The notes under the pieces: model-generated
The model's input: only the letters and a program-made list of their open reading frames with translations
Told to the model about the DNA's origin: nothing
Database searches by the model: none
Shown: positions 1 through 64,000 of the stretch, piece after piece
How the letters are laid out: every line of letters begins with the position of its first letter
How positions within the stretch are numbered: the stretch's first letter is position 1
Made by a program: the position numbers and the translations under genes
DNA from: Bermanella marisrubri
GTDB lineage: Bacteria; Pseudomonadota; Gammaproteobacteria; Pseudomonadales; Oceanobacteraceae
Length of the DNA stretch: 64,000 nucleotides
Direction: 5' to 3'
NCBI RefSeq assembly: GCF_012295615.1
Contig: NZ_CP051183.1
Coordinates: 1,121,001 to 1,185,000 of the forward strand

Positions 1-486
1 GATGTGCAATTTGTGATTCCTGCTGCGAATAAAGAGCGTAAGCAACAGCTTCAAGAGTTGTTAGCGCCATTTGAGAATTTGCGTGTAAAACTGGTGTTGG
101 GGCAAAGTACAGATGTCATGACCGCGGCGGATACAGTGCTAATGGCTTCAGGGACTGCTGCATTAGAGGGTATGTTGTTGAAGAAACCTTTGGTGGTGTC
201 TTATAAACTATCCAGTTTGACTGCATTTATTGTTCGTCGATTGTTAACTCAGCCTTACGTGTCTTTGCCCAACTTATTAGCAAAAAAACAGTTGGTACCT
301 GAAATACTGCAAGAGCAAGCTACACCAGAAAACCTGGCTGAAGCAGTATTGACATATGTACAAGACCCAACGGCGGCACAAAAGTTAAAAGATAAATTCA
401 TGGAAATGCATTTATCATTGCGTTTGGACGCTGATGAAGCGGCAGCGGATGCTGTGCTTCAAACCATTAAGGCTCGCGCATCGTGA
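1..486 (+). CDS. lpxB: Lipid-A-disaccharide synthase, C-terminal part
   Basis: This is the 3' end of lpxB; the reading frame is open from base 1, so the start lies outside the window. LpxB is a GT19 glycosyltransferase that joins UDP-2,3-diacylglucosamine and lipid X into the lipid A disaccharide at the inner membrane. About 161 residues are visible. They include the family segment SGTAALE followed by KKPLVVSYK (around residues 49-68), which belongs to the nucleotide-binding C-terminal half. The stop codon overlaps the GTG start of rnhB by four bases. The lpxB-rnhB pairing is usual in gammaproteobacteria and supports both calls. Confidence 0.95.
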
Positions 487-1151
487 GCGAATCGATCGAC
501 TATAGCCAGCAAGCCTGGTTTCAATTGGAGCAATCCTTAAAACAGTCGGGAATACTATATTGCGGCGTCGACGAAGCAGGGGCAGGGCCTTTATGTGGTG
601 ATGTCGTGGCAGCGGCGGTCATACTTGATCCAAACAATCCCATAGACTCGTTGAATGATTCGAAGAAACTTAGTGAGAAAAAGCGAGAGGCCTTGTTTCC
701 TGAGATTAAAGAAAAGGCCTTGGCTTATTGCATTGCACGTTGCACGCCGCAAGAAATCGATGAGATTAATATTCTTCAGGCAAGAATGCTAGCTATGACG
801 CGTGCGGTGAAAGGCTTGCGAGATCAAAACGGTGAAATTTGTTTGCCTGAACATGCTTTTATTGACGGGAATCGATTGCCGCAAGGGCTACCTTGCCAAG
901 CAACGCCGGTGGTAAAAGGAGATGCTCTTGTGGCTGCGATTTCTGCTGCATCGGTTCTGGCTAAAGTTCAACGGGATCACGATATGGTGGAGTTAGATAA
1001 GCACTATCCTGGATATGAATTGGCTAAACACAAAGGCTACCCAACTAAAGCTCATTTGCAGTTATTGAAAGAAAATGGGCCTACAGATATTTATCGAAAA
1101 AGCTTCGGACCGGTAAAGGCGTTGCTTGCTCAAGCTGAGTTGGACTTTTAA
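483..1151 (+). CDS. rnhB: Ribonuclease HII
   Basis: RNase HII cuts the RNA strand of RNA-DNA hybrids and removes single ribonucleotides from DNA in the cytoplasm. The 222-residue protein has the opening motif [12 protein letters not shown] with catalytic Asp30 and Glu31. A third acidic residue is Asp128 in AFIDGN, and a fourth is Asp147 in [17 protein letters not shown]. Length and motif order match the family. The GTG start at 483 overlaps the lpxB stop (GTGA), a translational-coupling arrangement. dnaE, which commonly follows rnhB, is absent; a reverse-strand operon begins instead. Confidence 0.97.
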
Positions 1152-1196
1152 TTCTTTCCGGTTGATCAGCGTTGTTTAGGCATGCATTCATCAAGG

Positions 1197-1592
1197 TCAA
1201 TTGCATTCTGGAATGAGTTGAATTTTGTTTGGATGTACTTGCCAAGCAGCGCCCGTTAAAAAGTCAGTGGGTATACTGATGAGTCCTAAGTCTAATAATA
1301 AACCGAGTAAACTTGTTTTGTTAAAGCGTGATTCAGTGTCATATTGGATCTGACAATCATTGAGTTCTACTATTATTTGATGACTTTCATCTCGACTTAC
1401 CTTTCGTTGTGCCATCCCCTGTCCAGCAAACCTGCCATCAATATAAATTGTTGCGTCCTCATGGCTTTTCACATGAATGGTTTGTTGTTGTCCGTTTATC
1501 ATGCTGGCACAACCAGATGTTAGTAAGGACAGAGATAGAATAGTCATCAATACAACTATTTTCAGGGGAAGATTAAAATTCATATTCTGCAC
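1197..1592 (-). CDS. Putative lipoprotein of unknown function
   Basis: I do not recognise a specific family. The 131-residue product has a signal sequence with a lipobox (LTSGC, Cys at about residue 28), so a lipid-anchored envelope protein is likely. The first part after the Cys resembles PEGA-type surface-protein repeats (segment ATIYIDGRFAGQG). A second hydrophobic stretch (LLGLLLDLGLIS) lies near residues 94-105. Its start overlaps the end of the upstream beta-barrel gene by 20 bases. ATG codons at 1592 and 1583 are both possible starts. The overlap suggests it is the last gene of a patatin/barrel/lipoprotein operon. Confidence 0.7.
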   Translation of the reverse strand: MQNMNFNLPLKIVVLMTILSLSLLTSGCASMINGQQQTIHVKSHEDATIYIDGRFAGQGMAQRKVSRDESHQIIVELNDCQIQYDTESRFNKTSLLGLLLDLGLISIPTDFLTGAAWQVHPNKIQLIPECN

Positions 1593-2265
1593 TCAAACTG
1601 GTAAACCACTGCATATATTCTTCGTTTTGCGATTCGATTTCAAAATCTAATTGATTTACTTGCAATCTGACTAACCAATTAGCATTGACGCGGTAGAGAG
1701 CGCCGACCGCGAGCTGGATTGTATCTAATGACGATGAGCTGCTATTAAAAAAAGATGTATTTTGCTCTCGTCCTTCAGAAGTGTTTACAGTATTAATGGT
1801 GCCATCCGATGTCGAGGATATACTACCAATGAGGTAGCCCAATTTGCCTTGTAAGATAAGCGAATCTAAAAGTGGATAGGTCAAAACATGAGATAAAGAT
1901 ATGCCACTCACAGACAGCGTATTGGATGCGCGAGTAGTAACACTGTCTGTAGTTGATTCATTTATGAGTGTTTTTTCAAAATTGATACTGCCGTAATCAA
2001 TATATGAAATCTCGGCGCTATAATATGGATGAAAGCGAAAACCAAAATAAATTTGAAACGGATTGCTGCTACTGTCAACATTTGTGTAAGAGGGGACTTC
2101 GCGAGTATTACCAAACTCTCTCACTTGATCATTGAAGTCAGCTTCAGTAGAGGTAATACCAAAAGCAAGGCCTGCATATTTCTCGATGGGAAATGCCAAT
2201 GCTGATGGGGTAAAGAGTACTATAAGAAAGAAACGTAGTAGCATATTCAAGAGTTTATTTTTCAT
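1573..2265 (-). CDS. Outer-membrane beta-barrel protein (OmpA/OmpW-like fold)
   Basis: The preferred start is the ATG at 2265. It gives a clean signal peptide (MKNKLL..., cleavage near ALAF) and avoids the poor leader of the longer frame. The mature part, about 205 residues, alternates polar and aromatic residues in short strands, and the chain ends in phenylalanine (AEYEF), the usual C-terminal signal of outer-membrane barrels. An eight-stranded barrel is inferred; the ligand is unknown. The gene starts one base after the patatin stop codon and overlaps the lipoprotein gene, so all three are probably co-transcribed. Confidence 0.7.
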   Translation of the reverse strand: MKNKLLNMLLRFFLIVLFTPSALAFPIEKYAGLAFGITSTEADFNDQVREFGNTREVPSYTNVDSSSNPFQIYFGFRFHPYYSAEISYIDYGSINFEKTLINESTTDSVTTRASNTLSVSGISLSHVLTYPLLDSLILQGKLGYLIGSISSTSDGTINTVNTSEGREQNTSFFNSSSSSLDTIQLAVGALYRVNANWLVRLQVNQLDFEIESQNEEYMQWFTSLSAEYEF

Positions 2266-2266
2266 A

Positions 2267-3454
2267 CTAAAGTGATTGGCGTTTTGCCTCAAGTGATTTC
2301 TGTGGGCTAGCATAGCCAAAAAACTCCAATATATCGTCTTTTTGTCGCATGGCATCTTCGTACCCATGTTGAATTAAGTCTCTACAAAACCCTCTTTCAA
2401 ACAGTAAATAACTTAACACACCGGCACCGCCTTTACCTGTTGTGCCGCTGCCTTTTAAGAAGAAGCGTAAGCCTTTGGGAAGTTCTCTCGCATGGCGGGC
2501 AGCGATATCATCAATGGCTTCACTGGGATTAATTTCCAATATATCAATTGGTTTTAGACCAATACCGTTTTCTTCAATTACGTCGGCTGGGATTTTACTT
2601 AGCGTATTATTAATTCGTGTTAAGCGTTCCACATCCGTCTCCATACTATCGAGGAAGGCCGCATTAAACATATGGTTCATGATTTTCGCCATGCTTGGAT
2701 AGGCCTGCATTTGAGTGCGATTTTTGCGCCGATGTGCACTACCACTTACACCAATTACGAGAATCTTTTCAGCACCCATATGCAGTGCTGGGCTGATAGG
2801 CGCTAGCTGACGAACAGCACCGTCACCGAAGTATTCACGATTAATCTTTTGTGCAGGAAACACTGTGGGGATGGCAGATGATGCTAACAAGTGGTCTACA
2901 TTGATTCTTGAGCGCACGCCAATACGGCGCATACGCTGCCAATTTTTGACTGACTTATTCGCTTGGAAGAAGCTAACGGATTCTCCTGATGCATAACCGC
3001 TGGCAGTGACGGCTATGGCATGTAAATGACCAGCATCGATGGCTTTTTGGATATTTTCAAAGAAAATTACTTTATTAAGGAGTTCTCCCAGTGGGCGGTT
3101 GTCTAATAGGGAAACTGGATCTCCTGATTTAAAACCAAAGAAACTATTAAGAAGAAATGTGCTCGACCAACCGATTAAGCCACGTAAATCAGTACGAAAG
3201 ATCTGATCACAACTGAAATTTTGCCAAATGCGTTCAAGATGTCGAATACCGCGCTTATAATGACTGGCATAGCTGGCAAGTGCTACGGAATTGATTGCAC
3301 CAGCACTGGTTCCACTAATGACATCAAAAGGGTTTTGTGAATCATTGGGTAATAAGCGGGCAATGGCTTTTAATACGCCAACTTGATAGGCCGCGCGAGC
3401 GCCACCGCCAGAAAGCACAAGACCAGTTTTTGTGGGGTTAGGCGTCCGTGTCAT
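2267..3454 (-). CDS. Patatin-like phospholipase
   Basis: This 395-residue patatin-family lipid acyl hydrolase (RssA/NTE-like) would release fatty acids from phospholipids using a Ser-Asp dyad. The N-terminus has the oxyanion motif GGGARAAY (residues 17-23). The nucleophile elbow is GTSAG with Ser50. The catalytic Asp211 lies in YFGDGAV. No signal peptide is seen, so the protein is probably cytoplasmic or peripheral on the inner membrane. It is the first gene of a tight reverse-strand trio with a beta-barrel protein and a lipoprotein, which hints at an envelope-lipid role. Its substrate cannot be read from sequence. It is divergent from riboflavin synthase. Confidence 0.88.
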   Translation of the reverse strand: MTRTPNPTKTGLVLSGGGARAAYQVGVLKAIARLLPNDSQNPFDVISGTSAGAINSVALASYASHYKRGIRHLERIWQNFSCDQIFRTDLRGLIGWSSTFLLNSFFGFKSGDPVSLLDNRPLGELLNKVIFFENIQKAIDAGHLHAIAVTASGYASGESVSFFQANKSVKNWQRMRRIGVRSRINVDHLLASSAIPTVFPAQKINREYFGDGAVRQLAPISPALHMGAEKILVIGVSGSAHRRKNRTQMQAYPSMAKIMNHMFNAAFLDSMETDVERLTRINNTLSKIPADVIEENGIGLKPIDILEINPSEAIDDIAARHARELPKGLRFFLKGSGTTGKGGAGVLSYLLFERGFCRDLIQHGYEDAMRQKDDILEFFGYASPQKSLEAKRQSL

Positions 3455-3535
3455 AAAACTCTGTGTTCAAACAAGCATCTAGCGTCAGTATAGTTCATAA
3501 TACACTGCATTTTACGGGCTAAGAGTAGTTATCAC

Positions 3536-4153
3536 ATGTTTACAGGTATCGTACAAACTAAGCAAGCGATCGCTCACATAGAGAAACAAACTGGCTTATG
3601 GCAGCTACAAGTTGATTTGCCTGAAAAGATGCTGCCTGGATTGGAACTTGGCGCCAGTATCGCTATTAACGGGGCTTGTCTAACTGTATGCAAGATTGAA
3701 GGTGTAAGAGTTAGCTTTGATGTAATGATGGCCACGCTTGAGCAAACCAATCTTTCTGATTTACAGCAAGGCAGTATCGTCAATCTAGAGCGCGCAGCGC
3801 GCTTCGGTGATGATATCGGTGGCCATCAATTAAGTGGTCATGTTCACGATACTGTATCTATTGTTGAAATCGAAACGCCAGAAAACAATCGCATCATCTG
3901 GTTTGAGCTAAAGGATAGCCATCGACCTTACATATTCGATAAAGGCTACATAGGTTTGAACGGATGTAGTCTGACTATCGCTAAAGTCGAACAGACCCGA
4001 TTCTGTGTTTATCTTATTCCTGAAACGCTATCGATAACCACATTTGGTGAGCTAGAAGTGGGTGCCCACGTTAATCTGGAAATTGATAGTCAAACCCAAG
4101 CACTGGTAGACACGGTTGAGCGCCTACTTCAGCACCGAGGTCTTATTCAGTAA
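3536..4153 (+). CDS. ribE: Riboflavin synthase, alpha chain
   Basis: Riboflavin synthase dismutates two 6,7-dimethyl-8-ribityllumazine molecules into riboflavin and a pyrimidinedione in the cytoplasm. The 205-residue protein begins with the diagnostic MFTGIVQ. It contains two lumazine-binding repeats, each with a typical segment: GACLTV in the first half and GCSLTI in the second. The length is standard. Other riboflavin genes are not adjacent, and I see no FMN-riboswitch-like leader in the 81 bases upstream. The same gene is called ribC in some organisms. Confidence 0.96.
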   Translation: MFTGIVQTKQAIAHIEKQTGLWQLQVDLPEKMLPGLELGASIAINGACLTVCKIEGVRVSFDVMMATLEQTNLSDLQQGSIVNLERAARFGDDIGGHQLSGHVHDTVSIVEIETPENNRIIWFELKDSHRPYIFDKGYIGLNGCSLTIAKVEQTRFCVYLIPETLSITTFGELEVGAHVNLEIDSQTQALVDTVERLLQHRGLIQ

Positions 4154-4169
4154 TTTGTTGTGAGCGGGC

Positions 4170-4418
4170 TTAGTTAAGGCTCTTGAGGTATTGTGCGATG
4201 TCTCTGGACTCATACATCCAATGTACATCGCCATTGTCTTGCTCTATTCGTAGGCAAGGGACCATGCTGCGACCACCGCCAGAGATAAGATCTTGGCGGT
4301 TTTGGGGATTAGTCAGGGTGTTTCTCATCTCTACCTCTAGCTGAGTTTTGTTCAATACAGACAAAACCATTTGGCAGAATGGGCACTGGTCATAATAATA
4401 AAGCGCCAGCTTAGGCAT
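4170..4418 (-). CDS. Glutaredoxin-like protein
   Basis: An 82-residue thioredoxin-fold protein with a CPFC active site (Cys12 and Cys15) near the N-terminus. A cis-Pro follows in SMVPCLRI and the C-terminal helix is ESRDIAQYLKSL. This matches the glutaredoxin / GST N-terminal class, which would reduce disulfides or glutathione mixed disulfides in the cytoplasm. The ATG at 4418 is preceded by GAGGTG at good spacing. It is convergent with riboflavin synthase and divergent from the TSUP permease. The CPFC motif differs from the classical CPYC but is seen in related proteins. The partner is unknown. Confidence 0.85.
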   Translation of the reverse strand: MPKLALYYYDQCPFCQMVLSVLNKTQLEVEMRNTLTNPQNRQDLISGGGRSMVPCLRIEQDNGDVHWMYESRDIAQYLKSLN

Positions 4419-4462
4419 AACGTCACCTCTGAATTAAAGTCTTTTTAGGATGTAATCCTTTC

Positions 4463-5215
4463 ATGTTAGATCAGATTATACTGTTTTTTATTGCCATCGT
4501 GGCCAATATCTTCTCTGCCTTTGCTGGAGGCGGAGCGGGTTTAATTCAACTGCCTATCTTGATTTTTCTTGGTTTGCCCTTCGCTATTGCTCTTGCTACC
4601 CACAAAGTGGCCACAGTCGCTTTAGGATTAGGTGCTACCATTCGCAATATTAAAGAAGGCCACACTAGCTGGCGCTTTAATTTAATCATGTTGGCAGCAG
4701 GTATTCCGGGTGTTGTATTGGGCGCTTATGCCATTATTGGTATTGATGATCGTCTCGCTGAAATATTATTGGGCGCGCTAACCTTAAGTTTGAGTATTTA
4801 CAGTATTGTTAAACCCAATCTTGGTTTGGTGCCAGAGCATCGCAATCAAACTGGCTGGGGATTGCTGATTGGATGCATTGGCTTATTTGCCATTGGATTT
4901 ACTAACGGCGCTTTATCAGCCGGTACCGGATTATTTGCCACCATGTGGTTGGTGAAATGGTTTGGCTTAAATTATAAACATGCAGTGGGCCATACCTTGA
5001 TTAGTGTGGGTTTATTCTGGAATTTTAGCGGTGCCTTGACGATGGGGTTATTAGCACAGATTCAATGGGACTGGTTACCAGCCTTGGTGCTGGGCTCGTC
5101 AATCGGTGGCTACATAGGTGCGCACTATGCGATCAAAATGGGTTCATCGTGGATCAAGCGAGTCTATGAAGTGGTAACACTGGTAGTGGGAATAAAGCTT
5201 ATCATCGGAGCCTAA
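4463..5215 (+). CDS. TSUP-family membrane transporter (TauE/SafE-like)
   Basis: A 250-residue, strongly hydrophobic protein with about eight membrane helices in two repeated halves. The first half contains NIFSAFAGGGAGLIQLP (residues 14-30) and the second TNGALSAGTGLFATMW, the paired glycine-rich signatures of the TauE/SafE (TSUP) family. Members export sulfite, sulfoacetate or other small anions across the inner membrane. The substrate here is unknown because the neighbours (a glutaredoxin on the opposite strand, an FKBP isomerase downstream) do not identify a pathway. Length and topology fit the family. Confidence 0.88.
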   Translation: MLDQIILFFIAIVANIFSAFAGGGAGLIQLPILIFLGLPFAIALATHKVATVALGLGATIRNIKEGHTSWRFNLIMLAAGIPGVVLGAYAIIGIDDRLAEILLGALTLSLSIYSIVKPNLGLVPEHRNQTGWGLLIGCIGLFAIGFTNGALSAGTGLFATMWLVKWFGLNYKHAVGHTLISVGLFWNFSGALTMGLLAQIQWDWLPALVLGSSIGGYIGAHYAIKMGSSWIKRVYEVVTLVVGIKLIIGA

Positions 5216-5305
5216 TTCTGATAATTTTTTTTGTCTGTGATAAAGTGCGCCTCGAATTCATATGAGCCTAACTAGTTAGTAGTTGGGCAGTTTTATAGGT
5301 CTATC

Positions 5306-5917
5306 ATGAAATTTGAGACTCCAGCGCAAAAAGTGAGCTACTTGATCGGTCGTCAAGTGGGTGATCAATTAAAAGGTTCACAATTCCCAGGCTTTGAACT
5401 AGATGGCGTAGTGAAAGGTATTCAGGATTCGATGGCGGGCGAAGCTATGCCGTTTAGCCAAGAAGAAATCCAAGAGGCGTATCAAGTGATTCAAGCTGAG
5501 CTTGAAAAGATGCAAGCAGAAGCTGCAGAACAAGCCAAAGCAGTCGGTGACGAATTCCTAGCCGAAAACGCCAAAAAAGAAGGTGTTCAAGTAACGGACT
5601 CTGGTCTTCAGTATGAAGTAATTAGTGAAGGTTCAGGCGCGACGCCAAGTAAAGAAAATACAGTGCGTGTACATTATCACGGTACCTTCATCGATGGTCG
5701 TATGTTTGATAGTTCAGTTGAGCGTGGTGAGCCAGCTGAATTCCCTGTAGGTGGAGTAATCGCAGGCTGGACAGAAGCCCTTCAACTGATGAAAGAAGGC
5801 GACAAATGGCGTCTAACCGTACCAAGTGAATTAGCTTATGGTGCGCAGGGTAGCCAAGGCGCTATTCCTCCACACAGTGTTTTAGTATTTGAAGTAGAAC
5901 TTCTAAACGTACTGTAA
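5306..5917 (+). CDS. fklB: FKBP-type peptidyl-prolyl cis-trans isomerase, FklB-like
   Basis: A 203-residue FKBP22-type isomerase that speeds proline isomerisation during protein folding. The first ~70 residues form the helical FKBP_N dimerisation domain (KVSYLIGRQVGDQLK). A charged coiled linker rich in Glu, Ala and Lys follows (around residues 62-90). The FKBP catalytic domain occupies about residues 110-203, with VRVHYHGTFIDGRMFDSS, the conserved aromatic-pocket segment GWTEALQLM, and IPPHSVLVFEVELL at the end. No signal peptide is seen, so it is probably cytoplasmic. A strong terminator follows ten bases after the stop codon. Confidence 0.92.
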   Translation: MKFETPAQKVSYLIGRQVGDQLKGSQFPGFELDGVVKGIQDSMAGEAMPFSQEEIQEAYQVIQAELEKMQAEAAEQAKAVGDEFLAENAKKEGVQVTDSGLQYEVISEGSGATPSKENTVRVHYHGTFIDGRMFDSSVERGEPAEFPVGGVIAGWTEALQLMKEGDKWRLTVPSELAYGAQGSQGAIPPHSVLVFEVELLNVL

Positions 5918-5927
5918 GCATTGATTG

Positions 5928-5953
5928 AAAAAGGGCCCATCGGGCCCTTTTTT
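5928..5953. terminator. Bidirectional intrinsic terminator between fklB and the small AraC gene
   Basis: A perfect 11-bp stem (AAAAAGGGCCC at 5928-5938 and its complement at 5942-5952) closes a 3-base ATC loop and runs into T residues on the forward strand. The A-run on the left gives a U-tail on the reverse strand, so it can end both convergent genes. Confidence 0.9.
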
Positions 5954-5956
5954 GTT

Positions 5957-6343
5957 TCAGCTTGCTTGGGCTAGCTCAGTGCTGTGCTGGGTATTTCGAT
6001 AAACGGCCGGTGAAACTCCGACCCATTTTTTAAATGCATGGCGGAAGTTCGCCACATCGCTAAAGCCTAACTTGTCTGCAATTTCTTCCGTCGTATATTG
6101 ACTGTCCGTCAGATAATATTTCGCCCGTTCACTTCGAAAATCATCCAATAGCTTTTGATAGCTGGTTCCCATGTTAGCTAACTGTCGGCGGAGAGTACGA
6201 CCACTCATATTGAAAGCGCTAGCAAGCATTGGGAAGTTCGGGAAATCACCCATGGAGGTGATTAGTATTTGTTCAATCTCTTCAATGACTTTCTCGCCGC
6301 GAACGCAGGGTTTCATCTGACTGATATTCATCATTGTCACCAC
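5957..6343 (-). CDS. Small AraC-family DNA-binding protein (HTH domain only)
   Basis: Only the AraC/XylS double helix-turn-helix domain is present, within a protein of about 125-128 residues. The first HTH is around FPMLASAFNMSGRTLRRQL and the second around TTEEIADKLGFSDVANFRHAF, ending in the family signature segment FKKWVGVSPAVYR. The usual ~200-residue ligand or dimerisation domain is missing. An in-frame stop codon (TAA) lies 18 bases before the first GTG, so the gene cannot extend further in this frame. Starts at 6343 (GTG), 6340 (GTG), 6334 or 6331 (ATG) are possible. It may be a true stand-alone HTH protein, like MarA/SoxS, or the remnant of a longer regulator. Confidence 0.8.
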   Translation of the reverse strand: MVTMMNISQMKPCVRGEKVIEEIEQILITSMGDFPNFPMLASAFNMSGRTLRRQLANMGTSYQKLLDDFRSERAKYYLTDSQYTTEEIADKLGFSDVANFRHAFKKWVGVSPAVYRNTQHSTELAQAS

Positions 6344-6554
6344 TTTATTGTTATTGATTTATCCGGACGTCGATAATTTTACCGATCACAAGAGTAACTC
6401 TAAGTGGCTGTTCGTGAAGTCCCCAGTTTTTCCGTTTCGCAATACCAAAAAGTACTATGCAAAAACTAAAAATCTTTTAAAAACAAATGGTTATGTAGAT
6501 TATTTTGGTGCTGACGAATTATTGAAATTTCACTATTTGCGTGGTTCGATTGCG

Positions 6555-7577
6555 TCAATGTGCCGTTTTTGTCTGCTGTTGACGATATTGTGAGGGAGAT
6601 AATCCAGTCAGTTCTTTAAAGGCTCGATTAAATGAACTCAGAGTTCGATAACCCACATCGAGAGAAATATTCAAGATTGCCGTATCAGGTTCTTGCTGAA
6701 GGCGCATGCAGGCCTCTTCAATCCGTAGGCGATTGATGTAATCGTTAAAGTTTCGATACCCTAGGGTTTGATTAATCAATGCTCGCGTCTTGTATTCAGG
6801 GAGTCCTAGGCTGTCCGCTAGTTGCTTAAGTGTGAGGTGTTCTGTTCTATAAAACCCAGACTCCATAAGAGTATGAAGTGACTTAACCTCATTACTCTCA
6901 GAGATATCTATGCGTTCAGGGCTGGCTTTGACAGAACTTTCATCTTGTAAGTCGCCATGAACATGTCCGAAGAGAACGCCTTTGCGGCCATGCAATAGAA
7001 AGAAAGAGCAAACTAATGAAATAACACAGACACTTAAGTAAGGAAGCCAAACTCCTACCCAGCCGGTATTCATGGGGACAATCACAAATAATACGCTAAG
7101 TCCGACACCCACCATCACAGCGCTTCGCAATTGCCGACTGGACTCCACTAAATCATCGGACCAATTTGTTATCACTGTCCACAGCCCCATAATGATTAAC
7201 AGGTATTCACAGTAGGAGGGTAACACCCATGCAAGAAAGACCCACTCTGTATAGAGCTGGTTGCTAATACCAATATGGTTGGCGATAGCGGGGGGAATAA
7301 AACTGTATAGTGCGATGGCACCAGCAAGGCTGAATATTTTTGGACGATAAGCAAAAGCCAATTGGCACAATAACCAAAATAACGCAGGCACCATGGTATA
7401 AATGTCGCGAGCAATCTTTGATAACCATTCGGGAAGCATTGGTTGCAACAGGAACATTGCACCTGTGAATAATACAGCCACGAAGGCCTTGCCCACGTTA
7501 AGATGGCCAAAATCCCTGCAAATGATCATGCCCAAGATGCAAAGGCAGCCCAATGCAAAGCCAGCGAAAAACAGCAA
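6555..7577 (-). CDS. Membrane-anchored AraC-family regulator
   Basis: The first ~200 residues hold about six to seven hydrophobic segments (for example FAGFALGCLCILGMIIC, VGLSVLFVIVPM and LPYLSVCVISLVCSFFLLH). A soluble linker follows, then an AraC/XylS HTH domain at about residues 235-335 containing LTLKQLADSLGLPEY and ISLDVGYRTLSSFNRAFKEL. This architecture is known for membrane-bound AraC regulators, which may sense an envelope or lipid signal directly. The listed start at 7577 is TTG with a weak ribosome site; a later internal start would lose the first helix. It lies 61 bases after the metalloprotease gene on the same strand. Its target is unknown. Confidence 0.82.
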   Translation of the reverse strand: MLFFAGFALGCLCILGMIICRDFGHLNVGKAFVAVLFTGAMFLLQPMLPEWLSKIARDIYTMVPALFWLLCQLAFAYRPKIFSLAGAIALYSFIPPAIANHIGISNQLYTEWVFLAWVLPSYCEYLLIIMGLWTVITNWSDDLVESSRQLRSAVMVGVGLSVLFVIVPMNTGWVGVWLPYLSVCVISLVCSFFLLHGRKGVLFGHVHGDLQDESSVKASPERIDISESNEVKSLHTLMESGFYRTEHLTLKQLADSLGLPEYKTRALINQTLGYRNFNDYINRLRIEEACMRLQQEPDTAILNISLDVGYRTLSSFNRAFKELTGLSPSQYRQQQTKTAH

Positions 7578-7638
7578 GTGACAACCTATTTATTATTATT
7601 TAAACGAGTGCCAATCATAAGTGATTGGCACGATTGGC

Positions 7639-10464
7639 TCAACGCTTGGTATTGAAGCGTGGTGTTACCAATGAAGCGATTACAAATACAAGCAACCAGC
7701 TTAAGCTTCCGCCTCCTGAACTACCAATGACGGTTATCGTATCGTCACTAGCACGTTTGCTTTGTAAAAAGACAAGATAGTTGCTGCCTTCAATAAACTG
7801 GATCGTTAAGGTTTCAGCATCAGGGTGACTGAAGCGTAAGCTTTCTAACTCACCAAGCGCATTATTGAAGCTGTAGTCGAATGAAGATTTATTATCGGAA
7901 ACTTCGTTCACGGTTGCAGAGACCTCAGATCCGTCGCTCAGAATCAGGGTTAATTCAGGGATATCAGTCGCGAAATTCAAGCTACCGGTTGCTTCAATAT
8001 GGCCGCGGATACTGAGCAGAGTGCCGCCAGTTTGCAGCAGTACCGTTTGCTGCAAGACACTAGATTGCAAATCAATTGATTGCGTTTGGTAACCACTGGC
8101 ACTGATGCTTGCTGAATAATCAGTGCTATCGTCCGGTAGCGTCACGGTGATAGAACCACTGTCATTGCTTTGATACACAGACTCTATATTGAAAGAGGTA
8201 AGGGCGGATGTTTCCAGTGTGAGTGTTGCATCTGTAATCGCATTACCTTGATCATTGTTGATCTGTATAGAGTGAGGTCGGCTAGGGAACATGGTGGCAT
8301 TGATGTTGAGTCCACTGTCCACCTGAATATTGACAGGTGTAATTGATGACAAGGTTCCCACATCTAAATGGACACTGGTGGCGTTGTTCGTATCGGCGTC
8401 GTTTTGAATGGTTACGTCCGAAATTACAGCACCATTGATGTCTTTGAAACTCAATGCTTGTTCACTTGATACTAAGTTGAATACGTCGTTGGCTGCAGCT
8501 CCTATGACCGTGAGCGTTTGAGTGTTCGTTCCCTCTAACAAAGAAGAAGCGCTCAAGCTTATTACTGGATCACGCTCTAGATAGATATCGTAGCTGGCAC
8601 CAGACGATTTATTGGTAAGCGTTAACGTATAGGTTCCCGCAAATTGTCCCGAACTGGGTAAGCCGATTTGCAGTAAGGAAGGACTTACGCCGAGAAGCGA
8701 GTTTAGATTCATGCCATTCAGTGACAGAGCATAGTTGTAGTTGTTGTTCAGGTTGCTGATATCAATGCTGACATTTGTGCTCGCCATGCTACCCGTATCA
8801 TTTGGGTTCAATTGTACGCCGTTTACGGTAATACTTGGGTTATCTTCTATGGTGATAGCGAAGCTAACATTGGCTGTGCCACTGTTGCCATCGTCAGCAA
8901 TCACTTCTACGGTTTGTGCACTAGCACTGCTGCTATTGGCCGTAATGTCGAGTGTGTTTGAGGTTATGTTACAGCTGAGAGCAGCGCCGCATTGGTTAAT
9001 ACTAAAACTAAGAGTATCGTCCTCCACATCGCTTGCGTAGTTCGTTAACGTTATGCTGAGTGTATTTCCTACAACGATGGATTGATCACTAATGTTTGAC
9101 CAAGTGGGATCATCGTTAACTGGGTTAATAGTGAGGTTGAAGTTGTCGCTAGCTGAACCGCCTTGTCCGTCGGTGACTGTGATCGTTACCGAATTGGTAT
9201 TAGCGTAATAATTTTGTGCTGGCGTTAATGTTAATCCCGTGCCGTCATCGTTGATGTCACAAGTGACATTGCTCGGACAACTAGTGATGCTATAAGTCAA
9301 TGTATCACCATCGACATCGCTGCCCCAGCCACTGGCGTCTAAGCCTGTAATTGCAACATCTTCGTTCGTTGTTTGATCCACTGCTGTGATCGTAGGCGCG
9401 GTGTTGTTAATCGAGACGCTCCAACCGATGTCCTGTAATAGGAATTTTGCTAAACCTAAACTCAAGGTTCCTTCGGTGTATTGCGGCTCCATTAATTCAT
9501 TAGGACTAACCGCTGTATCAAAGTGGCTTACGCTAGAACCGCCTTCTACTGGGTTGGGCGCATACATCTGAATAAGATCGCCAGACGTAAACGTGCCTGA
9601 GCCATCTTTGTCGGCAAAACCTGTGCTGGTATACGCAACGGCATTGGTGTTCACGTTGGTGCCATCCCACAGTAGCCGATTGCCGCTAATGGCTGATGCT
9701 GCGCGATCCGCATCGCTTTGACTAGGATCCATCCAAGAGCGTCCAGTTACATCATCGAATAAATACACGCTGTAAATATCATCAAAAGATGCGTTGGCTT
9801 TAGCTCCAGTACTTTTATTCACCAGGCTTGCAAAGCCAAAACCGTGGGTCATTTCATGCAAGAGAACCGTGACGAAACCGATATAATTGCTTGGCGGGGC
9901 GTCAAACCCATAATACCAACCATTACTATTTTCTAGGCAGTTTGTTGTCCCAATGTTGCTATTGAACTGCGCTGTGATGTCACTGATGCTGGGGTCTTGG
10001 TCGCTGCCAAGTATGGCATTCATCAAACCAATGGGATAAAACGTATTGTCTCTTAGCCCGCCAGGAGCGGGGGAACCATAGCCAGAGTTGGAAGTGGCTC
10101 CTGCGCTGCCAAGGGTAGCTTGGTTAGTACTACAGGTAAGGCCAGCGAATTGAGCATCGACTTCAACGACCACATTTGATTCGATTTCAGCGGCGACGAT
10201 TTCGGCCGCTTTAATAAAGCTCAACTTCCGTTGTGCACCAACTGTAGTACCATTATTGCCCCCTTCGGCGCTGACGATGGTGTTATCGGTGAAGCCTGAT
10301 ATAAAATTCAGTTTAATCGTCGAGGCTGTTCCGCTCACAGTACAACTCGTACCATTGTTTGCGCCTGTACTTTCCGCACTGCTAGAGGATGGGCATACAG
10401 CGGCGGAGACCGAATTAGGTAAAATGGTGACTAGGAAACCCACTAGAAGGATTAAGCGAGACAT
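7639..10464 (-). CDS. Secreted metalloprotease with cadherin-like repeats and GlyGly-CTERM tail
   Basis: The ATG at 10464 (ribosome site AAGGG) gives a 941-residue protein with signal peptide MSRLILLVGFL... cleaved near VSAA. A zinc-protease motif HEMTHGFGF starts at about residue 203; His203, Glu204 and His207 are the expected catalytic residues. The catalytic part ends with LGLAKFLLQDIGWS, as in other secreted zinc proteases. Two tandem cadherin/Ig-like domains follow (around residues 350-545), each rich in Asp/Asn and ending in DDPTW- or DNPSI-type linkers. The C-terminus is Gly-rich, then a membrane helix, then basic residues, which is the GlyGly-CTERM pattern. Export by Sec and type II secretion, with rhombosortase processing, is inferred. 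Confidence 0.85.
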   Translation of the reverse strand: MSRLILLVGFLVTILPNSVSAAVCPSSSSAESTGANNGTSCTVSGTASTIKLNFISGFTDNTIVSAEGGNNGTTVGAQRKLSFIKAAEIVAAEIESNVVVEVDAQFAGLTCSTNQATLGSAGATSNSGYGSPAPGGLRDNTFYPIGLMNAILGSDQDPSISDITAQFNSNIGTTNCLENSNGWYYGFDAPPSNYIGFVTVLLHEMTHGFGFASLVNKSTGAKANASFDDIYSVYLFDDVTGRSWMDPSQSDADRAASAISGNRLLWDGTNVNTNAVAYTSTGFADKDGSGTFTSGDLIQMYAPNPVEGGSSVSHFDTAVSPNELMEPQYTEGTLSLGLAKFLLQDIGWSVSINNTAPTITAVDQTTNEDVAITGLDASGWGSDVDGDTLTYSITSCPSNVTCDINDDGTGLTLTPAQNYYANTNSVTITVTDGQGGSASDNFNLTINPVNDDPTWSNISDQSIVVGNTLSITLTNYASDVEDDTLSFSINQCGAALSCNITSNTLDITANSSSASAQTVEVIADDGNSGTANVSFAITIEDNPSITVNGVQLNPNDTGSMASTNVSIDISNLNNNYNYALSLNGMNLNSLLGVSPSLLQIGLPSSGQFAGTYTLTLTNKSSGASYDIYLERDPVISLSASSLLEGTNTQTLTVIGAAANDVFNLVSSEQALSFKDINGAVISDVTIQNDADTNNATSVHLDVGTLSSITPVNIQVDSGLNINATMFPSRPHSIQINNDQGNAITDATLTLETSALTSFNIESVYQSNDSGSITVTLPDDSTDYSASISASGYQTQSIDLQSSVLQQTVLLQTGGTLLSIRGHIEATGSLNFATDIPELTLILSDGSEVSATVNEVSDNKSSFDYSFNNALGELESLRFSHPDAETLTIQFIEGSNYLVFLQSKRASDDTITVIGSSGGGSLSWLLVFVIASLVTPRFNTKR

Positions 10465-10552
10465 ATCGTGACCCTTTTGCACATCTCACTTAACGATACG
10501 CCGTTTTTACTGAGACATTGGTCACGTTTATATGTTTTTACGTAACAGTTCG

Positions 10553-10978
10553 TTACTGCTTTTCTTCTTTTGGAACAACTGAATACTCGCGTATTTCTAT
10601 TGTGCCATCTGGATGTTGAATCGCGACGGGCATCTGCGTTGTGCGGCCATTCGAAGGTAACACAACTCGGCCGTCGGGTAAGGTTTGGGTTTCCATTGCT
10701 CCTTCCAAAAGCAACTGTTGCTTCAATGCCTCACGAATTTCCGGATCCAGTGGCACATAGCTTGTCGCTTGCGGATCGTCCGTTTTGTGAGAGCCATGTT
10801 GATGATCATGACCATCGTGGTTGTCGTTGGGATGTGGAGCCTGTTGCTGCTTCTGAGATGCTTCACTTTGATGTTGTGGGGCATGATCATGCTGATGCAC
10901 AAGCTCGGTTTTCTGATAGAAACTCGTAATTAAAGCTAAGACTAATATAAAAACCAGTAATAAAAATGCACGTTTCAT
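10553..10978 (-). CDS. Membrane-anchored His-rich periplasmic protein, unknown function
   Basis: I do not recognise a characterised family. The 141-residue product starts with one uncleaved helix or signal (residues 4-20). A linker with ten histidines between residues 28 and 64 follows, with clusters such as HQHDH and HDGHDHQHGSH. This resembles metal-binding linkers (zinc, nickel or copper), but metal binding is inference. The C-terminal half is compact: DPEIREALKQQLLLEG, then a small strand-rich part (LPDGRVVLPSNGRTTQMPVAI). It lies between hrpB and the metalloprotease gene, all on the reverse strand, with no obvious functional link. Confidence 0.72.
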   Translation of the reverse strand: MKRAFLLLVFILVLALITSFYQKTELVHQHDHAPQHQSEASQKQQQAPHPNDNHDGHDHQHGSHKTDDPQATSYVPLDPEIREALKQQLLLEGAMETQTLPDGRVVLPSNGRTTQMPVAIQHPDGTIEIREYSVVPKEEKQ

Positions 10979-11036
10979 AGGCGACCAAGATTCATTGAGC
11001 GTAAAGCGTTAATCATCATTACAGTCTAGCATTGGC

Positions 11037-13520
11037 TTACATATGTCGCTTAGTTTTGTGGCTGGCTATTGCGGATAGTGGATCCTCTGGCCATGGGTGT
11101 TTGGCATAGCGACCTCGATTTTCCTTGCGAACTTCTGGATAAACTTCCTTCCAAAAGAAATCGAAATCCTTGGTCTGCGCCAAAGGTCGTTGAGCTGGAC
11201 TGAGCAAATGAAACTCTAGGGGGAGCCGATTTTTAGCAATCTTTTGTATGCCAGTTAGACCGAAGCACTCTTGCAGTTTTGCTTTAACAATCGCCTTGTC
11301 TTTTTCATAGTGAATCTGAGTCGTACGGCCTGAGGGCAAAGTAAATTCTTGAGGAAAATCTTGCTTAAACGCTTGTTGCTTTGACCAATCCATACGTGAG
11401 AGCAACGCATTATGATAATCCATGTTGCAAAGGTGAACATCCGTGATGAAAGGCAGCAACCAATCATCGATACTATTGATCAAGCACTCATCGGCAAAGC
11501 TAGGGTAGTTATCTGGGAACAGCGAGTGCGCTAAATTCAGTTTATTCAGTAATGCTTGCTGACTGTCATTGAAATCAAAATACTCAATTCCGTTTTTTAT
11601 TACCTCCTGGCGAATATAGAACTTAAAGTCTTCCGGGTTGGCTGGACTGGTTGTTGTATTTAAGATCAACTCACCAAACTTTTCAGTTGTTACCTTAAAT
11701 AGTTTGTCTTTCATCAAGAAGTGAGTATCGAGCGAGGTGTGATGAGCAAATTCATTTTCAATGGTTTGCTTCTCGATGGCTGTGGCCAGTTTAATAAATT
11801 GGTTATTGTCATATGCGCTAGAAGCAGTAGCTGCTATGACCATGTAGTCTGAGTGCTTGGCCGAATCTTTAGTGTGAATGCTTGCTCCCATACCATTTTG
11901 TAGGCGATAGCCGCGGCCACGTTGCTGTGCGATACGATCAGGATAAGCTTGTGCTAATACTCTACCCACGTCCGTATCATGCCATTGTATTTCTTGCTTT
12001 GTTTGGTGTTCGAATTGCTTTACGAGTTTTTTATAGCGCTTAATAATGCGTGATAAGTTAGCTTGGTTAATACGTCCGAGCCTTCCGCCATGAGTTTTAT
12101 TGTGCAGTAGTTGTTCGGTAATCAGCTCAATACGCAGTTGTAGATCGCTATTTAATGCAGGCGTTTGCAAAAAATCGCCCTCAGTTAATAATGCGGCGAT
12201 AATGCAAGCCAATGAGAGCATGTCTGGTTGATCATGGAAATGATGCAACATGTGAGAAAGGCGAGGGTGTATGCCCTTCATGGCAAGTTGCTTACCATGA
12301 TCGGTCACTCGAAAACGTTCATCTAATGCGTCCAAGTTATGTAACAGTTGTAACGCTTGATCATAATTGCGTGAATTGGGCTTGTTGAGCAATAAGTAAT
12401 CGGATAGTTCCGTACTCCCCCAAGTTGATAAAGCCAAGGCAAAAGCGCTTAAGTCCTCTTGCTCGATGGCAATAGGGGAGAAAGCACTGCGACGAGAAAA
12501 TTGATCTTCGCTTCCTAATCTAATGACTCGGCCATGTTGTGTTCGGCCGGCGCGACCCGCTCTTTGAAGCATTGTTGCTTTACTGGCTTCAATAGTAATG
12601 AGTTCATCCATGCCTGTGTTGGCATTGTATCGGGCTATTCTTTCTAAGCCCGAGTCCACAACTTTGGTTATGCTCGGAATGGTTAAACTTGTCTTGGCGA
12701 TATCGGATGCGAGAATAATTTTTTCAAAATCGGTATCTTCAAAGAGCGCTTGCTGCTGTTTTTGCGGGGTGCTGCTATGCAAAATGAAAATGTGATCAGG
12801 ATTTTTGCCTGATTCTATTAGCGCACTTTTAACGTGCTGAATTTCAGACAACCCTGGTAGGAAGACCAAAGTGTCTCCTTTGAACTGATTAAGACTTTGA
12901 CATGCTCGATTGACTTGTTGAGATAAGTTATCACTTGCGTTCTTTATCTGGTATAAAATATCCAATTCGTGGATTTTAGTGTTGACCTCAATGAGTGGGG
13001 CTTGCAAGGCTTCGCTAAGTCTGTCGATCTCTAAAGTGGCACTCATGATTAGGCACTTTAGATCCTCTCTAAGTATTTCTCTGCACTGCTGAATGAGCGC
13101 TAGGTTTAAATCTGTAGCAAGGTTGCGTTCATGAAATTCATCGAAAATGATTAAGGCGCAATTGTTAATATCATTTTCTTGAATGAGTTTTTGCGTCAGT
13201 ATTCCCTCGGTCATCACGACGACTTTATTGCTATTTGAAGTCTTGGCATCTTCGCCAGTAATGAGGCCAATACTTTGCCCCAGAGGTTCAGATAACTGTT
13301 GAGATAGTCGCTTGGCAACTTGTTTCGCAGCAAGGCGTCGTGGTTCCAAAAGCCATATTTGTCCCTGTGCAAGCCACGGCTGCTCCATGAGGGATAGAGG
13401 CAAAACCGTTGATTTACCGGTACCCGGTGGCGCTGCCAGTATGACTTGGCCATGATTTGCCAAGGATTTTGCGATGTCATCAATATGTGAGGAGATGGGA
13501 TATGCACTCATGCAGTGCAT
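11037..13520 (-). CDS. hrpB: ATP-dependent RNA helicase HrpB
   Basis: An 827-residue DExH-box helicase of the HrpB family. Walker A is APPGTGKST (residues 30-38). The DEFH box is at Asp127-His130 in [10 protein letters not shown], which is typical of HrpB rather than DEAH. Motif III is MSATLE and motif VI is QRAGRAGR. The HA2 and HrpB C-terminal domains follow, ending with [18 protein letters not shown] and [26 protein letters not shown], characteristic of the family C-terminus. The cellular role in most bacteria is unclear. ATG codons at 13520 and 13511 both lack a strong ribosome site. It is divergent from the chemoreceptor gene. Confidence 0.95.
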
Positions 13521-13641
13521 TATTCTTAGTTTTCATACAAAAACAAGAGTATATTTTTATCTTTCAACTTGTCTCATGCATGCAGGAAAACCCCGTCTAT
13601 ACTCAATTGTAAGAGATCGCTTACATTCTTGGACGGAGCCT

Positions 13642-15783
13642 ATGATCGCCTTCATAAAAACCATGCCTCTTAGCCGCAAACTGATAGGCAGCATCATCTT
13701 TGCATTCTTGCTTTTGGTGGTGATATTAAACCTTAATTTATGGTTTAGCCTCGACAATATGAAATCAGAATTGGCGACGCAGACTGAACAAACCATGGAG
13801 CAGGAAATTTTAGGTCGTTTGCAATCCGAGTCGCGAAAGCTTGGTAATGAAATAGATGGCTTTATTTCTGCTGCATTTCGAATTCCGCTTACGGTTGCGG
13901 CACAATTGCAAACATCCATAGAGCAGTCGGACAAGCAGTTAAACCGAGATCAAGTGAACATGCTTGTCGAGGCAACCTTAGATCGTCACAAAAGTGTGAG
14001 CTCTATGTATGCGCAGTTTGAGGCGAATGCTTACGATGGTATGGATTCAGACTACTTTGGATCGGGCGCGATCCACACAACACCTGATGCGGGAACATTA
14101 GAAATCTATTGGGTGCGAGATCCAAGCGGTCAGTTAGAGCAGCAATTAGTGGAAGATGCATCGGAGAAAAATGATAGCACGGTAGGTGAATTTGGAATAC
14201 GTAGCGCGGAATGGTATCTGTGTTCTAAAGATTCAGGACAGCCTTGTCTGATGGAACCCTATCTTTATGAGATTAGTGAAGATTATTCAGAATTAATGAC
14301 CAGTTTGGTCGTGCCCGTTATGGCAAATGGCAGATTCCGTGGTGTCGTTGGGGTCGATGTTAATCTGCCCGTATTTCAAAAACGTATTGATCAGATGGTG
14401 AAAAGCCTTTATGACGGCCAAAGTGATATTACGTTATTAAGCGAACGCGGTTGGGTCGCGGCATCTAGTAAGTATACGCAAAAACTAACACGGCCACTGT
14501 CCGAGAGCCGGAGCACATTAGACGGAAAGCTGTTAAGCCTTCATCAGCAAGATAAACCGATTCTATTACACGATGGCACATATTACGTGGCGGCTACTAT
14601 CCCTATTACGACGTCTGGTAGTCAATGGTCGGTATTGTTGGAACTGCCTGAATCCGTAGTCAAATCCAGCGTCTATGAGCTGGTAGATACCATTGATAGC
14701 AACATTCTTGGCATTATGAGCAGTGCAACTGTGATCGCCCTTATTGTGACTGCGCTAATACTTGCGGTAGTGGTGGCATTAGTTCGCTCGATCACCAAAC
14801 CACTTCGCGAACTTATTTTAACGGTCAACAACTTAGCGAGTGCAGAGGGCGACTTAACTCAAGAAGTACGCATTAAAACCCACCAAGAACTTATTCAGTT
14901 GAGTGCTGGCTTCAGTCAGTTCATTAATAAGCTTAAAGATATAGTGAATCAACTGAAGGAAGTTGGTATCGCTGCAAAAGGCACCTCACAGCGGGGTAAA
15001 CAGATTAACGACCAGACCGTGCAAGCAACCAATGATCAGCAGCGGGAGATAGATAGTGTGGTCACAGCTACCAATGAAATGTCGGCTACTGCAACAGAAG
15101 TTTCGCAAGTGGCCGTCGCAGTAGCAGACAATGCTAAGCGCGCCCGTACAACAGTAACCGATTCGCAAAAATCGTTATCAGGTTCTGTGCAAACTGTACA
15201 AGAGTTAACAAACGATATGCAGCAAGCCAGTCACTCGATTTCCGAAGTGGCGTCAAGAACAGAAGATATCAATCGAATTTTGGACGTTATTCGGGCGATT
15301 GCCGAGCAAACCAACTTACTTGCATTGAACGCAGCGATAGAAGCTGCACGCGCGGGTGAACAAGGCCGTGGCTTCGCTGTAGTGGCAGACGAGGTACGTA
15401 GTCTTGCCTCAAAAACCCAAAGCAGCACCGAAGAAATTAACGACATGATTCAAAGCCTAGAAAGTGGCGTGCAGCAAGCCGTATCCGTGATTGAATCGGG
15501 AACGGGTAAAGCACAAACTGCAATGGAAGAGACCCAAGGTAGTTATGATTCTCTAAGCAGTGTGGTAGAAGATATTACTAATATTGCAGATCATATTGCG
15601 CAAGTGGCCACTGCTGCAGAAGAGCAAAGCGCTGTTAGTGAAGAAGTCAGCCGTAACATGACCGTCATTGGTGATGCTGCACAAGCGCTAGCAGCTCTCG
15701 CTAACGAGAGTAACGAAGCCAGTGATGAACTGGATCGACAGATGGCGCGCCTTGATCAGCAACTATCATCTTTAAAAACCTAG
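13642..15783 (+). CDS. Methyl-accepting chemotaxis protein with dCache-type sensor
   Basis: The start at 13642 is chosen because GGAG lies just upstream and the first residues ([14 protein letters not shown]) lead directly into the first membrane helix. The 713-residue protein has helix 1 (about residues 14-37), a ~320-residue periplasmic dCache-like ligand domain, helix 2 (about 358-382), a HAMP domain containing SITKPLREL, and a methyl-accepting signalling domain. The hairpin tip, near residue 553, reads [20 protein letters not shown], the CheA/CheW-binding region. It would signal through CheA to flagella, which fits the fliK genes elsewhere in the window. The ligand is unknown. Confidence 0.94.
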
Positions 15784-15825
15784 TGAGATAATGTAACGGT
15801 TTTCGCTAGAAAGAAGAGCGCTGTG

Positions 15826-15996
15826 ATGCCTGATAGTAAAGTCACAACACTGGATAAAGCGCGCTGGAAAAAGCGTCATAAAGATAAACAGGAAAAAGTG
15901 GATGCATTGGCAGAACGCTTTGCTAATGCTTTGCCTGATAAAGCAACGCCCGTTAAGGATTACCTTGCCAAGAAACGCAAGAAGAAAAAACGTTAA
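15826..15996 (+). CDS. Small basic protein, 56 residues
   Basis: This short frame begins with ATG after an AGAAGAG ribosome-site-like stretch, 42 bases downstream of the chemoreceptor stop. The product is highly charged: MPDSKVTTLDKARWKKRH near the start, a helical middle (KVDALAERFANAL), and a very basic end (DYLAKKRKKKKR). It has no membrane helix or signal. Its composition suggests a nucleic-acid- or ribosome-associated small protein, but that is a guess. A longer antisense frame covers the same bases; I prefer this one because of the ribosome site and the ordered amphipathic sequence. Confidence 0.55.
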   Translation: MPDSKVTTLDKARWKKRHKDKQEKVDALAERFANALPDKATPVKDYLAKKRKKKKR

Positions 15997-16017
15997 TACA
16001 TTTATATACGAATACAG

Positions 16018-16058
16018 GGAAATAAAAGCACTAGTTAGCATCAGGAGCTAACTAGTGC
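16018..16058 (-). terminator. Intrinsic terminator downstream of trmA
   Basis: A perfect 12-bp stem (16028-16039 paired with 16047-16058, GCACTAGTTAGC type) encloses a 7-base loop. On the reverse strand it is followed by TTTTATTT, the expected U-tail, and it begins 16 bases after the trmA stop codon. It has no T-run on the forward strand. Confidence 0.82.
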
Positions 16059-16073
16059 GGAGGGACCTATGGA

Positions 16074-17159
16074 TTAGTTCCGGCGAGTCAGGTAAACCCC
16101 GCACTCAATATGGTGCGTGTAGGGAAACTGATCAAAAACGGCAAAGCTCTCAATATGATGGGTTTTGCTAAGCTGTTCTAAATTATCTTGCAAGGTATCA
16201 GGATTACAAGAAATATAAATGATATTGTCGTACTCACTGATCAGTTGACAACTATCCTCGTCTAAACCTGCTCTTGGTGGGTCTACTAACACAGTTCCAA
16301 AATCAGCACTTTCTAGCCCCATGTCTTGTAACCGACGTCTTTGTTTGCCGCCTTTCATGTGTTCGGTAAACTCCTCGGCACTTACGCGGGCGAAGTCGAC
16401 ATTGTCGATGTTATTCATCGCTTTGCCATCAAGCGCCGCTTTAACACTGGTCTTGCTAATTTCGGTTGCGACGACGCGACGATAGCGATCGGCAAGAGCT
16501 AACGAAAAATTGCCATTGCCACAGTAAAGCTCTAGTAAGTCTCTGTCTGAATCACAGTTTTGTTTGCGAGCCCAAGACAGCATTTTCTGATTGATATAGG
16601 CGTTTGGCTGTGTGAAGCTGGCTTCCACTTGTTTGTAGTGGATGGGCTTACCGTCTACTTCGAGGGTTTCAATAACGAAGTCTTGGTCTAGTGGCACACG
16701 CATCTTGCGTGCACGCCCAATGATATGAATGCCTAATTCATCTTTGATGGCACTGGCTTTTTCAATCCACTCTTCGGTAATAGGCTTGTGATAAATAAGG
16801 GTTACCAACATATCGCCTGATGAGGTGCCTAAGTATTCAATTTGAAATAGTTTATGCTTAAGCAGGTGACTATCGTTGATGCGCTCCATCATTTTCGGCA
16901 TCAGCTCGCAGATAGCTTCGCTGGCAATATCGAAATGCACTATCTTGATGGGATCGTTCTTTTTGCCAGGCTCAAACATGGCATGAAAGCATGAATCACC
17001 ATCATGCCATACGCGAAATTCGGCCCTTTGACGAAAATGCTGAGGCACACTCTCGAAGACTTCTATGTTGGGGATCGCGAAAGAGCTGAATTGCTTGTGG
17101 ATACGCGTCACTTTTTCGTTAAGTTGGGACGAGTATTCGGAGGTTTGGGCCTGATACAT
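16074..17159 (-). CDS. trmA: tRNA (uracil-5-)-methyltransferase
   Basis: TrmA transfers a methyl group from S-adenosylmethionine to U54 of tRNA, making ribothymidine in the T-loop. The 361-residue protein has the SAM-binding motif LLELYCGNGNFSLAL, the motif VLVDPPRAGLD, and the catalytic Cys318 in IIYISCNPDT. The general base Glu352 lies in HHIECGVYL near the end. These positions match E. coli TrmA within a few residues. It lacks the iron-sulfur Cys cluster and TRAM domain of RlmD. It is divergent from tesB across about 200 bases and ends at a strong terminator. Confidence 0.96.
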   Translation of the reverse strand: MYQAQTSEYSSQLNEKVTRIHKQFSSFAIPNIEVFESVPQHFRQRAEFRVWHDGDSCFHAMFEPGKKNDPIKIVHFDIASEAICELMPKMMERINDSHLLKHKLFQIEYLGTSSGDMLVTLIYHKPITEEWIEKASAIKDELGIHIIGRARKMRVPLDQDFVIETLEVDGKPIHYKQVEASFTQPNAYINQKMLSWARKQNCDSDRDLLELYCGNGNFSLALADRYRRVVATEISKTSVKAALDGKAMNNIDNVDFARVSAEEFTEHMKGGKQRRRLQDMGLESADFGTVLVDPPRAGLDEDSCQLISEYDNIIYISCNPDTLQDNLEQLSKTHHIESFAVFDQFPYTHHIECGVYLTRRN

Positions 17160-17355
17160 ATGTGAGCTTAGTTTAGAAAATATGTGCGAATTATAAATGA
17201 TGGGCCCTTATCCGCCAAAAGTTTATCAACGGGCAATTTACGAGGAGGGTGCTGGAATTGTCTGTTGAACGGTCAACGGGCTAGAATCTATGGTAATTAG
17301 GGCTCTATTCAAAGATTATAGTGTTTTTACGGTTACAGTAATGAAGGAACAGATA

Positions 17356-18231
17356 ATGGATCCAGTCAGCCAATCTCTGCGCGAGCTTCTGAACGTTCAA
17401 TTTTTGCATGAGGGACCGCAAACCTTTCTATATCGTGGTGAATGCGAGGACTTGGGTTTTAAGAACTTATTTGGTGGTCAAATCCTAGGGCAGAGTCTGA
17501 ATGCGGCGATACAAGCGGCTCCAGAAGGCTATTTGCCTAATAGTTTGCATGCGTATTTTTTGTTACCTGGGCATGTAAACACCCATGTGGACTACCGAGT
17601 AGAGATCTTAAGACAAGGCAGAAGCTTCGCTTCACTAAGGGTGGATGCTATTCAAGATGGTAAAATTATCCTAACCCAAAATACCAGTTTTCAGCGCCCT
17701 GAATCTGGCTTTGTGCACCAGGATCCGATTCCTAATGTCCAAGCCCCTGACGGCCTTATCAGTCAACTTGAGATAAGTCGCAAATATGCTGAGATGATCC
17801 CCGAGAAAGTACGAGACAAGTTTACAAGGGACAAGCCGATCGAAAGTCGCCCTATTGATCCGATTAATGTATTTCAGCCTGACAAGCGCGATCCCGAAAA
17901 AGACGTGTGGTTTAAGCCCATTAATGATTGGAGTAAAGAGTCTCAGGCTTTGCATTATGCGCTCTTGGCTTATAGTTCTGATTTCCATTTAGTAGGTACC
18001 GCATTGCAGCCCCACGGTGTATCGTTTGCCACTAAAGGGATGCAGGTTGCTAGCTTGGACCATGCGCTTTGGTTCCATCATGCTCCACGGCTTGATGATT
18101 GGATGTTGTATAGTATGCGAAGTCCTGCGGCCGCGGGTGGTAGAGGTCTAAATATGGGCCATATCTATCATAGCGATGGGCAGTTAATGGTATCGGTTGC
18201 CCAAGAAGGTTTAATGCGCCAGAGCGGTTAA
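17356..18231 (+). CDS. tesB: Acyl-CoA thioesterase II
   Basis: TesB hydrolyses medium- and long-chain acyl-CoA to free fatty acid and CoA in the cytoplasm. The start at 17356 has AAGGA at ideal spacing; an ATG at 17341 is less likely. The 291-residue protein has the double hot-dog fold: GGQILGQSLNAAIQA in the first half, and SLDHALWFH plus SPAAAGGRGLNMGHIY in the second. The catalytic triad of E. coli TesB (Asp, Thr/Ser, Gln) maps to SLDHALWFH and the C-terminal SVAQEGLMR. The last codons overlap the small convergent gene by four bases. Confidence 0.93.
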   Translation: MDPVSQSLRELLNVQFLHEGPQTFLYRGECEDLGFKNLFGGQILGQSLNAAIQAAPEGYLPNSLHAYFLLPGHVNTHVDYRVEILRQGRSFASLRVDAIQDGKIILTQNTSFQRPESGFVHQDPIPNVQAPDGLISQLEISRKYAEMIPEKVRDKFTRDKPIESRPIDPINVFQPDKRDPEKDVWFKPINDWSKESQALHYALLAYSSDFHLVGTALQPHGVSFATKGMQVASLDHALWFHHAPRLDDWMLYSMRSPAAAGGRGLNMGHIYHSDGQLMVSVAQEGLMRQSG

Positions 18232-18467
18232 TCTTGCAGAAAGATATTGCGTTCGGCTTTTTCTTTATTACTCATCTCTGATTTTTGGTACTCGTGGTAG
18301 TCCTCAGGTGATTTGCGGTTCTCAAAAAACTTTTGAGCCATTGGGGGCGAGTCGTCAGTGACGTGAAATGTCACACCAATAATAACCAAAACAGCTAGCA
18401 CGACAATACCAATCGCCAGCGCTTTTTTGTCTGATTTATCTTTGGCGTCTAGTTGTTCTTTATCCAT
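18228..18467 (-). CDS. Small single-helix membrane protein, unknown function
   Basis: I do not recognise a named family. The 79-residue product has a short charged N-terminus (MDKEQLDAKDKSDKKALA), one membrane helix at about residues 16-34 (LAIGIVVLAVLVIIGVTF), and a hydrophilic C-terminal part rich in Lys, Glu and Asn. An inner-membrane anchor with the larger end in the periplasm is plausible. It ends inside the tesB stop region (four-base convergent overlap). There is no further context for a function. Confidence 0.65.
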   Translation of the reverse strand: MDKEQLDAKDKSDKKALAIGIVVLAVLVIIGVTFHVTDDSPPMAQKFFENRKSPEDYHEYQKSEMSNKEKAERNIFLQD

Positions 18468-18902
18468 GCTGACACAGCTCCATGTAACCCGTTGCAGTAG
18501 TCATTTTACGCTGTACGCGGTGACTTGGATTGATGCGACCAAGTGAGGCGAGGAAAAGGGGAGTCATCTCCAAATTGTTGCCTGTGTAAACTCACGATAG
18601 TGAGGGTGCACCCATTTGTTGTGCCCGTTAGCAAGCATTCGTCGGCTTTCCGCCTCTTGTTTGGACACTCGATCAAGGAAACAAGGCTTGATGCTAGCGA
18701 GTGCTTTTAGAAGCGGAGACCATCCAGTATTTGATGGCCGATAATCCCTTGTACTTATTTCCAGACTCCCCATAGACCTATACGAAAATCAGATACGGTC
18801 GATTCGCCGAAATAAGCCAAGTTCTTACTTAAACCTTAGTATCGGGTGACCCTTTTTTCAATCCTGCTAAGCTTATAAAAGGCCCAAATTGGATGGAATG
18901 AT
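18468..18902. other. 435-base intergenic region with one doubtful small frame
   Basis: No tRNA or known RNA was recognised. The region contains a possible 69-residue reverse-strand gene (18564-18773) and short hairpins such as GGGTGCACCC near 18606. The last ~40 bases form the leader of the sensor kinase gene. A small RNA cannot be excluded. Confidence 0.4.
18564..18773 (-). CDS. Possible small conserved protein, 69 residues
   Basis: I cannot assign a function. The frame is the only plausible gene in this gap. The product (starting MGSLEISTRDYRPSN) is well mixed, with no low-complexity stretches. It includes PLLKALASIKP, RVSKQEAESRRMLANG and a basic aromatic end (HNKWVHPHYREF). This looks more protein-like than most shadow frames, but the ribosome site (AGGT three bases before the ATG) is poorly spaced. 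It could be a real small cytoplasmic protein or chance. Confidence 0.4.
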   Translation of the reverse strand: MGSLEISTRDYRPSNTGWSPLLKALASIKPCFLDRVSKQEAESRRMLANGHNKWVHPHYREFTQATIWR

Positions 18903-21212
18903 TTGAAATATTGGTTGTTGTTTTTAGTGTTAGTGAACTCTGTGGCGTTGGCTCAAGAATCTCCTTCAGCGAACACTTCCCCCCTGTTTTATTGGGTACC
19001 ACCGGAAGAACGTGAAATCAGCCTTACTGAGGTTATGCATGAGGCGCAATGGACCGTTGTTAATGGGGAGCTCAACTTTGGCTACTTGCAAAAAGAACTT
19101 TGGGTCATGCAAACCATTAATTTCAATATGAAGTCCGATTGGGTTGTGCATATTCCGAATCCATTTTTAGATTACCTTGATCTATACGTTCTCCAAAATC
19201 GGGACATAGTGACAGAGCTGCACACGGGGGATGCAAGACCATTTAATCAACGAACGGTGAAAGTGGCTGATTTTGTTGCGGGTTTTACTGCGGAATCAGA
19301 TAGGGAATATATCCTTGTGGCTAGGGTACGGACTCAGGGAACCATGATGGTGCCCATTCATTGGATGGGAGAGGAGGAGTACGCAGAGCGTCTGGCCATC
19401 GATCAAATTATTTATGGTGGTTATTATGGTGCGTTGATCATTATCGCACTTTACCATCTTTTCATCTTTTTGGTGGTACGTGAGACAGGCTACATCTTTT
19501 ATGTAGCCTCCATGTTTGCGTTTGTTTTATTGCAACTGGCCTATGATGGCCGAGGATTCGCCTGGTTTTGGCCAAGTAATCCCGAATTTAATGCGATTGC
19601 GTTTCCATTATTTTACAGTCTGTATCAGTTTATCAATTTGATGTTTATTTCGGTGTTCTTGCGCCTAAGACAGAATAATCCAAATTGGCATAAATACTTA
19701 CTGGTTTTAAAAGCGATCGTAATAATCAACAGTGTTCTTATATTGGCACTGCCTTATCATACGATTACGCCAATAATTATTATCACAGGCATTACTGGTT
19801 TGATTTCCGGTGTAGTGAGTGGTGCATTCCGTTGGTGGCAAGGCTTTACCCCAGCTCGTTATTTTACGATCGCGTGGTTATTTTTCTTGGGTGGACTATT
19901 GCTTGCCAACTTCCGTGGATTCGGCATGGTGGAAACATCCTGGGTTAGCCAGTACGGTTACCTGATTGGTTCTTTAATGCTTGCCTTATTCTTAGCGTTT
20001 TCTCTGGCTGAACGTATTAAAAGTGCCAATGTTGCAAAGCGTATAACAGAAAAAAAATTAATAGACAGTCAGCAACAGCATTTATCTGTCTTAAAACGAT
20101 ATCAAGAGCTTTATGAAAACGCTCCCATTGGTCACTTTCAGAGTAACAGCCAATACCAACTTACCAGTGTCAATCTTGCTTGTGCCCGTTTATTTGGGTT
20201 TGATCATCCCAGAGAAATGTTGGAGCAAGTAAAAGACATTCGAAAATATTTAATTTCCGATTTTTCATATTTTCAGGATCGAGTAAGAGATACCCGAAAA
20301 GAGGGCGTGCAGAAAGATGTCGAAATAAAAATTAAGGACATCGTCGGAAAGCAACGATGGTTGAGTATTAATATGCGTTACTGGCCGGAAGGGGATACCT
20401 ACGAAGGTTCTATCCAAGATGTAACAGAACGGAAGATTGCTGACGAGCTACGAAGAGATTTGGATCAAGAACGATTAAATATTATGGAGCGATTCTCATT
20501 GGGGATGGCCGAGGAGATTGATACACCCTTAGGCTCAAATGTTGCTGCTACGGGTTTTATACAAGAAGGTTTAGATAGCTTATATGCTAAGAAGCAGCAA
20601 GGCATAGCCACAATTGAAGATTATGAGCAGCTGTTAGAGATTTGTCGTCAGTCACTGCAATTGACCTCTCGCAACCAGAGGCGAGTGATCCGAGTCGTCA
20701 AACGCTTCAGGGAAGTGGCCTCGCAGCACATAGGTCTCGTCGCTAGTCACTTCAACTTAGTGAATGCAATTAATCAAACAGTGGAAGGCCAACGTTGGAA
20801 AATGGCTGGTTGGCGTGTGTATGTTGATGGTCCAGAGAAGCTAACCATTTATAGTTATAAGCGCGCAATCAGCGCCATCTTGATCCAGCTTATTGACAAT
20901 GCGTTAGCCCATAGTGAGGCTGACAAAAAAGACACACCGACCATCTGGATTAGAGTAGAAATATTGGACGATTCTCGAATCAGTTTAACGGTAACTGACA
21001 ACGGTAAGGGGGTTGATAGAGAAACCGCTAAAGATCTAGGTCAGCCTTTCTTTACCACTAAAAAGGGACCGGATGGTCATATCGGATTGGGGCTATACAT
21101 GATTTACAACCTTACTAATCGATCACTCAATGGTAGGCTCCTATTTCCCATTACAGGGGAAGGTTTTAGTGTTCAGATTCATATTCCAATATCGCTACCT
21201 AACAAACAATGA
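18903..21212 (+). CDS. 7TM-DISM hybrid sensor kinase lacking the phospho-acceptor histidine
   Basis: A 769-residue membrane sensor starting at TTG (no in-frame ATG gives the signal peptide). Order: signal peptide (1-18), periplasmic 7TMR-DISM extracellular domain (~20-165), seven membrane helices (~170-370), coiled linker, PAS domain (~395-515), then a kinase core. The dimerisation helix reads GMAEEIDTPLG. In the family this is M-A-H-E-[IL]-N-T-P-L-G, so the phospho-acceptor His is Glu537 (codon GAG at 20511-20513). The ATPase domain looks intact: N box LIDNALAHS (Asn665), G1 DNGKG (699-703), F box PFFTTK, G2 GLGLY. It may bind ATP but not autophosphorylate in the usual way. No response regulator is adjacent. 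Confidence 0.88.
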   Translation: MKYWLLFLVLVNSVALAQESPSANTSPLFYWVPPEEREISLTEVMHEAQWTVVNGELNFGYLQKELWVMQTINFNMKSDWVVHIPNPFLDYLDLYVLQNRDIVTELHTGDARPFNQRTVKVADFVAGFTAESDREYILVARVRTQGTMMVPIHWMGEEEYAERLAIDQIIYGGYYGALIIIALYHLFIFLVVRETGYIFYVASMFAFVLLQLAYDGRGFAWFWPSNPEFNAIAFPLFYSLYQFINLMFISVFLRLRQNNPNWHKYLLVLKAIVIINSVLILALPYHTITPIIIITGITGLISGVVSGAFRWWQGFTPARYFTIAWLFFLGGLLLANFRGFGMVETSWVSQYGYLIGSLMLALFLAFSLAERIKSANVAKRITEKKLIDSQQQHLSVLKRYQELYENAPIGHFQSNSQYQLTSVNLACARLFGFDHPREMLEQVKDIRKYLISDFSYFQDRVRDTRKEGVQKDVEIKIKDIVGKQRWLSINMRYWPEGDTYEGSIQDVTERKIADELRRDLDQERLNIMERFSLGMAEEIDTPLGSNVAATGFIQEGLDSLYAKKQQGIATIEDYEQLLEICRQSLQLTSRNQRRVIRVVKRFREVASQHIGLVASHFNLVNAINQTVEGQRWKMAGWRVYVDGPEKLTIYSYKRAISAILIQLIDNALAHSEADKKDTPTIWIRVEILDDSRISLTVTDNGKGVDRETAKDLGQPFFTTKKGPDGHIGLGLYMIYNLTNRSLNGRLLFPITGEGFSVQIHIPISLPNKQ

Positions 21213-21340
21213 TGTCTAAAGTGGCCAAATTGACAATTGAACCAAGCCCAAATTATTGGGAATATTGACAGTATTAAGATGACCTTTGTTGGTTCATGCG
21301 CTAACAAAGATAACAATAAAAAAAGAAAATAAAAAAGAAA

Positions 21341-21712
21341 ATGGCCATGCATACCAATATATTTACTTTTATCGCTATAGCGCTATTCATTGCTGCGTGT
21401 GATTCACATCCCGACCGCTCTTTATTAGCACAACAAGCAAAGCAATATAGCCCTCAAGATCCTCACTTGAAGCAAATTTATCAGTCTAGCTGCAAAAACT
21501 GTCATACATTAAAGGACACGGGGGCTCCACTTACCGGTGATACCTCCACTTGGCATGACTTGCTTAATCAATACGGAAAAGACCTACTATTGCAAAACAT
21601 TATTAATGGTAAAGGTGGTATGCCACCGTTTGGCTTGTGTATGGAGTGCCAAGAACAAGACTTTGTGGCACTCATTGATTTTATGGCGCAGCCAATGGGA
21701 GTAGCAGAGTAA
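21341..21712 (+). CDS. Cytochrome c5-type lipoprotein
   Basis: A 123-residue single-haem cytochrome c. The lipobox FIAAC (Cys20) after a short hydrophobic signal predicts a lipid-anchored periplasmic protein. The haem site is CKNCH (Cys51, Cys54, His55). The sixth ligand is probably Met94 in GKGGMPPFGLCMEC. Cys100 and Cys103 in that segment match the extra cysteines of cytochrome c5. Its stop overlaps the start of the FAD oxidase by one base (TAATG), implying coupled translation and an electron-acceptor role for that oxidase (inference). ATG at 21347 is an alternative start. The upstream 128 bases are very A-rich before the start. Confidence 0.88.
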   Translation: MAMHTNIFTFIAIALFIAACDSHPDRSLLAQQAKQYSPQDPHLKQIYQSSCKNCHTLKDTGAPLTGDTSTWHDLLNQYGKDLLLQNIINGKGGMPPFGLCMECQEQDFVALIDFMAQPMGVAE

Positions 21713-23067
21713 TGAAAAGGCGTTCATTCTTGCAAAACTTGGTTCTAGCGGGATCAGCAATGGCGTTACCTGTTACGCAGCAAGCCCATGCAAAACCACT
21801 GCCTTGGAGGAATTGGTCAGGATCACAAGTTTGTTATCCAGAAAATCGTTTGGCGCCGACATCTGTGGCCGAATTAAGTCAAATTATCCAAGCTACTCGA
21901 GGAAATATTAGAGCAGTAGGAGCAGGCCATAGTTTCAGTCCGTTGGTGCCAACTAATGATACTATGATTACGCTTAGCCGTTTGAACGGCATCGTCAGTG
22001 TTGATCAAGCGAATACAACGGCGACTATTTGGGCTGGTACGCGTTTAGGTGACATAGGCGAGCCTTTAGCAGCAGAAAATCAAGCGCTACAAAACATGCC
22101 TGATATTGATGAACAGACACTTGCAGGCTCTTTAGCAACCGCTACACACGGTACCGGTGAGTCATTAGGATGTTTATCGAGTTTTATAACATCTATGCAA
22201 TTGGTCACTTCAACTGGAGAAACGTTGGAGTGTTCGTCTACAAAAAACGCTGACGTATTTCAGGCTGCTAAAGTTGGTCTTGGTAGTTTAGGTATCGTCA
22301 CCCAAGTGACTTTACAAAATCAAAAGCCTTATCGTTTAAAACGCGAGACTTCTTGGATGTCCATTGAAGACATCTTGGCAAATACCGAACAGTTAGCCTC
22401 GAATAACCGCAATTATGAGTTCTATTACATTCCATTCACTGGAATGGGGTTCATTGACGTGCAAAACGTGACGGAAGAGCCAGTGTCGGTGACGGAAAAA
22501 ATCGATCAAAATGATGGCGCAAATGATTTGAAAACCGCTCGGGATTTATTGAGCTGGAGCTCTACGTTACGAGAGTTAGTATTAGGTACGTATATTAAAA
22601 CCTTGCCTGATGAAGTCACGGTAGCGGCCAGTTGGCAGAACTATGCCAGTGAGCGTAATGTGCGTTTTAATGAAATGGAATATCACTTGCCACGCGAAAA
22701 CCTTGTTCCGGCGTTTGAAGAAATTCGTAAGCTGGTCGAGACGCAATTTCCTCGTGTTTTCTTTCCATTTGAAGTTCGTTATGTGAAACAGGATGATGCT
22801 TGGCTAAGTCCGTTTAATGGTCGTGAGACTGCTTCAATTGCAGTGCATCGTTTTTTCCAAGAGGATCACTTACCGTTATTTAAAGCAGTTGAGCCGATCT
22901 TCCGAAAATATCATGGTCGCCCTCATTGGGGGAAATTTAATACCATGGAAGCTCAAGATTTCGCCAAGCATTACGAACATTGGAATGATTTTAAAGAGGT
23001 TCGCCGTTCGTTAGACCCAAATGGAAAGTTTATGAATCGGTATTTAAAGTCCTTGTTTACGGCTTAA
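21712..23067 (+). CDS. Tat-exported FAD-linked sugar-lactone-oxidase-like protein
   Basis: A 451-residue flavoprotein of the VAO/aldonolactone oxidase family (L-gulonolactone and D-arabinono-1,4-lactone oxidases). The N-terminus KRRSFLQ followed by a hydrophobic stretch and an AHA cleavage site is a twin-arginine signal. The FAD-binding domain has GAGHSFSPL; His73 is at the position that often links covalently to FAD. LAGSLATATHGTG binds the flavin pyrophosphate. The C-terminal ALO domain has the family motif HWGK (405-408). A periplasmic enzyme oxidising a polyol, aldonolactone or related hydroxy compound and passing electrons to the preceding cytochrome c is inferred. The substrate is unknown. 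Confidence 0.87.
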   Translation: MKRRSFLQNLVLAGSAMALPVTQQAHAKPLPWRNWSGSQVCYPENRLAPTSVAELSQIIQATRGNIRAVGAGHSFSPLVPTNDTMITLSRLNGIVSVDQANTTATIWAGTRLGDIGEPLAAENQALQNMPDIDEQTLAGSLATATHGTGESLGCLSSFITSMQLVTSTGETLECSSTKNADVFQAAKVGLGSLGIVTQVTLQNQKPYRLKRETSWMSIEDILANTEQLASNNRNYEFYYIPFTGMGFIDVQNVTEEPVSVTEKIDQNDGANDLKTARDLLSWSSTLRELVLGTYIKTLPDEVTVAASWQNYASERNVRFNEMEYHLPRENLVPAFEEIRKLVETQFPRVFFPFEVRYVKQDDAWLSPFNGRETASIAVHRFFQEDHLPLFKAVEPIFRKYHGRPHWGKFNTMEAQDFAKHYEHWNDFKEVRRSLDPNGKFMNRYLKSLFTA

Positions 23068-23079
23068 TGGGAAACCAAA

Positions 23080-24348
23080 ATGAAACTTTCTCGACGCCAG
23101 TTTATGCTGCTATCGTCTGGTACCGCTGCTGCAGTTGCTTTGCCATTTATAAAACCCTCGGATAACGGAGAGGGCGGACATTCACCCTATTTTCAAGAGA
23201 TATCTAAAGCTTTAAAAGAACAGAGTATTGGCACACCGCGAATGCTGGTGGATTATGATCAGTTATTGCAAAACGTGAAAACGTTAACAGGTCATATTAA
23301 ACCTCGTTTTGACTATCGAATAGTGGCGAAGTCCTTGCCTTCGATTGAGTTATTACAGGTGGTGATGAAAGCGGCGGATACCAATCGCTTAATGCTCTTT
23401 CACCAACCCTTTTTAAGCCAGGTTGCTAAGCGATTGCCTGACGCGGACATCTTGATGGGCAAGCCTATGCCGATACAGGCTGTAGAACGTTTTTATCAAG
23501 ATGGTATTCATAATGATTTTGTGGCCGCACAGCAAATTCAGTGGCTAGTGGATTCGCCTCAGCGTTTAGAGCAATACCGCGAATTTGCGGAGAGTAACAA
23601 ACTGTCCATGGCAATCAATATCGAACTGGATGTGGGTTTACACCGTGGGGGGATAACCCGTGATAGCGATTTAATCAGTATGCTAGATATGATCGAAACC
23701 AGCGATACATTAAATTTTTCTGGTTTTATGGGTTACGAGCCCCACATCGGAAAGGTGCCAGGTGACGTGTTAGATCATCGCGACAAAGCCATGGCTGAGT
23801 ATCAGCATTATGTGCAATTAACAGAACAGCATTTAAAGCGAAGCATTCAACATCTAACGCTAAACGCTGGTGGTAGTCCTACTTATCAATACTACAATCA
23901 AGGGCAATGGCCCATGAATGAGTTAAGCGCTGGTTCGTGCTTGGTGAAACCAACGGATTTTGATTTAGCTAGTTTACAAGACCATGAGCCTGCCTGTTAT
24001 ATCGCTAGCCCTGTCATAAAGCAGTTAGATCAAGCCGAGATTCCGGGAATTGATTTTATGGGGGAGCTACTCAGTAGCTGGGACCCAAATTTAAAGCAAG
24101 CTTTTTTCATTTATGGCGGTTATTGGAAGGCAAAGCCAGAGTCACCTAAGGGGCTCAAACTCAACCCAGTATATGGACGCTCCACTAATCAAGAAATGCT
24201 TAATGGCAGTGATAGCGTGCAACTCAAACAGGATGATTATGTGTTCTTGCGACCAACGCAAAGTGAATCAGTGATGCTGCAGTTTGGGGATTTATTGGTC
24301 TATCGGAAAGGCCAACTGATTGACCATTGGCCTATTTTAAAAGGTTAA
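23080..24348 (+). CDS. Tat-exported PLP-dependent fold-III enzyme (D-threonine aldolase/DSD1-like)
   Basis: A 422-residue protein with a clear twin-arginine signal (SRRQFMLL, then a hydrophobic stretch). The body is an alanine-racemase N-terminal TIM barrel: the opening MLVDYDQLLQNV and FDYRIVAKSLPS carry the probable PLP lysine, Lys84. Later parts (LNAGGSPTYQYY near residues 265-276 and the C-terminal beta-domain with DYVFLRPTQSE) resemble D-threonine aldolase and eukaryotic-type D-serine dehydratase. Export of a folded PLP enzyme fits the Tat route. It lies 12 bases after the FAD oxidase and probably shares its transcript. Reaction and substrate are unknown; a D-hydroxy amino acid is a reasonable guess. 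Confidence 0.82.
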   Translation: MKLSRRQFMLLSSGTAAAVALPFIKPSDNGEGGHSPYFQEISKALKEQSIGTPRMLVDYDQLLQNVKTLTGHIKPRFDYRIVAKSLPSIELLQVVMKAADTNRLMLFHQPFLSQVAKRLPDADILMGKPMPIQAVERFYQDGIHNDFVAAQQIQWLVDSPQRLEQYREFAESNKLSMAINIELDVGLHRGGITRDSDLISMLDMIETSDTLNFSGFMGYEPHIGKVPGDVLDHRDKAMAEYQHYVQLTEQHLKRSIQHLTLNAGGSPTYQYYNQGQWPMNELSAGSCLVKPTDFDLASLQDHEPACYIASPVIKQLDQAEIPGIDFMGELLSSWDPNLKQAFFIYGGYWKAKPESPKGLKLNPVYGRSTNQEMLNGSDSVQLKQDDYVFLRPTQSESVMLQFGDLLVYRKGQLIDHWPILKG

Positions 24349-24359
24349 GCAAAGGCACT

Positions 24360-24713
24360 TTAAAGGCCTTCCACTTTGCGTAGGTTTGATTGGTGGCGTT
24401 CAATGTAGCGTAAGTCTGCTAGATGGCTTTTTAATTCTTGCCACAATAAAAAACACTGCTTGTCTTCTTGAGCAGAACGACGAAGAACAAACAAAGCTTG
24501 CTCAATTTCAGCCGTTATATTTTCCCATTGCTCGGTTTGATAGTGACACATGGCGCGGTAGCCAGTATAAAGTGGTTGCTGCGTATAGCGGCAATCCCAG
24601 TACTCTAGATGCTGAATGCAACGCAGACACTCTTGAAAATGACGTGCGCGGTACTGCTTTTTAACTTGCCAAGCATAATAACGAGCAAATAGGGTATGTA
24701 GCGCAAACATCAT
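24360..24713 (-). CDS. Hypothetical protein, TPR-like helices
   Basis: Function not recognised. The ATG at 24713 is preferred because AGGAG lies eight bases upstream; the GTG at 24719 is too close to it. The ~117-residue product has an amphipathic or weakly hydrophobic N-terminus (FALHTLFARYYAWQ) and then helices rich in Gln, Glu, Tyr, Trp and Cys. The spacing (YRARHFQECLRCIQHLEYW, then LYTGYRAMCHYQTEQW) recalls tetratricopeptide-type repeats. It is convergent with the PLP enzyme gene and has no informative neighbour. Confidence 0.62.
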   Translation of the reverse strand: MMFALHTLFARYYAWQVKKQYRARHFQECLRCIQHLEYWDCRYTQQPLYTGYRAMCHYQTEQWENITAEIEQALFVLRRSAQEDKQCFLLWQELKSHLADLRYIERHQSNLRKVEGL

Positions 24714-24842
24714 GATCACAGCTCCTGTTACAGGCTTTCATCAGCCCTGCATTAATCAGTATAGACAGATTTCAGAGTTGGCAATCAGGTGTATTGTGAC
24801 AGTTTTAGAATGAGCAGCTGTATAAATAACAGTGCTTATACC

Positions 24843-24874
24843 CAAAAGAAAAGGAGGCGATGATTCGCCTCCTT
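24843..24874 (-). terminator. Intrinsic terminator of the RND efflux operon
   Basis: A perfect 10-bp stem (AAGGAGGCGA at 24851-24860 with its complement at 24865-24874) and a 4-base loop. On the reverse strand it is followed by TTCTTTT. It lies 30 bases after the RND stop codon. Confidence 0.85.
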
Positions 24875-24903
24875 CTGATTTGTTCACAGATTTATATTGA
24901 TAA

Positions 24904-27900
24904 CTAAACACGTTTACGCAGATAGACATAATACAGCATCGGAATCAGTACTAGTGTGAAGATGGTGCTAATTAAAATGCCGAATATAAGGCTAATAGCC
25001 AGACCATTGAATATCGGGTCCGTGAGAATGAAGAATGCACCCGTCATGGCCGCGATGCCCGTTAATAGAATGGGCTTGGTTCGCACCGCGGCACTTTGAA
25101 TGGCGGCCTCCACCAAGTCGGTTCCTTTATCCAGTTCTTGATTAATGAAATCCACTAGGAGAATGGAGTTTCGCACAATAATGCCTGCCAGAGCGATCAT
25201 GCCGATCATACTGGTCGCCGTGAACTGAGCACCCAATAACGCATGACCTGGCATGACACCAATAATAGTGAGTGGAATAGGGGCCATGATGATTAATGGC
25301 ACCAAGTAGCTCTTAAACTGAGCGACTACCAGCAAGTAAATTAAAATCATGCCTACGCCATAGGCAATGCCCATGTCACGAAAAGTTTCATAGGTAATTT
25401 GCCATTCACCGTCCCACTTAATAGAAGGTTCATGGCTCACTTCTGGCTGGCTAATGAAATATTGTTTAGGTGAAAATTCATCTTGCTCACCATTGTCATC
25501 CAATTGGAACGACATATCGAAAAGGCCATAAAGAGGGCTATCTAATTCACCGGCCATATCCGCGTTGACAAAGACCACTGGCAAAAGGTTTTTGTGATAA
25601 ATGGTTTGATCAATACTGGATTGTTCCAAATACACCAGTTCCGATATAGGAATCAATTCGCCTTTCATATTGCGCACTGGGGTTTGCAATAAAGCCTGCC
25701 AGTCGGCTTTGTCGGCTTCTTCGAACTCAATACGAATCGGTGTGGCGTATTTCTTTTGCTCACTGTGCAGGTAGCTCACATCATGGCCGGCCAATGCCGC
25801 GTCCAAAACCTCAACAATAGACCCATAAGGAACTGCTTGCTGGGCCGCTTTTTGTCGATCAATGCGAATTAAGGTTTTTGCTTGCGCCGCTTCGATGCTA
25901 TCGTCCACATCGATAATATCTACGGTGGATTCAAATACACTACGCAATTGCTTGGCTGTTTGCAGCTGTTGCTCGTAGTTTGCACCATAGACCTCGGCCA
26001 CGATCGGTGCCATTACAGGTGGTCCGGGCGGTACTTCGACTACTTTGACATTGGCGTCGTAGCGCGCACCAATGGCTTGCAATTTAGGACGTACACGCAA
26101 AGCAATGTCATGACTTTGCTCATCGCGATCGTCTTTGCCCACAAGGTTTACTTGAATGTCGCCCATATGCGGTTCATTGCGCAGGTAATACTGACGCACT
26201 AAACCATTAAAGTTGATGGGAGCGTTCACACCGGCATAAACCTGATAGTCTTTTACGGTGGATTCATTTTGCAGCTCGGTGCCCAACTCTTCCAAGACAG
26301 CAAGTGTCTCTTCCATGGGGGTACCTTCGGGCATATCGACGATGACTTGGAATTCGGACTTGTTATCAAATGGCAGCATTTTTAGTACCACCAGTTTCAT
26401 CACAGGTAGAGTCACGGCTAACAGTATTAAACCGATGACGAACCCCAGCATTTTTAAACGATTCTTCTCAGCTTTCTCCCCTTGGATCAATGGGCGCATA
26501 ATACGATTGAAAATATCGTAAATTTTATTGCTCTGCTCATCCTCCTTATCATGATCAGCAGAGTGTGAGGCGAAGTCTTGGTTTTTTAATAGCTTGTAGC
26601 TTAACCAGGGTGTGACCACAAAGGCAATCACTAACGAGATTAACATACCCGTGCTCGCATTGATCGGGATTGGGCTCATGTATGGGCCCATTAAACCAGA
26701 GACAAATGCCATGGGCATGAGCGCAGCAATCACGGTAAACGTCGCAAGAATGGTTGGCCCACCGACTTCATCCACTGCCAGTGGAATGGCTTCAAGAATT
26801 TTTTTACCGCCCATATGTAAATGACGATGAATGTTTTCCACCACCACAATGGCATCGTCCACCAAGATACCAATACTAAAAATCAGTGCGAATAGAGAAA
26901 TACGGTTTAAGGTAAAGCCCCACGCCCAGCTTGCGAATAAGGTAATCGCGAGCGTGATAAAAATAGCACCGCCGACGATAACGGCTTCACGCCAGCTCAT
27001 GGTGGCCAATACCAACAGCACCACGGCAGCGGTAGCAAATAATAACTTAGCGATTAACTGATCACTTTTTGCTTTTGCGGTATCGCCATAATTACGGGTG
27101 ACATCCACATGGATATTGTCAGGAATACTGACACCTTTTAATTGAGCAAGGCGCTTTTCTATTGCTTGAGTAATATCAAACGCGTTGGTGCCTGGCTGTT
27201 TGGCAATGGCAATGGTCATGGCCGCACGGCTTTGCTTTTGGGATTCACTAAAGTGAAAAACCTGTGCATCGGGTGTGTCTATGCCAAGTTCGATATTCGC
27301 AACATCTGCTAAGTAAATTGGTGAGCCGTTTTGACTCATGCCGACAACGAGCTCTTCAACTTCTCTGGGTTCACTTAGAAAATTACCCGCTTGAATTTGA
27401 ATTAGCTCATTATTTTTTGCAATGTTGCGCGCCGGACTCGCAGCATTACTTGAGCGTAGGGTATTGCTTACATCGTCATAAGTAATGCCATAAGCGTTAA
27501 GACGCACAGGATCAAGACGAACACTGACAACATCATGATGTTGTCCCTGTGTATATATATCCCGGGTGCCGGGAATGCGTTTGAGTTCCACTTCAAGCAA
27601 GTGGGCAAGATCAGTTAGCTCTCGTTGCGATACGGTTTTATCGTCACTATGCAGCGTCAGCGACATAATGGGCACATCATCAATCCCCATGGGTTTAATG
27701 AGGGGCTGGCTTGCACCTAGGTTTTGCGGTAGCCAATCGGCGTGACTATATACTTGGTTGTATAAGTTTAGGATAGCGGTTTCTCGTTCGAGACCCACTT
27801 CAAATGCGACGGTTAATACCGACATGCCAGAGCGCGAAACACTGTAGATTTCATCCACCCCCGGAATTTCACTCAGCACTTGCTCCGCGGGCGTACTGAT

Positions 27901-28095
27901 TAAGCTTTCTACTTCTTTTGCACTGGCACCTGGATAAGCAATGAAGACGTTGGCAAAGGTGACATCGATTTGCGGTTCTTCTTCTTTTGGTGTGACGGCA
28001 ATAGCAAAGAAACCCAGTAGCAAACCAAACAAAGCCAGCAATGGTGTAATAGCGTTATTTTGAAATGTTTGTGCAATGCGACCACTGATTCCCAT
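24904..28095 (-). CDS. RND efflux pump, inner-membrane transporter (AcrB/HAE1-like)
   Basis: A 1063-residue RND transporter with the usual 12-helix layout and two large periplasmic loops. The N-terminal ITPLLALFGLLLGFFAI and TPKEEEPQIDV are typical of the CusA/AcrB superfamily branch represented by PA-type drug pumps. The proton-relay pair Asp413-Asp414 lies in helix 4 (GILVDDAIVVVENIH). A long cytoplasmic insertion after helix 6 is charged (DHDKEDEQSNK). The start lies one base after the membrane-fusion gene stop, with AGGAG inside that gene's last codons, so the two are translationally coupled. No outer-membrane channel gene is adjacent, so it probably uses a TolC-like partner encoded elsewhere. 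The substrate is unknown. Confidence 0.94.
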   Translation of the reverse strand: MGISGRIAQTFQNNAITPLLALFGLLLGFFAIAVTPKEEEPQIDVTFANVFIAYPGASAKEVESLISTPAEQVLSEIPGVDEIYSVSRSGMSVLTVAFEVGLERETAILNLYNQVYSHADWLPQNLGASQPLIKPMGIDDVPIMSLTLHSDDKTVSQRELTDLAHLLEVELKRIPGTRDIYTQGQHHDVVSVRLDPVRLNAYGITYDDVSNTLRSSNAASPARNIAKNNELIQIQAGNFLSEPREVEELVVGMSQNGSPIYLADVANIELGIDTPDAQVFHFSESQKQSRAAMTIAIAKQPGTNAFDITQAIEKRLAQLKGVSIPDNIHVDVTRNYGDTAKAKSDQLIAKLLFATAAVVLLVLATMSWREAVIVGGAIFITLAITLFASWAWGFTLNRISLFALIFSIGILVDDAIVVVENIHRHLHMGGKKILEAIPLAVDEVGGPTILATFTVIAALMPMAFVSGLMGPYMSPIPINASTGMLISLVIAFVVTPWLSYKLLKNQDFASHSADHDKEDEQSNKIYDIFNRIMRPLIQGEKAEKNRLKMLGFVIGLILLAVTLPVMKLVVLKMLPFDNKSEFQVIVDMPEGTPMEETLAVLEELGTELQNESTVKDYQVYAGVNAPINFNGLVRQYYLRNEPHMGDIQVNLVGKDDRDEQSHDIALRVRPKLQAIGARYDANVKVVEVPPGPPVMAPIVAEVYGANYEQQLQTAKQLRSVFESTVDIIDVDDSIEAAQAKTLIRIDRQKAAQQAVPYGSIVEVLDAALAGHDVSYLHSEQKKYATPIRIEFEEADKADWQALLQTPVRNMKGELIPISELVYLEQSSIDQTIYHKNLLPVVFVNADMAGELDSPLYGLFDMSFQLDDNGEQDEFSPKQYFISQPEVSHEPSIKWDGEWQITYETFRDMGIAYGVGMILIYLLVVAQFKSYLVPLIIMAPIPLTIIGVMPGHALLGAQFTATSMIGMIALAGIIVRNSILLVDFINQELDKGTDLVEAAIQSAAVRTKPILLTGIAAMTGAFFILTDPIFNGLAISLIFGILISTIFTLVLIPMLYYVYLRKRV

Positions 28096-28096
28096 G

Positions 28097-29113
28097 TTAA
28101 AGCTCCTTATTCGCCATCACGGCATAAGGCTTAAGAGAAATGGTTTCACCATCTCGCAATCCGGATAGCACTTCGATCTGATCACCATAGCGATGGCCAA
28201 TGCGTACTTGACGTAAAATATAGCCGCTATCCAATTTTACATAGACACTGTTTAAGTCACCTTTTTGCATCAGTGCGCGTTCGGGAATACGTAGGCTTTG
28301 TTTCTCACCCATTGGGACCTTAAGCTTGACCCACATCCCTGGGAATAGATGGGAGCCTTCACTATTGACCTCCACACGGACGCGAAAACTATGGCTATTT
28401 GGATCCGCATAAGGGAATACGGTCACCTTTTCTGCATCGAGTAGCGCTTCTTCTGAATTGTGTTGGTATGCCACTTTAAAATCTTTCTGCTCGCTCAAGT
28501 GAGGCGAAAAACGCTGTGGGATATCGGCAACGGCACGTAGTTTAGCGAGAGAAAGCCCTGTCATCAGTGGCATGCCAGGATTCACAGCTTCGCCTACCTC
28601 AACATGACGGGTCTTCACGATACCAGAGTAGGGGGCTCTGATTTGTGTGTAGCTTAGCTGTTCTTTGGCTTGCTCCAGTTGTGCTCGTGCGGCTTTGACT
28701 TGCGCACTAGCGGCGGCAGCTCTGGCTTTAATTGAGTCGAACTCCCCTTGGCTAATGGAACCTTGCTCATGCAGGGGTTCACTGCGTTTAAGCAGGGCTT
28801 TAGCGTCGTCATTAGCGGCTTGAGCCTGTAATAATCCAGCTTGCGCCTGTTCGAAGGCTGCCTTTTGCTGCTTGTTGCGTAGTTCGATGATGATCGTGCC
28901 TTGCTCAACGTAATCATTGACGTCGAAGGCAATGCTCTGAATGCGACCACTGGTTTGTGCGCTGACAGTAGCCTCGTTAACGGCCTCTATACGTGCTTCC
29001 AAGCTATACCAGTTTCGGTAGTTATCCAGCGTTACCTGATAATCTTGGCCAATACTCGTGAAACTGCTTAAAACGGCAGCCAAAGTAACGGCTATACGAG
29101 GAAGTGTTTTCAT
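28097..29113 (-). CDS. RND efflux pump, periplasmic membrane-fusion protein
   Basis: A 338-residue HlyD/AcrA-type adaptor with signal peptide (MKTLPRIAVTLAAVLSS, cleavage near SIGQ). The split lipoyl domain appears as ARIEAVNEATVSAQTSGRI and later YTQIRAPYSGIVKTRHVEVGEAV. They flank a coiled-coil hairpin rich in Ala, Gln and Glu (about residues 85-150). Beta-barrel and membrane-proximal domains follow, ending with GLRDGETISLKPYAVM. AGGAT precedes the ATG. It is the first gene of the operon with the RND transporter. No regulator gene lies beside it; the 498 bases upstream carry no clear operator. Confidence 0.92.
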   Translation of the reverse strand: MKTLPRIAVTLAAVLSSFTSIGQDYQVTLDNYRNWYSLEARIEAVNEATVSAQTSGRIQSIAFDVNDYVEQGTIIIELRNKQQKAAFEQAQAGLLQAQAANDDAKALLKRSEPLHEQGSISQGEFDSIKARAAAASAQVKAARAQLEQAKEQLSYTQIRAPYSGIVKTRHVEVGEAVNPGMPLMTGLSLAKLRAVADIPQRFSPHLSEQKDFKVAYQHNSEEALLDAEKVTVFPYADPNSHSFRVRVEVNSEGSHLFPGMWVKLKVPMGEKQSLRIPERALMQKGDLNSVYVKLDSGYILRQVRIGHRYGDQIEVLSGLRDGETISLKPYAVMANKEL

Positions 29114-29611
29114 AAATCCTACCCTTTACCACCCTATACTTGAGTCTAGCTCAGCATAAGGTATATTTATTCGAAATGTCTAAATTAGTATTACCTAATA
29201 TAAAGGCGAAAAGAGAGATTTGCAAGAGGGCATGTAGGAGGTCGAGTTGACCGCCTGTGATAGATAGTCTTGTTAGGTGCCGCTATTTGGAGGATAAAAT
29301 TAATCTATAAAGTCGTAAAATCAGACATTTTTTGAATCATTATGACGAAAATATGAAGTTTTATTTGCATCAAATTGTAACGGATTAAATTCTTATGTGT
29401 GTAGATAGTGCATATGTATTTTCGAGAGTTTGTTAGCCTTACTTGATACAAAATAAAGTTTCATGAAATTTTATTAAACCGAAAAAAATTCTAAATTATT
29501 GTGTCCAAGAAAAATCGCTACGTTGGCACAACTACTGCTTTTTTACTCTGATTAGGTTCACGGCTAAAAATGAAAACTGATAAAGCCGCTGAATTTAATT
29601 TGGAGAACAAA
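29114..29611. other. 498-base AT-rich intergenic region, two divergent promoters expected
   Basis: It separates the reverse-strand efflux operon from the forward cyanophycinase-like gene. No convincing gene, RNA or repeat was found. One imperfect hairpin (AGGAGGTC/GACCGCCT) lies near 29236-29256. The half next to 29600 is strongly AT-rich, which could be a long 5' leader or an H-NS-type silencing target. Confidence 0.5.
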
Positions 29612-31024
29612 ATGAAAAAATTAAAACAAATAAGTTTGGCAGGAATGATTCTGGCGGCAAGTACCGTTTCTATGGCGTGTACCACGGAAGAAACTGCTTC
29701 CAATAATTCTGATCGCGATGCTACTGCAGGTATATGTTCTGGAACCACATTGCAAGGTAGCATCAGTAATCGTCGTGATGTGGATTGGTTCAGTTTCGAG
29801 GTAACGTCAGCAGGAACCATTTCAGTGACTTTGGATCACGATAGTCGTGATGACTTTGATTGGGATTTATACCCTGCGTCGGGATCCTCTATTGCAAGTG
29901 GTTCGACGAGTCAGATTCCAGAAACAGGATCAACCAGCGTTAGTAATGCGGGCACATATTATTTAAAAGTCAGTCGCTATTCGGGGACAGGCTGGTACGA
30001 CCTAACCATCAATTTCCCTCAAGGTTCTGGTGGTGATACGGGTGGCGGTAACACAGGTGGCACCGATGGTTGTGGTTATGGAGCTATTCCATCTAAACCA
30101 TCAGGTTTAACAGAGTATGTTACGGGTGATATTAATGATGTATGTCCTTCTGGCCTTATAGCGGGTAATGGTGCCTCATTATTGATGGGTGGGGGTTCAG
30201 ATGTTGACAACGCGTTTTCTCAAAACGTTGTTAATCATATTGGGTCTAGTATGGATACCGTAGTGTTACGTGCCGATGATAGCAATGGTTACAATAGTTA
30301 CCTTGCTAGCTTAATGGCCAGTGATTCAGTGATCACCTTGGTTGTCGACTCACGTACTCTTGCTAATAGTGATTATGTTGAATGGTTAGTTAAAAGTGCA
30401 GAGTTTGTTTTTGTGGCTGGCGGTGATCAATCGGCTTACTTAAACGCTTGGGAAAATACAAAGCTTTCAGCAGCACTGCAACATGTATACGACAAAGGTG
30501 GTGTCATCGGTGGAACGTCTGCGGGTATGGCAGTTATGGGTTCTACAATGTATGACCCTGATGGTATTCTCGGTGCTGTTTCTAGCGAGGTCGTTACTAA
30601 TTACTGCCATTCAACTTTGAATTTCTCTCAGGGAATGCTTTCTGTTCCAGCATTAGCCAATACAGTTACCGATACCCATTTTTACGAGCGCGATAGAATG
30701 GGACGCTCAATGGTATTCTTGGCGCGACAGGCTACCAATCATAAAGTCATCGCAGCCAGTGAGGGTACTTCGTTATTTGTTGAGGCCGATGGCAATGCCA
30801 CGGTTGTAGGTAGCTATGAAATTTATGTGTTGTATAACGGTACAAGCTCCAATCTGCAGCAAGGTCAGTGTGGATCTCCAGTTATTTATAATAATGTAAA
30901 CCGTGTGAAGCTATTGTCTGGTCAGAGTATCAACCTAAATACTTTGCAGCATAATGGTGATGAAATTGAGATTTCTATTGATGGACGCAATACTCAATTC
31001 TATAGCCCAACTTCCCCTTATTAA
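29612..31024 (+). CDS. Secreted cyanophycinase-like peptidase (S51) with PPC domain
   Basis: The ATG at 29612 follows GGAG at good spacing and gives a signal peptide (MKKLKQISLAG..., ending SMAC). It may be cleaved by signal peptidase I, or by II at Cys23. The 470-residue product has a bacterial pre-peptidase C-terminal (PPC) domain at about residues 35-136 (RRDVDWFSFEV, GTYYLKVSRY). A Gly/Thr linker follows (GGDTGGGNTGG), then a peptidase S51 domain. The nucleophile is Ser303 in IGGTSAGMAVMG. The segment DTHFYERDRMGRS matches the conserved S51 region. Cyanophycinase cuts beta-Asp-Arg dipeptides from cyanophycin, but the true substrate of this exported member is unknown. Confidence 0.85.
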   Translation: MKKLKQISLAGMILAASTVSMACTTEETASNNSDRDATAGICSGTTLQGSISNRRDVDWFSFEVTSAGTISVTLDHDSRDDFDWDLYPASGSSIASGSTSQIPETGSTSVSNAGTYYLKVSRYSGTGWYDLTINFPQGSGGDTGGGNTGGTDGCGYGAIPSKPSGLTEYVTGDINDVCPSGLIAGNGASLLMGGGSDVDNAFSQNVVNHIGSSMDTVVLRADDSNGYNSYLASLMASDSVITLVVDSRTLANSDYVEWLVKSAEFVFVAGGDQSAYLNAWENTKLSAALQHVYDKGGVIGGTSAGMAVMGSTMYDPDGILGAVSSEVVTNYCHSTLNFSQGMLSVPALANTVTDTHFYERDRMGRSMVFLARQATNHKVIAASEGTSLFVEADGNATVVGSYEIYVLYNGTSSNLQQGQCGSPVIYNNVNRVKLLSGQSINLNTLQHNGDEIEISIDGRNTQFYSPTSPY

Positions 31025-31064
31025 AGTAAGCTAGTTATTAACGTAAATAAAAAATAGCACCCTT

Positions 31065-31100
31065 GGGCCCGATGTGTTCACTTCATCGGGCTCTTTTTTA
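31065..31100 (+). terminator. Intrinsic terminator of the cyanophycinase-like gene
   Basis: Stem GCCCGATG (31067-31074) pairs with CATCGGGC (31084-31091) around a 9-base loop, extendable by two pairs including one G-U. It is followed by TCTTTTTT. It lies about 40 bases after the stop codon. Confidence 0.85.
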
Positions 31101-31109
31101 TGGGATTTA

Positions 31110-32147
31110 TTATTTGAATTCTTCTAGTCGATACGATGCTGATTGGAATTCAGGTTTCAGTAAAGGCGCTCTTTGCATTGGCATGGTTACTTTGGCAAGG
31201 CTGAGTTTTTTTATAACATAGGGGCCGTTCTCTTGTGATTCCTGAATCAGTCCACCATCAAATATCAATGAAACATTTTGTTTTCCCGTAGACAGTTCAA
31301 AAGAGTTTTGACTGGATGAGATTGCTACCCTCGTAAGGCTATAAAGTGATCCTTGAATATAATAGCGACCAACTTCGCTGACATTCACTTCGATGTCCCA
31401 TTGCAAGTTTCCGTTGTCATTAATAAACGATTGCTCTTCGCCAGTTACTTCAATGTCAGGTTGTGAAAGCGTGAAGCTGATATCGTCAATAACTTGGTAC
31501 TCATGATTAACCACTTGTACATTATAAATACCTGGAGATACGTCATATTGGGCTAGATCAATGGTACCTTGATACAACTTATCTTGATCGTTATCGGCCA
31601 GTTCTATTTTAGTAATTGTTCTCTGTTGACCCTGTAATAATACTGCAGAGAAAGTAGTAACTTGGGGTTGTTGGTCTTTGTTCATTAACCTAGCGTAGAC
31701 ATTTACGATATCTGATTTCAGATAATACTTGGCGTCGCTCCAGATAGTCATGCCCACTTTTTTATCTGGATTCAGTGTGGTGCGCTCATCCACTGCGTAG
31801 CGCTGTGTGATTGGGTCTTGCCGTTCAGTAGTAATGGGCGTGTTGGTCGCAAGGTGTTGTTGAAAGCGTTTTGCTTCTTCTAATACACGTTTTTGAAGAT
31901 CTGTTTTATGGTGTAGTGTTTCTAAATGTGATTGTGCGCGCGATGTTTCGTTCATTATAGGCACTTCTATTGACGTGCCAGATGTGTGATTGATTGTAAT
32001 TAACGAGTCTGGCTTTGATTTATATAAAATTGACGGTTTATTGTTTGGCTCCGGATGCGTGCTGCTTGTCTTAATGTCAACTTTATATTGACTGCCAATT
32101 ACGACCAATATTAGAGGAATAATTGCAATCAGAATTATTTTTTTCAT
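31110..32147 (-). CDS. Exported protein of unknown function (DUF4785-like)
   Basis: A 345-residue protein with an N-terminal signal or anchor helix (MKKIILIAIIPLILVVIGS). The middle starts with a helical part (SHLETLHHKTDLQKRVLEEAKRFQQHL). Two beta-sandwich-like parts follow: SDIVNVYARLMNKDQQPQV with YQGTIDLAQYDVSPGIYNVQV, and LQWDIEVNVSEVGRYYIQGSLY. This layout resembles the DUF4785 / choice-of-anchor class of secreted proteins, but I cannot confirm the family. It is convergent with the cyanophycinase-like gene. A terminator separates it from the upstream hydrolase gene, so it has its own promoter. Confidence 0.68.
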   Translation of the reverse strand: MKKIILIAIIPLILVVIGSQYKVDIKTSSTHPEPNNKPSILYKSKPDSLITINHTSGTSIEVPIMNETSRAQSHLETLHHKTDLQKRVLEEAKRFQQHLATNTPITTERQDPITQRYAVDERTTLNPDKKVGMTIWSDAKYYLKSDIVNVYARLMNKDQQPQVTTFSAVLLQGQQRTITKIELADNDQDKLYQGTIDLAQYDVSPGIYNVQVVNHEYQVIDDISFTLSQPDIEVTGEEQSFINDNGNLQWDIEVNVSEVGRYYIQGSLYSLTRVAISSSQNSFELSTGKQNVSLIFDGGLIQESQENGPYVIKKLSLAKVTMPMQRAPLLKPEFQSASYRLEEFK

Positions 32148-32162
32148 ATACAGCGACCAAAA

Positions 32163-32221
32163 TAAAAAAGTGATACCTGCGCGTATTAACGTGAGCCAAA
32201 GCTTCGTTCACAGGTATCACT
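32163..32221 (-). terminator. Intrinsic terminator after the secreted hydrolase
   Basis: An 11-bp perfect stem (AGTGATACCTG at 32169-32179 with CAGGTATCACT at 32211-32221) carries a long 31-base loop that can form a small inner hairpin (GTGA/TCAC). On the reverse strand it ends in TTTTTTATT. It lies 28 bases after the stop of the gene at 32249-33373. Confidence 0.78.
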
Positions 32222-32248
32222 AAAAGGCGGTATTACTTCTAGGTTTAA

Positions 32249-33373
32249 TTAAAGTTCGGTACAAGTAGCGATACGTGCGGCCATATTTTTACCATTGCCA
32301 CAGCTCATGCCATTTTCAATGTTGGTATAATCTGGATAGCTTATGCCGCCATTGCGTTCAGAATCATGATCAGTGTAAACACTAGCCATGTTGTATGTAC
32401 GCGGCGTACCTTTGTTAGCGTTATTGCAGCGGAACTTAGGGCTGCCATAGGCAATGCCGAAGAAGGTTTTATATTGGTTCAAGTCATCCCAGAGATTTCG
32501 CTTTGGTGAGCCCGCACAAGACATTTGCGAAGCAAGATTAATGTAGCCGTCGTCTTCACCAGTAAGCAAGCCGGCACTGGCACCTTCGACACCAGGAAAA
32601 CTTTTATACCCTCCCATTACATACACAGGTGCGGCCAAATTGGTACCGATCATGTTTCGTGCTAGGTATGTATCATTGGTCTGCAACCACTCAACACTAG
32701 GGTTACAGTCTTTACCCAAAAATGCTGCGTTAATCAGTGAGTCTAACCAATTGCCGTTACATAAACGGTCAGCACCTTCCGTACCTCCAATGGCTCCACC
32801 TAAGGTGAAAATACCGTGAATATTTTCAAACGCTGATTGGTAGTCAACAGAAACAGAGTTCCCGTTTGCATCGAATGCAATATTAAAGTACGGCGAGCCT
32901 GTAATAGCATTGCCGGACATGAATATCATTTGCTGTGCTCCCTGGCTGTGGCTTACTACCCAGAAGTCATCGCTAGAGTTGCATTGTGTGCCTGCCTGTT
33001 CATGAATGTAGCCATCTCCGTTGCCTTGTTTGATGGCGACCATTTGACGGGCAATTTCACCGGCGGTTTCGTTTCGCCAATATGGATAACCACTGGCATC
33101 GGTGCTGTCGTAACCGACAATGGCATAATTGTCATTTGGTCCTAGTAAGTGCGCAAAAAAATCAGCACCGGCATATCTGTCAAAATGAGAACTTCGCCAA
33201 TAGTCTAAAGCAGGTTGATCGGTGCCGTTTTTATAATTGCCTTGCGTACCATGGCCATGAACCATGATGTAGCAGTTTTCGGAAGATGCCATGTTTGCGA
33301 ATACCAAGCTCGTTGCGATGGCAAGGATGCCAAGCACTCGCTTGTATATAGAAACAAAAGTCGGTTGTTTCAT
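32249..33373 (-). CDS. Secreted alpha/beta-hydrolase-like protein
   Basis: A 374-residue exported protein with a signal peptide (hydrophobic stretch around residues 12-26, cleavage near MASSEN). MVHGHGTQGNY near residues 37-47 resembles the oxyanion region of lipases. VVSHSQGAQQ near residue 140 is a G/S-x-S-x-G nucleophile elbow, so an alpha/beta-hydrolase fold with a catalytic Ser is likely. An Asp or His is expected near YTDHDSERNGG. Many cysteines (CNGNW, KDCNP, CAGSP, RCNN, CGNG, ATC) suggest a disulfide-stabilised extracellular enzyme. The substrate is not identifiable; esterase, lipase or depolymerase is possible. Confidence 0.72.
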   Translation of the reverse strand: MKQPTFVSIYKRVLGILAIATSLVFANMASSENCYIMVHGHGTQGNYKNGTDQPALDYWRSSHFDRYAGADFFAHLLGPNDNYAIVGYDSTDASGYPYWRNETAGEIARQMVAIKQGNGDGYIHEQAGTQCNSSDDFWVVSHSQGAQQMIFMSGNAITGSPYFNIAFDANGNSVSVDYQSAFENIHGIFTLGGAIGGTEGADRLCNGNWLDSLINAAFLGKDCNPSVEWLQTNDTYLARNMIGTNLAAPVYVMGGYKSFPGVEGASAGLLTGEDDGYINLASQMSCAGSPKRNLWDDLNQYKTFFGIAYGSPKFRCNNANKGTPRTYNMASVYTDHDSERNGGISYPDYTNIENGMSCGNGKNMAARIATCTEL

Positions 33374-33577
33374 GTCGGGCCCTCATTGTCACGCTGATTA
33401 GCGTTTGCGAGTTAATTGTTATCTTTATTATTGTGTCGCGTCCTGCGAGGGATCTAGCTGTTCCATTTTGTTATTCAGTATTTTCCATAACGCTTATTTG
33501 AGCCATAACCATATAGGCCAAGAGTCTTACATTTGTGGCCAAAATCAAAAGTAATTCGCTCTATAAAGGACTGATTA

Positions 33578-34663
33578 CTAAAAGAGCTCCTCATGACGCG
33601 GAAGTGTTTGGTGATTATCTTTATACTGTTGCGGAGATAAGCCAAACCAGCGTTTAAACGCTCGACTGAAACTTGAAGTATTTTGGTAGCCAAGTTCTTC
33701 AGCGAGTTTGTCTAGAGCAATATTGCCGAGCTGAACTTGCTTAATGGCTTGTCGCTTTCGTTCAGTCTCAAATAAGGCTTTGTAGCTGACGCCAACGTTC
33801 TTCAAGTGTCTACGTAATGATCGTGGACTTAAATGCAACTTGTTGGCCAGACGTTCAAGGGTGATTTGATTAAACGACATTGAGCGTATGACTTGCTTTA
33901 CTTGTTTGATAATGAGCTCATCGGATTCATATTTCATTAAAAAGCGCTTGCACAACTTTTCGTGGTATTCTGCGGCCTCTACATTGGCATAGATGATTTT
34001 AGAATTGAGTGTCTTTTCCGGAATCAAAACGCGATTATTCTTTTTAGCAAACGTTACCTGATTACCAAAATAGTGTTTGAAGGGCCTTGCGTACTCCCCT
34101 TTATTCACTGTGAATTCGAAATCAAGATCAATTTGATCCGTTCCTAGACAGAATTTGCCTAGATTAAAAATGGCGCCATAAATGTATTCGATGAAGTGCT
34201 GAATGGCGTGCTCATTGGTATTGGTTAGGGCTTGAGAAGGGCCGACTTCAAAAACGCCCACACCTTTGTGAATACTGAACTGGAATTGAAACATCTGAGT
34301 GAACAACACCTGATAACGACAGAGCAGCGTCATGGCTTCAGCGACAGTATTACTGGCCATTATGCGGCAGGCCAAAACCCCATCATGATTAATGAAGAAT
34401 TGCTCTCCAAGTTTAAGCGCATAGCATGGGTCGGTTATTTCCAAACGAATACGCTGTATTAGATCTAGGTATTGCGATAGCAAAATAGAGCGATCTTGAT
34501 AGCAAAACTCAGTGGCCTGAATTCCACATTCCAATAACAGTGATTGCGTATCAATACCATCCGCCTGCGCGAACTTCAGTAGTGGTTTTACATTGGATAT
34601 TGGAATCCCTGTTTCACCACGATTAATAAATCGCGGTGTGGTCAAATACGCATCGTGTTCCAT
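33578..34663 (-). CDS. AraC-family transcriptional regulator (OruR/ArgR-like layout)
   Basis: A 361-residue cytoplasmic regulator. The N-terminal ~220 residues match the Arabinose_bd-type domain of the OruR/MmsR subgroup (PLLKFAQADGIDTQSLLLECGI, GVLACRIMASNTVAEAMTLLCRY). The C-terminal double HTH covers about residues 255-355 (ITLERLANKLHLSPRSLRRHL and IALDKLAEELGYQNTSSFSRAFKRWFGLSP). The inducer is unknown. It lies between a secreted hydrolase and a PadR gene, all on the reverse strand, with about 170-200 bases on each side, so it is probably a single-gene unit. Confidence 0.9.
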   Translation of the reverse strand: MEHDAYLTTPRFINRGETGIPISNVKPLLKFAQADGIDTQSLLLECGIQATEFCYQDRSILLSQYLDLIQRIRLEITDPCYALKLGEQFFINHDGVLACRIMASNTVAEAMTLLCRYQVLFTQMFQFQFSIHKGVGVFEVGPSQALTNTNEHAIQHFIEYIYGAIFNLGKFCLGTDQIDLDFEFTVNKGEYARPFKHYFGNQVTFAKKNNRVLIPEKTLNSKIIYANVEAAEYHEKLCKRFLMKYESDELIIKQVKQVIRSMSFNQITLERLANKLHLSPRSLRRHLKNVGVSYKALFETERKRQAIKQVQLGNIALDKLAEELGYQNTSSFSRAFKRWFGLSPQQYKDNHQTLPRHEELF

Positions 34664-34835
34664 GGTGGCCGATTTCTACTACTTTATTCTTATTTTGGTA
34701 GAAGCTTACCGATTTCGCGAAAATAAAAAAATTATCGTGATGGCTTTGGCCCAATTTGATGGCGAGCGTGTCACCTTTGGAGTGCTGATTAGAACAAATG
34801 TTTGTTTTTGGCGTTTACCGACTAGTTCGTATGAT

Positions 34836-35375
34836 CTAGGTATTTTTTGCTAGGAAGGTTTCTACCTCTCTGGCCCACTCTAACCAAGCTTGCTCACCGA
34901 GAATCCCACGGCGCAACGTTAGGTATGGCAGAGTGTATTGTGGTTTTTGTTCTGGAGATAAGGCTAGGTAATCTTGCTCTAAATCTAAGAACGTTTGCAG
35001 CATGCGCTGGTGTACTAGCTTGTGTTGCTGTACCTCATTCAGCAGACTTGTATTGTCTGTAAGGTGGCCGGCATAGAGTTTTACTAAAAGCGCGTCGTTA
35101 ACCTTATCGATTTTGACTGGTTGAGCGATCCAGTCGAGTAGCGCCTTGTGGCCCTTATCGGTGACGCGATATACCTTGCGGTCTGGACGGTCGTGCTGTG
35201 ATTCCACATCGTATTCTAATAATCCTTGCTCACGCATGGCTTTAAGCTGAGCGTAGATCTGCTGGTGACTAGCATTCCAGAAATACCCCAATCGAGACTT
35301 AAAGCGCTTGAGTAAGTCGTAGCCAGAACCTTCCTCGGTTTCTAATAAAGTTAATATTGCGTGTTTCAGTGACAT
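34836..35375 (-). CDS. PadR-family transcriptional repressor
   Basis: A 179-residue regulator. The N-terminal winged helix is typical of PadR: SLKHAILTLLETEEGSGYDLLKRF, then FWNASHQQIYAQLKAMREQGLLEYD and YRVTDKGHKALLDW. The C-terminal ~90 residues are helical (dimerisation, PadR-C / Vir_act_alpha_C type). It is divergent from the oxidoreductase gene across 139 bases that hold two 20-bp palindromes, its probable operators. Repression of its own promoter and of the oxidoreductase-MAPEG operon is inferred; PadR proteins are often released by small aromatic or lipophilic compounds. Confidence 0.92.
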   Translation of the reverse strand: MSLKHAILTLLETEEGSGYDLLKRFKSRLGYFWNASHQQIYAQLKAMREQGLLEYDVESQHDRPDRKVYRVTDKGHKALLDWIAQPVKIDKVNDALLVKLYAGHLTDNTSLLNEVQQHKLVHQRMLQTFLDLEQDYLALSPEQKPQYTLPYLTLRRGILGEQAWLEWAREVETFLAKNT

Positions 35376-35423
35376 GGTGAGCTTCGATATGAATGTGTCT
35401 TTATTCTATTGCTCAAATTAGTT

Positions 35424-35443
35424 ATATGCAATTTGTTGCATAT
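35424..35443. promoter_or_regulatory. Putative PadR operator, site 1
   Basis: The 20-bp palindrome ATATGCAATTTGTTGCATAT has perfect 8-base arms around TTTG. It lies 49 bases upstream of the padR start and overlaps a TTGCAT hexamer usable as a -35 element for the forward gene. The AT-rich arms match the ATGCAT-like style of PadR operators. Assignment is by position and symmetry. Confidence 0.75.
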
Positions 35444-35465
35444 GGCTAGATAGGGTGCTAATTTT

Positions 35466-35485
35466 ATATGCAACAAATTGCATAT
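35466..35485. promoter_or_regulatory. Putative PadR operator, site 2 (reverse complement of site 1)
   Basis: The 20-bp palindrome ATATGCAACAAATTGCATAT is the exact reverse complement of site 1, with the same 8-base arms. Its centre is 42 bp from that of site 1, close to four helical turns, so two dimers could bind on the same DNA face. It ends 29 bases before the oxidoreductase start. Confidence 0.75.
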
Positions 35486-35514
35486 AAAAATAACAACGCA
35501 AAAAGGGGATAGCC

Positions 35515-37185
35515 ATGTCGAAAGTGAAAGTCAGAACAGGGAAGCGTTATCGCACTGGTCGTGCCGAAGATCATTACGATGCCATCGTCATTGGCTCTGG
35601 TATGGGAGGTTTAAGCACTGCTGCGATCCTCTCCTTACTAGGGCAAAAGGTTTGCGTTTTAGAACAGCACTATACCGCAGGTGGTTTCACGCATGCTTAT
35701 GAACGCGAGGGATATGAATGGGACGTAGGTGTACATTATATCGGTGAGGTACACAAACCCAGCACGCTTAAACGCATTTTCGATACGATTTCACAAGGCC
35801 GTTTGCTATGGGCCCCAATGGATCCTGTTTACGATAAAATCATCCTTGGCGATAAAGAGTTTGATTTTATTGCAGGTCGTGAAAATTTCGTCAACGAATT
35901 AAGTAAACATTTTCCACAAGAGCGCGAGGCTATTGAGCAGTATGTGGCCTTGGTCCGTAAAATCAGCTCACAAACTCCCAAATTTTTTGCCGCACAAGCG
36001 ATGCCGCGATGGATGGGGCGTCTCTACAACACGGTTCGCCCATTCTTGGTGGATAAGGCATTTTTTCAATCCACTCGCCAAGTACTGGAAGGGCTTACTA
36101 GTAATCAAGAACTAATAAGCGTATTGACAGGGCAGTGGGGCGATTACGGTCAAACTCCGAGAGACGCAGCGTTCATGATGCACGCATTGATTGCGAAACA
36201 TTATTTAGCTGGCGGTGCCTATCCTGTGGGCGGTGCATCAAGTATTGCTCGAACCATTATTCCTACTATTCAAGCATCTGGTGGTGAAGTGTTTACCTAT
36301 GCTGAGGTAGACAAGCTACTAATAGAAAATAATCGTTGTGTCGGCGTTAAAATGGACAACGGGGATGAGTTACGAGCCGATAATGTAATTAGTAATATTG
36401 GCTTTATGAACACGGTGAATCGTTTACTTCCGAGCCAAACACAGCAGAAATTGAATGTTAAGCAGTGGTTATCTGAACCAAGTATTGAGCGCTCGGCAGC
36501 GACTCATTGCCTTTATGCTGGATTTAAAGGTACTGCGAAAGACTTGGGTATCAATACAACCAACCTATGGATTTACCCAGACGGTCGTCACGAACAAAAC
36601 CTAGATAATTATTTAGCTGGCAAGAGTGACGATTTACCTTTGGTTTACGTATCTTTTCCGTCGAGCAAGGATCCTGATTGGGAAAATCGATATCCAGGCA
36701 AAAGTACCGTAGAGATCGTTACCATTGCCAATATGGAAGATTATGATGCATGGGACGGTACTACTTGGCAGCAACGTGGAGACGACTATGAGGCGAAGAA
36801 AGAAGCGTTATGTCAGCGTCTGCTAGCCATCTTATTTGAGCGCTTGCCGCAATTGAAAGAGGCATTAGATTATTACGAGTTATCTACGCCGCTATCAACT
36901 CAGTTCTACCAATTAAACGAACGTGGCGAAATCTACGGGCTAAACCATTATGTGGATCGCTTTAAGCAAAGTTGTTTACATCCGCAAATGCCCGTTAAAA
37001 ACTTATATATGACAGGCGCTGATGTCATGACTGCGGGTGTCGGAGGGGCATTGATGGGTGGTGTTATGACGAGTATGTGTATGCTCGGTCCAAAAAAAGG
37101 TAAGCAAGTTATGGCGCTATTCAAGAACTATCAGGAGTCTCAACAGCATTCTGAAACTATTAAGGCGCAAAATGGAACAGTGTAA
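35515..37185 (+). CDS. FAD-dependent oxidoreductase, carotenoid isomerase / retinol saturase-like
   Basis: A 556-residue flavoprotein of the phytoene-desaturase superfamily. The N-terminal Rossmann motif is AIVIGSGMGGLSTAAIL (GSGMGG at 27-32), followed by LEQHYTAGGFTHAY and WDVGVHYIGE, the spacing seen in CrtISO and all-trans-retinol 13,14-reductases. The C-terminal FAD segment is YMTGADVMTAGVGGALMGGV. The substrate is a hydrophobic polyene or similar lipid by family; no carotenoid biosynthesis genes are nearby, so a role in lipid saturation or detoxification is possible. AGGGG precedes the ATG. A MAPEG gene follows by 68 bases, and a PadR repressor is divergent. Confidence 0.87.
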   Translation: MSKVKVRTGKRYRTGRAEDHYDAIVIGSGMGGLSTAAILSLLGQKVCVLEQHYTAGGFTHAYEREGYEWDVGVHYIGEVHKPSTLKRIFDTISQGRLLWAPMDPVYDKIILGDKEFDFIAGRENFVNELSKHFPQEREAIEQYVALVRKISSQTPKFFAAQAMPRWMGRLYNTVRPFLVDKAFFQSTRQVLEGLTSNQELISVLTGQWGDYGQTPRDAAFMMHALIAKHYLAGGAYPVGGASSIARTIIPTIQASGGEVFTYAEVDKLLIENNRCVGVKMDNGDELRADNVISNIGFMNTVNRLLPSQTQQKLNVKQWLSEPSIERSAATHCLYAGFKGTAKDLGINTTNLWIYPDGRHEQNLDNYLAGKSDDLPLVYVSFPSSKDPDWENRYPGKSTVEIVTIANMEDYDAWDGTTWQQRGDDYEAKKEALCQRLLAILFERLPQLKEALDYYELSTPLSTQFYQLNERGEIYGLNHYVDRFKQSCLHPQMPVKNLYMTGADVMTAGVGGALMGGVMTSMCMLGPKKGKQVMALFKNYQESQQHSETIKAQNGTV

Positions 37186-37253
37186 ATACTTCTCTTTTTC
37201 TTACTTAGATGGTATTCATACGCTTGTTTGAATAATTAAATAAGGATGTTTCA

Positions 37254-37661
37254 ATGGAATTAATTTTCCCTTTACTAGCCATGTTAGCGCTGACTTTTAC
37301 GGTTAGCTTTTCTGTCGGTATTTCTCGATTAATTGCGATCAGAAAGAGAATGGTTAACCCCAAATATTATCGAGTAATGAGCGGATATGATGAACCTGCT
37401 TGGTTGACTCAAATAAATCGCAATTACGCTAACTTATTAGAGTTACCTATTCTGTTTTATGTGTTGGTGCTAACCGCATTAGCCCTCAACATACAAGACA
37501 CATTAGTAACCATGTTAGCTTGGTTGTTTGTGGTATTACGAGTTGTTCACACGTGTATACATGTGACTTATAACAATACGCTTCACAGAATGCTTGTTTT
37601 TGCGATGTCCGCAATTGTCTTGTTGGTTTGCTGGATCGTTCTCGTTTTTAGTATTTTCTAG
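37254..37661 (+). CDS. MAPEG-family integral membrane protein
   Basis: A 135-residue protein with four hydrophobic helices (residues ~5-25, ~58-78, ~82-102 and ~110-133). The family segment RNYANLLELPILFYV, just before helix 2, matches MAPEG proteins (microsomal GST / FLAP relatives), which act on glutathione conjugates or lipid peroxides in membranes. The end of the chain (RVVHTCIHVTYNNTLHRM) also fits. It follows the retinol-saturase-like gene, so both likely belong to one PadR-controlled operon handling a lipophilic compound. AAGGATG-like sequence lies upstream of the ATG. Confidence 0.85.
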   Translation: MELIFPLLAMLALTFTVSFSVGISRLIAIRKRMVNPKYYRVMSGYDEPAWLTQINRNYANLLELPILFYVLVLTALALNIQDTLVTMLAWLFVVLRVVHTCIHVTYNNTLHRMLVFAMSAIVLLVCWIVLVFSIF

Positions 37662-37670
37662 ATAACCTTT

Positions 37671-38498
37671 TTAGGCTGCTGGGTCAGCCGCTTCATCACC
37701 GCCGTCGTCGCCCCCATCATCGGCAGCTCCATCACCAGTATCAGGTGTTGGAGCTGCCGTTGATGGTGTGAATTTCATCCAAAGAAAGCTATTGTCTTGT
37801 TCAGCCATGAAGTGAAGACTTCCAGTACCGTCTAGCACGGCAAATCCTTGTGACGGCCTGCTGACAACGGGGTTAAATTCACTGCAGTTGCGACGGACAA
37901 TAGAAACGTTCAATGTTGAGCCTGTATTCTCACTCAAACTGCCTTCCCATTGACAGCCTTGGATGTTGCCAATGAAACCACCTTCTTGATTGATATACAT
38001 AATGGAATCTGTAGTCGACCACTCTCCCTGAACACGTTTCACATTAAGATCGTTGGCTTGAGCTGTGTCGAGATCCAAAATAGCAGTACCTCTGCGGTTG
38101 GTGTTGTCATAATTCAAGACTAAGCGGGTATCGGATGCGAACAGTCCATCCACTTGAAAGCGATCAGCATTGCGTGTTCCGACAAAAAAGTTGTTGTCCA
38201 CGTCAGGATTTGCATAAGGAAATAATTCAAGGTCCCAATCAGATGCGCCATTGCTTGTTATTTCATAACTACCTATTTGTGCTTCATCAGTGCGAAGTAA
38301 ATAGACATTCTGGTTATTGAATAGAACGATGGTATCGAATTCGGTAGCAGTAGTCGTACTGCCGACGTATTCTGATGTTGTACCGATCCATAGGCCATCG
38401 AGGTCTGTTGTTCCAGTAGACGAACCATCATCGCTATCATCCAGCGCGCCGCACGCTACTAGAAATAAAAAGGTCATTAAAACAACGAGATACTGCAT
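37671..38498 (-). CDS. Lipoprotein of unknown function
   Basis: A 275-residue protein with a lipobox (FLVAC, Cys16) after a short signal. An Asp/Ser-rich linker (DDSDDGSSTG) and a beta-rich domain follow (LDGLWIGTTSEYV, then repeated DTIVLFNNQNVYLL / ARTNADRF-type strands). The C-terminus is a low-complexity acidic tail of Asp, Gly and Ala (TPDTGDGAADDGGDDGG). No known family is recognised. It may be an outer-membrane lipoprotein with a flexible acidic end. It is convergent with the MAPEG gene, nine bases away. Confidence 0.7.
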   Translation of the reverse strand: MQYLVVLMTFLFLVACGALDDSDDGSSTGTTDLDGLWIGTTSEYVGSTTTATEFDTIVLFNNQNVYLLRTDEAQIGSYEITSNGASDWDLELFPYANPDVDNNFFVGTRNADRFQVDGLFASDTRLVLNYDNTNRRGTAILDLDTAQANDLNVKRVQGEWSTTDSIMYINQEGGFIGNIQGCQWEGSLSENTGSTLNVSIVRRNCSEFNPVVSRPSQGFAVLDGTGSLHFMAEQDNSFLWMKFTPSTAAPTPDTGDGAADDGGDDGGDEAADPAA

Positions 38499-38690
38499 TC
38501 GATCGTCCGAAATAAAATGATTTATATAAGCATAGCTCTAAATTGCTCGCTTGCAGCGCAGGGAACTTCAATTTGATGAGTGTGAAAGAGTAAAACTGAA
38601 CAGGCATAAATATCGTAGAAATAAATAGAGTACTTCACAGACAGAGTGTGACTCAGTGCATATACTTGAAAAAATTCAAATTCGGAAATA

Positions 38691-40511
38691 ATGGGTCTAA
38701 TTTTGCGTTTAGTTGGGATTCTAATAATTATTGGCTCTTTGCTATCAGGGGCCATGTCTATGGCATCTACATACCAATACGAGGGGGCGACTGCGAGAAT
38801 CATCGGTGGTGAACCCGTTTCAACACCGTATTCGTGGATGGTGAGCCTGCAGTTTAAAAATAATCCGAGTAGTCATTTTTGTGGTGGAGTTTTAGTTCAT
38901 ACGCATTGGGTGCTGACCGCTGCACATTGTCTCGACGGTGTAACACTTGACCAAGTGGATAAATTGAATTTGGTGATAGGACAAACTGATCGTAGGTCAA
39001 GAGAGTCAAATTATACTGTGGATTGGTTCGCCATTCATGAGGGCTATGGCGGGGAAAATTCCTATTTTGAGAATGATATTGCACTTCTGCATATAGCCGA
39101 AGATGGAGGAGTGGAGGGATTAAATCCCATTGAGTATTTAGACCAAGCACCAGCCGAAGACCTGCCTGTGAGTGTGGCTGGATGGGGCTTAACCGTATCT
39201 GGAGATAGCACAAGTAGCCCGAATGAGTTGCATGAGGTTGATCTCAAGGTTTTGAGTGATAGTGAGTGCAAGACAATTCTTGGGCAATCTGACAGTTATT
39301 GGCAAAAGGTTTTATGTGCGCAGACCCCAGAGCAGACGCAGGTTGAACTTGGGCAAAAGGACTCGTGCCAAGGCGATAGTGGTGGGCCTCTTTTTTATGA
39401 TGATAATGGTACGCCAAAATTAGTTGGGCTTGTTAGTTGGGGAGTAGAATGTGGCAAGATTGGCTTTGCAGGTGGTTATACAGAGGTCAATGCGTTTCTT
39501 GAATGGATTAATGATCGCCAGAGTGGACTGATCGTAACAGGTATTAACAAAATAGGTTTCGTTGGTTTAGGTCGGGTGAAAATCGAAAACTACGCACTGG
39601 TTAATTTCAGTGATACTGACGTTGTTGTTAACGACGTTTGGATGGAGGATACTGAAAAATTTGAACTTCCATCTAAAGCTTCCCAGTTAATAGGTAAGAC
39701 AGTACCTGCCAATGCAGAAGGCTCTCTGAATTTCACTATAAAGGCTTTGGGGTCTTACATAGGCGAGCATTCCAGTCGTTTATTTATTACCACCGATAAG
39801 ATGAGTTCAGATCAATTCGAATACTCGGTTAATTCAAAGGTATTGTACGGCGAGCAAGCCAACCAGCCATCATGGCCGCAACTTGAAACCGAATCGGCCC
39901 TAGGCGTCGACTGGCCTGTGTTTTCGGGCACTGATGAAGCGACTGAACACAGTCAGCCTTGGTTCTTAAACTACAGCAGTGAACGCAATACCTGGGTGAT
40001 GCAATCAGGCCCGATTACTCACAATCAAAGATCTGTCATGTTGACCTATGTTGATGGAGGGGCTTTTGCAAACAGCGTTTTGCGATTTGATGCACGGGCT
40101 GAATCTGAAACGTTTGATGAATTATATGTTTTTGTGAACGAAGTCTTCGTAGCAAGAGGGTCTGGAGTGTGGCAAACCTTAGATGTCCCTTTGAGTCCAG
40201 GGCAGAATCATGTGTTATTTGTGTATGCTAAAAATGAGGCTGTTAGCCAAGGCCTTGATGCTGCGCAAGTAAGTAATTTTCGAGTCTGTGAGAACGGAGA
40301 ATGTAGACAACTAAGTAGTGATGCTTACGTTCCAATGGGCGTGGAGACAGTGCCAATATTGCAAACCAGTGTTGGACAATTAGGTATTCAAAAACCAACA
40401 GTAGCAACAGAGCCTAGTAAAAAAAGCGGTAGTGGATATGGCGGCTGGTCCCCCATATGGCTTCTCATTCTGGGCTTTTTGTTGTTCGGACGCCGCTTCA
40501 AAGCGACATAG
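38691..40511 (+). CDS. Secreted trypsin-like serine protease with GlyGly-CTERM tail
   Basis: A 606-residue exported protease. After the signal peptide (hydrophobic residues 4-22), the activation site AR-IIGG (Arg36-Ile37) opens an S1 chymotrypsin-fold domain. Catalytic residues: His79 in LTAAHC, Asp129 in NDIALL and Ser230 in GDSGGP. Asp224, six residues before the Ser, is the S1-pocket residue giving trypsin-like (Arg/Lys) specificity. Beta-sandwich domains follow (~280-560; FNVSDTDVVVN-type and WVMQSGPITHNQRS). The C-terminus is Ser/Gly-rich (SGSGYGG), a hydrophobic helix (WSPIWLLILGFLLF) and RR, the GlyGly-CTERM signature. It is probably a type II secretion substrate. A terminator follows. 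Confidence 0.92.
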   Translation: MGLILRLVGILIIIGSLLSGAMSMASTYQYEGATARIIGGEPVSTPYSWMVSLQFKNNPSSHFCGGVLVHTHWVLTAAHCLDGVTLDQVDKLNLVIGQTDRRSRESNYTVDWFAIHEGYGGENSYFENDIALLHIAEDGGVEGLNPIEYLDQAPAEDLPVSVAGWGLTVSGDSTSSPNELHEVDLKVLSDSECKTILGQSDSYWQKVLCAQTPEQTQVELGQKDSCQGDSGGPLFYDDNGTPKLVGLVSWGVECGKIGFAGGYTEVNAFLEWINDRQSGLIVTGINKIGFVGLGRVKIENYALVNFSDTDVVVNDVWMEDTEKFELPSKASQLIGKTVPANAEGSLNFTIKALGSYIGEHSSRLFITTDKMSSDQFEYSVNSKVLYGEQANQPSWPQLETESALGVDWPVFSGTDEATEHSQPWFLNYSSERNTWVMQSGPITHNQRSVMLTYVDGGAFANSVLRFDARAESETFDELYVFVNEVFVARGSGVWQTLDVPLSPGQNHVLFVYAKNEAVSQGLDAAQVSNFRVCENGECRQLSSDAYVPMGVETVPILQTSVGQLGIQKPTVATEPSKKSGSGYGGWSPIWLLILGFLLFGRRFKAT

Positions 40512-40537
40512 GACGGGGGTTAGAATAGTCAGACATA

Positions 40538-40563
40538 AAAAAAGCGCCATTGGCGCTTTTTTT
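40538..40563. terminator. Bidirectional intrinsic terminator between the protease and bfd
   Basis: Stem AAAAAAGCGCC (40539-40549) and GGCGCTTTTTT (40553-40563), loop ATT. The A-run and T-run let it stop both convergent genes; bfd ends three bases away. Confidence 0.9.
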
Positions 40564-40565
40564 CG

Positions 40566-40757
40566 TTACGCGGCTGATGCCTCGTAAAACAGTGATTGAT
40601 CACGATGTTCACGGACCATTTGTTTGCACAGATTACCACATTGTCCACAGTCCTGGGCGACACCCAGCTGCTGGCGGATCTGCTTGTAATCGGCACCATT
40701 GTCCAAAGCTTCTTGGATCTGGCTATCAGTAATGCCTTTGCAAACACATACGTACAT
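40566..40757 (-). CDS. bfd: Bacterioferritin-associated ferredoxin
   Basis: A 63-residue [2Fe-2S] protein that donates electrons to bacterioferritin to release stored iron. The four ligands are Cys4 and Cys6 (VCVCKGIT) and Cys37 and Cys40 (DCGQC), with the BFD-domain pattern SQIQEAL in between. The length is standard. A near-consensus Fur box lies 45 bases upstream of the start, so expression should rise when iron is low. No bacterioferritin gene is adjacent. The bidirectional terminator follows the stop. Confidence 0.95.
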   Translation of the reverse strand: MYVCVCKGITDSQIQEALDNGADYKQIRQQLGVAQDCGQCGNLCKQMVREHRDQSLFYEASAA

Positions 40758-40801
40758 AGACGAATAATCTCATTAACGGTAACTCTGGATTGCATAGTAG
40801 T

Positions 40802-40820
40802 GATAATGAGAATGATTGTC
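40802..40820 (-). promoter_or_regulatory. Fur box of bfd
   Basis: GATAATGAGAATGATTGTC matches the 19-base Fur consensus GATAATGATAATCATTATC at 16 of 19 positions (counted by eye). It sits 45 bases upstream of the bfd start, in the bfd promoter. Its last two bases overlap the stop codon of the AraC gene at 40819-41835. Confidence 0.85.
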
Positions 40821-41835
40821 AATGCATTTGCGATTTGTTTTTTTGAGTCTTTCGCCATTTCAGCGGCGAGATGCCCATGCGAGTTTTAAATGCCCTTGAG
40901 AAGGCACTGACATCACTGTATCCCAGCATTTCAGATAGCAATGTCATATCCATATTGCTGGATTCTAGCTGCCAACAGGCCGTTCGTACGCGGACATCGT
41001 TCAAAATCTCTTTAAAATTGAGAGATTGGTCTTTTAAGCGACGCTGGAGCGTACGCTTGTGTAAACCCAGCATGGCACCAATATTCTCAATGCTATGCTC
41101 TTTCAGTCCGAGAGTTTGAAGAATTAAGGTTTGAACTTGCCGTTCCAGGTCCCCCTCAAAAGGTTGGATCATTGCCTGCAAATATTGCTCTACTTGGGCG
41201 TATTCAGCTTCACTGGCTTCTGGTATGGGGCGATCTAGTAGCGCTTTGGGTACCACAAGGCGATCATGTTCTTGATTGAACAAGACCTGACAATTGAAAT
41301 GATTGCGATAAATTTGAGGGTCAGAAATCGGTGCATGAGCGAACTCCAAGCATCTTGGTTCGATATCTTCGCCCATAAGACTTTTGGCCAAGCGTAAGCA
41401 GACTCCAAACGAGAGTTCTTTATATTGTCGTGCGTAGCTCAAGCCATGAAATGCTTCATAACGCTCAATATAGGCAAGCTCATCCTCTTCATCCAATCGC
41501 CAATATTCGCCTTGGCTATGTATCGCCATGTAACGTTGTGCCGCTAAAAGTGCATCGCGAACAGTGGCACTATTTTGTATGAGTAACCCCAATGGGCCTA
41601 GGGCTTGAATTCCCTGCAGCTTTGCCAGTCTCAACGCGAAATCCGGTGTTTTTAATTCAGTAGCAGATAAATCTAACAGCTTAACCATAGATTCAAACTC
41701 AATACGATGTTCATGCTGCCGTAAGTCATCTTGAGTCAGGTTGCACTGCGTGAGTAGTGTTTCGCTGTCACCGCCTAATGACTTCACTAAGCGTGAGAAA
41801 CTTTGCAAGGAACCACTGCGGATAAAATATTTCAT
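40819..41835 (-). CDS. AraC-family transcriptional regulator
   Basis: A 338-residue regulator with an N-terminal Arabinose_bd-type domain (LQSFSRLVKSLGGDSETLLTQ, LRLAKLQGIQALGPLGLLIQ). The C-terminal AraC HTH (about residues 235-330) contains HSIENIGAMLGLHKRTLQRRL and MDMTLLSEMLGYSDVSAFSRAF. It is divergent from the amidohydrolase gene with about 150 bases between starts. That arrangement suggests it controls that gene and itself (inference). The bfd Fur box begins inside its stop region. Confidence 0.9.
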   Translation of the reverse strand: MKYFIRSGSLQSFSRLVKSLGGDSETLLTQCNLTQDDLRQHEHRIEFESMVKLLDLSATELKTPDFALRLAKLQGIQALGPLGLLIQNSATVRDALLAAQRYMAIHSQGEYWRLDEEDELAYIERYEAFHGLSYARQYKELSFGVCLRLAKSLMGEDIEPRCLEFAHAPISDPQIYRNHFNCQVLFNQEHDRLVVPKALLDRPIPEASEAEYAQVEQYLQAMIQPFEGDLERQVQTLILQTLGLKEHSIENIGAMLGLHKRTLQRRLKDQSLNFKEILNDVRVRTACWQLESSNMDMTLLSEMLGYSDVSAFSRAFKTRMGISPLKWRKTQKNKSQMH

Positions 41836-41984
41836 GATAATTATTGTTATTAATTGTCTTTAAGAAACAAGCGAACGATGCGACCCAAACAATACTGTAC
41901 TACTTGTCGCCAATTAACAAGAACCTTTACGTCAATCTTATTACTCTTTGATTTACACAATAATAATGAAAAACGGAGAGAGCC

Positions 41985-43736
41985 ATGGCTTTTGACATCA
42001 TCATTAAAAATGGTCGCTATTTTGATGGGACCGGTGCGGCATCAAGTATTAAAAACATTGGCATTAGAGATGGCCGAATTAGCCAAGTCTGTAGCGAATC
42101 ATTAGATGAGAATGGCTGCCGTAATGTGATCGATGCGAAAAACCAATGGGTTATGCCAGGTTTTATTGATACCCATACGCATTATGATAGTGAGTTAATG
42201 GTTAGCCCAAGTTTGTCAGAATCAGTGCGCCATGGCGTCACAACCGTTTTAGTAGGAAGCTGCTCGCTGAGTATGGTGTGTAGTGATGCCGAAGATGCGT
42301 CTGATATTTTTACTCGAGTAGAAACGGTTCCTAGAGAAAAAGTCTTGCCAATTCTACAAAAAAAGAAAACCTGGTCTACTCCCAAACAATGGCTGGAATT
42401 TGTCGAGACCTTGCCTCTGGGTCCCAACGTCATGAGCTTTCTCGGTCACAGTGATTTACGCACAGCTGTTATGGGATTGAGTCGAGCCACAGATCGCGCC
42501 ATAAAACCAACAGAAACTGAAATGAAAAAAATGGAAGGTCTGTTAGATGAAGCCCTACAAAATGGCTTCTTGGGTTTATCTACTATGTGCCTCAAGTGGG
42601 ACAAAGTGGATGGCGATCGTGAGTGGTCAAAGAGTCTACCTAGCACTTACGCTCATTGGAAAGAGGTCTCTCGCCTAAACAATTTATTAAGACGCTATGA
42701 TCGAGTGCATCAAGGGGCTCCAAATGCAGCCAACGCCTTACAGATTAACGAGTATATGCGTGAATGTATCGGTATCTTCAAAAAGCGCTTAAAAACAACT
42801 CTCATTAGTCGTATGGATTTAAAGGGCAGTGCTTATTTGACACAGCTTACTAATCTCGCAGCAAAAGTGGCCAATTTTTTTGGTGGGGATTTTCGCTGGC
42901 AAGTACTACCAACTCCGTTCACTGTTTATGCTGATGGAATTGATGTGGTTTTCTTCGAGGAATTTGGTGCTGGTGAGATGGCTCTAGATTTAAAAAACCA
43001 GGTGCAGCGTAATTCGCTTTTGAAAGACGAAAGTTATCGCCGCCAATTCCGTAAATTTTATGGCGAAAAACTCAGTCCTCGAGTTTGGCAAAGGGATTTT
43101 GGTGATGCCATTATTCTTGATTGCCCCGATCAAACGATTGTAGGTAAAAATTTTGAAGAGGTTGCGAAAAAACGTAATGTTCATGTGGTGGACTTATTTT
43201 TGGATTTAGTCGTGGAATATGGAACCAAGCTACGTTGGTATACAACGGTAGGCAATCATCGTAAGCATGTTCTAAAGAACATGGTTAAAGATAAAAAATC
43301 CTTGATTACGTTTAGTGATGCCGGTGCTCATATTCGCAACATGGCATTCTATAATTTACCGCTACGAATGTTGAAGTTAGTTAAAGAAAGTTTGGATGAG
43401 GAACAAGAGGGAAAAGGAAAATCGATTATGACCATGGAACAAGCGGTTCATCGCATGACAGGAGATCAAGCTAACTGGTTTAACGTTGATGCAGGTCGCA
43501 TTCATGAAGGTGATCGTGCAGATGTAGTTGTCATCGATCCAACAGGGTTTGATCAAAACTTAGAGCAAGTTAGCTGGGACGAAATGGAGAACTTTGGTCT
43601 TGATAGGTTAGTAAATCGAAATCCTGGCTTGGTAAAGCATGTTGTAATCAATGGTAAGCTGGCGGTTGAAAACGAGCAGATCAGTGAAAATCTAGGCAAG
43701 CAAAAAGGCTTTGGTGCGTTTTTGCCTGCGCACTAG
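41985..43736 (+). CDS. D-aminoacylase / N-acyl-D-amino-acid deacylase-like amidohydrolase
   Basis: A 583-residue member of the amidohydrolase superfamily, D-aminoacylase branch. It has the opening IIIKNGRYFDGTG, the metal motif PGFIDTHTHYDSE (HxH near residue 65), a later LTFSDAGAH-type Asp motif in ITFSDAGAHIRNM, and the end segment AGRIHEGDRADVVVID. Members hydrolyse N-acyl-D-amino acids or related cyclic amides in the cytoplasm. The substrate is not fixed by sequence; long relatives are annotated only broadly. AGAGAG precedes the ATG. An AraC-family regulator is divergent. Confidence 0.88.
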   Translation: MAFDIIIKNGRYFDGTGAASSIKNIGIRDGRISQVCSESLDENGCRNVIDAKNQWVMPGFIDTHTHYDSELMVSPSLSESVRHGVTTVLVGSCSLSMVCSDAEDASDIFTRVETVPREKVLPILQKKKTWSTPKQWLEFVETLPLGPNVMSFLGHSDLRTAVMGLSRATDRAIKPTETEMKKMEGLLDEALQNGFLGLSTMCLKWDKVDGDREWSKSLPSTYAHWKEVSRLNNLLRRYDRVHQGAPNAANALQINEYMRECIGIFKKRLKTTLISRMDLKGSAYLTQLTNLAAKVANFFGGDFRWQVLPTPFTVYADGIDVVFFEEFGAGEMALDLKNQVQRNSLLKDESYRRQFRKFYGEKLSPRVWQRDFGDAIILDCPDQTIVGKNFEEVAKKRNVHVVDLFLDLVVEYGTKLRWYTTVGNHRKHVLKNMVKDKKSLITFSDAGAHIRNMAFYNLPLRMLKLVKESLDEEQEGKGKSIMTMEQAVHRMTGDQANWFNVDAGRIHEGDRADVVVIDPTGFDQNLEQVSWDEMENFGLDRLVNRNPGLVKHVVINGKLAVENEQISENLGKQKGFGAFLPAH

Positions 43737-43763
43737 TCATTAATCTAGAATACGTTTTGAGTT

Positions 43764-44423
43764 TCATTGACTAATTCGAAGTTTACGCTTCCACTCACCA
43801 TGGTTGGAGGCGTAATAGATTCCGATCAGTAATGCTAGCCACCATTCAATAGCATTGCCAATCCAGTCACCGGTATCTAGTTCTCGTAAAACGAAAACGC
43901 TGGCTATCATTATTCCTTGCATAAGCACACAGATCCACTTTATTTTCAGAGGTACAGTTAAGACTTGTTTTTCTGCCCTAAATAAATAGTGGCCAGCAAG
44001 ATCTAGGGCTTGGGCGACAAAGGTGATAAGAAAAAAGAAAGTGGCAAAGAATATATGCTCATCCCATGGGATGGCAGATCGTGGTGGAATCAAGACGGCG
44101 GTTGAACCAATAAGTAGAATTGAACCTAAGATACCCATTGCAGTTTTCAGGCGATTGAACCACTTGGGTAATCCCAGACTAAAGTCATGATTCATTAGCC
44201 ACCAGACGATGAAAAAAGCACATGCTGCAATCATTCCTCCACGAAAGACAAACCCTTCAAGGCCGTAAATACCCGCATCGGTGATATTTAAGCATCCTTG
44301 TAGGAATGGGTTACAGGTTTCAACTTTCGGTCGATCAAATTGAATTGATATTAAATAGCTGATAATAATTGTGCCTTGGCTAAGAAGTAAGCAAATGAGA
44401 GGTATACCCGTTAAAGAACGCAT
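43764..44423 (-). CDS. Multi-pass membrane protein (possibly Frag1/DRAM/Sfk1-like)
   Basis: A 219-residue integral membrane protein with about six helices. It has an N-terminal helix (LICLLLSQGTIIISYLIS), then a polar Cys-containing loop (CNPFLQGCLNITDAGIYG) that could form a disulfide outside, then helices around residues 60-75, 92-110, 125-140, 160-178 and 188-205. The layout, with a conserved-looking loop after helix 1, recalls Frag1/DRAM/Sfk1 proteins, but this is a weak resemblance. It is convergent with the amidohydrolase gene and divergent from fumC. Function unknown. Confidence 0.65.
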   Translation of the reverse strand: MRSLTGIPLICLLLSQGTIIISYLISIQFDRPKVETCNPFLQGCLNITDAGIYGLEGFVFRGGMIAACAFFIVWWLMNHDFSLGLPKWFNRLKTAMGILGSILLIGSTAVLIPPRSAIPWDEHIFFATFFFLITFVAQALDLAGHYLFRAEKQVLTVPLKIKWICVLMQGIMIASVFVLRELDTGDWIGNAIEWWLALLIGIYYASNHGEWKRKLRISQ

Positions 44424-44547
44424 GCAATGTCCTTGAAATTACTTGGATGGATTCATAGTGTGAGTTTATAACTTCTTCTATAGTTATGTTAGCTTTTCGT
44501 TTTTATCAAGAAAACCGACTGATGTTTTTTGCTACTGGAGGTTCATC

Positions 44548-45930
44548 GTGACACAAGAATACCGGATTGAATTTGATTCAATGGGAGAGGTAGAAGTCCC
44601 AGCTAATGCGCTTTATGGAGCGCAAACTCAGCGAGCGGTTAATAACTTTCAGATTAGCGGACAGGGGTTTACAAATGAATTCCTTGAAGCTGTGGCTTTA
44701 GTTAAGTATGCGGCTGCCGATGTAAATGCTGAGTTAGGTGCGCTAGAGCGAGAGGATGCCGAAGCAATAAAACAAGCATGCGAGCTCATACTTCGGCGAG
44801 AGTATTTGGATCAATTCCCTGTCGATGTTTATCAAACCGGTTCAGGTACATCCACTAATATGAATGTGAATGAGGTCATTGCGAAATTAGCCAATGACAT
44901 ATTAGGTGAAAAACGAATTCATCCAAATAATCATGTGAATTTTGGGCAAAGTTCTAACGATGTCATACCTACGGCGATTCGAATTTCCACAGCCTTACAA
45001 ACAGAACGTCGTTTATTACCAGCGTTAGAAGCGATGCAGGCCAGTTTGTTAGAAAAAGCACAGGAGTTTAGTGGGATAGTAAAAACTGGCCGTACGCATT
45101 TGATGGATGCGATGCCTGTAACTTTTGAACAAGTGTTTCAAGCGTATGCTAGCCAACTAGAACAATGCACGGAGCGTCTAGTACAAACACTGCCGCGCTT
45201 GTGCGCTCTGCCTCAAGGTGGGACAGCAGTAGGAAGCGGTGTAAACAGGCATCCTGCCTTTGCTAGCAAAGTAGCACACGCAATCGGCAAAAAGACAGGA
45301 ATGCATTTTACTGAAACGAAAAATCATATTGCAGCACAGGGAACCGCTGATGTGCCGTTAGAGTTAAGTGGTCAACTAAAGTCTGTAGCCATGGCGCTTT
45401 ACAAACTATGCAACGACTTACGTTGGATGAATTCAGGACCCAATAATGGCTTGGGAGAAATTCAACTAAAAGCGTTACAGCCTGGATCTTCTATCATGCC
45501 TGCTAAAGTAAACCCAGTGATGGAAGAGGCTATGGCGATGGTCTGTAGTCAGGTGGTCGGTTTTGATAGTGCAAATACTATGGCAGCAGCAAGCAGTCAG
45601 TTTGAATTGAATGTCATGCAGCCGTTGCTTGCTCATAACTTGCTTGAGGCTATTCGATTATTAAGTAATGGGTGTGATCATCTTAGAGAATTCAGCGTAC
45701 AACATATACAGGTTAATAAACAGCATGTCGAAGAAAGTCTAGATAAAAATCCAATTTTGGTTACGGCGCTTAATCCATTAATTGGTTATGACTTGGCGGC
45801 AAAAGTAGCAAAGAAGGCATTATCTGAGAAGCGAGCATTAATTGACGTCGCGTTGGAAATGACGGATCTATCTAAGCATGAATTAGAACAAGCACTAGAC
45901 CCGCTAAAAATGACACAACCCGGAATTTAG
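44548..45930 (+). CDS. fumC: Class II fumarate hydratase
   Basis: FumC converts fumarate and L-malate in the TCA cycle without an iron-sulfur cluster. The 460-residue protein contains the superfamily signature GSSIMPAKVNPVMEE with the catalytic loop serine, as well as TGSGTSTNMNVNEVIA and HPNNHVNFGQSSNDVIPTA, all in the family order. The GTG start at 44548 has GGAGG seven bases upstream. It is a tetrameric cytoplasmic enzyme by family. FumC is often induced by iron limitation or oxidative stress; no operator was recognised here. Confidence 0.96.
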   Translation: MTQEYRIEFDSMGEVEVPANALYGAQTQRAVNNFQISGQGFTNEFLEAVALVKYAAADVNAELGALEREDAEAIKQACELILRREYLDQFPVDVYQTGSGTSTNMNVNEVIAKLANDILGEKRIHPNNHVNFGQSSNDVIPTAIRISTALQTERRLLPALEAMQASLLEKAQEFSGIVKTGRTHLMDAMPVTFEQVFQAYASQLEQCTERLVQTLPRLCALPQGGTAVGSGVNRHPAFASKVAHAIGKKTGMHFTETKNHIAAQGTADVPLELSGQLKSVAMALYKLCNDLRWMNSGPNNGLGEIQLKALQPGSSIMPAKVNPVMEEAMAMVCSQVVGFDSANTMAAASSQFELNVMQPLLAHNLLEAIRLLSNGCDHLREFSVQHIQVNKQHVEESLDKNPILVTALNPLIGYDLAAKVAKKALSEKRALIDVALEMTDLSKHELEQALDPLKMTQPGI

Positions 45931-45954
45931 TGCTTTGAATTGATGATCGAGCGT

Positions 45955-46593
45955 TTATTGAATATCAAGACCATTTAAAATCATGGTGGTTAAAAATTCA
46001 GTAATTCGCTCGATTTCCTCATCATCATATTCGCGTCGGTTCATGACTTCTAGAATTTGAGTGTTGAAATCTGCGTAGTGCTGAGTTGTTGCCCAAATCA
46101 TAAAAATTAAGTGCATCGGATCAACAGCGCGCATCTTTCCCTGATCAATCCAACTTTGCATTATTTGCACACGTTCTTTAACCCAAATGCGTAATTCTTT
46201 ACTAATGTACTCTTTAATATGCGGTGCGCCCTGAATAATCTCCATGGCAAAGATTTTAGATGCTTTAGGTTTTTTATAGGAAAGCTGCATCTTATTACGA
46301 ATAAAATTAGTCAGCACCTCTTTGGGGTCGCTGTTTTCGTCCATATCAGAGAGTACAACGTTCCAATCTTCGATAATGTCTTCTAAAACAGCGTTATAAA
46401 GGTTTTCTTTATTCTTGAAGTAGTAGTGAATATTCGCTTTTGGTAAGCCAGCACGATCAGCAATGGATTGCATGCTTGTGCCTTTGAAACCATGCAAAAC
46501 AAACTCTTCTTGAGCGGCTTGAATGATCTGTTGGCTATTGCGTTCACGAATGCGGCCCACTTTGGGCTTATCCATTTCCTGCTCTGTACTCAC
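45955..46593 (-). CDS. TetR-family regulator, RutR-like
   Basis: A 212-residue TetR repressor. The N-terminal HTH is IIQAAQEEFVLHGFKGTSMQSIADRAGLPKANIHYYFKNKENLYNAVL. The C-terminal part matches the RutR/YcdC group (MEIIQGAPHIKEYISKELRIWV, LIFMIWATTQHYADFNTQI). E. coli RutR senses uracil and thymine and controls pyrimidine and some purine genes. Here the neighbours are a Tsx-like channel and the purine catabolic run, and three sites resembling the RutR operator lie before those genes. A purine- or pyrimidine-responsive repressor is therefore likely. It is convergent with fumC. Confidence 0.9.
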   Translation of the reverse strand: MSTEQEMDKPKVGRIRERNSQQIIQAAQEEFVLHGFKGTSMQSIADRAGLPKANIHYYFKNKENLYNAVLEDIIEDWNVVLSDMDENSDPKEVLTNFIRNKMQLSYKKPKASKIFAMEIIQGAPHIKEYISKELRIWVKERVQIMQSWIDQGKMRAVDPMHLIFMIWATTQHYADFNTQILEVMNRREYDDEEIERITEFLTTMILNGLDIQ

Positions 46594-46646
46594 GATAGCT
46601 AAGTCCTAATGAATAAAAAGAAAAACTGCATTATAGCAATAAGTGT

Positions 46647-46661
46647 TTGTTATATAAACAA
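46647..46661. promoter_or_regulatory. Inverted repeat upstream of the TetR gene
   Basis: TTGTT and AACAA arms flank a 5-base AT spacer, 54 bases upstream of the TetR start. It does not resemble the RutR-type sites and may only be a promoter element or an operator of another factor. Confidence 0.35.
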
Positions 46662-46718
46662 TTAGTAGAGCAATACGTTTTAGTGGTGATGGAAGAAGTG
46701 AAGTGACTTGGGGGTAAT

Positions 46719-46750
46719 AAAAAACGACGCACTAGAGTGCGTCGTTTTTA
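46719..46750. terminator. Intrinsic terminator after the Tsx-like gene
   Basis: A 14-bp perfect stem (46720-46733 with 46736-46749, core CGACGCACT) and A/T-runs on both sides. It lies seven bases after the stop of the tsx-like gene on the reverse strand. Confidence 0.9.
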
Positions 46751-46756
46751 CAAGTA

Positions 46757-47494
46757 TTACAGGTGAGCTTTTACCAATAAGCTAACAGCGTTTTGATCTT
46801 GACCGTCGATACCGAATTGGTTTGTCCAATAAGAGTATTCAACACCAACTTTTAACTTGTTTTTTAAGCCAAGAGCTGGACCAACGTTGTACGTGATTTG
46901 AGGAGTGAAGTTCATTTCATCTTCAACAGAGTCATTTTCATTACCGAATGAGTAATCTAAGAAGCCGTCAATAATCAGGTTTCCGTTAGAGTATCCATAA
47001 ACCAAAGTGATTTGATTATCGTCGCTATCTGAACTGTCATTGAATGCGCGATAAAGATAAACGGATGTAAAATCCATTCCAGGCACTTTTAAGTCTGCGC
47101 CTAAGCCCAGCAGGTGATTATCAAACGCAGAATGAAAGCTAGGGTTTCCTGGGTTAAAGTCACCAGTTTGGAATGTGCCAAATTCGTATGTGTATGCCAA
47201 CTTCACAGATGAAACTAAGCTGTCATCAATGCTTGTTAGTTTGATATTTGGGCTGAACTCACCGTAAGTCTCTTTATAGTCACCACCATTATGACGGTCT
47301 ACAAAATAGAAAAGATCACCCCAGCTATGACCGGAAACATGCTCAAGAGTCATTGTCGTCGTTGCTTCATCTTCGTTGAATTCGTACTGGTCGCTATATA
47401 GAACGGAAACACTGTTATCTGCCCAGTATTGTTCAGCTTGTGCATTCATAGTAAATGCGGAAGCAGCAGCAAGCGTTAGGATTGTTTTTTTCAT
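46757..47494 (-). CDS. tsx: Tsx-like nucleoside-specific outer-membrane channel
   Basis: A 245-residue outer-membrane barrel with signal peptide (MKKTILTLAAASAFTMNAQA). It has the Tsx/OmpK-family features: an early YWADNSVSVLYSDQYEF strand, HSWGDLFYFVDRH (the aromatic segment conserved in Tsx), GEFSPNIKLTS, and a terminal strand ending in leucine. It would let nucleosides and bases cross the outer membrane, supplying substrate for the adjacent purine pathway. GGAG precedes the start. A RutR-like site lies at 47551-47566, 57 bases before the start, consistent with control by the nearby TetR protein. Confidence 0.88.
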   Translation of the reverse strand: MKKTILTLAAASAFTMNAQAEQYWADNSVSVLYSDQYEFNEDEATTTMTLEHVSGHSWGDLFYFVDRHNGGDYKETYGEFSPNIKLTSIDDSLVSSVKLAYTYEFGTFQTGDFNPGNPSFHSAFDNHLLGLGADLKVPGMDFTSVYLYRAFNDSSDSDDNQITLVYGYSNGNLIIDGFLDYSFGNENDSVEDEMNFTPQITYNVGPALGLKNKLKVGVEYSYWTNQFGIDGQDQNAVSLLVKAHL

Positions 47495-47550
47495 TTATAT
47501 CTCCAATGAGGCTAGGTTTTTTTCTTAGGACCTTGATTCCATTCTAAAAA

Positions 47551-47566
47551 CTGTCCATCAGGTCAA
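47551..47566 (-). promoter_or_regulatory. RutR-like operator site A (tsx promoter)
   Basis: Read on the reverse strand, TTGACCTGATGGACAG matches the RutR consensus TTGACCAnnTGGTCAA at 11 of 14 defined bases. It shares TGACC and ATGGACAG with site B. Confidence 0.65.
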
Positions 47567-47746
47567 AGGGATTATGCCCTTTTTCGTTTAGTGGATAAAT
47601 CCTTTCATTCACTTTTTAATGGGGTTAGGCGCGTTTTGTTAAGAGGCTTAACCCTTAATAAATAACGCTATTAGTCTAATTTCTTTTATACAAATCAAAA
47701 GCAAAGTACTTGGATTTATACTCAAAGCTATAGGGTAAATATTAAA

Positions 47747-47762
47747 CTGACCATATGGACAG
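47747..47762 (+). promoter_or_regulatory. RutR-like operator site B (xdhA promoter region)
   Basis: CTGACCATATGGACAG matches the consensus TTGACCAnnTGGTCAA at 11 of 14 defined bases. It is a near-palindrome centred on the TA between CCA and TGG. Confidence 0.65.
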
Positions 47763-47851
47763 AAAATATTGAGGTGAACCAATGCAATATATCGGCCAAA
47801 AGTTGCCATTCTGTTGCTAAATAGCGATATGCGAAAAAAACACTTGAAAAG

Positions 47852-47867
47852 CTGACTAATTGGTCAG
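47852..47867 (+). promoter_or_regulatory. RutR-like operator site C (xdhA promoter region)
   Basis: CTGACTAATTGGTCAG is palindromic except for one pair and matches TTGACCAnnTGGTCAA at 11 of 14 defined bases. It lies 105 bp from site B, about ten helical turns, which would allow looping between the two. Confidence 0.68.
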
Positions 47868-47974
47868 ATTATTGCAGCGTGCTGGTGAGATGAAATATAG
47901 GCGATGGCTAAGCGATAATTTTAAAAGCGCTTAGAGGCCCATCTCCTGCGGATTTAGCAAGGTTAGAGGCCAAC

Positions 47975-49411
47975 GTGATAGAAATAAATATTAATGGCAA
48001 ATGGCAGCAGGTGTCACAAATCGACCCAAATATGACCCTTTTGGGTTACTTGCGCACCATTGAAGGGCAGAATGAAATAAAAGAAGGCTGTGCCAGTGGT
48101 GATTGCGGCGCCTGTACTGTTCTCATGATTGAGGATGGTAAAGAAGCCTCTGACGGCCGTTTAGCATTACAACCCATCAATAGTTGCATCACGCTCTTGG
48201 CCAGCATGCATAAACGTGCCGTTTATACCTTACCTACCTTGTCTAGCCAGTCAGATTTGCACCCAGCGCAAAAAGCGATGATTGAGTGCCATGGTTCTCA
48301 ATGTGGTTTTTGCACACCAGGCTTTGTTCACTCCATGGCGGCCATGCATCATAATCATGAAAATGACGTCGCACTATCTGAAGAAGAGATAACCGAAGAA
48401 CTAGCCGGCAATCTATGTCGTTGCACGGGCTATCGCCCTATTATCGAAGCTGCTATGAAAATGCAGCAGTATCAAGTTCCTAAAGACGCGAGGATAGCTG
48501 AGCTTGATTCGGGCGTAAAAATTTTTGATCCTGTAGAACCAACTCGCGAATCAATTGTTAGTCTCAATGAAAGGGTTTTCATCCCCGAAACATTGGAAGC
48601 CTTAAATCAGTTATTGAAGCAGTACCCCGATGCAACTCTTTGGGCGGGTGGGACAGATTTGGGGTTGGAATTAACCCAAGCCTATAAACAGTTTGATCAT
48701 ATTATTTGTTTGCATCGCATAGCGCAGATGTCTGAGATTCAGCAAAGCAAGCGCACAATAGAAATCGGCGCAATGGTTACTTACAACCAAGCTCAATCAC
48801 TCTTTGAATCCGAGTTTCCTTCAATGGCCCAACTCAATAAACGAATTGCGGCTACGCAAATTCGTAATTTGGGCACTCTTGGGGGGAATATTGCCAACGC
48901 TTCACCAATTGGCGATACCCCCCCAGTTTTTTTAGCATTACAGGCAGTGCTAAAAGTTGATGGTGTAAATGGTCCTAGAAACATTGCAATTGATGATTTC
49001 TTTCAAGGTTATAAGCAAACTGCTCTAGAAAAAGGTGAATACCTAGCCTCTATTGAAGTTCCCAAACTTAACGCAAATGAGCACTTTGTCACTTTCAAAG
49101 TCAGCAAGCGCAAAGACGATGATATTAGTTCGGTGCTCATGGCGGCAAAAATAACCACCAAAGGCGATGAAATAGAAACAGCGAAAGTTGCTTTTGGTGG
49201 TATGGATGCGATTCCACGTCGTTGCGTAGAGGTTGAGCAAGCCTTACAAGGTAAATCGTTTGCTTTGAGTTCTTTTGAAGTCGCTGCAGAAAAAATTAGT
49301 GACAGTTTTTCGCCAATGTCGGATGTTCGTGCAACAGCACAGTATCGATTGGATGTTGCCACGAATTTAATCATTAAAATGGGATTAGAATTAACAGGAG
49401 CGGCGCTATGA
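47975..49411 (+). CDS. xdhA: Xanthine dehydrogenase small subunit (FeS and FAD domains)
   Basis: XdhA carries electrons from the molybdenum centre to FAD and NAD+. The 478-residue protein has the plant-type [2Fe-2S] motif (GCASGDCGACTV, Cys39/44/47, with Cys72). The second cluster follows (CGFCTPGF with Cys110/113, and CRCTG with Cys148/150). An FAD-binding domain covers about residues 195-375 (WAGGTDLGLEL, ATQIRNLGTLGGNIANASPIGDTPP), then a CO-dehydrogenase flavoprotein C-terminal domain. The GTG start has GAGG upstream. It opens the purine run; the next gene overlaps by four bases. Control by a RutR-like factor is inferred from sites B and C. Confidence 0.96.
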   Translation: MIEININGKWQQVSQIDPNMTLLGYLRTIEGQNEIKEGCASGDCGACTVLMIEDGKEASDGRLALQPINSCITLLASMHKRAVYTLPTLSSQSDLHPAQKAMIECHGSQCGFCTPGFVHSMAAMHHNHENDVALSEEEITEELAGNLCRCTGYRPIIEAAMKMQQYQVPKDARIAELDSGVKIFDPVEPTRESIVSLNERVFIPETLEALNQLLKQYPDATLWAGGTDLGLELTQAYKQFDHIICLHRIAQMSEIQQSKRTIEIGAMVTYNQAQSLFESEFPSMAQLNKRIAATQIRNLGTLGGNIANASPIGDTPPVFLALQAVLKVDGVNGPRNIAIDDFFQGYKQTALEKGEYLASIEVPKLNANEHFVTFKVSKRKDDDISSVLMAAKITTKGDEIETAKVAFGGMDAIPRRCVEVEQALQGKSFALSSFEVAAEKISDSFSPMSDVRATAQYRLDVATNLIIKMGLELTGAAL

Positions 49412-51774
49412 GTTTTATATCCAGTCGATTAGAACCGTATGAGCAGCGTCGCAAGCGTCCAGCCAAGGGCAAAAGTGGAAAGTCTTTAGCCCATGAAAGT
49501 GCCGAGAAACACGTAACAGGTGAAGCGGTTTATGTAGATGATATGCCAGAGTTAGCAGGCACACTGCATATGGCGGTTGCGCAAAGCACCGAGGCCCATG
49601 CCAATATTGTGTCCATGGATTTAACTAAGGTCTTCCAAGCTCAAGGGGTGGTGGATGTCATTACGTTAGATGACGTGCCCGGTGAAGCCGATATTGGTCC
49701 AGTATTCAAAGGTGACCCTCTTTTTGCAGATAAAAAAGTTGAGTATGTTGGGCAGCCTTTGTTTGCAGTTGTCGCTCAATCTCTAGCGCAGGCAAAGCGC
49801 GCAACTAAGTTGGCTGAAGTAGAATACGAAGTTTTGCCATCTGTACTGGAAATTGAACAAGCGTTAGAGCAAAACTTTTTTGTTCGCCCGAGCCACTCCA
49901 TGCAAAAAGGGGATTTTCAAACTGCTTACAACAAAGCGCCAAACCGTTTAGAAAATACGGTATATGTAAAAGGCCAAGAACACTTTTATCTTGAAGGGCA
50001 AGTGAGCTATGTCGTGCCTACCGAAGACAAAGGCATGAAGGTCTATACAAGTTCTCAGCATCCAACTGAAGTACAAAAACTGGTTGCTGAAGTACTAGAT
50101 CTACCTATGAATTATATCAGTGTTGAAGTGCGTCGTATGGGTGGAGGCTTTGGCGGTAAAGAAACCCAGGCGGCTCCGTGGGCGTGTATGGCCTCTGTTG
50201 CGGCTAACAAATTAAAGCGTCCAGTGAAGCTTCGCTTACCACGCCAAGACGACATGGTCATGACTGGTAAGCGGCACGACTTTTTAAATCAATATCGTGT
50301 AGCCTTTGACGAATCCGGCAAAATTTTAGCCACGGATATTATGGTTGCGGGTAAATGTGGTTATAGCCCTGACTTATCGGATGCTATTGTCGATCGCGCC
50401 ATGTTCCATAGTGATAACGCTTATGATTTAGGTGATTGTCAAGTGGTTGGACATCGCTGCAAAACGCACACAGTGAGCAACACCGCATTTCGTGGTTTTG
50501 GCGGTCCTCAGGGTATGACGATTGCGGAATACATGGTGGACGACATCGCCAGAGCAGTTGGCAAAGACCCGCTTGAAGTGCGCAAACTCAACCTTTATCA
50601 AGATGGTTCCAGTACCCACTATGGTCAAGTGGTTGAAAACTACCACATGCGTGAATTGATCGAACAATTAGAAAAAGACTGCGATTATCAAACGCGTCGC
50701 CAAGCCATAACCGAATTTAATAAAAACCATACTTATAAAAAGCGTGGTTTAGCGTTAACGCCGGTAAAATTTGGTATTTCATTTACGGTTCAGTTTTTGA
50801 ATCAGGCTGGTGCCTTAGTTCATGTTTATACGGATGGTAGTATTCATCTTAATCATGGCGGTACGGAAATGGGCCAAGGATTATTCACGAAAGTCGCACA
50901 AGTGGTGGCCAATGAATTTGATGTGGATATAGATACCGTACAGGTGAGCAGTACCAATACCGAAAAAGTCCCTAACACATCGCCTACAGCGGCTTCCTCT
51001 GGTACAGACTTGAATGGTAAAGCGGCGCAAAATGCGTGCTTGACCATTAAACAGCGATTGATCGATTTTGCTAGTGATTACTTTAAGGTTGAACCCAGTG
51101 AAATACGGTTTGAAAACAATCACGTTTTGATTGGATCTGGTGATAACCTTGAGGAAATGACTTTTCAAGCATTTGTTGAACTGGCTTATTTAAATCGTAT
51201 TTCGCTTTCTTCAACCGGCTATTACAGTACACCTAAAATCCATTACAACCGGGAAAAGGCGGATGGTCGCCCGTTCTTTTATTACGCCATTGGTGCGGCC
51301 TGCAGTGAAGTCGAAATTGATACGCTAACAGGTGAGTATGATGTATTAAGTACTAATATCATTCACGATGTTGGTCAGTCTTTAAATCCTGCGATTGATA
51401 TCGGTCAAATAGAAGGTGGCTTTATTCAAGGCATGGGCTGGCTGACAACAGAAGAATTGAATTGGGACGGGCATGGCCGTGTTACATCTAATGGCCCTGC
51501 CAATTATAAAATTCCAACCACTATGGATATGCCCAAAGAATTTAATGTGAAACTCTTTGATCGTATCAATGAAGAGCAAACCATTTATAACTCCAAGGCT
51601 GTGGGTGAGCCACCGCTCATGCTGGGTATGGCGGTTTGGTTGGCCTTGCGGGATGCGGCGGCTAGTGTTGCAGATTATAAAGTAAATCCGCCGTTAAATG
51701 CCCCGGCGACACCAGAGCAAGTTTTACGTGCGGTACAGTATTGTCAGCGCCATCTTGAAGGTAGAGCGTCATGA
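49408..51774 (+). CDS. xdhB: Xanthine dehydrogenase large subunit (molybdopterin-binding)
   Basis: XdhB holds the molybdenum cofactor and oxidises hypoxanthine and xanthine to urate. The 788-residue protein has the usual order: an N-terminal segment (HVTGEAVYVDDMPELAGTLHMAV), GGGFGGKETQ in the Mo-binding fold, FRGFGGPQGM, the TEMGQGLFTKV-type Moco loop, and the catalytic Glu region KAVGEPPLMLG near the C-terminus. The start overlaps xdhA by four bases and the stop overlaps xdhC by four bases, so the three are translationally coupled. Confidence 0.96.
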   Translation: MSFISSRLEPYEQRRKRPAKGKSGKSLAHESAEKHVTGEAVYVDDMPELAGTLHMAVAQSTEAHANIVSMDLTKVFQAQGVVDVITLDDVPGEADIGPVFKGDPLFADKKVEYVGQPLFAVVAQSLAQAKRATKLAEVEYEVLPSVLEIEQALEQNFFVRPSHSMQKGDFQTAYNKAPNRLENTVYVKGQEHFYLEGQVSYVVPTEDKGMKVYTSSQHPTEVQKLVAEVLDLPMNYISVEVRRMGGGFGGKETQAAPWACMASVAANKLKRPVKLRLPRQDDMVMTGKRHDFLNQYRVAFDESGKILATDIMVAGKCGYSPDLSDAIVDRAMFHSDNAYDLGDCQVVGHRCKTHTVSNTAFRGFGGPQGMTIAEYMVDDIARAVGKDPLEVRKLNLYQDGSSTHYGQVVENYHMRELIEQLEKDCDYQTRRQAITEFNKNHTYKKRGLALTPVKFGISFTVQFLNQAGALVHVYTDGSIHLNHGGTEMGQGLFTKVAQVVANEFDVDIDTVQVSSTNTEKVPNTSPTAASSGTDLNGKAAQNACLTIKQRLIDFASDYFKVEPSEIRFENNHVLIGSGDNLEEMTFQAFVELAYLNRISLSSTGYYSTPKIHYNREKADGRPFFYYAIGAACSEVEIDTLTGEYDVLSTNIIHDVGQSLNPAIDIGQIEGGFIQGMGWLTTEELNWDGHGRVTSNGPANYKIPTTMDMPKEFNVKLFDRINEEQTIYNSKAVGEPPLMLGMAVWLALRDAAASVADYKVNPPLNAPATPEQVLRAVQYCQRHLEGRAS

Positions 51775-52616
51775 GAAAGCATCAACGTTGGCATCAAGCC
51801 ATCAGTGAGTGTGAGCAATTGGGCGAGGCGTATGTGATTGCTACGGTCATTGGCACCGCAGGCTCTATCCCAAGAGATATTGGCAGCAAAATGGTGATCA
51901 CTCAGCAAGGTTGTTTTGATACCTTGGGAGGCGGTCATTTGGAATTCAAAGTGATAGAGCATGCGCAGACTATGCTCAAAGGGACTAATGCCCTTAACGA
52001 GGTACAACACTTTCCTCTAGGCGCAAAATTAGGTCAATGCTGCGGCGGTAGTGTCTCTATTTTGTTTGAGTTTTTTCCTGTGCAAGCGATGCAGCTAACC
52101 GTATTTGGTGCAGGTCATGTAGCTAACGCACTGATGAACATTCTTGGTGGTTTACCCGGCAAAGTGCATTGGGTTGATAGTCGTGCTGAGTGCTTCCATG
52201 CCGACAACGCGGTTGCTGGCAATATTGAAATGCACGTTTTAGAGCATCCGCAAGACTTTGTAGCGGACATGCCGAGCAATAGCCAAGTATTGATCCTAAC
52301 TCACAATCATCAACTTGATTACGAACTACTAGAGCTTTGTCTTAAACGAGATGACCTGGCTTTCATTGGCTGTATTGGTTCGCAAACTAAGGCCAACCGA
52401 TTTAATTTACGTCTGAAAAACAAAGGTTTTGGCGAGGCTCAACGCAATGCTTGGCAATGCCCCGTGGGCGACTTAAATATCCCCGGAAAGCTACCCATGC
52501 AAGTGGCGGTTTCGATTGCTTCGCAAATAATCAAAATGAATGAAAAAAACGTTGACCTACCGCGTGAAGGTGTTCAATGGAAAGAGTTAAAACAAGTTAT
52601 GTTTGAAGAGCAATAG
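51771..52616 (+). CDS. xdhC: XdhC molybdenum-cofactor insertion chaperone
   Basis: XdhC sulfurates and inserts the molybdenum cofactor into XdhB and does not remain in the enzyme. The 281-residue protein has the N-terminal XdhC/CoxI motif (ATVIGTAGSIPRDIGSKMVI), GGGHLEFKVI, a Cys-rich CCGGSVS segment, and a C-terminal Rossmann domain (TVFGAGHVANALMN). IGCIGSQTKANRF near the end is also typical. Four-base overlap with xdhB. Confidence 0.95.
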   Translation: MRKHQRWHQAISECEQLGEAYVIATVIGTAGSIPRDIGSKMVITQQGCFDTLGGGHLEFKVIEHAQTMLKGTNALNEVQHFPLGAKLGQCCGGSVSILFEFFPVQAMQLTVFGAGHVANALMNILGGLPGKVHWVDSRAECFHADNAVAGNIEMHVLEHPQDFVADMPSNSQVLILTHNHQLDYELLELCLKRDDLAFIGCIGSQTKANRFNLRLKNKGFGEAQRNAWQCPVGDLNIPGKLPMQVAVSIASQIIKMNEKNVDLPREGVQWKELKQVMFEEQ

Positions 52617-52668
52617 CTAATTTTTTAGTTACAGGTTCTTGTTTCAAATTATTTATAAGGGTTTATAC

Positions 52669-53673
52669 ATGCAACAACAAAATGATCATCCGTACAAAAC
52701 GTGGATTGATTTAGCGGCACAACGACTAGGCGGACAGGCACTGCAATGCAGTGATGATTTTTTTGCGGAAATGGAAAACTTGCTTAAGCCAGCAGCCCCG
52801 GTTTTTATCGACGATAAATATACAGACCGTGGTAAGTGGATGGACGGATGGGAGTCTAGACGCAAACGTGTAGTTGGACACGATTGGTGTGTGATCAAAC
52901 TAGGCGCAAAGGGTATTATCCATGGTGTTAATGTTTGCACACGTTTCTTCGCCGGTAATGCACCTCAAAGCGTTTCTATTGAAGGCTGTGTGTCTGAAAT
53001 AGCACCCAATGATAGTACTGAATGGCAACCCATTTTAATTCAGTCTAACGTTAATCCTGACAGTGATAATTATTTTGGTATCGAATCGCAAGAAGCCTTT
53101 ACTCACATTCGGTTGAACATTTTCCCCGACGGTGGTGTTGCAAGATTGAGAGTCTATGGTGAGCCAGTGATTGACTGGGATTGGTTCTTACCTGGTGAGC
53201 CTATTGATTTGGCCTATGTCAAAAATGGTGGTCGCCCAATGGCATGCAGCGACATGTTCTTCAGTAATATGGAAAACCTGATCATGCCAAATCGTGGCAA
53301 GGACATGGGGGATGGTTGGGAAACCAAGCGTCGCCGTGGTGGTCGTGAGTGTGATTGGATCATCGTCAAGCTAGGGGCCAAAGGCTCTATTGAAAAAGTC
53401 TTGGTGGATACCGCGCATTTTAAAGGAAATTATCCAGAGAGCTTCACTTTGGAGGCAGCATGTTTAGAACCACATCAAAGTCCAGATGAAAATACTGAAT
53501 GGCATGAGGTTATTGGGCGAGAAAAGCTCACAGCGGATTCAGAACACTTCTATCGCCATAATATTCAGAATAAAGGACAGCACTTTACTCATGTGCGTCT
53601 GAATATTTTTCCTGATGGAGGTGTCAGTCGCTTGCGCGTGTATGGTTTTCTAGCCGAAAAAGAGGGCGAGTAA
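52669..53673 (+). CDS. alc: Allantoicase
   Basis: Allantoicase hydrolyses allantoate to ureidoglycolate and urea. The start at 52669 has AAGGG at good spacing; the upstream 10 codons of the longer frame are not needed. The 334-residue protein shows the family's two similar domains: RRKRVVGHDWCVIKLGAKG and later RRRGGRECDWIIVKLGAKG, each followed by a TRFF/TAHF segment and the end motif THIRLNIFPDGGVARLRVYG, then THVRLNIFPDGGVSRLRVYG. The repeat symmetry makes the call firm. It follows xdhC in the same run. Confidence 0.96.
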   Translation: MQQQNDHPYKTWIDLAAQRLGGQALQCSDDFFAEMENLLKPAAPVFIDDKYTDRGKWMDGWESRRKRVVGHDWCVIKLGAKGIIHGVNVCTRFFAGNAPQSVSIEGCVSEIAPNDSTEWQPILIQSNVNPDSDNYFGIESQEAFTHIRLNIFPDGGVARLRVYGEPVIDWDWFLPGEPIDLAYVKNGGRPMACSDMFFSNMENLIMPNRGKDMGDGWETKRRRGGRECDWIIVKLGAKGSIEKVLVDTAHFKGNYPESFTLEAACLEPHQSPDENTEWHEVIGREKLTADSEHFYRHNIQNKGQHFTHVRLNIFPDGGVSRLRVYGFLAEKEGE

Positions 53674-53677
53674 ATTT

Positions 53678-54202
53678 ATGAAGCTACTAAGCTTAGATCA
53701 GTTTAATTCTATGACAGAGAGAGAAGCTCGCGATACATTGAGCTTTTGCTGCACATCTAGTCAATGGATTGAACGCGTAGCCGATCAGCGCCCCTATGAT
53801 TCTGTGTCGAAACTACAAGAAGTTGCACTATCTGTATGGCAGTCGTGCCAAGAGCAAGATTTATTAGAAGCCTTTGAGGGTCATCCAAAGATTGGTGATG
53901 TTTCTAGCTTACGCGAGAAATATCGCAATACGCAATCATTAGCGGAACATGAGCAAAGTTCTGTTGCACAAGCGCAAGAAGCGGTTATTCAAGAGTTAGC
54001 AGAAAAAAATCAGGCTTATCTAGATAAGTTTGGTTTTATTTTCATTGTCTTTGCAACCGGAAAAAGTGCTCAACAAATGCTGGATATTTTGAACGGCCGT
54101 ATTGGTAATGAACGCCATCAAGAATTAGAAAATGCGGCGGTAGAACAAAGTAAAATCACGGCCTTAAGAATCGATAAACTGTTTGGCCTAACAGATAGCT
54201 AA
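53678..54202 (+). CDS. uraD: OHCU decarboxylase
   Basis: UraD decarboxylates 2-oxo-4-hydroxy-4-carboxy-5-ureidoimidazoline to S-allantoin. The 174-residue protein carries the active-site motif EGHPKIGD (His68 region), the SSVAQA helix segment, and FIFIVFATGKSAQQML, with GRIGNERHQELENAAVEQSKITALRI at the end, as in plant and bacterial UraD. It lies five bases after alc and acts before it in the pathway. Confidence 0.95.
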   Translation: MKLLSLDQFNSMTEREARDTLSFCCTSSQWIERVADQRPYDSVSKLQEVALSVWQSCQEQDLLEAFEGHPKIGDVSSLREKYRNTQSLAEHEQSSVAQAQEAVIQELAEKNQAYLDKFGFIFIVFATGKSAQQMLDILNGRIGNERHQELENAAVEQSKITALRIDKLFGLTDS

Positions 54203-54235
54203 GAGCTAATCGTAAATAGCGAAGAAGGAATTATT

Positions 54236-54577
54236 ATGAAATCGCCCATAACTACGCATATTTTGGACACGCACTTAGGTAAGCCAGCAACATCAGTGTC
54301 GGTGGCACTTTATCGTTTAGAGGGCTCTGACTATCAGAAAATTGCCAGCGGTGAAACCAATGATGATGGTCGTATAACCGATTGGATGTCGGAGACGCAA
54401 AGAAAAAGCGGTACGTATCGCGTCGTATTTGATATTCAAGCCTATTTTGACCGTCAAAACATTCGCTGCCTGTATCCATCGATCGCCATTGACTTTAATC
54501 TTGATCATGAAGATGAGCATTATCATATACCACTATTGGTAAGTGCGAACGGCTACTCCACATATCGGGGTTCATGA
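54236..54577 (+). CDS. uraH: 5-hydroxyisourate hydrolase
   Basis: UraH, a transthyretin-related protein, opens 5-hydroxyisourate to OHCU. The 113-residue protein begins ITTHILDTHLGKPA with an active-site His and ends with the family C-terminal tetrapeptide YRGS. An Arg in the middle (NIRCLYPSIAIDF) also fits. No signal peptide, so cytoplasmic. AAGGA precedes the ATG. Confidence 0.96.
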   Translation: MKSPITTHILDTHLGKPATSVSVALYRLEGSDYQKIASGETNDDGRITDWMSETQRKSGTYRVVFDIQAYFDRQNIRCLYPSIAIDFNLDHEDEHYHIPLLVSANGYSTYRGS

Positions 54578-54578
54578 T

Positions 54579-55118
54579 ATGTCGTTGAATAAAGTCTTAA
54601 CACTGACGCCCGAGCCATTGACGGCAGAAGCGTTCTCAGATTTTGGTGATGTGATCCAAGTGGGCGAACAGCCCATCATGATCAATGAAGGTACAACGGA
54701 GCGCCACCATAAATTAAGCTCGGTTGAATTATTAGGCCAATCTGACCTGGCGATTATAAATATCTTCCGAGCGCAACCACGTACTTTGCCAATGGACATC
54801 AAAATGATGGAACGTCATCCATTAGGCAGTCAGGCATTTTTACCGACTTCCAGCCGTCCCTATTTAGTGTTGGTTTGTCTGGGTCAACAAAAGCCCGACC
54901 CTTATAGTATGCGATTATTCTTGGTGAGTGGCCGTGAACCTAGTTTAACCGGCGTAAGTTACAAAGCAAATTGCTGGCATCATCCTTTATTGGCTTTAGA
55001 AGATGTCACTGATTTTTGGGTTGTAGATCGCGCAGGTGATGGCAATAACCTAGAAGAATACGAATTTGATAGTGCTTGGCACATACAAATACCTGAGCTA
55101 AAGAATTACGAGTTATAA
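54579..55118 (+). CDS. allA: Ureidoglycolate lyase
   Basis: AllA splits ureidoglycolate into glyoxylate and urea, the last step of the pathway in this run. The ATG at 54579 directly follows the uraH stop with one base between. The ~179-residue product has FSDFGDVIQVGEQP at the start, ERHPLGSQAFLPTSSRPYLV, a C-terminal WHHPLLAL motif, and VVDRAGDGNNLEEYEF, all typical of the family. Glyoxylate can enter central metabolism; urea would need a urease not seen here. Confidence 0.94.
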   Translation: MSLNKVLTLTPEPLTAEAFSDFGDVIQVGEQPIMINEGTTERHHKLSSVELLGQSDLAIINIFRAQPRTLPMDIKMMERHPLGSQAFLPTSSRPYLVLVCLGQQKPDPYSMRLFLVSGREPSLTGVSYKANCWHHPLLALEDVTDFWVVDRAGDGNNLEEYEFDSAWHIQIPELKNYEL

Positions 55119-55126
55119 AACCCAAT

Positions 55127-56404
55127 ATGCAAGTTTATCGTTCCTCTATTTTAGACTTTGATACAGACGGCGCGCTCCGGTATTTGCCAGATGGATTGCT
55201 ATTCATCGAAAATGGAAAAGTGAAAAATCTAGGTCATTTCGATGACCTAATTCATCAGGCGTCTGAACAAAATATTATCGACTATCGCCAGAATATTATC
55301 ATGCCTGGATTTATTGACACCCATGTGCATTACCCGCAGGTGGATGTGATTGCTTCCTATGGCGAGCAGTTATTAGATTGGTTAAATCAATATACTTTTC
55401 CCACGGAAGAAAGCTTTAAAGACCCTTCCATAGCAGAAGAAACCGCTCACTTTTTCATTAATGAATTGCTACGAAACGGGACAACCAGTGCCCTTGTTTT
55501 TGCTAGTGTGCACAAAACGGCGGTGGATGCCTTTTTTAAAGTAAGCGAGTCATATAATACTCGTATGATCTGCGGCAAAGTGATGATGGATCGCAATGCA
55601 CCGGACGCCTTATGTGATGAAGCCGAGCAAAGCTATATCGAGAGTAAAGCCTTGATCGAGCAGTGGCATGACAAGGGTCGGCAGCTTTATGCAGTCACAC
55701 CGCGCTTTGCCATTACCTCCACGCCAGAGCAATTGGAATATGCCGGTAAGCTTTTAAAAGAAAGCCCTGATGTTTATTTGCAAACCCATCTTAGTGAAAA
55801 CAAAGATGAAATTCGTTTTACCATGGAGCTGTACCCGGATCGTGAAAATTATCTGGATGTATATGATCACTATGGGTTGCTTGGTAAGAAATCAATTTTT
55901 GCCCATTGTGTACATCTACAAGAAAGTGAATACAAGCGGTTAGCACAAACTCAATCAAAGATTTCATTTTGTCCAACATCGAATCTATTTCTAGGTAGCG
56001 GCTTATTTGATTTACAGCAATCAGAGCAACACGATGTCGCAACCAGTGTTGCAACGGATGTCGGTGCGGGTACCTCTTTTTCGTTATTTCGTACTTTAAG
56101 CGAAGCCTACAAAATATGTCAGCTAAACGGACAGAAGCTAGATGCTAGAAAGGCATTTTATATGGCGACGTTAGGTAATGCTAAGGCACTTAGCTTGGAT
56201 CATTTGATCGGCAATTTCGACGTTGGTAAAGAAGCGGATTTTATTGTTTTAGATTTAGAGAGTACGCCGTTACTTACACGCAAGTACAAGAAAAGCGATG
56301 ATTTAGACGAGCTATTATTTAGCCTAATGATGTTGGCTGATGATCGCGCCATTTCTCGCACCTATATTATGGGTGAATGCCGTTATACAAAAGAATCAGA
56401 ATAA
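55127..56404 (+). CDS. guaD: Guanine deaminase
   Basis: GuaD converts guanine to xanthine, feeding xanthine dehydrogenase. The 425-residue amidohydrolase has the metal motif PGFIDTHVHYPQ, the guanine-deaminase segment EQLLDWLNQYTFPTEESF, the HLSENKDEI and SIFAHCVHL motifs, and VATDVGAGTSFSLFRTL near the active-site Asp. It is an E. coli-type GuaD of typical length. It follows allA by eight bases, so it is in the same transcript. Confidence 0.95.
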   Translation: MQVYRSSILDFDTDGALRYLPDGLLFIENGKVKNLGHFDDLIHQASEQNIIDYRQNIIMPGFIDTHVHYPQVDVIASYGEQLLDWLNQYTFPTEESFKDPSIAEETAHFFINELLRNGTTSALVFASVHKTAVDAFFKVSESYNTRMICGKVMMDRNAPDALCDEAEQSYIESKALIEQWHDKGRQLYAVTPRFAITSTPEQLEYAGKLLKESPDVYLQTHLSENKDEIRFTMELYPDRENYLDVYDHYGLLGKKSIFAHCVHLQESEYKRLAQTQSKISFCPTSNLFLGSGLFDLQQSEQHDVATSVATDVGAGTSFSLFRTLSEAYKICQLNGQKLDARKAFYMATLGNAKALSLDHLIGNFDVGKEADFIVLDLESTPLLTRKYKKSDDLDELLFSLMMLADDRAISRTYIMGECRYTKESE

Positions 56405-56417
56405 AGGGTATTAGATT

Positions 56418-57593
56418 ATGGAAGCCTATTTTTTCGACTGGCTCAATTTGTTTTTTCGTTGGTTCCATGTGGTAGCGGGCATCGCTTGGATTGGTGCGAG
56501 TTTCTATTTTATTTGGCTAGACTTGAGCTTACGCGAGCCTCCGCAATGGAAAAAAGACAAGGGTATAAAAGGGGACCTTTGGTCCATACACGGTGGTGGG
56601 ATTTATGAGATTGCCAAATATCAGTTAGAACCAGAAGCCATGCCCAAAAAATTGCATTGGTTTAAATGGGAAGCCTATACCACTTGGCTTACGGGTTTTG
56701 CCTTGCTCTCTGTCATGTATTATTGGGGGGCGGAGCAATACCTGATTGATCCAAGTAAGATGGATCTAACACAATGGCAAGCTATTGCTATTAGTTTGGG
56801 TTTTCTTGTAGGTGGATTTATCTTTTACGAGTTACTTATTAAAAGCCCTTTACAGCATTCAGCAAAACTATTTGCCGTTGTTTTATTTTTAGGTTTAACC
56901 TTAGCGGCATATGCTTTGGGGGAAATATTCAGTGATCGTGCTGCTTATTTACATGTGGGTGCATTGATTGGCACGATCATGGCGGGTAATGTTTTCTTTG
57001 GCATCATGCCGGCCCAGCGAGAGCTAGTAAGAGCTATAGAAGCAGGGGAAAAACCTGATCCCAAACCAGCGGCTTTTGCAAAATTACGTTCCACTCATAA
57101 CAATTACTTTACGCTGCCTGTACTGTTCATCATGATCAGTAATCACTATCCCATGACGTATGCTCATGAGCATGCTTGGCTCGTTTTGGCTTTGATCAGT
57201 TTCAATGCAGCATTTGTGCGACACTATTTCAATCTTAAACATCAAGATAATCATCAGCCATGGATTTTGGTAGCCGGTGCCGTCATGTTGTTTTCCATTA
57301 TTGGTTTTATGTTACCAAAGCCCATTGAAACCCATTCCGATGTCATCAGTGATGCAAGAGCGGTACAAATTAGTGAGCAGCGCTGTGCCGCATGTCATGC
57401 ACAAGAACCGAGCCATCCTGCCTTTGCATCGGCGCCAGCGGGTTTGTATTTGGAAACTTTGGATGAACTTGTGGCGCAAAAGCCGATGATTTTACAAACC
57501 GTTAAGACGGGTTATATGCCGTTGGCGAACATGACCAAGATGACGGATGAGGAACGGGCGCAATTGGTTCAATGGGCCAGTCAGTCTGACTGA
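56418..57593 (+). CDS. puuD: Membrane-bound urate oxidase with C-terminal cytochrome c domain
   Basis: PuuD oxidises urate to 5-hydroxyisourate at the inner membrane and passes electrons to the respiratory chain, unlike soluble uricase. The 391-residue protein has about eight helices (FRWFHVVAGIAWIGASFYFIWLD, then HWFKWEAYTTWLTGFAL), matching DUF989. A C-terminal cytochrome c domain has CAACH (323-327) and the axial Met in TGYMPLANMTKMT. Maturation needs the ccm operon that lies downstream. It is the last gene of the purine run; its end overlaps the convergent FlhB-like gene by 13 bases. Confidence 0.93.
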   Translation: MEAYFFDWLNLFFRWFHVVAGIAWIGASFYFIWLDLSLREPPQWKKDKGIKGDLWSIHGGGIYEIAKYQLEPEAMPKKLHWFKWEAYTTWLTGFALLSVMYYWGAEQYLIDPSKMDLTQWQAIAISLGFLVGGFIFYELLIKSPLQHSAKLFAVVLFLGLTLAAYALGEIFSDRAAYLHVGALIGTIMAGNVFFGIMPAQRELVRAIEAGEKPDPKPAAFAKLRSTHNNYFTLPVLFIMISNHYPMTYAHEHAWLVLALISFNAAFVRHYFNLKHQDNHQPWILVAGAVMLFSIIGFMLPKPIETHSDVISDARAVQISEQRCAACHAQEPSHPAFASAPAGLYLETLDELVAQKPMILQTVKTGYMPLANMTKMTDEERAQLVQWASQSD

Positions 57594-57862
57594 TTTTCGT
57601 CATATCCTTTTGGAGCCTTGCCTTGGATATAAAATGCAAAGGCAAGGATTTCCGCAATAAGCCGGTAGAGCTCTACCGGTATTTCATCCCCTTCGCTTAA
57701 ATGAGCAAGCTGCTCAATCAGTGCCGGATTTTCATAGATGGGAATACCAGCTTCCAGCGCAGCATCAATAAGAAATTGCGCGGCTTCGCCCAATTGGTTT
57801 TGACTTACTATCGGTGTGGTATCGCCATCATAAAATAGGGCGACAGCTTGTTGTTGATTCAT
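57581..57862 (-). CDS. FlhB C-terminal-domain-like protein
   Basis: A 93-residue protein resembling only the cytoplasmic domain of the flagellar export protein FlhB (AVALFYDGDTTPIVSQNQLGEAAQ, then AALEAGIPIYENPALIEQLAHLSEGDEIP, then LYRLIAEILAFAFYIQGK). The self-cleavage motif NPTH of true FlhB is absent. Its start overlaps the end of fliK by four bases, and such an FlhB-like partner next to fliK is known in other gammaproteobacteria. It may help FliK control the switch of export substrates (inference). It ends inside the puuD stop region. Confidence 0.82.
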   Translation of the reverse strand: MNQQQAVALFYDGDTTPIVSQNQLGEAAQFLIDAALEAGIPIYENPALIEQLAHLSEGDEIPVELYRLIAEILAFAFYIQGKAPKGYDENQSD

Positions 57863-59700
57863 GTTCGTACGTCCACTAATGATTGGCTTATGGTTAGTTC
57901 TTTTTTCGCTGGCTCACCATGCTTGGTTTGTAGTTGTTGAACTTGAAAGCCTGCGCTGCTCAATTTATCACGTAGCACTGCAATCTGGTTTTGTAAGACT
58001 TTTAAACGGTCTTTATGGGCAGACCATAGCGTTATGTCTACTTTACTATTTAATACATTGGCTTCGATGGCAAAGCTTTTTTGGCTTGATTGCTCAAAGC
58101 GCAATACCAGATGCCAGCCTCTTTCTGCGGTTGAGTCTTGCTGTGTTTCTTGTTCATGCTCTCGAATATCCACTTCACACCAATGAAGAGTATTTTGATG
58201 GACGTAAGGCAGATTCATTTGAATAAAAGTATTGTCGCTGTTGGTTTGAAACACTCGGCTCTGAATTTGATCTTGCTGTACTTTGTTTACGTTTTGAGCC
58301 GTGTTCAAAAGTTGTCTAAGCAGTGCTTGTTCTTCCGAAGCCTTATCAGGTAATTGCGCCAGCATGATCTGGGCTGTGTTTTGTAATTGCTGTTGAACAC
58401 TTAGGTTTGGCGGCCAATTGATTTGAGCGTGGCTGGTAGTTTTGGGTGTGGCCAATATAGAAATCCAATCAACAGGATTGAGTCTCCCTGTCTCATGGTT
58501 GTTTTGTGACCAGTTGGGCACTACGCTTGCATTGAATAACTGTGGTTGCTGTTGAATGACTTGACGTAAGTTTTGTATTAGAGCCGTCTGATGTTGTAAT
58601 AATTGTCCTTTACTATCTTGTTTCATTATTTTTATTAACGAATTTAAAACCTCATTTTTTACTGAAGTTAAACCGTTCTTGTTTGAGATTGATTGACTCA
58701 CTGTCTTTGAAGCTAATGCAGTTTGTACCCCAGTCATTGTTGAAGAGGATGAATCTGGCGACTGAGAAGTGGGCTGAGAAGAGGGCGTAGACTGACCGTT
58801 AATTGGTTTTAGTACGTGCTGAGCCTGCTGCATCCACAGCTGCATTTGTTTTTGCACATGTTTTAGGCCGCGCTGAAGATTGGGAGCAGAGACATTACCG
58901 TCAGCGTTATTAGCGTTCCCAGAGCGCCCTTGAGAACCTTGCCCTAACTGATTACTGGCCCATTGAAGTAGCTGTTTCTCCAATGTATGGCCACTGTTTT
59001 TCATGCCTTGCATCAGTTGCTGTGTCTTTTGTTCTAGGCTTAGCGATTGAAATTGCTGGCTATTTAATAAACTATCCAAGGCAGTAAGGTTTTGTGGAGA
59101 TGCCGGGTTTCCCATGGATGATTGCGCCAGTAATGGCAGAGGCAACTGACCTTTATCAAGCTTTAAGGGAGTCAGGTTTGCTACACTCCCAGCCCTAAAT
59201 TGGCTAAGCCACTTTTCCAATTGCAGTGCGGGTTTGCTCGATTGAAGTTGCCATTGTCCTGACGAGTCTTGCGTGATTTGTACACTGGAGCCTGCGGCAT
59301 ACGCTTTATTGGTCAATACAGAGAAAAGCGTGTTTTGAGTATTGAGTTGAGTGATATAGACCTTGGATTGAGCCTGATTCGCGGCGCTGCCATTTTGCAG
59401 TTGTGATAGTAGATAACGGGTTTGTTGCTGCATAGGTTGATCACTGTCTTGAGCGCTTAGCTGTTTGCTCAAGTTCGATAATTGCTGTTGAGCATTCTCG
59501 GGTGTGAGAGCTTGGCTTTTTACTACTTGTGCAGTGGTATTTTTTAAACCAGATAGGGCTTCGCTACCCACAGCCGAGCGCTGCAAGACGCTACTATTGG
59601 CGTTTGCACTGGGCTTTTGCGCTGTCTTCTGGTTCGCGGCTTTGCCGATTCCAGATGCATCGGGTGAAGATTGGCCATTTTGCGGTGGATTTAGCTTCAT
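57859..59700 (-). CDS. fliK: Flagellar hook-length control protein FliK
   Basis: A 613-residue protein, very rich in Gln, Ser, Asn and Ala, as FliK usually is. Low-complexity parts (SSSSTMTG, QQQTRYLLSQ) fill most of its length. The conserved C-terminal domain is at about residues 475-590: INWPPNLSVQQQL, NLPYVHQNTLHWCEVDIREHE, RGWHLVLRFEQSSQKSFAIEANVLNSKVDITLWS and LRDKLSSAGFQVQQLQ. It measures hook length and signals to FlhB to switch to filament export. The next gene encodes an FlhB-like domain. It is divergent from ccmA. Confidence 0.88.
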   Translation of the reverse strand: MKLNPPQNGQSSPDASGIGKAANQKTAQKPSANANSSVLQRSAVGSEALSGLKNTTAQVVKSQALTPENAQQQLSNLSKQLSAQDSDQPMQQQTRYLLSQLQNGSAANQAQSKVYITQLNTQNTLFSVLTNKAYAAGSSVQITQDSSGQWQLQSSKPALQLEKWLSQFRAGSVANLTPLKLDKGQLPLPLLAQSSMGNPASPQNLTALDSLLNSQQFQSLSLEQKTQQLMQGMKNSGHTLEKQLLQWASNQLGQGSQGRSGNANNADGNVSAPNLQRGLKHVQKQMQLWMQQAQHVLKPINGQSTPSSQPTSQSPDSSSSTMTGVQTALASKTVSQSISNKNGLTSVKNEVLNSLIKIMKQDSKGQLLQHQTALIQNLRQVIQQQPQLFNASVVPNWSQNNHETGRLNPVDWISILATPKTTSHAQINWPPNLSVQQQLQNTAQIMLAQLPDKASEEQALLRQLLNTAQNVNKVQQDQIQSRVFQTNSDNTFIQMNLPYVHQNTLHWCEVDIREHEQETQQDSTAERGWHLVLRFEQSSQKSFAIEANVLNSKVDITLWSAHKDRLKVLQNQIAVLRDKLSSAGFQVQQLQTKHGEPAKKELTISQSLVDVRT

Positions 59701-59749
59701 TTTTATATCTTTTGGCCTGATTTGGGCCGTAAATTACTGGGGATTTGTA

Positions 59750-59755
59750 TATAAT
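59750..59755 (+). promoter_or_regulatory. Candidate -10 element of the ccm operon
   Basis: A perfect TATAAT lies 108 bases before ccmA in the fliK-ccmA gap. No good -35 hexamer stands at the right spacing, so this is only a candidate. Confidence 0.35.
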
Positions 59756-59862
59756 GCCCGCCAAATTCGCTACCTAAGTACCTAACAGGGTCAATAACCA
59801 AGGTCACTTACAGGTATCGGCCGAATCCCTAAAAAATACAGGGCAGGAGTAGATTCCAAACT

Positions 59863-60492
59863 ATGTCTACTGAGTTTAGTTCAGAATTACCTTTGCTTCA
59901 GGCAAATCAACTGAACTGTGAACGAGATGACCGAACATTATTCGCAGATTTAAGCTTTGAGCTTAGGTGTGGCGAACTTGTGCGCATTACTGGGCCCAAT
60001 GGCAGTGGTAAGAGCACGCTTATTCGTATTTTGGTGGGATTAAGCGCTGGCTTTGAAGGTGACGTTTTATTCAAAGGTCAGCCAATGCATCGTGCCCGAG
60101 CCGGTTTTTACGATGGGCTGTTGTATTTAGGGCACCAAGTCGGGGTGAAAGCCAGTTTGACGCCACAAGAGAATCTTTCATCGATTGAACCATCTGCCTC
60201 ACAACATGCGATTTTCGATGCTCTGCAGAAGGTGGGTTTAAAGGGGTTTGAAGATGTCCCTAGCCAAAGTTTGTCGGCCGGGCAGCAGCGACGGGTGGCA
60301 TTGGCGCGCCTATATCTGCAAAGTAAGCCCATCTGGATTCTCGATGAGCCGTTTACGGCCATTGACCAATCTGGTGTCGAGCAATTAGAGCAACTACTGA
60401 TTGATCATAGTAGCAAGGGTGGTCTGGTTATTCTGACGACACACCATCAGTTATCTGTGCCCCACAAAGAAATAACCTTGGGGGCTATGTGA
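59863..60492 (+). CDS. ccmA: Cytochrome c maturation ATPase CcmA
   Basis: CcmA is the ABC ATPase of the CcmABCD complex that releases haem-loaded CcmE. The 209-residue protein has Walker A GPNGSGKST, the signature LSAGQQRRVALARL, Walker B WILDEPF and the H-loop TTHH. It is single-domain and cytoplasmic. The AGGAG before the start is 13 bases away, longer than usual. ccmB overlaps its end by four bases. Confidence 0.95.
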   Translation: MSTEFSSELPLLQANQLNCERDDRTLFADLSFELRCGELVRITGPNGSGKSTLIRILVGLSAGFEGDVLFKGQPMHRARAGFYDGLLYLGHQVGVKASLTPQENLSSIEPSASQHAIFDALQKVGLKGFEDVPSQSLSAGQQRRVALARLYLQSKPIWILDEPFTAIDQSGVEQLEQLLIDHSSKGGLVILTTHHQLSVPHKEITLGAM

Positions 60493-61154
60493 GTTTATAC
60501 GCATTATTAAAGCGGGATTTACTGATTGCATTTCGCAATCGCGGCGAACTTTTTAATCCATTAATGTTCTTTTTAATGGTGGCTAGTTTATTCCCATTGG
60601 CCGTGACCCCCGATCCTCAATTTTTAGGCGAAATTGCGCCTGGCATTATTTGGGTGGGCGCTTTGTTGGCGACGCTATTAAGCATGGATCTCATGTTTAA
60701 AGGAGATTATGAAGACGGGGCGATAGAGCAGCTATTGGTCAGCCCATCGCCAACCATGTTGTTTGTTTTGGTCAAAGTCTTGGTGCACTTTGTCGTAGCC
60801 GGTTTACCTCTGACTCTGATGGCGCCCTTGCTAGGGCTAATGCTATCGTTGCCTGAATCCGGTTTTGCACCACTGATGTTGAGTTTATTAATTGGTACAC
60901 CGATTTTGAGTTTACTTGGCGCTATTGGTGCGGCGCTTACCGTGGGATTAAAGAAGGGGGGGATGTTAATGCCCTTATTGATTTTACCCCTTTATATACC
61001 GGTATTGATATTTGCCGCCAGCAGTGTACAGGCTGGTGTCCAAGGTGATCCTTACATTGGTCATCTCGCCTTTTTGGGGGCGTATTTGGCGATGAGTTTA
61101 GTCGTGGCACCCGTTGCCGCCGCCTTTGCATTAAGAATTTCAGTATCGCGCTGA
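60489..61154 (+). CDS. ccmB: Cytochrome c maturation permease CcmB
   Basis: CcmB is the membrane partner of CcmA. The 221-residue protein has six helices and starts MSLYALLKRDLLIAFRNRGELFNPLMFF, typical of CcmB. WVGALLATLLSMDLMFKGDYEDGAIEQLL and the C-terminal APVAAAFALRISVS also fit. It overlaps ccmA by four bases; a 93-base gap separates it from ccmC. Confidence 0.94.
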   Translation: MSLYALLKRDLLIAFRNRGELFNPLMFFLMVASLFPLAVTPDPQFLGEIAPGIIWVGALLATLLSMDLMFKGDYEDGAIEQLLVSPSPTMLFVLVKVLVHFVVAGLPLTLMAPLLGLMLSLPESGFAPLMLSLLIGTPILSLLGAIGAALTVGLKKGGMLMPLLILPLYIPVLIFAASSVQAGVQGDPYIGHLAFLGAYLAMSLVVAPVAAAFALRISVSR

Positions 61155-61247
61155 TCGGCTTTAAAGCCATGGCGTGAACATTCGGTTTACGAGGTTAAAT
61201 TCGTATACTGGATATAAAGTTTTTATCTTTTTAGATTGGTCAGTTGT

Positions 61248-62000
61248 ATGTGGCAAGCAATAAAACGTCTTTACCACAAGTTGGGGTCGCCCAAGTGGTT
61301 CTATCAAATTAGCGAGCTTTGGAGCCCTTGGTTCTTTTGGGTGGGTGCAATCTTAATGTCAGTGGGCCTCGTTTGGGGTCTTGCTTTTGCACCTGCGGAT
61401 TATCTTCAGGGCAATAGTTTTCGCATTATTTATATCCATGTGCCGTCGGCGTTGCTCAGTCAAAGTGCCTATATCATGATGGCGGTGGCCGGGCTTGTGG
61501 GTCTTGTCTGGAAAATGAAAATGTCTTTCATTGTCGGTAAAGCCATTGCGCCCATTGGTGCGGGTATGGCAGTTCTGGCATTACTGACCGGTGCGATCTG
61601 GGGCAAACCTACTTGGGGCACATGGTGGGTATGGGATGCTCGTTTGACCTCCATGCTTATTTTGTTGTTTTTGTATTTTGGTGTAATTGCCATTTATAAC
61701 GCCATTGAAAACGAAGACATGGCCAACAAGGCAGCGGCGGTTCTATCCATTGTCGGCACCATCAACATTCCGATCATTAAATATTCGGTAGAGTGGTGGA
61801 ATACCCTACATCAGCCCGCCACGATTACCTTGACGAAAAAACCCACAATGGCGCCGGAGATGTTTATTCCTCTGGCTATGACGATTATTGCGTTTTATTG
61901 CTGGTTTGCGGTTTGGGTGTTTGCTCGTACTCGTAACGAAATCTTGTGGCGTGAGCGCCGAACCAAATGGGTTCGGCAAACGCTCGGTTTATCAGAATAG
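61248..62000 (+). CDS. ccmC: Haem-handling protein CcmC
   Basis: CcmC delivers haem to CcmE. The ATG at 61248 is preferred to the TTG at 61236 because it fits the family length (250 residues). The WWD motif appears in WGKPTWGTWWVWDARLTS, flanked by conserved histidines (IYIHVPSALL and SVEWWNTLHQPATI). Six helices are predicted. The stop is followed 13 bases later by ccmD. Confidence 0.94.
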   Translation: MWQAIKRLYHKLGSPKWFYQISELWSPWFFWVGAILMSVGLVWGLAFAPADYLQGNSFRIIYIHVPSALLSQSAYIMMAVAGLVGLVWKMKMSFIVGKAIAPIGAGMAVLALLTGAIWGKPTWGTWWVWDARLTSMLILLFLYFGVIAIYNAIENEDMANKAAAVLSIVGTINIPIIKYSVEWWNTLHQPATITLTKKPTMAPEMFIPLAMTIIAFYCWFAVWVFARTRNEILWRERRTKWVRQTLGLSE

Positions 62001-62013
62001 GAGCTGAACCAAA

Positions 62014-62187
62014 ATGTTTTTTGACAGTCTTAACAGCTTCATAGAGATGGGTGGTCATGGGCCTTATGTTTGGCTTTGCTACGGTATTTTCGCAGTCATC
62101 ATGATTACCAATTTTTTAACCCCATCTTTAACGCGGAAAAACGTGATTAAAGATATTGAGCGTCAAATTCGCCGGGAGCAGAAGTAA
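62014..62187 (+). CDS. ccmD: CcmD small membrane subunit
   Basis: This 57-residue gene begins with ATG after AGGAG. The product starts [20 protein letters not shown], then has one membrane helix ([15 protein letters not shown]), then a basic tail ([17 protein letters not shown]). This is the CcmD pattern: the opening motif, one helix, and a positively charged cytoplasmic end. It overlaps ccmE by one base (TAATG). Confidence 0.92.
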
Positions 62188-62648
62188 TGCATCCACAACG
62201 TAAGCAACGTCTTTTCATTATTCTTTTCATGTTGGCAGGCATTAGTCTTGCTGTTGGCTTAATGCTGGTGGCTCTGCAAGAGAACATCAATCTGTTTTAT
62301 ACACCACAACAAATTGCAGATGGCGAAGCGCCCAAAGATCGCACCATCCGTGCTGGTGGTATGGTCGTAGAGGGAAGTGTTAAGCGTGCCGAAGACGACT
62401 TAACGGTGGAGTTTAAAGCCACCGATGGCGTTGCCGAAGTAACGATTCAATACACAGGTATTCTGCCTGATCTGTTCCGCGAAAATCAGGGAATTGTTGC
62501 GCTAGGTAAGCTCAACGAGAGTAATGTCTTCATTGCCAGCGAAGTACTGGCCAAGCACGATGAAAACTACATGCCGCCTGAAGTAGCGGACGCCTTAGAA
62601 AAAGCCCATAGCAAAGGGCAAGATGATCTAGAAAGCGCTCGCTATTAA
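62187..62648 (+). CDS. ccmE: Haem chaperone CcmE
   Basis: CcmE covalently binds haem in the periplasm and passes it to CcmF. The 153-residue protein has one N-terminal helix ([23 protein letters not shown]) and a beta-barrel OB-fold. The haem-binding His is in [13 protein letters not shown] (HxxxY type). Order and length match the family. Confidence 0.95.
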
Positions 62649-62659
62649 GGACGGAATTT

Positions 62660-64000
62660 ATGTTACCTGAATTAGGACATTACGCGCTCATACTGGCGCT
62701 TGTATTTTCTGCCTTGTTATCTGTGGTGCCCTTGTTAGGGACGGCCACCGGCCGTGTTCAGTGGATGCTTATGAGCCGACCGCTCGCTTGGGGCCAGTTT
62801 GCTTTCTTACTTCTTTCCTTGGTTATTCTTGCTATTTGCTTTGCCCTAGATGATTTCTCGGTGGCGTATATCGCCAATAATTCAAATAGCTTGCTACCTA
62901 TGCAGTATAAGATTTCCGCCGTTTGGGGCGGTCACGAAGGCTCTTTGCTATTGTGGGTCTTCATGCTCGGTATGTGGACACTCGCCGTGAGCATTTTCTC
63001 TCGCAATTTGCCAACCGACGTTTTAGCCAGAGCGCTGGCAATCATGGGCATGATTTGTGTCGGCTTTATTCTTTTCACTTTATTTACGTCTAACCCATTC
63101 GAGCGTGTATTACCCAATGTTCCAGCCGACGGCGCAGATTTAAATCCGTTGTTGCAAGACTTTGGTCTTATCGTGCATCCGCCTATGTTGTACATGGGGT
63201 ATGTAGGTTTCTCTGTGGCGTTTGCTTTTGCTGTCGCCGCATTGTTAAGTGGTCGCTTAGATGCGGCCTGGGCTCGTTGGAGTCGTCCGTGGACTACCAT
63301 CGCTTGGGGCTTTTTAACAGTCGGTATCGCGCTTGGTAGTTGGTGGGCATACTACGAACTTGGCTGGGGCGGCTGGTGGTTCTGGGACCCAGTTGAAAAC
63401 GCGTCTTTTATTCCTTGGTTAGTGGGTACTGCTTTAATCCACTCCTTGGCAGTGACTGAAAAACGCGGAGCGTTCAAAAGCTGGACGGTTCTGCTTGCCA
63501 TATTCGCGTTTAGTTTAAGTCTATTAGGTACCTTCCTTGTGCGCTCTGGTGTATTGAACAGCGTGCACTCTTTTGCCAGTGACCCGGATCGTGGTTTATT
63601 CATTCTTGCGCTGTTGGTTATTGCCATTGGCGGTTCACTTTTGCTCTACGCCATTAAAGCACCAACCGTGGTTGCTCGTGTGGGTTTTGCATGGATTTCA
63701 AAAGAAAGCTTCTTACTGCTAAACAACGTACTGCTGGTTGTGGTCGCTGCCACGGTATTGCTGGGTACGCTCTATCCTCTAGTGGCCGATTTTTTCTTTG
63801 ATCAAAAAATCTCAGTAGGGGCACCATTCTTTAATATGTTCTTTAACCCCATCATGTGTGTACTGGTGTTGTTTATGGCCATCGGCATGACCAGCCGCTG
63901 GAAGAAAACCGACGCAAAATGGATAGCACAGCAACTGTGGCCAGCGGCCTTGTTCAGTATTGTTTTATCGTTTGTGTTTCCGTTGATTTACGGTGTGGAA
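62660..64000 (+). CDS. ccmF: Haem lyase CcmF, N-terminal part (cut by window end)
   Basis: CcmF attaches haem to apocytochrome c. AAGGACGG precedes the ATG. The 447 codons in the window are open to the last base. They show many helices, the conserved [19 protein letters not shown] segment, the periplasmic [20 protein letters not shown], and the WWD motif [18 protein letters not shown]. The gene continues beyond the window, as do any further ccm genes (ccmG, ccmH). Confidence 0.95.

What the first reader, a model, noticed from the sequence alone, without database searches (positions are those of the whole stretch)
21341..24348. Exported cytochrome c / FAD oxidase / PLP enzyme gene set
Three adjacent genes encode a lipoprotein cytochrome c5, a Tat-signal FAD aldonolactone-oxidase-like protein, and a Tat-signal fold-III PLP enzyme (D-threonine aldolase / D-serine dehydratase-like). 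The first two overlap by one base; the third is 12 bases on. Tat export fits proteins that fold around FAD or PLP first. PLP enzymes outside the cytoplasm are uncommon. Together they suggest an undescribed periplasmic pathway that acts on a chiral amino or hydroxy compound and feeds electrons to the respiratory chain. The sensor kinase just upstream could be its sensor.
Basis: partly seen in the sequence, partly recalled or inferred. Interest (0 to 1): 0.8.

Follow-up and report, generated by a model that had tools for sequence, protein, structure and literature searches.

The report
Periplasmic sphingosine-breakdown gene trio (SphBCD-like)
Three neighbouring genes make exported proteins that very probably oxidise and then split sphingosine-like lipids outside the cytoplasm; the same trio is already known from Pseudomonas, so this is a distant relative of a known system whose exact chemistry is still unproven.

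Summary
In detail: a lipoprotein cytochrome c, a Tat-signal FAD oxidoreductase and a Tat-signal fold-III PLP enzyme form a tight operon (21341-24348). It is not undescribed: the same families in the same order are sphB-sphC-sphD of Pseudomonas, where sphBC are needed to deplete sphingosine; a route (SphC oxidises carbon 1, SphD cleaves) was proposed in 2014 and is unproven. The window proteins are 43-48% identical to the P. otitidis set and fall in separate clades. New support for a sphingoid-base role: of 369 genomes of the class, 7 of 9 with the PLP gene also carry a neutral ceramidase, against 8 of 360 others (p = 1.3e-9); in one, the ceramidase lies between the FAD and PLP genes. Oxidising carbon 1 of sphingosine makes carbon 2 D-configured (R), as handled by the D-threonine aldolase group, the PLP enzyme's best fold match. 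Yet that group's metal site (H-x-C/D) is Q-x-E in 46 of 46 aligned members. The upstream "sensor kinase" lacks the usual phosphoacceptor histidine; a close relative of it stands beside the set in 1 of 80 loci. Verdict: new, diverged member of a known kind.

The parts
21341..21712 (+). SphB-like lipoprotein cytochrome c, 123 aa (lipobox Cys at 21398-21400, haem motif CKNCH at 21491-21505)
   Evidence: Pfam Cytochrome_CBB3 9.8e-14; 48% identical over the aligned part to the P. otitidis cytochrome of the sphBCD locus
21712..23067 (+). SphC-like FAD oxidoreductase, 451 aa, Tat signal (residues 1-27, 21712-21792)
   Evidence: TIGR01679 479.7 bits; His73, Glu354, Arg356, His379, HWGK 405-408 in 40 of 40 aligned rows; model closest to L-galactono-1,4-lactone dehydrogenase and alditol oxidase; 43% identical to the P. 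otitidis protein
23080..24348 (+). SphD-like PLP enzyme of fold type III, 422 aa, Tat-like signal (RR at residues 5-6) without an evident cleavage site, perhaps an anchor
18903..21212 (+). Neighbouring 7TMR-DISM/PAS/HATPase protein without the usual phosphoacceptor His; probably not part of the system
   Evidence: (no HisKA hit): MAEEIDTPL here and IAKEINMPL in L061; close relative adjacent in 1 of 80 loci

Best explanation
The trio is a diverged member of the SphBCD family, a periplasmic system that removes sphingoid bases. Proposed course: (1) the Tat-exported flavoenzyme takes a hydride from carbon 1 of a sphingoid base (sphingosine, sphinganine or phytosphingosine) and makes the 2-amino-3-hydroxy aldehyde, perhaps further the acid [inferred]; (2) its reduced FAD is re-oxidised by the lipoprotein cytochrome c, which passes electrons to a terminal oxidase [inferred; genetics in P. 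aeruginosa fit a SphC-SphB pair]; (3) the PLP enzyme forms a Schiff base with the amino group of the product, now of D configuration, and cleaves C2-C3 like a D-threonine aldolase, giving a long-chain aldehyde plus glycine or aminoacetaldehyde [inferred; the two-step idea is that of LaBauve and Wargo 2014]. Shown here: the gene set, its conservation, co-occurrence with neutral ceramidase, folds and conserved residues. Substrate and products are shown neither here nor in the passages of the papers that I read. Sphingoid-base substrate about 0.8; carbon-1 oxidation about 0.6; retro-aldol step about 0.5.
For: Same three families in the same order as sphB, sphC, sphD; P. otitidis locus L093 has cytochrome-FAD-PLP followed by a convergent porin gene and an AraC regulator, as described for PAO1, and its FAD signal resembles the printed PAO1 SphC signal. 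FAD gene near the PLP gene in 70 of 80 named loci; in the class sample the FAD gene occurs in 8 of 9 PLP genomes and 0 of 11 hand-picked PLP-less ones. Neutral ceramidase in 7 of 9 PLP genomes against 8 of 360 others, Fisher p 1.3e-9; 1.4e-8 after collapsing one genus and dropping the one genome below the cut-off. Ceramidase between FAD and PLP in L011, within 8 kb (other strand) in L075 and L082, about 11 kb away in P. carbonaria with an aldehyde dehydrogenase next to it. Oxalobacteraceae L053/L068: AraC, FAD, MFS transporter, PLP, aldehyde dehydrogenase. Fold and stereochemistry. In P. aeruginosa sphBC are needed to deplete sphingosine.
Against: No biochemistry here. The window genome shows no neutral ceramidase, no SphA-like porin (no positive control in that call) and no clear SphR orthologue (best AraC 28-33%). 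Window PLP and FAD fall in other clades than the Pseudomonas sphBCD rows. The metal ligands of D-threonine aldolases are replaced in 46 of 46, so the cleavage step may differ. sphD was dispensable in PAO1 under the conditions used; deletion of sphBC in P. fluorescens WCS365 had no phenotype; C. crescentus sphBC relatives did not significantly complement. PA5326 (SphD) is not mentioned in the main text of the Tat-substrate paper that lists SphC, so export of the PLP enzyme is unproven. 10 of 80 PLP loci had no FAD gene by my filter; two of these are cut by a contig end and one (L078) does have it. Genome G210 has a PLP gene without Tat-like start and no FAD gene.
Confidence: 0.78

Rival explanations
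1. Sugar-lactone or polyol oxidation: the flavoenzyme oxidises an aldonolactone or alditol, and the PLP enzyme acts on an amino sugar or amino polyol; resemblance to SphC only reflects a large family.
For: Best solved relatives are L-galactono-1,4-lactone dehydrogenase and alditol oxidase; E-x-R and HW-x-K residues are shared with both. The 2025 paper itself warns that SphB and SphC belong to large families.
Against: Linkage to and co-occurrence with neutral ceramidase; conserved PLP partner.
Confidence: 0.1
2. Periplasmic catabolism of free D-amino acids (D-threonine, D-serine or D-3-hydroxyaspartate) by the PLP enzyme, with the flavoenzyme oxidising the released aldehyde or hydroxy acid.
Against: Metal ligands replaced in 46 of 46; PF14031 not matched in the protein or the window genome; ceramidase linkage unexplained.
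Confidence: 0.06
3. The window clade (with Marinomonas and Cellvibrionales) has the same chemistry as SphBCD but another long-chain amino alcohol as substrate, for example a bacterial or algal amino lipid.
For: Separate clades for PLP and FAD; window genome without ceramidase, SphA-like porin or clear SphR; gatekeeper Pro here, Ala or Ser in the four Pseudomonas rows of the sphBCD clade.
Against: P. carbonaria PLP, in the window's clade of the PLP tree, lies on one contig with a neutral ceramidase, though its FAD gene groups elsewhere; Marinomonas MED121 also has a ceramidase, on another contig.
Confidence: 0.25

Closest known systems
sphBCD operon of Pseudomonas aeruginosa (PA5328-PA5326)
   Same: Three families, order and strand, Tat signal on the oxidoreductase, lipoprotein cytochrome, tight spacing; the P. 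otitidis PLP protein also starts with a Tat-like MNRRKFL
   Different: 43-48% identity (measured to P. otitidis), separate clades, no sphA porin or sphR beside it, Pro instead of Ala/Ser at the flavin gatekeeper position, degenerate kinase upstream
Alditol oxidase (AldO, 2vfr; 8ot8) and L-galactono-1,4-lactone dehydrogenase (8qmy)
   Same: Fold; E-x-R and HW-x-K residues; the His next to FAD shared with AldO
   Different: Signal for export, own cytochrome c and PLP partner; Asp131 (40 of 40) where AldO has Ser in the alignment
D-threonine aldolase / D-3-hydroxyaspartate aldolase BhcC / D-threo-3-hydroxyaspartate dehydratase / D-serine dehydratase
   Same: Fold type III, 14-18% identity over about 340 residues, Schiff-base lysine
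   Different: Signal for export; metal-ligand motif H-x-C/D is Q-x-E; PF14031 signature not found
Sphingosine-1-phosphate lyase route
   Same: Would also yield a long-chain aldehyde from a sphingoid base (lyase route as told in a passage of PMC5150637)
   Different: Here oxidation instead of phosphorylation would precede cleavage, in the periplasm

Membership tests
SphBCD system | cytochrome c, ALO-type oxidoreductase and Ala_racemase_N enzyme adjacent in that order on one strand | tested here: met
   order in PAO1 from passages of PMC5150637 and PMC3900636
SphBCD system | Tat signal on SphC and lipoprotein signal on SphB | tested here: met
   Signals read from the sequence; export not measured
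SphBCD system | Phylogenetic placement with Pseudomonas SphC/SphD (1:1 orthology) | tested here: inconclusive
   Window in other clades in quick trees of 86 and 74 rows; root unknown; P. aeruginosa itself not fetched, P. otitidis used
SphBCD system | Control by SphR, the source of the name | tested here: inconclusive
   No AraC gene adjacent; 20 AraC matches listed in the genome, best 28% to P. otitidis SphR and 33% to the MED121 regulator
SphBCD system | Needed for sphingosine depletion | not testable with these tools
   Needs a strain and lipid analysis
TIGR01679 bact_FAD_ox | Score above curated cut-off | tested here: met
   479.7 against 292.25 bits
Aldonolactone oxidoreductase / alditol oxidase superfamily | Arg-Lys catalytic pair and HW-x-K motif | tested here: met
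   R356, K408, HWGK in 40 of 40; roles from passages of PMC11099136 and PMC11505616
D-threonine aldolase / D-serine dehydratase (metal-dependent) | Fold type III with Schiff-base lysine | tested here: met
D-threonine aldolase / D-serine dehydratase (metal-dependent) | Metal-ligand motif H-x-C/D | tested here: not met
   hhalign with six PF14031 proteins puts Q394/E396 on H/C; Q and E in 46 of 46
Sensor histidine kinase (upstream gene) | Phosphoacceptor His in the H-box | tested here: not met
   Glu in the window, Lys in L061; MSHEIRTPL in L039 and L044. Motifs aligned by eye

The most novel reading that the evidence does not exclude
A widespread periplasmic sphingoid-base lyase pathway that needs no kinase: oxidise carbon 1 first, which makes the amino carbon D-configured, then cleave C2-C3 with a new, exported subclass of D-aldolase whose metal site H-x-C/D has become Q-x-E. 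It would be the bacterial counterpart of the eukaryotic phosphate-then-lyase route, used by many marine bacteria.
Probability: 0.45. Interest if true: 0.66.

Novelty: new member of a known kind. Interest (0 to 1): 0.45.

Why it matters
The product of SphBC-dependent sphingosine breakdown was still unidentified in the 2025 paper, and the role of SphD unclear. The co-occurrence with neutral ceramidase across the class ties the wider family, not only Pseudomonas, to ceramide and sphingosine turnover, and the D-configuration argument gives a definite, testable product for each step. Environmental relatives offer safe enzymes for solving it and point to a route by which many marine bacteria may consume algal or animal sphingolipids.

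Tried and rejected
Upstream kinase as the sensor: rejected as a canonical sensor kinase (usual His missing; close relative adjacent in 1 of 80 loci). Against my reading: weak homologues (23-26%) lie in the flanks of 7 more loci, and in L039, L044 and L047 these keep the canonical His. L061 shares the wider block with the window: small ORF 44%, kinase 54%, and by eye from the N-termini the tRNA methyltransferase, thioesterase and RND genes, so neighbourhood there is not specific.

SphR, SphA and ceramidase in the window genome: not found or not resolvable. The ceramidase search had positives in 4 of 12 and 15 of 369 genomes, so its negative carries weight; the SphA search had no positive control within its call.

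Oxidase or dehydrogenase from the gatekeeper residue: Pro in 64 of 74, window included; Ala or Ser in the four Pseudomonas rows of the sphBCD clade, Leu in P. carbonaria. Pro is said to be usual in oxidases, but M. tuberculosis GLDH and GULLO5 are stated exceptions, so I draw no firm conclusion.

Promoter scan: 5 promoter-like sites against 7.3 expected by shuffling; none on + before 21341.

L095:2081-3310 was first taken as a D-threonine-aldolase yardstick but showed no PF14031 match, so one search was replaced. There, 12 PF14031 loci had been found; I examined 11 and 6 gave a usable ORF by a filter that itself required P-x-H-x-C/D, so the motif in those six is by selection.

Rows dropped or biased: the 80 named loci are the best of at least 547 and so biased towards the window. 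L041 repeats L040 (same organism) and L017 is the same contig as L064. Of the 10 'PLP alone' rows, L021 and L032 are cut by a contig end and L078 does have the FAD gene, lost by my longest-ORF start. The two FCP orders and several 'no Tat' rows are artefacts of such starts or contig ends. The Tat pattern was a loose regular expression without a background rate. Cytochromes were sought with the window sequence only, so 47 of 80 is a lower bound. The figure for ceramidases in flanks (3 in 86 loci, 0.11-0.33 expected) assumes 4 Mb genomes with 0.33-1 copy. Fisher tests do not correct for ancestry beyond one genus. Trees were of the quick kind; P. carbonaria is placed differently in the two.

Full report
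What is there. Searches confirm three genes on the + strand: 21341-21712, 21712-23067 and 23080-24348. The first is a lipoprotein with one c-type haem (FIAAC-D lipobox, CKNCH). The second has an RR signal and scores 479.7 bits on TIGR01679, far above its cut-off, with Pfam ALO and FAD_binding_4. The third has SRRQFM and an Ala_racemase_N domain. The window genome holds one match each for the FAD and the PLP protein at E <= 0.001.

It is a known set. A paper search led to P. aeruginosa. [quoted passage not shown] PMC11893366 (abstract, sections 19, 20 and 22, and passages) reports that sphB and sphC are needed for sphingosine depletion and for normal growth in its presence, that sphD was dispensable in those conditions, that the product was not identified and that orthologues elsewhere are hard to judge. 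Passages of PMC6085387 list PA5327 SphC among Tat substrates; PA5326 does not occur in its main text. A search for 'sphBCD' found 6 papers; passages of the June 2025 one add no mechanism.

Anchoring the comparison. The one scan of named genomes returned the best 80 of at least 547 relatives of the PLP enzyme. P. otitidis (L093) has cytochrome 6182-6580, FAD 6591-7988, PLP 8001-9278, then a porin-like gene on the other strand and an AraC gene, the arrangement told for PAO1; I take these for sphA and sphR by position. Its FAD signal (LTRRQLLQRAG...) resembles the PAO1 SphC signal printed. P. aeruginosa itself was not fetched. Window against P. otitidis: 48, 43 and 45% identity for the three proteins over the aligned parts. 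In quick trees of 86 PLP rows and 74 FAD rows the window sits with L061, Marinomonas and Cellvibrionales MAGs, apart from the Pseudomonas sphBCD rows. P. carbonaria joins the window's clade in the PLP tree but not in the FAD tree, so sets have probably been reshuffled.

Conservation. Of the 80 loci, 70 have the FAD gene nearby on the same strand by my filter: 66 within about 100 bases upstream of the PLP gene (overlaps included), 2 with a gene between, 2 downstream; 47 have a detectable cytochrome; 10 were scored as PLP alone, of which 2 are cut by contig ends and 1 (L078) does have the FAD gene. By a loose pattern 74 of 80 PLP proteins and 63 of 70 FAD proteins show a Tat-like start. In a less biased sample, 9 of 369 genomes of the class, the window's included, have the PLP gene at E <= 1e-20. 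Among the eight others the FAD gene is adjacent or, in L011, one gene away, in 4 and present in the genome in 7; with the window 8 of 9, against 0 of 11 PLP-less genomes that I picked by hand (E <= 1e-15).

Link to ceramide. The same 369 genomes searched for the neutral ceramidase family PF04734 gave 15 (14 over the cut-off): 7 of the 9 PLP genomes and 8 of the other 360, Fisher p 1.3e-9; 1.4e-8 after collapsing two genomes of one genus and dropping the one genome below cut-off. This does not correct for deeper ancestry. Ceramidases also lie next to the set: in L011 one sits between the FAD gene (cut by the contig end) and the PLP gene, on the same strand, with gaps of 57 and 95 bases; L082 and L075 carry one within 8 kb on the other strand; P. 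carbonaria has one about 11 kb from the PLP gene, followed by an aldehyde dehydrogenase and an AraC gene of the Arabinose_bd type. The window genome and G143 have none.

A probable cytoplasmic version. Glaciimonas and Collimonas (L053, L068) have AraC (33% to the P. otitidis regulator, divergent), FAD, MFS transporter, PLP and aldehyde dehydrogenase (Pfam run on one of the two for each). I see no Tat signal at the likely starts; the longest PLP frame of L068 did match my loose pattern upstream of its likely start, and their FAD branch is very long. An importer plus an aldehyde dehydrogenase is what an aldehyde-releasing pathway moved into the cytoplasm would need [inference]. TonB receptors occur within the flanks in 11 of 80 loci. 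AraC regulators, 27-28% identical to that of P. otitidis, also lie upstream of the set in the Marinomonas and Cellvibrionales relatives of the window, but not in the window.

The upstream gene. The 769-aa protein has 7TMR-DISM, PAS and HATPase regions but no HisKA hit; at the H-box it reads MAEEIDTPL, and its 54% relative in L061 IAKEINMPL, where weak kinase homologues in L039 and L044 read MSHEIRTPL. It is not shown to regulate the trio.

Verdict. A diverged SphBCD-type set, most likely for sphingoid-base oxidation in the periplasm. Interest is moderate because the known system's chemistry is open and the family-wide evidence makes it testable.

Noticed in passing
18903-21212: 7TMR-DISM/PAS/HATPase protein that looks like a sensor kinase but has Glu (Lys in relative L061) in place of the usual phosphoacceptor His, with the HATPase domain retained.
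   Followed up: partly
24360-24719 (-): Small protein of 119 aa without a Pfam match, 44% identical to the protein at the same place in L061; conserved downstream of the trio.
   Followed up: partly
29570-31024 (+): Protein with a lipoprotein-like start, a Peptidase_S51 domain (the family of cyanophycinases, recalled) and a PPC domain.
   Followed up: no
L029 15629-17266 and L137 16035-17417 (Pseudomaricurvus alkylphenolicus): A second cytochrome and FAD gene of this family a few kb from the first set, and a second PLP gene elsewhere in the genome; P. otitidis also has a second PLP gene.
   Followed up: no
L019, L053, L095: DUF1302 and DUF1329 relatives downstream of the set in three loci (Pfam run on P. 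carbonaria only), possibly lipid uptake at the outer membrane.
   Followed up: no
L088: A contig labelled Acidobacteria carries a set nearly identical to that of Hyphomonas L080, probably a binning error in that MAG.
   Followed up: no
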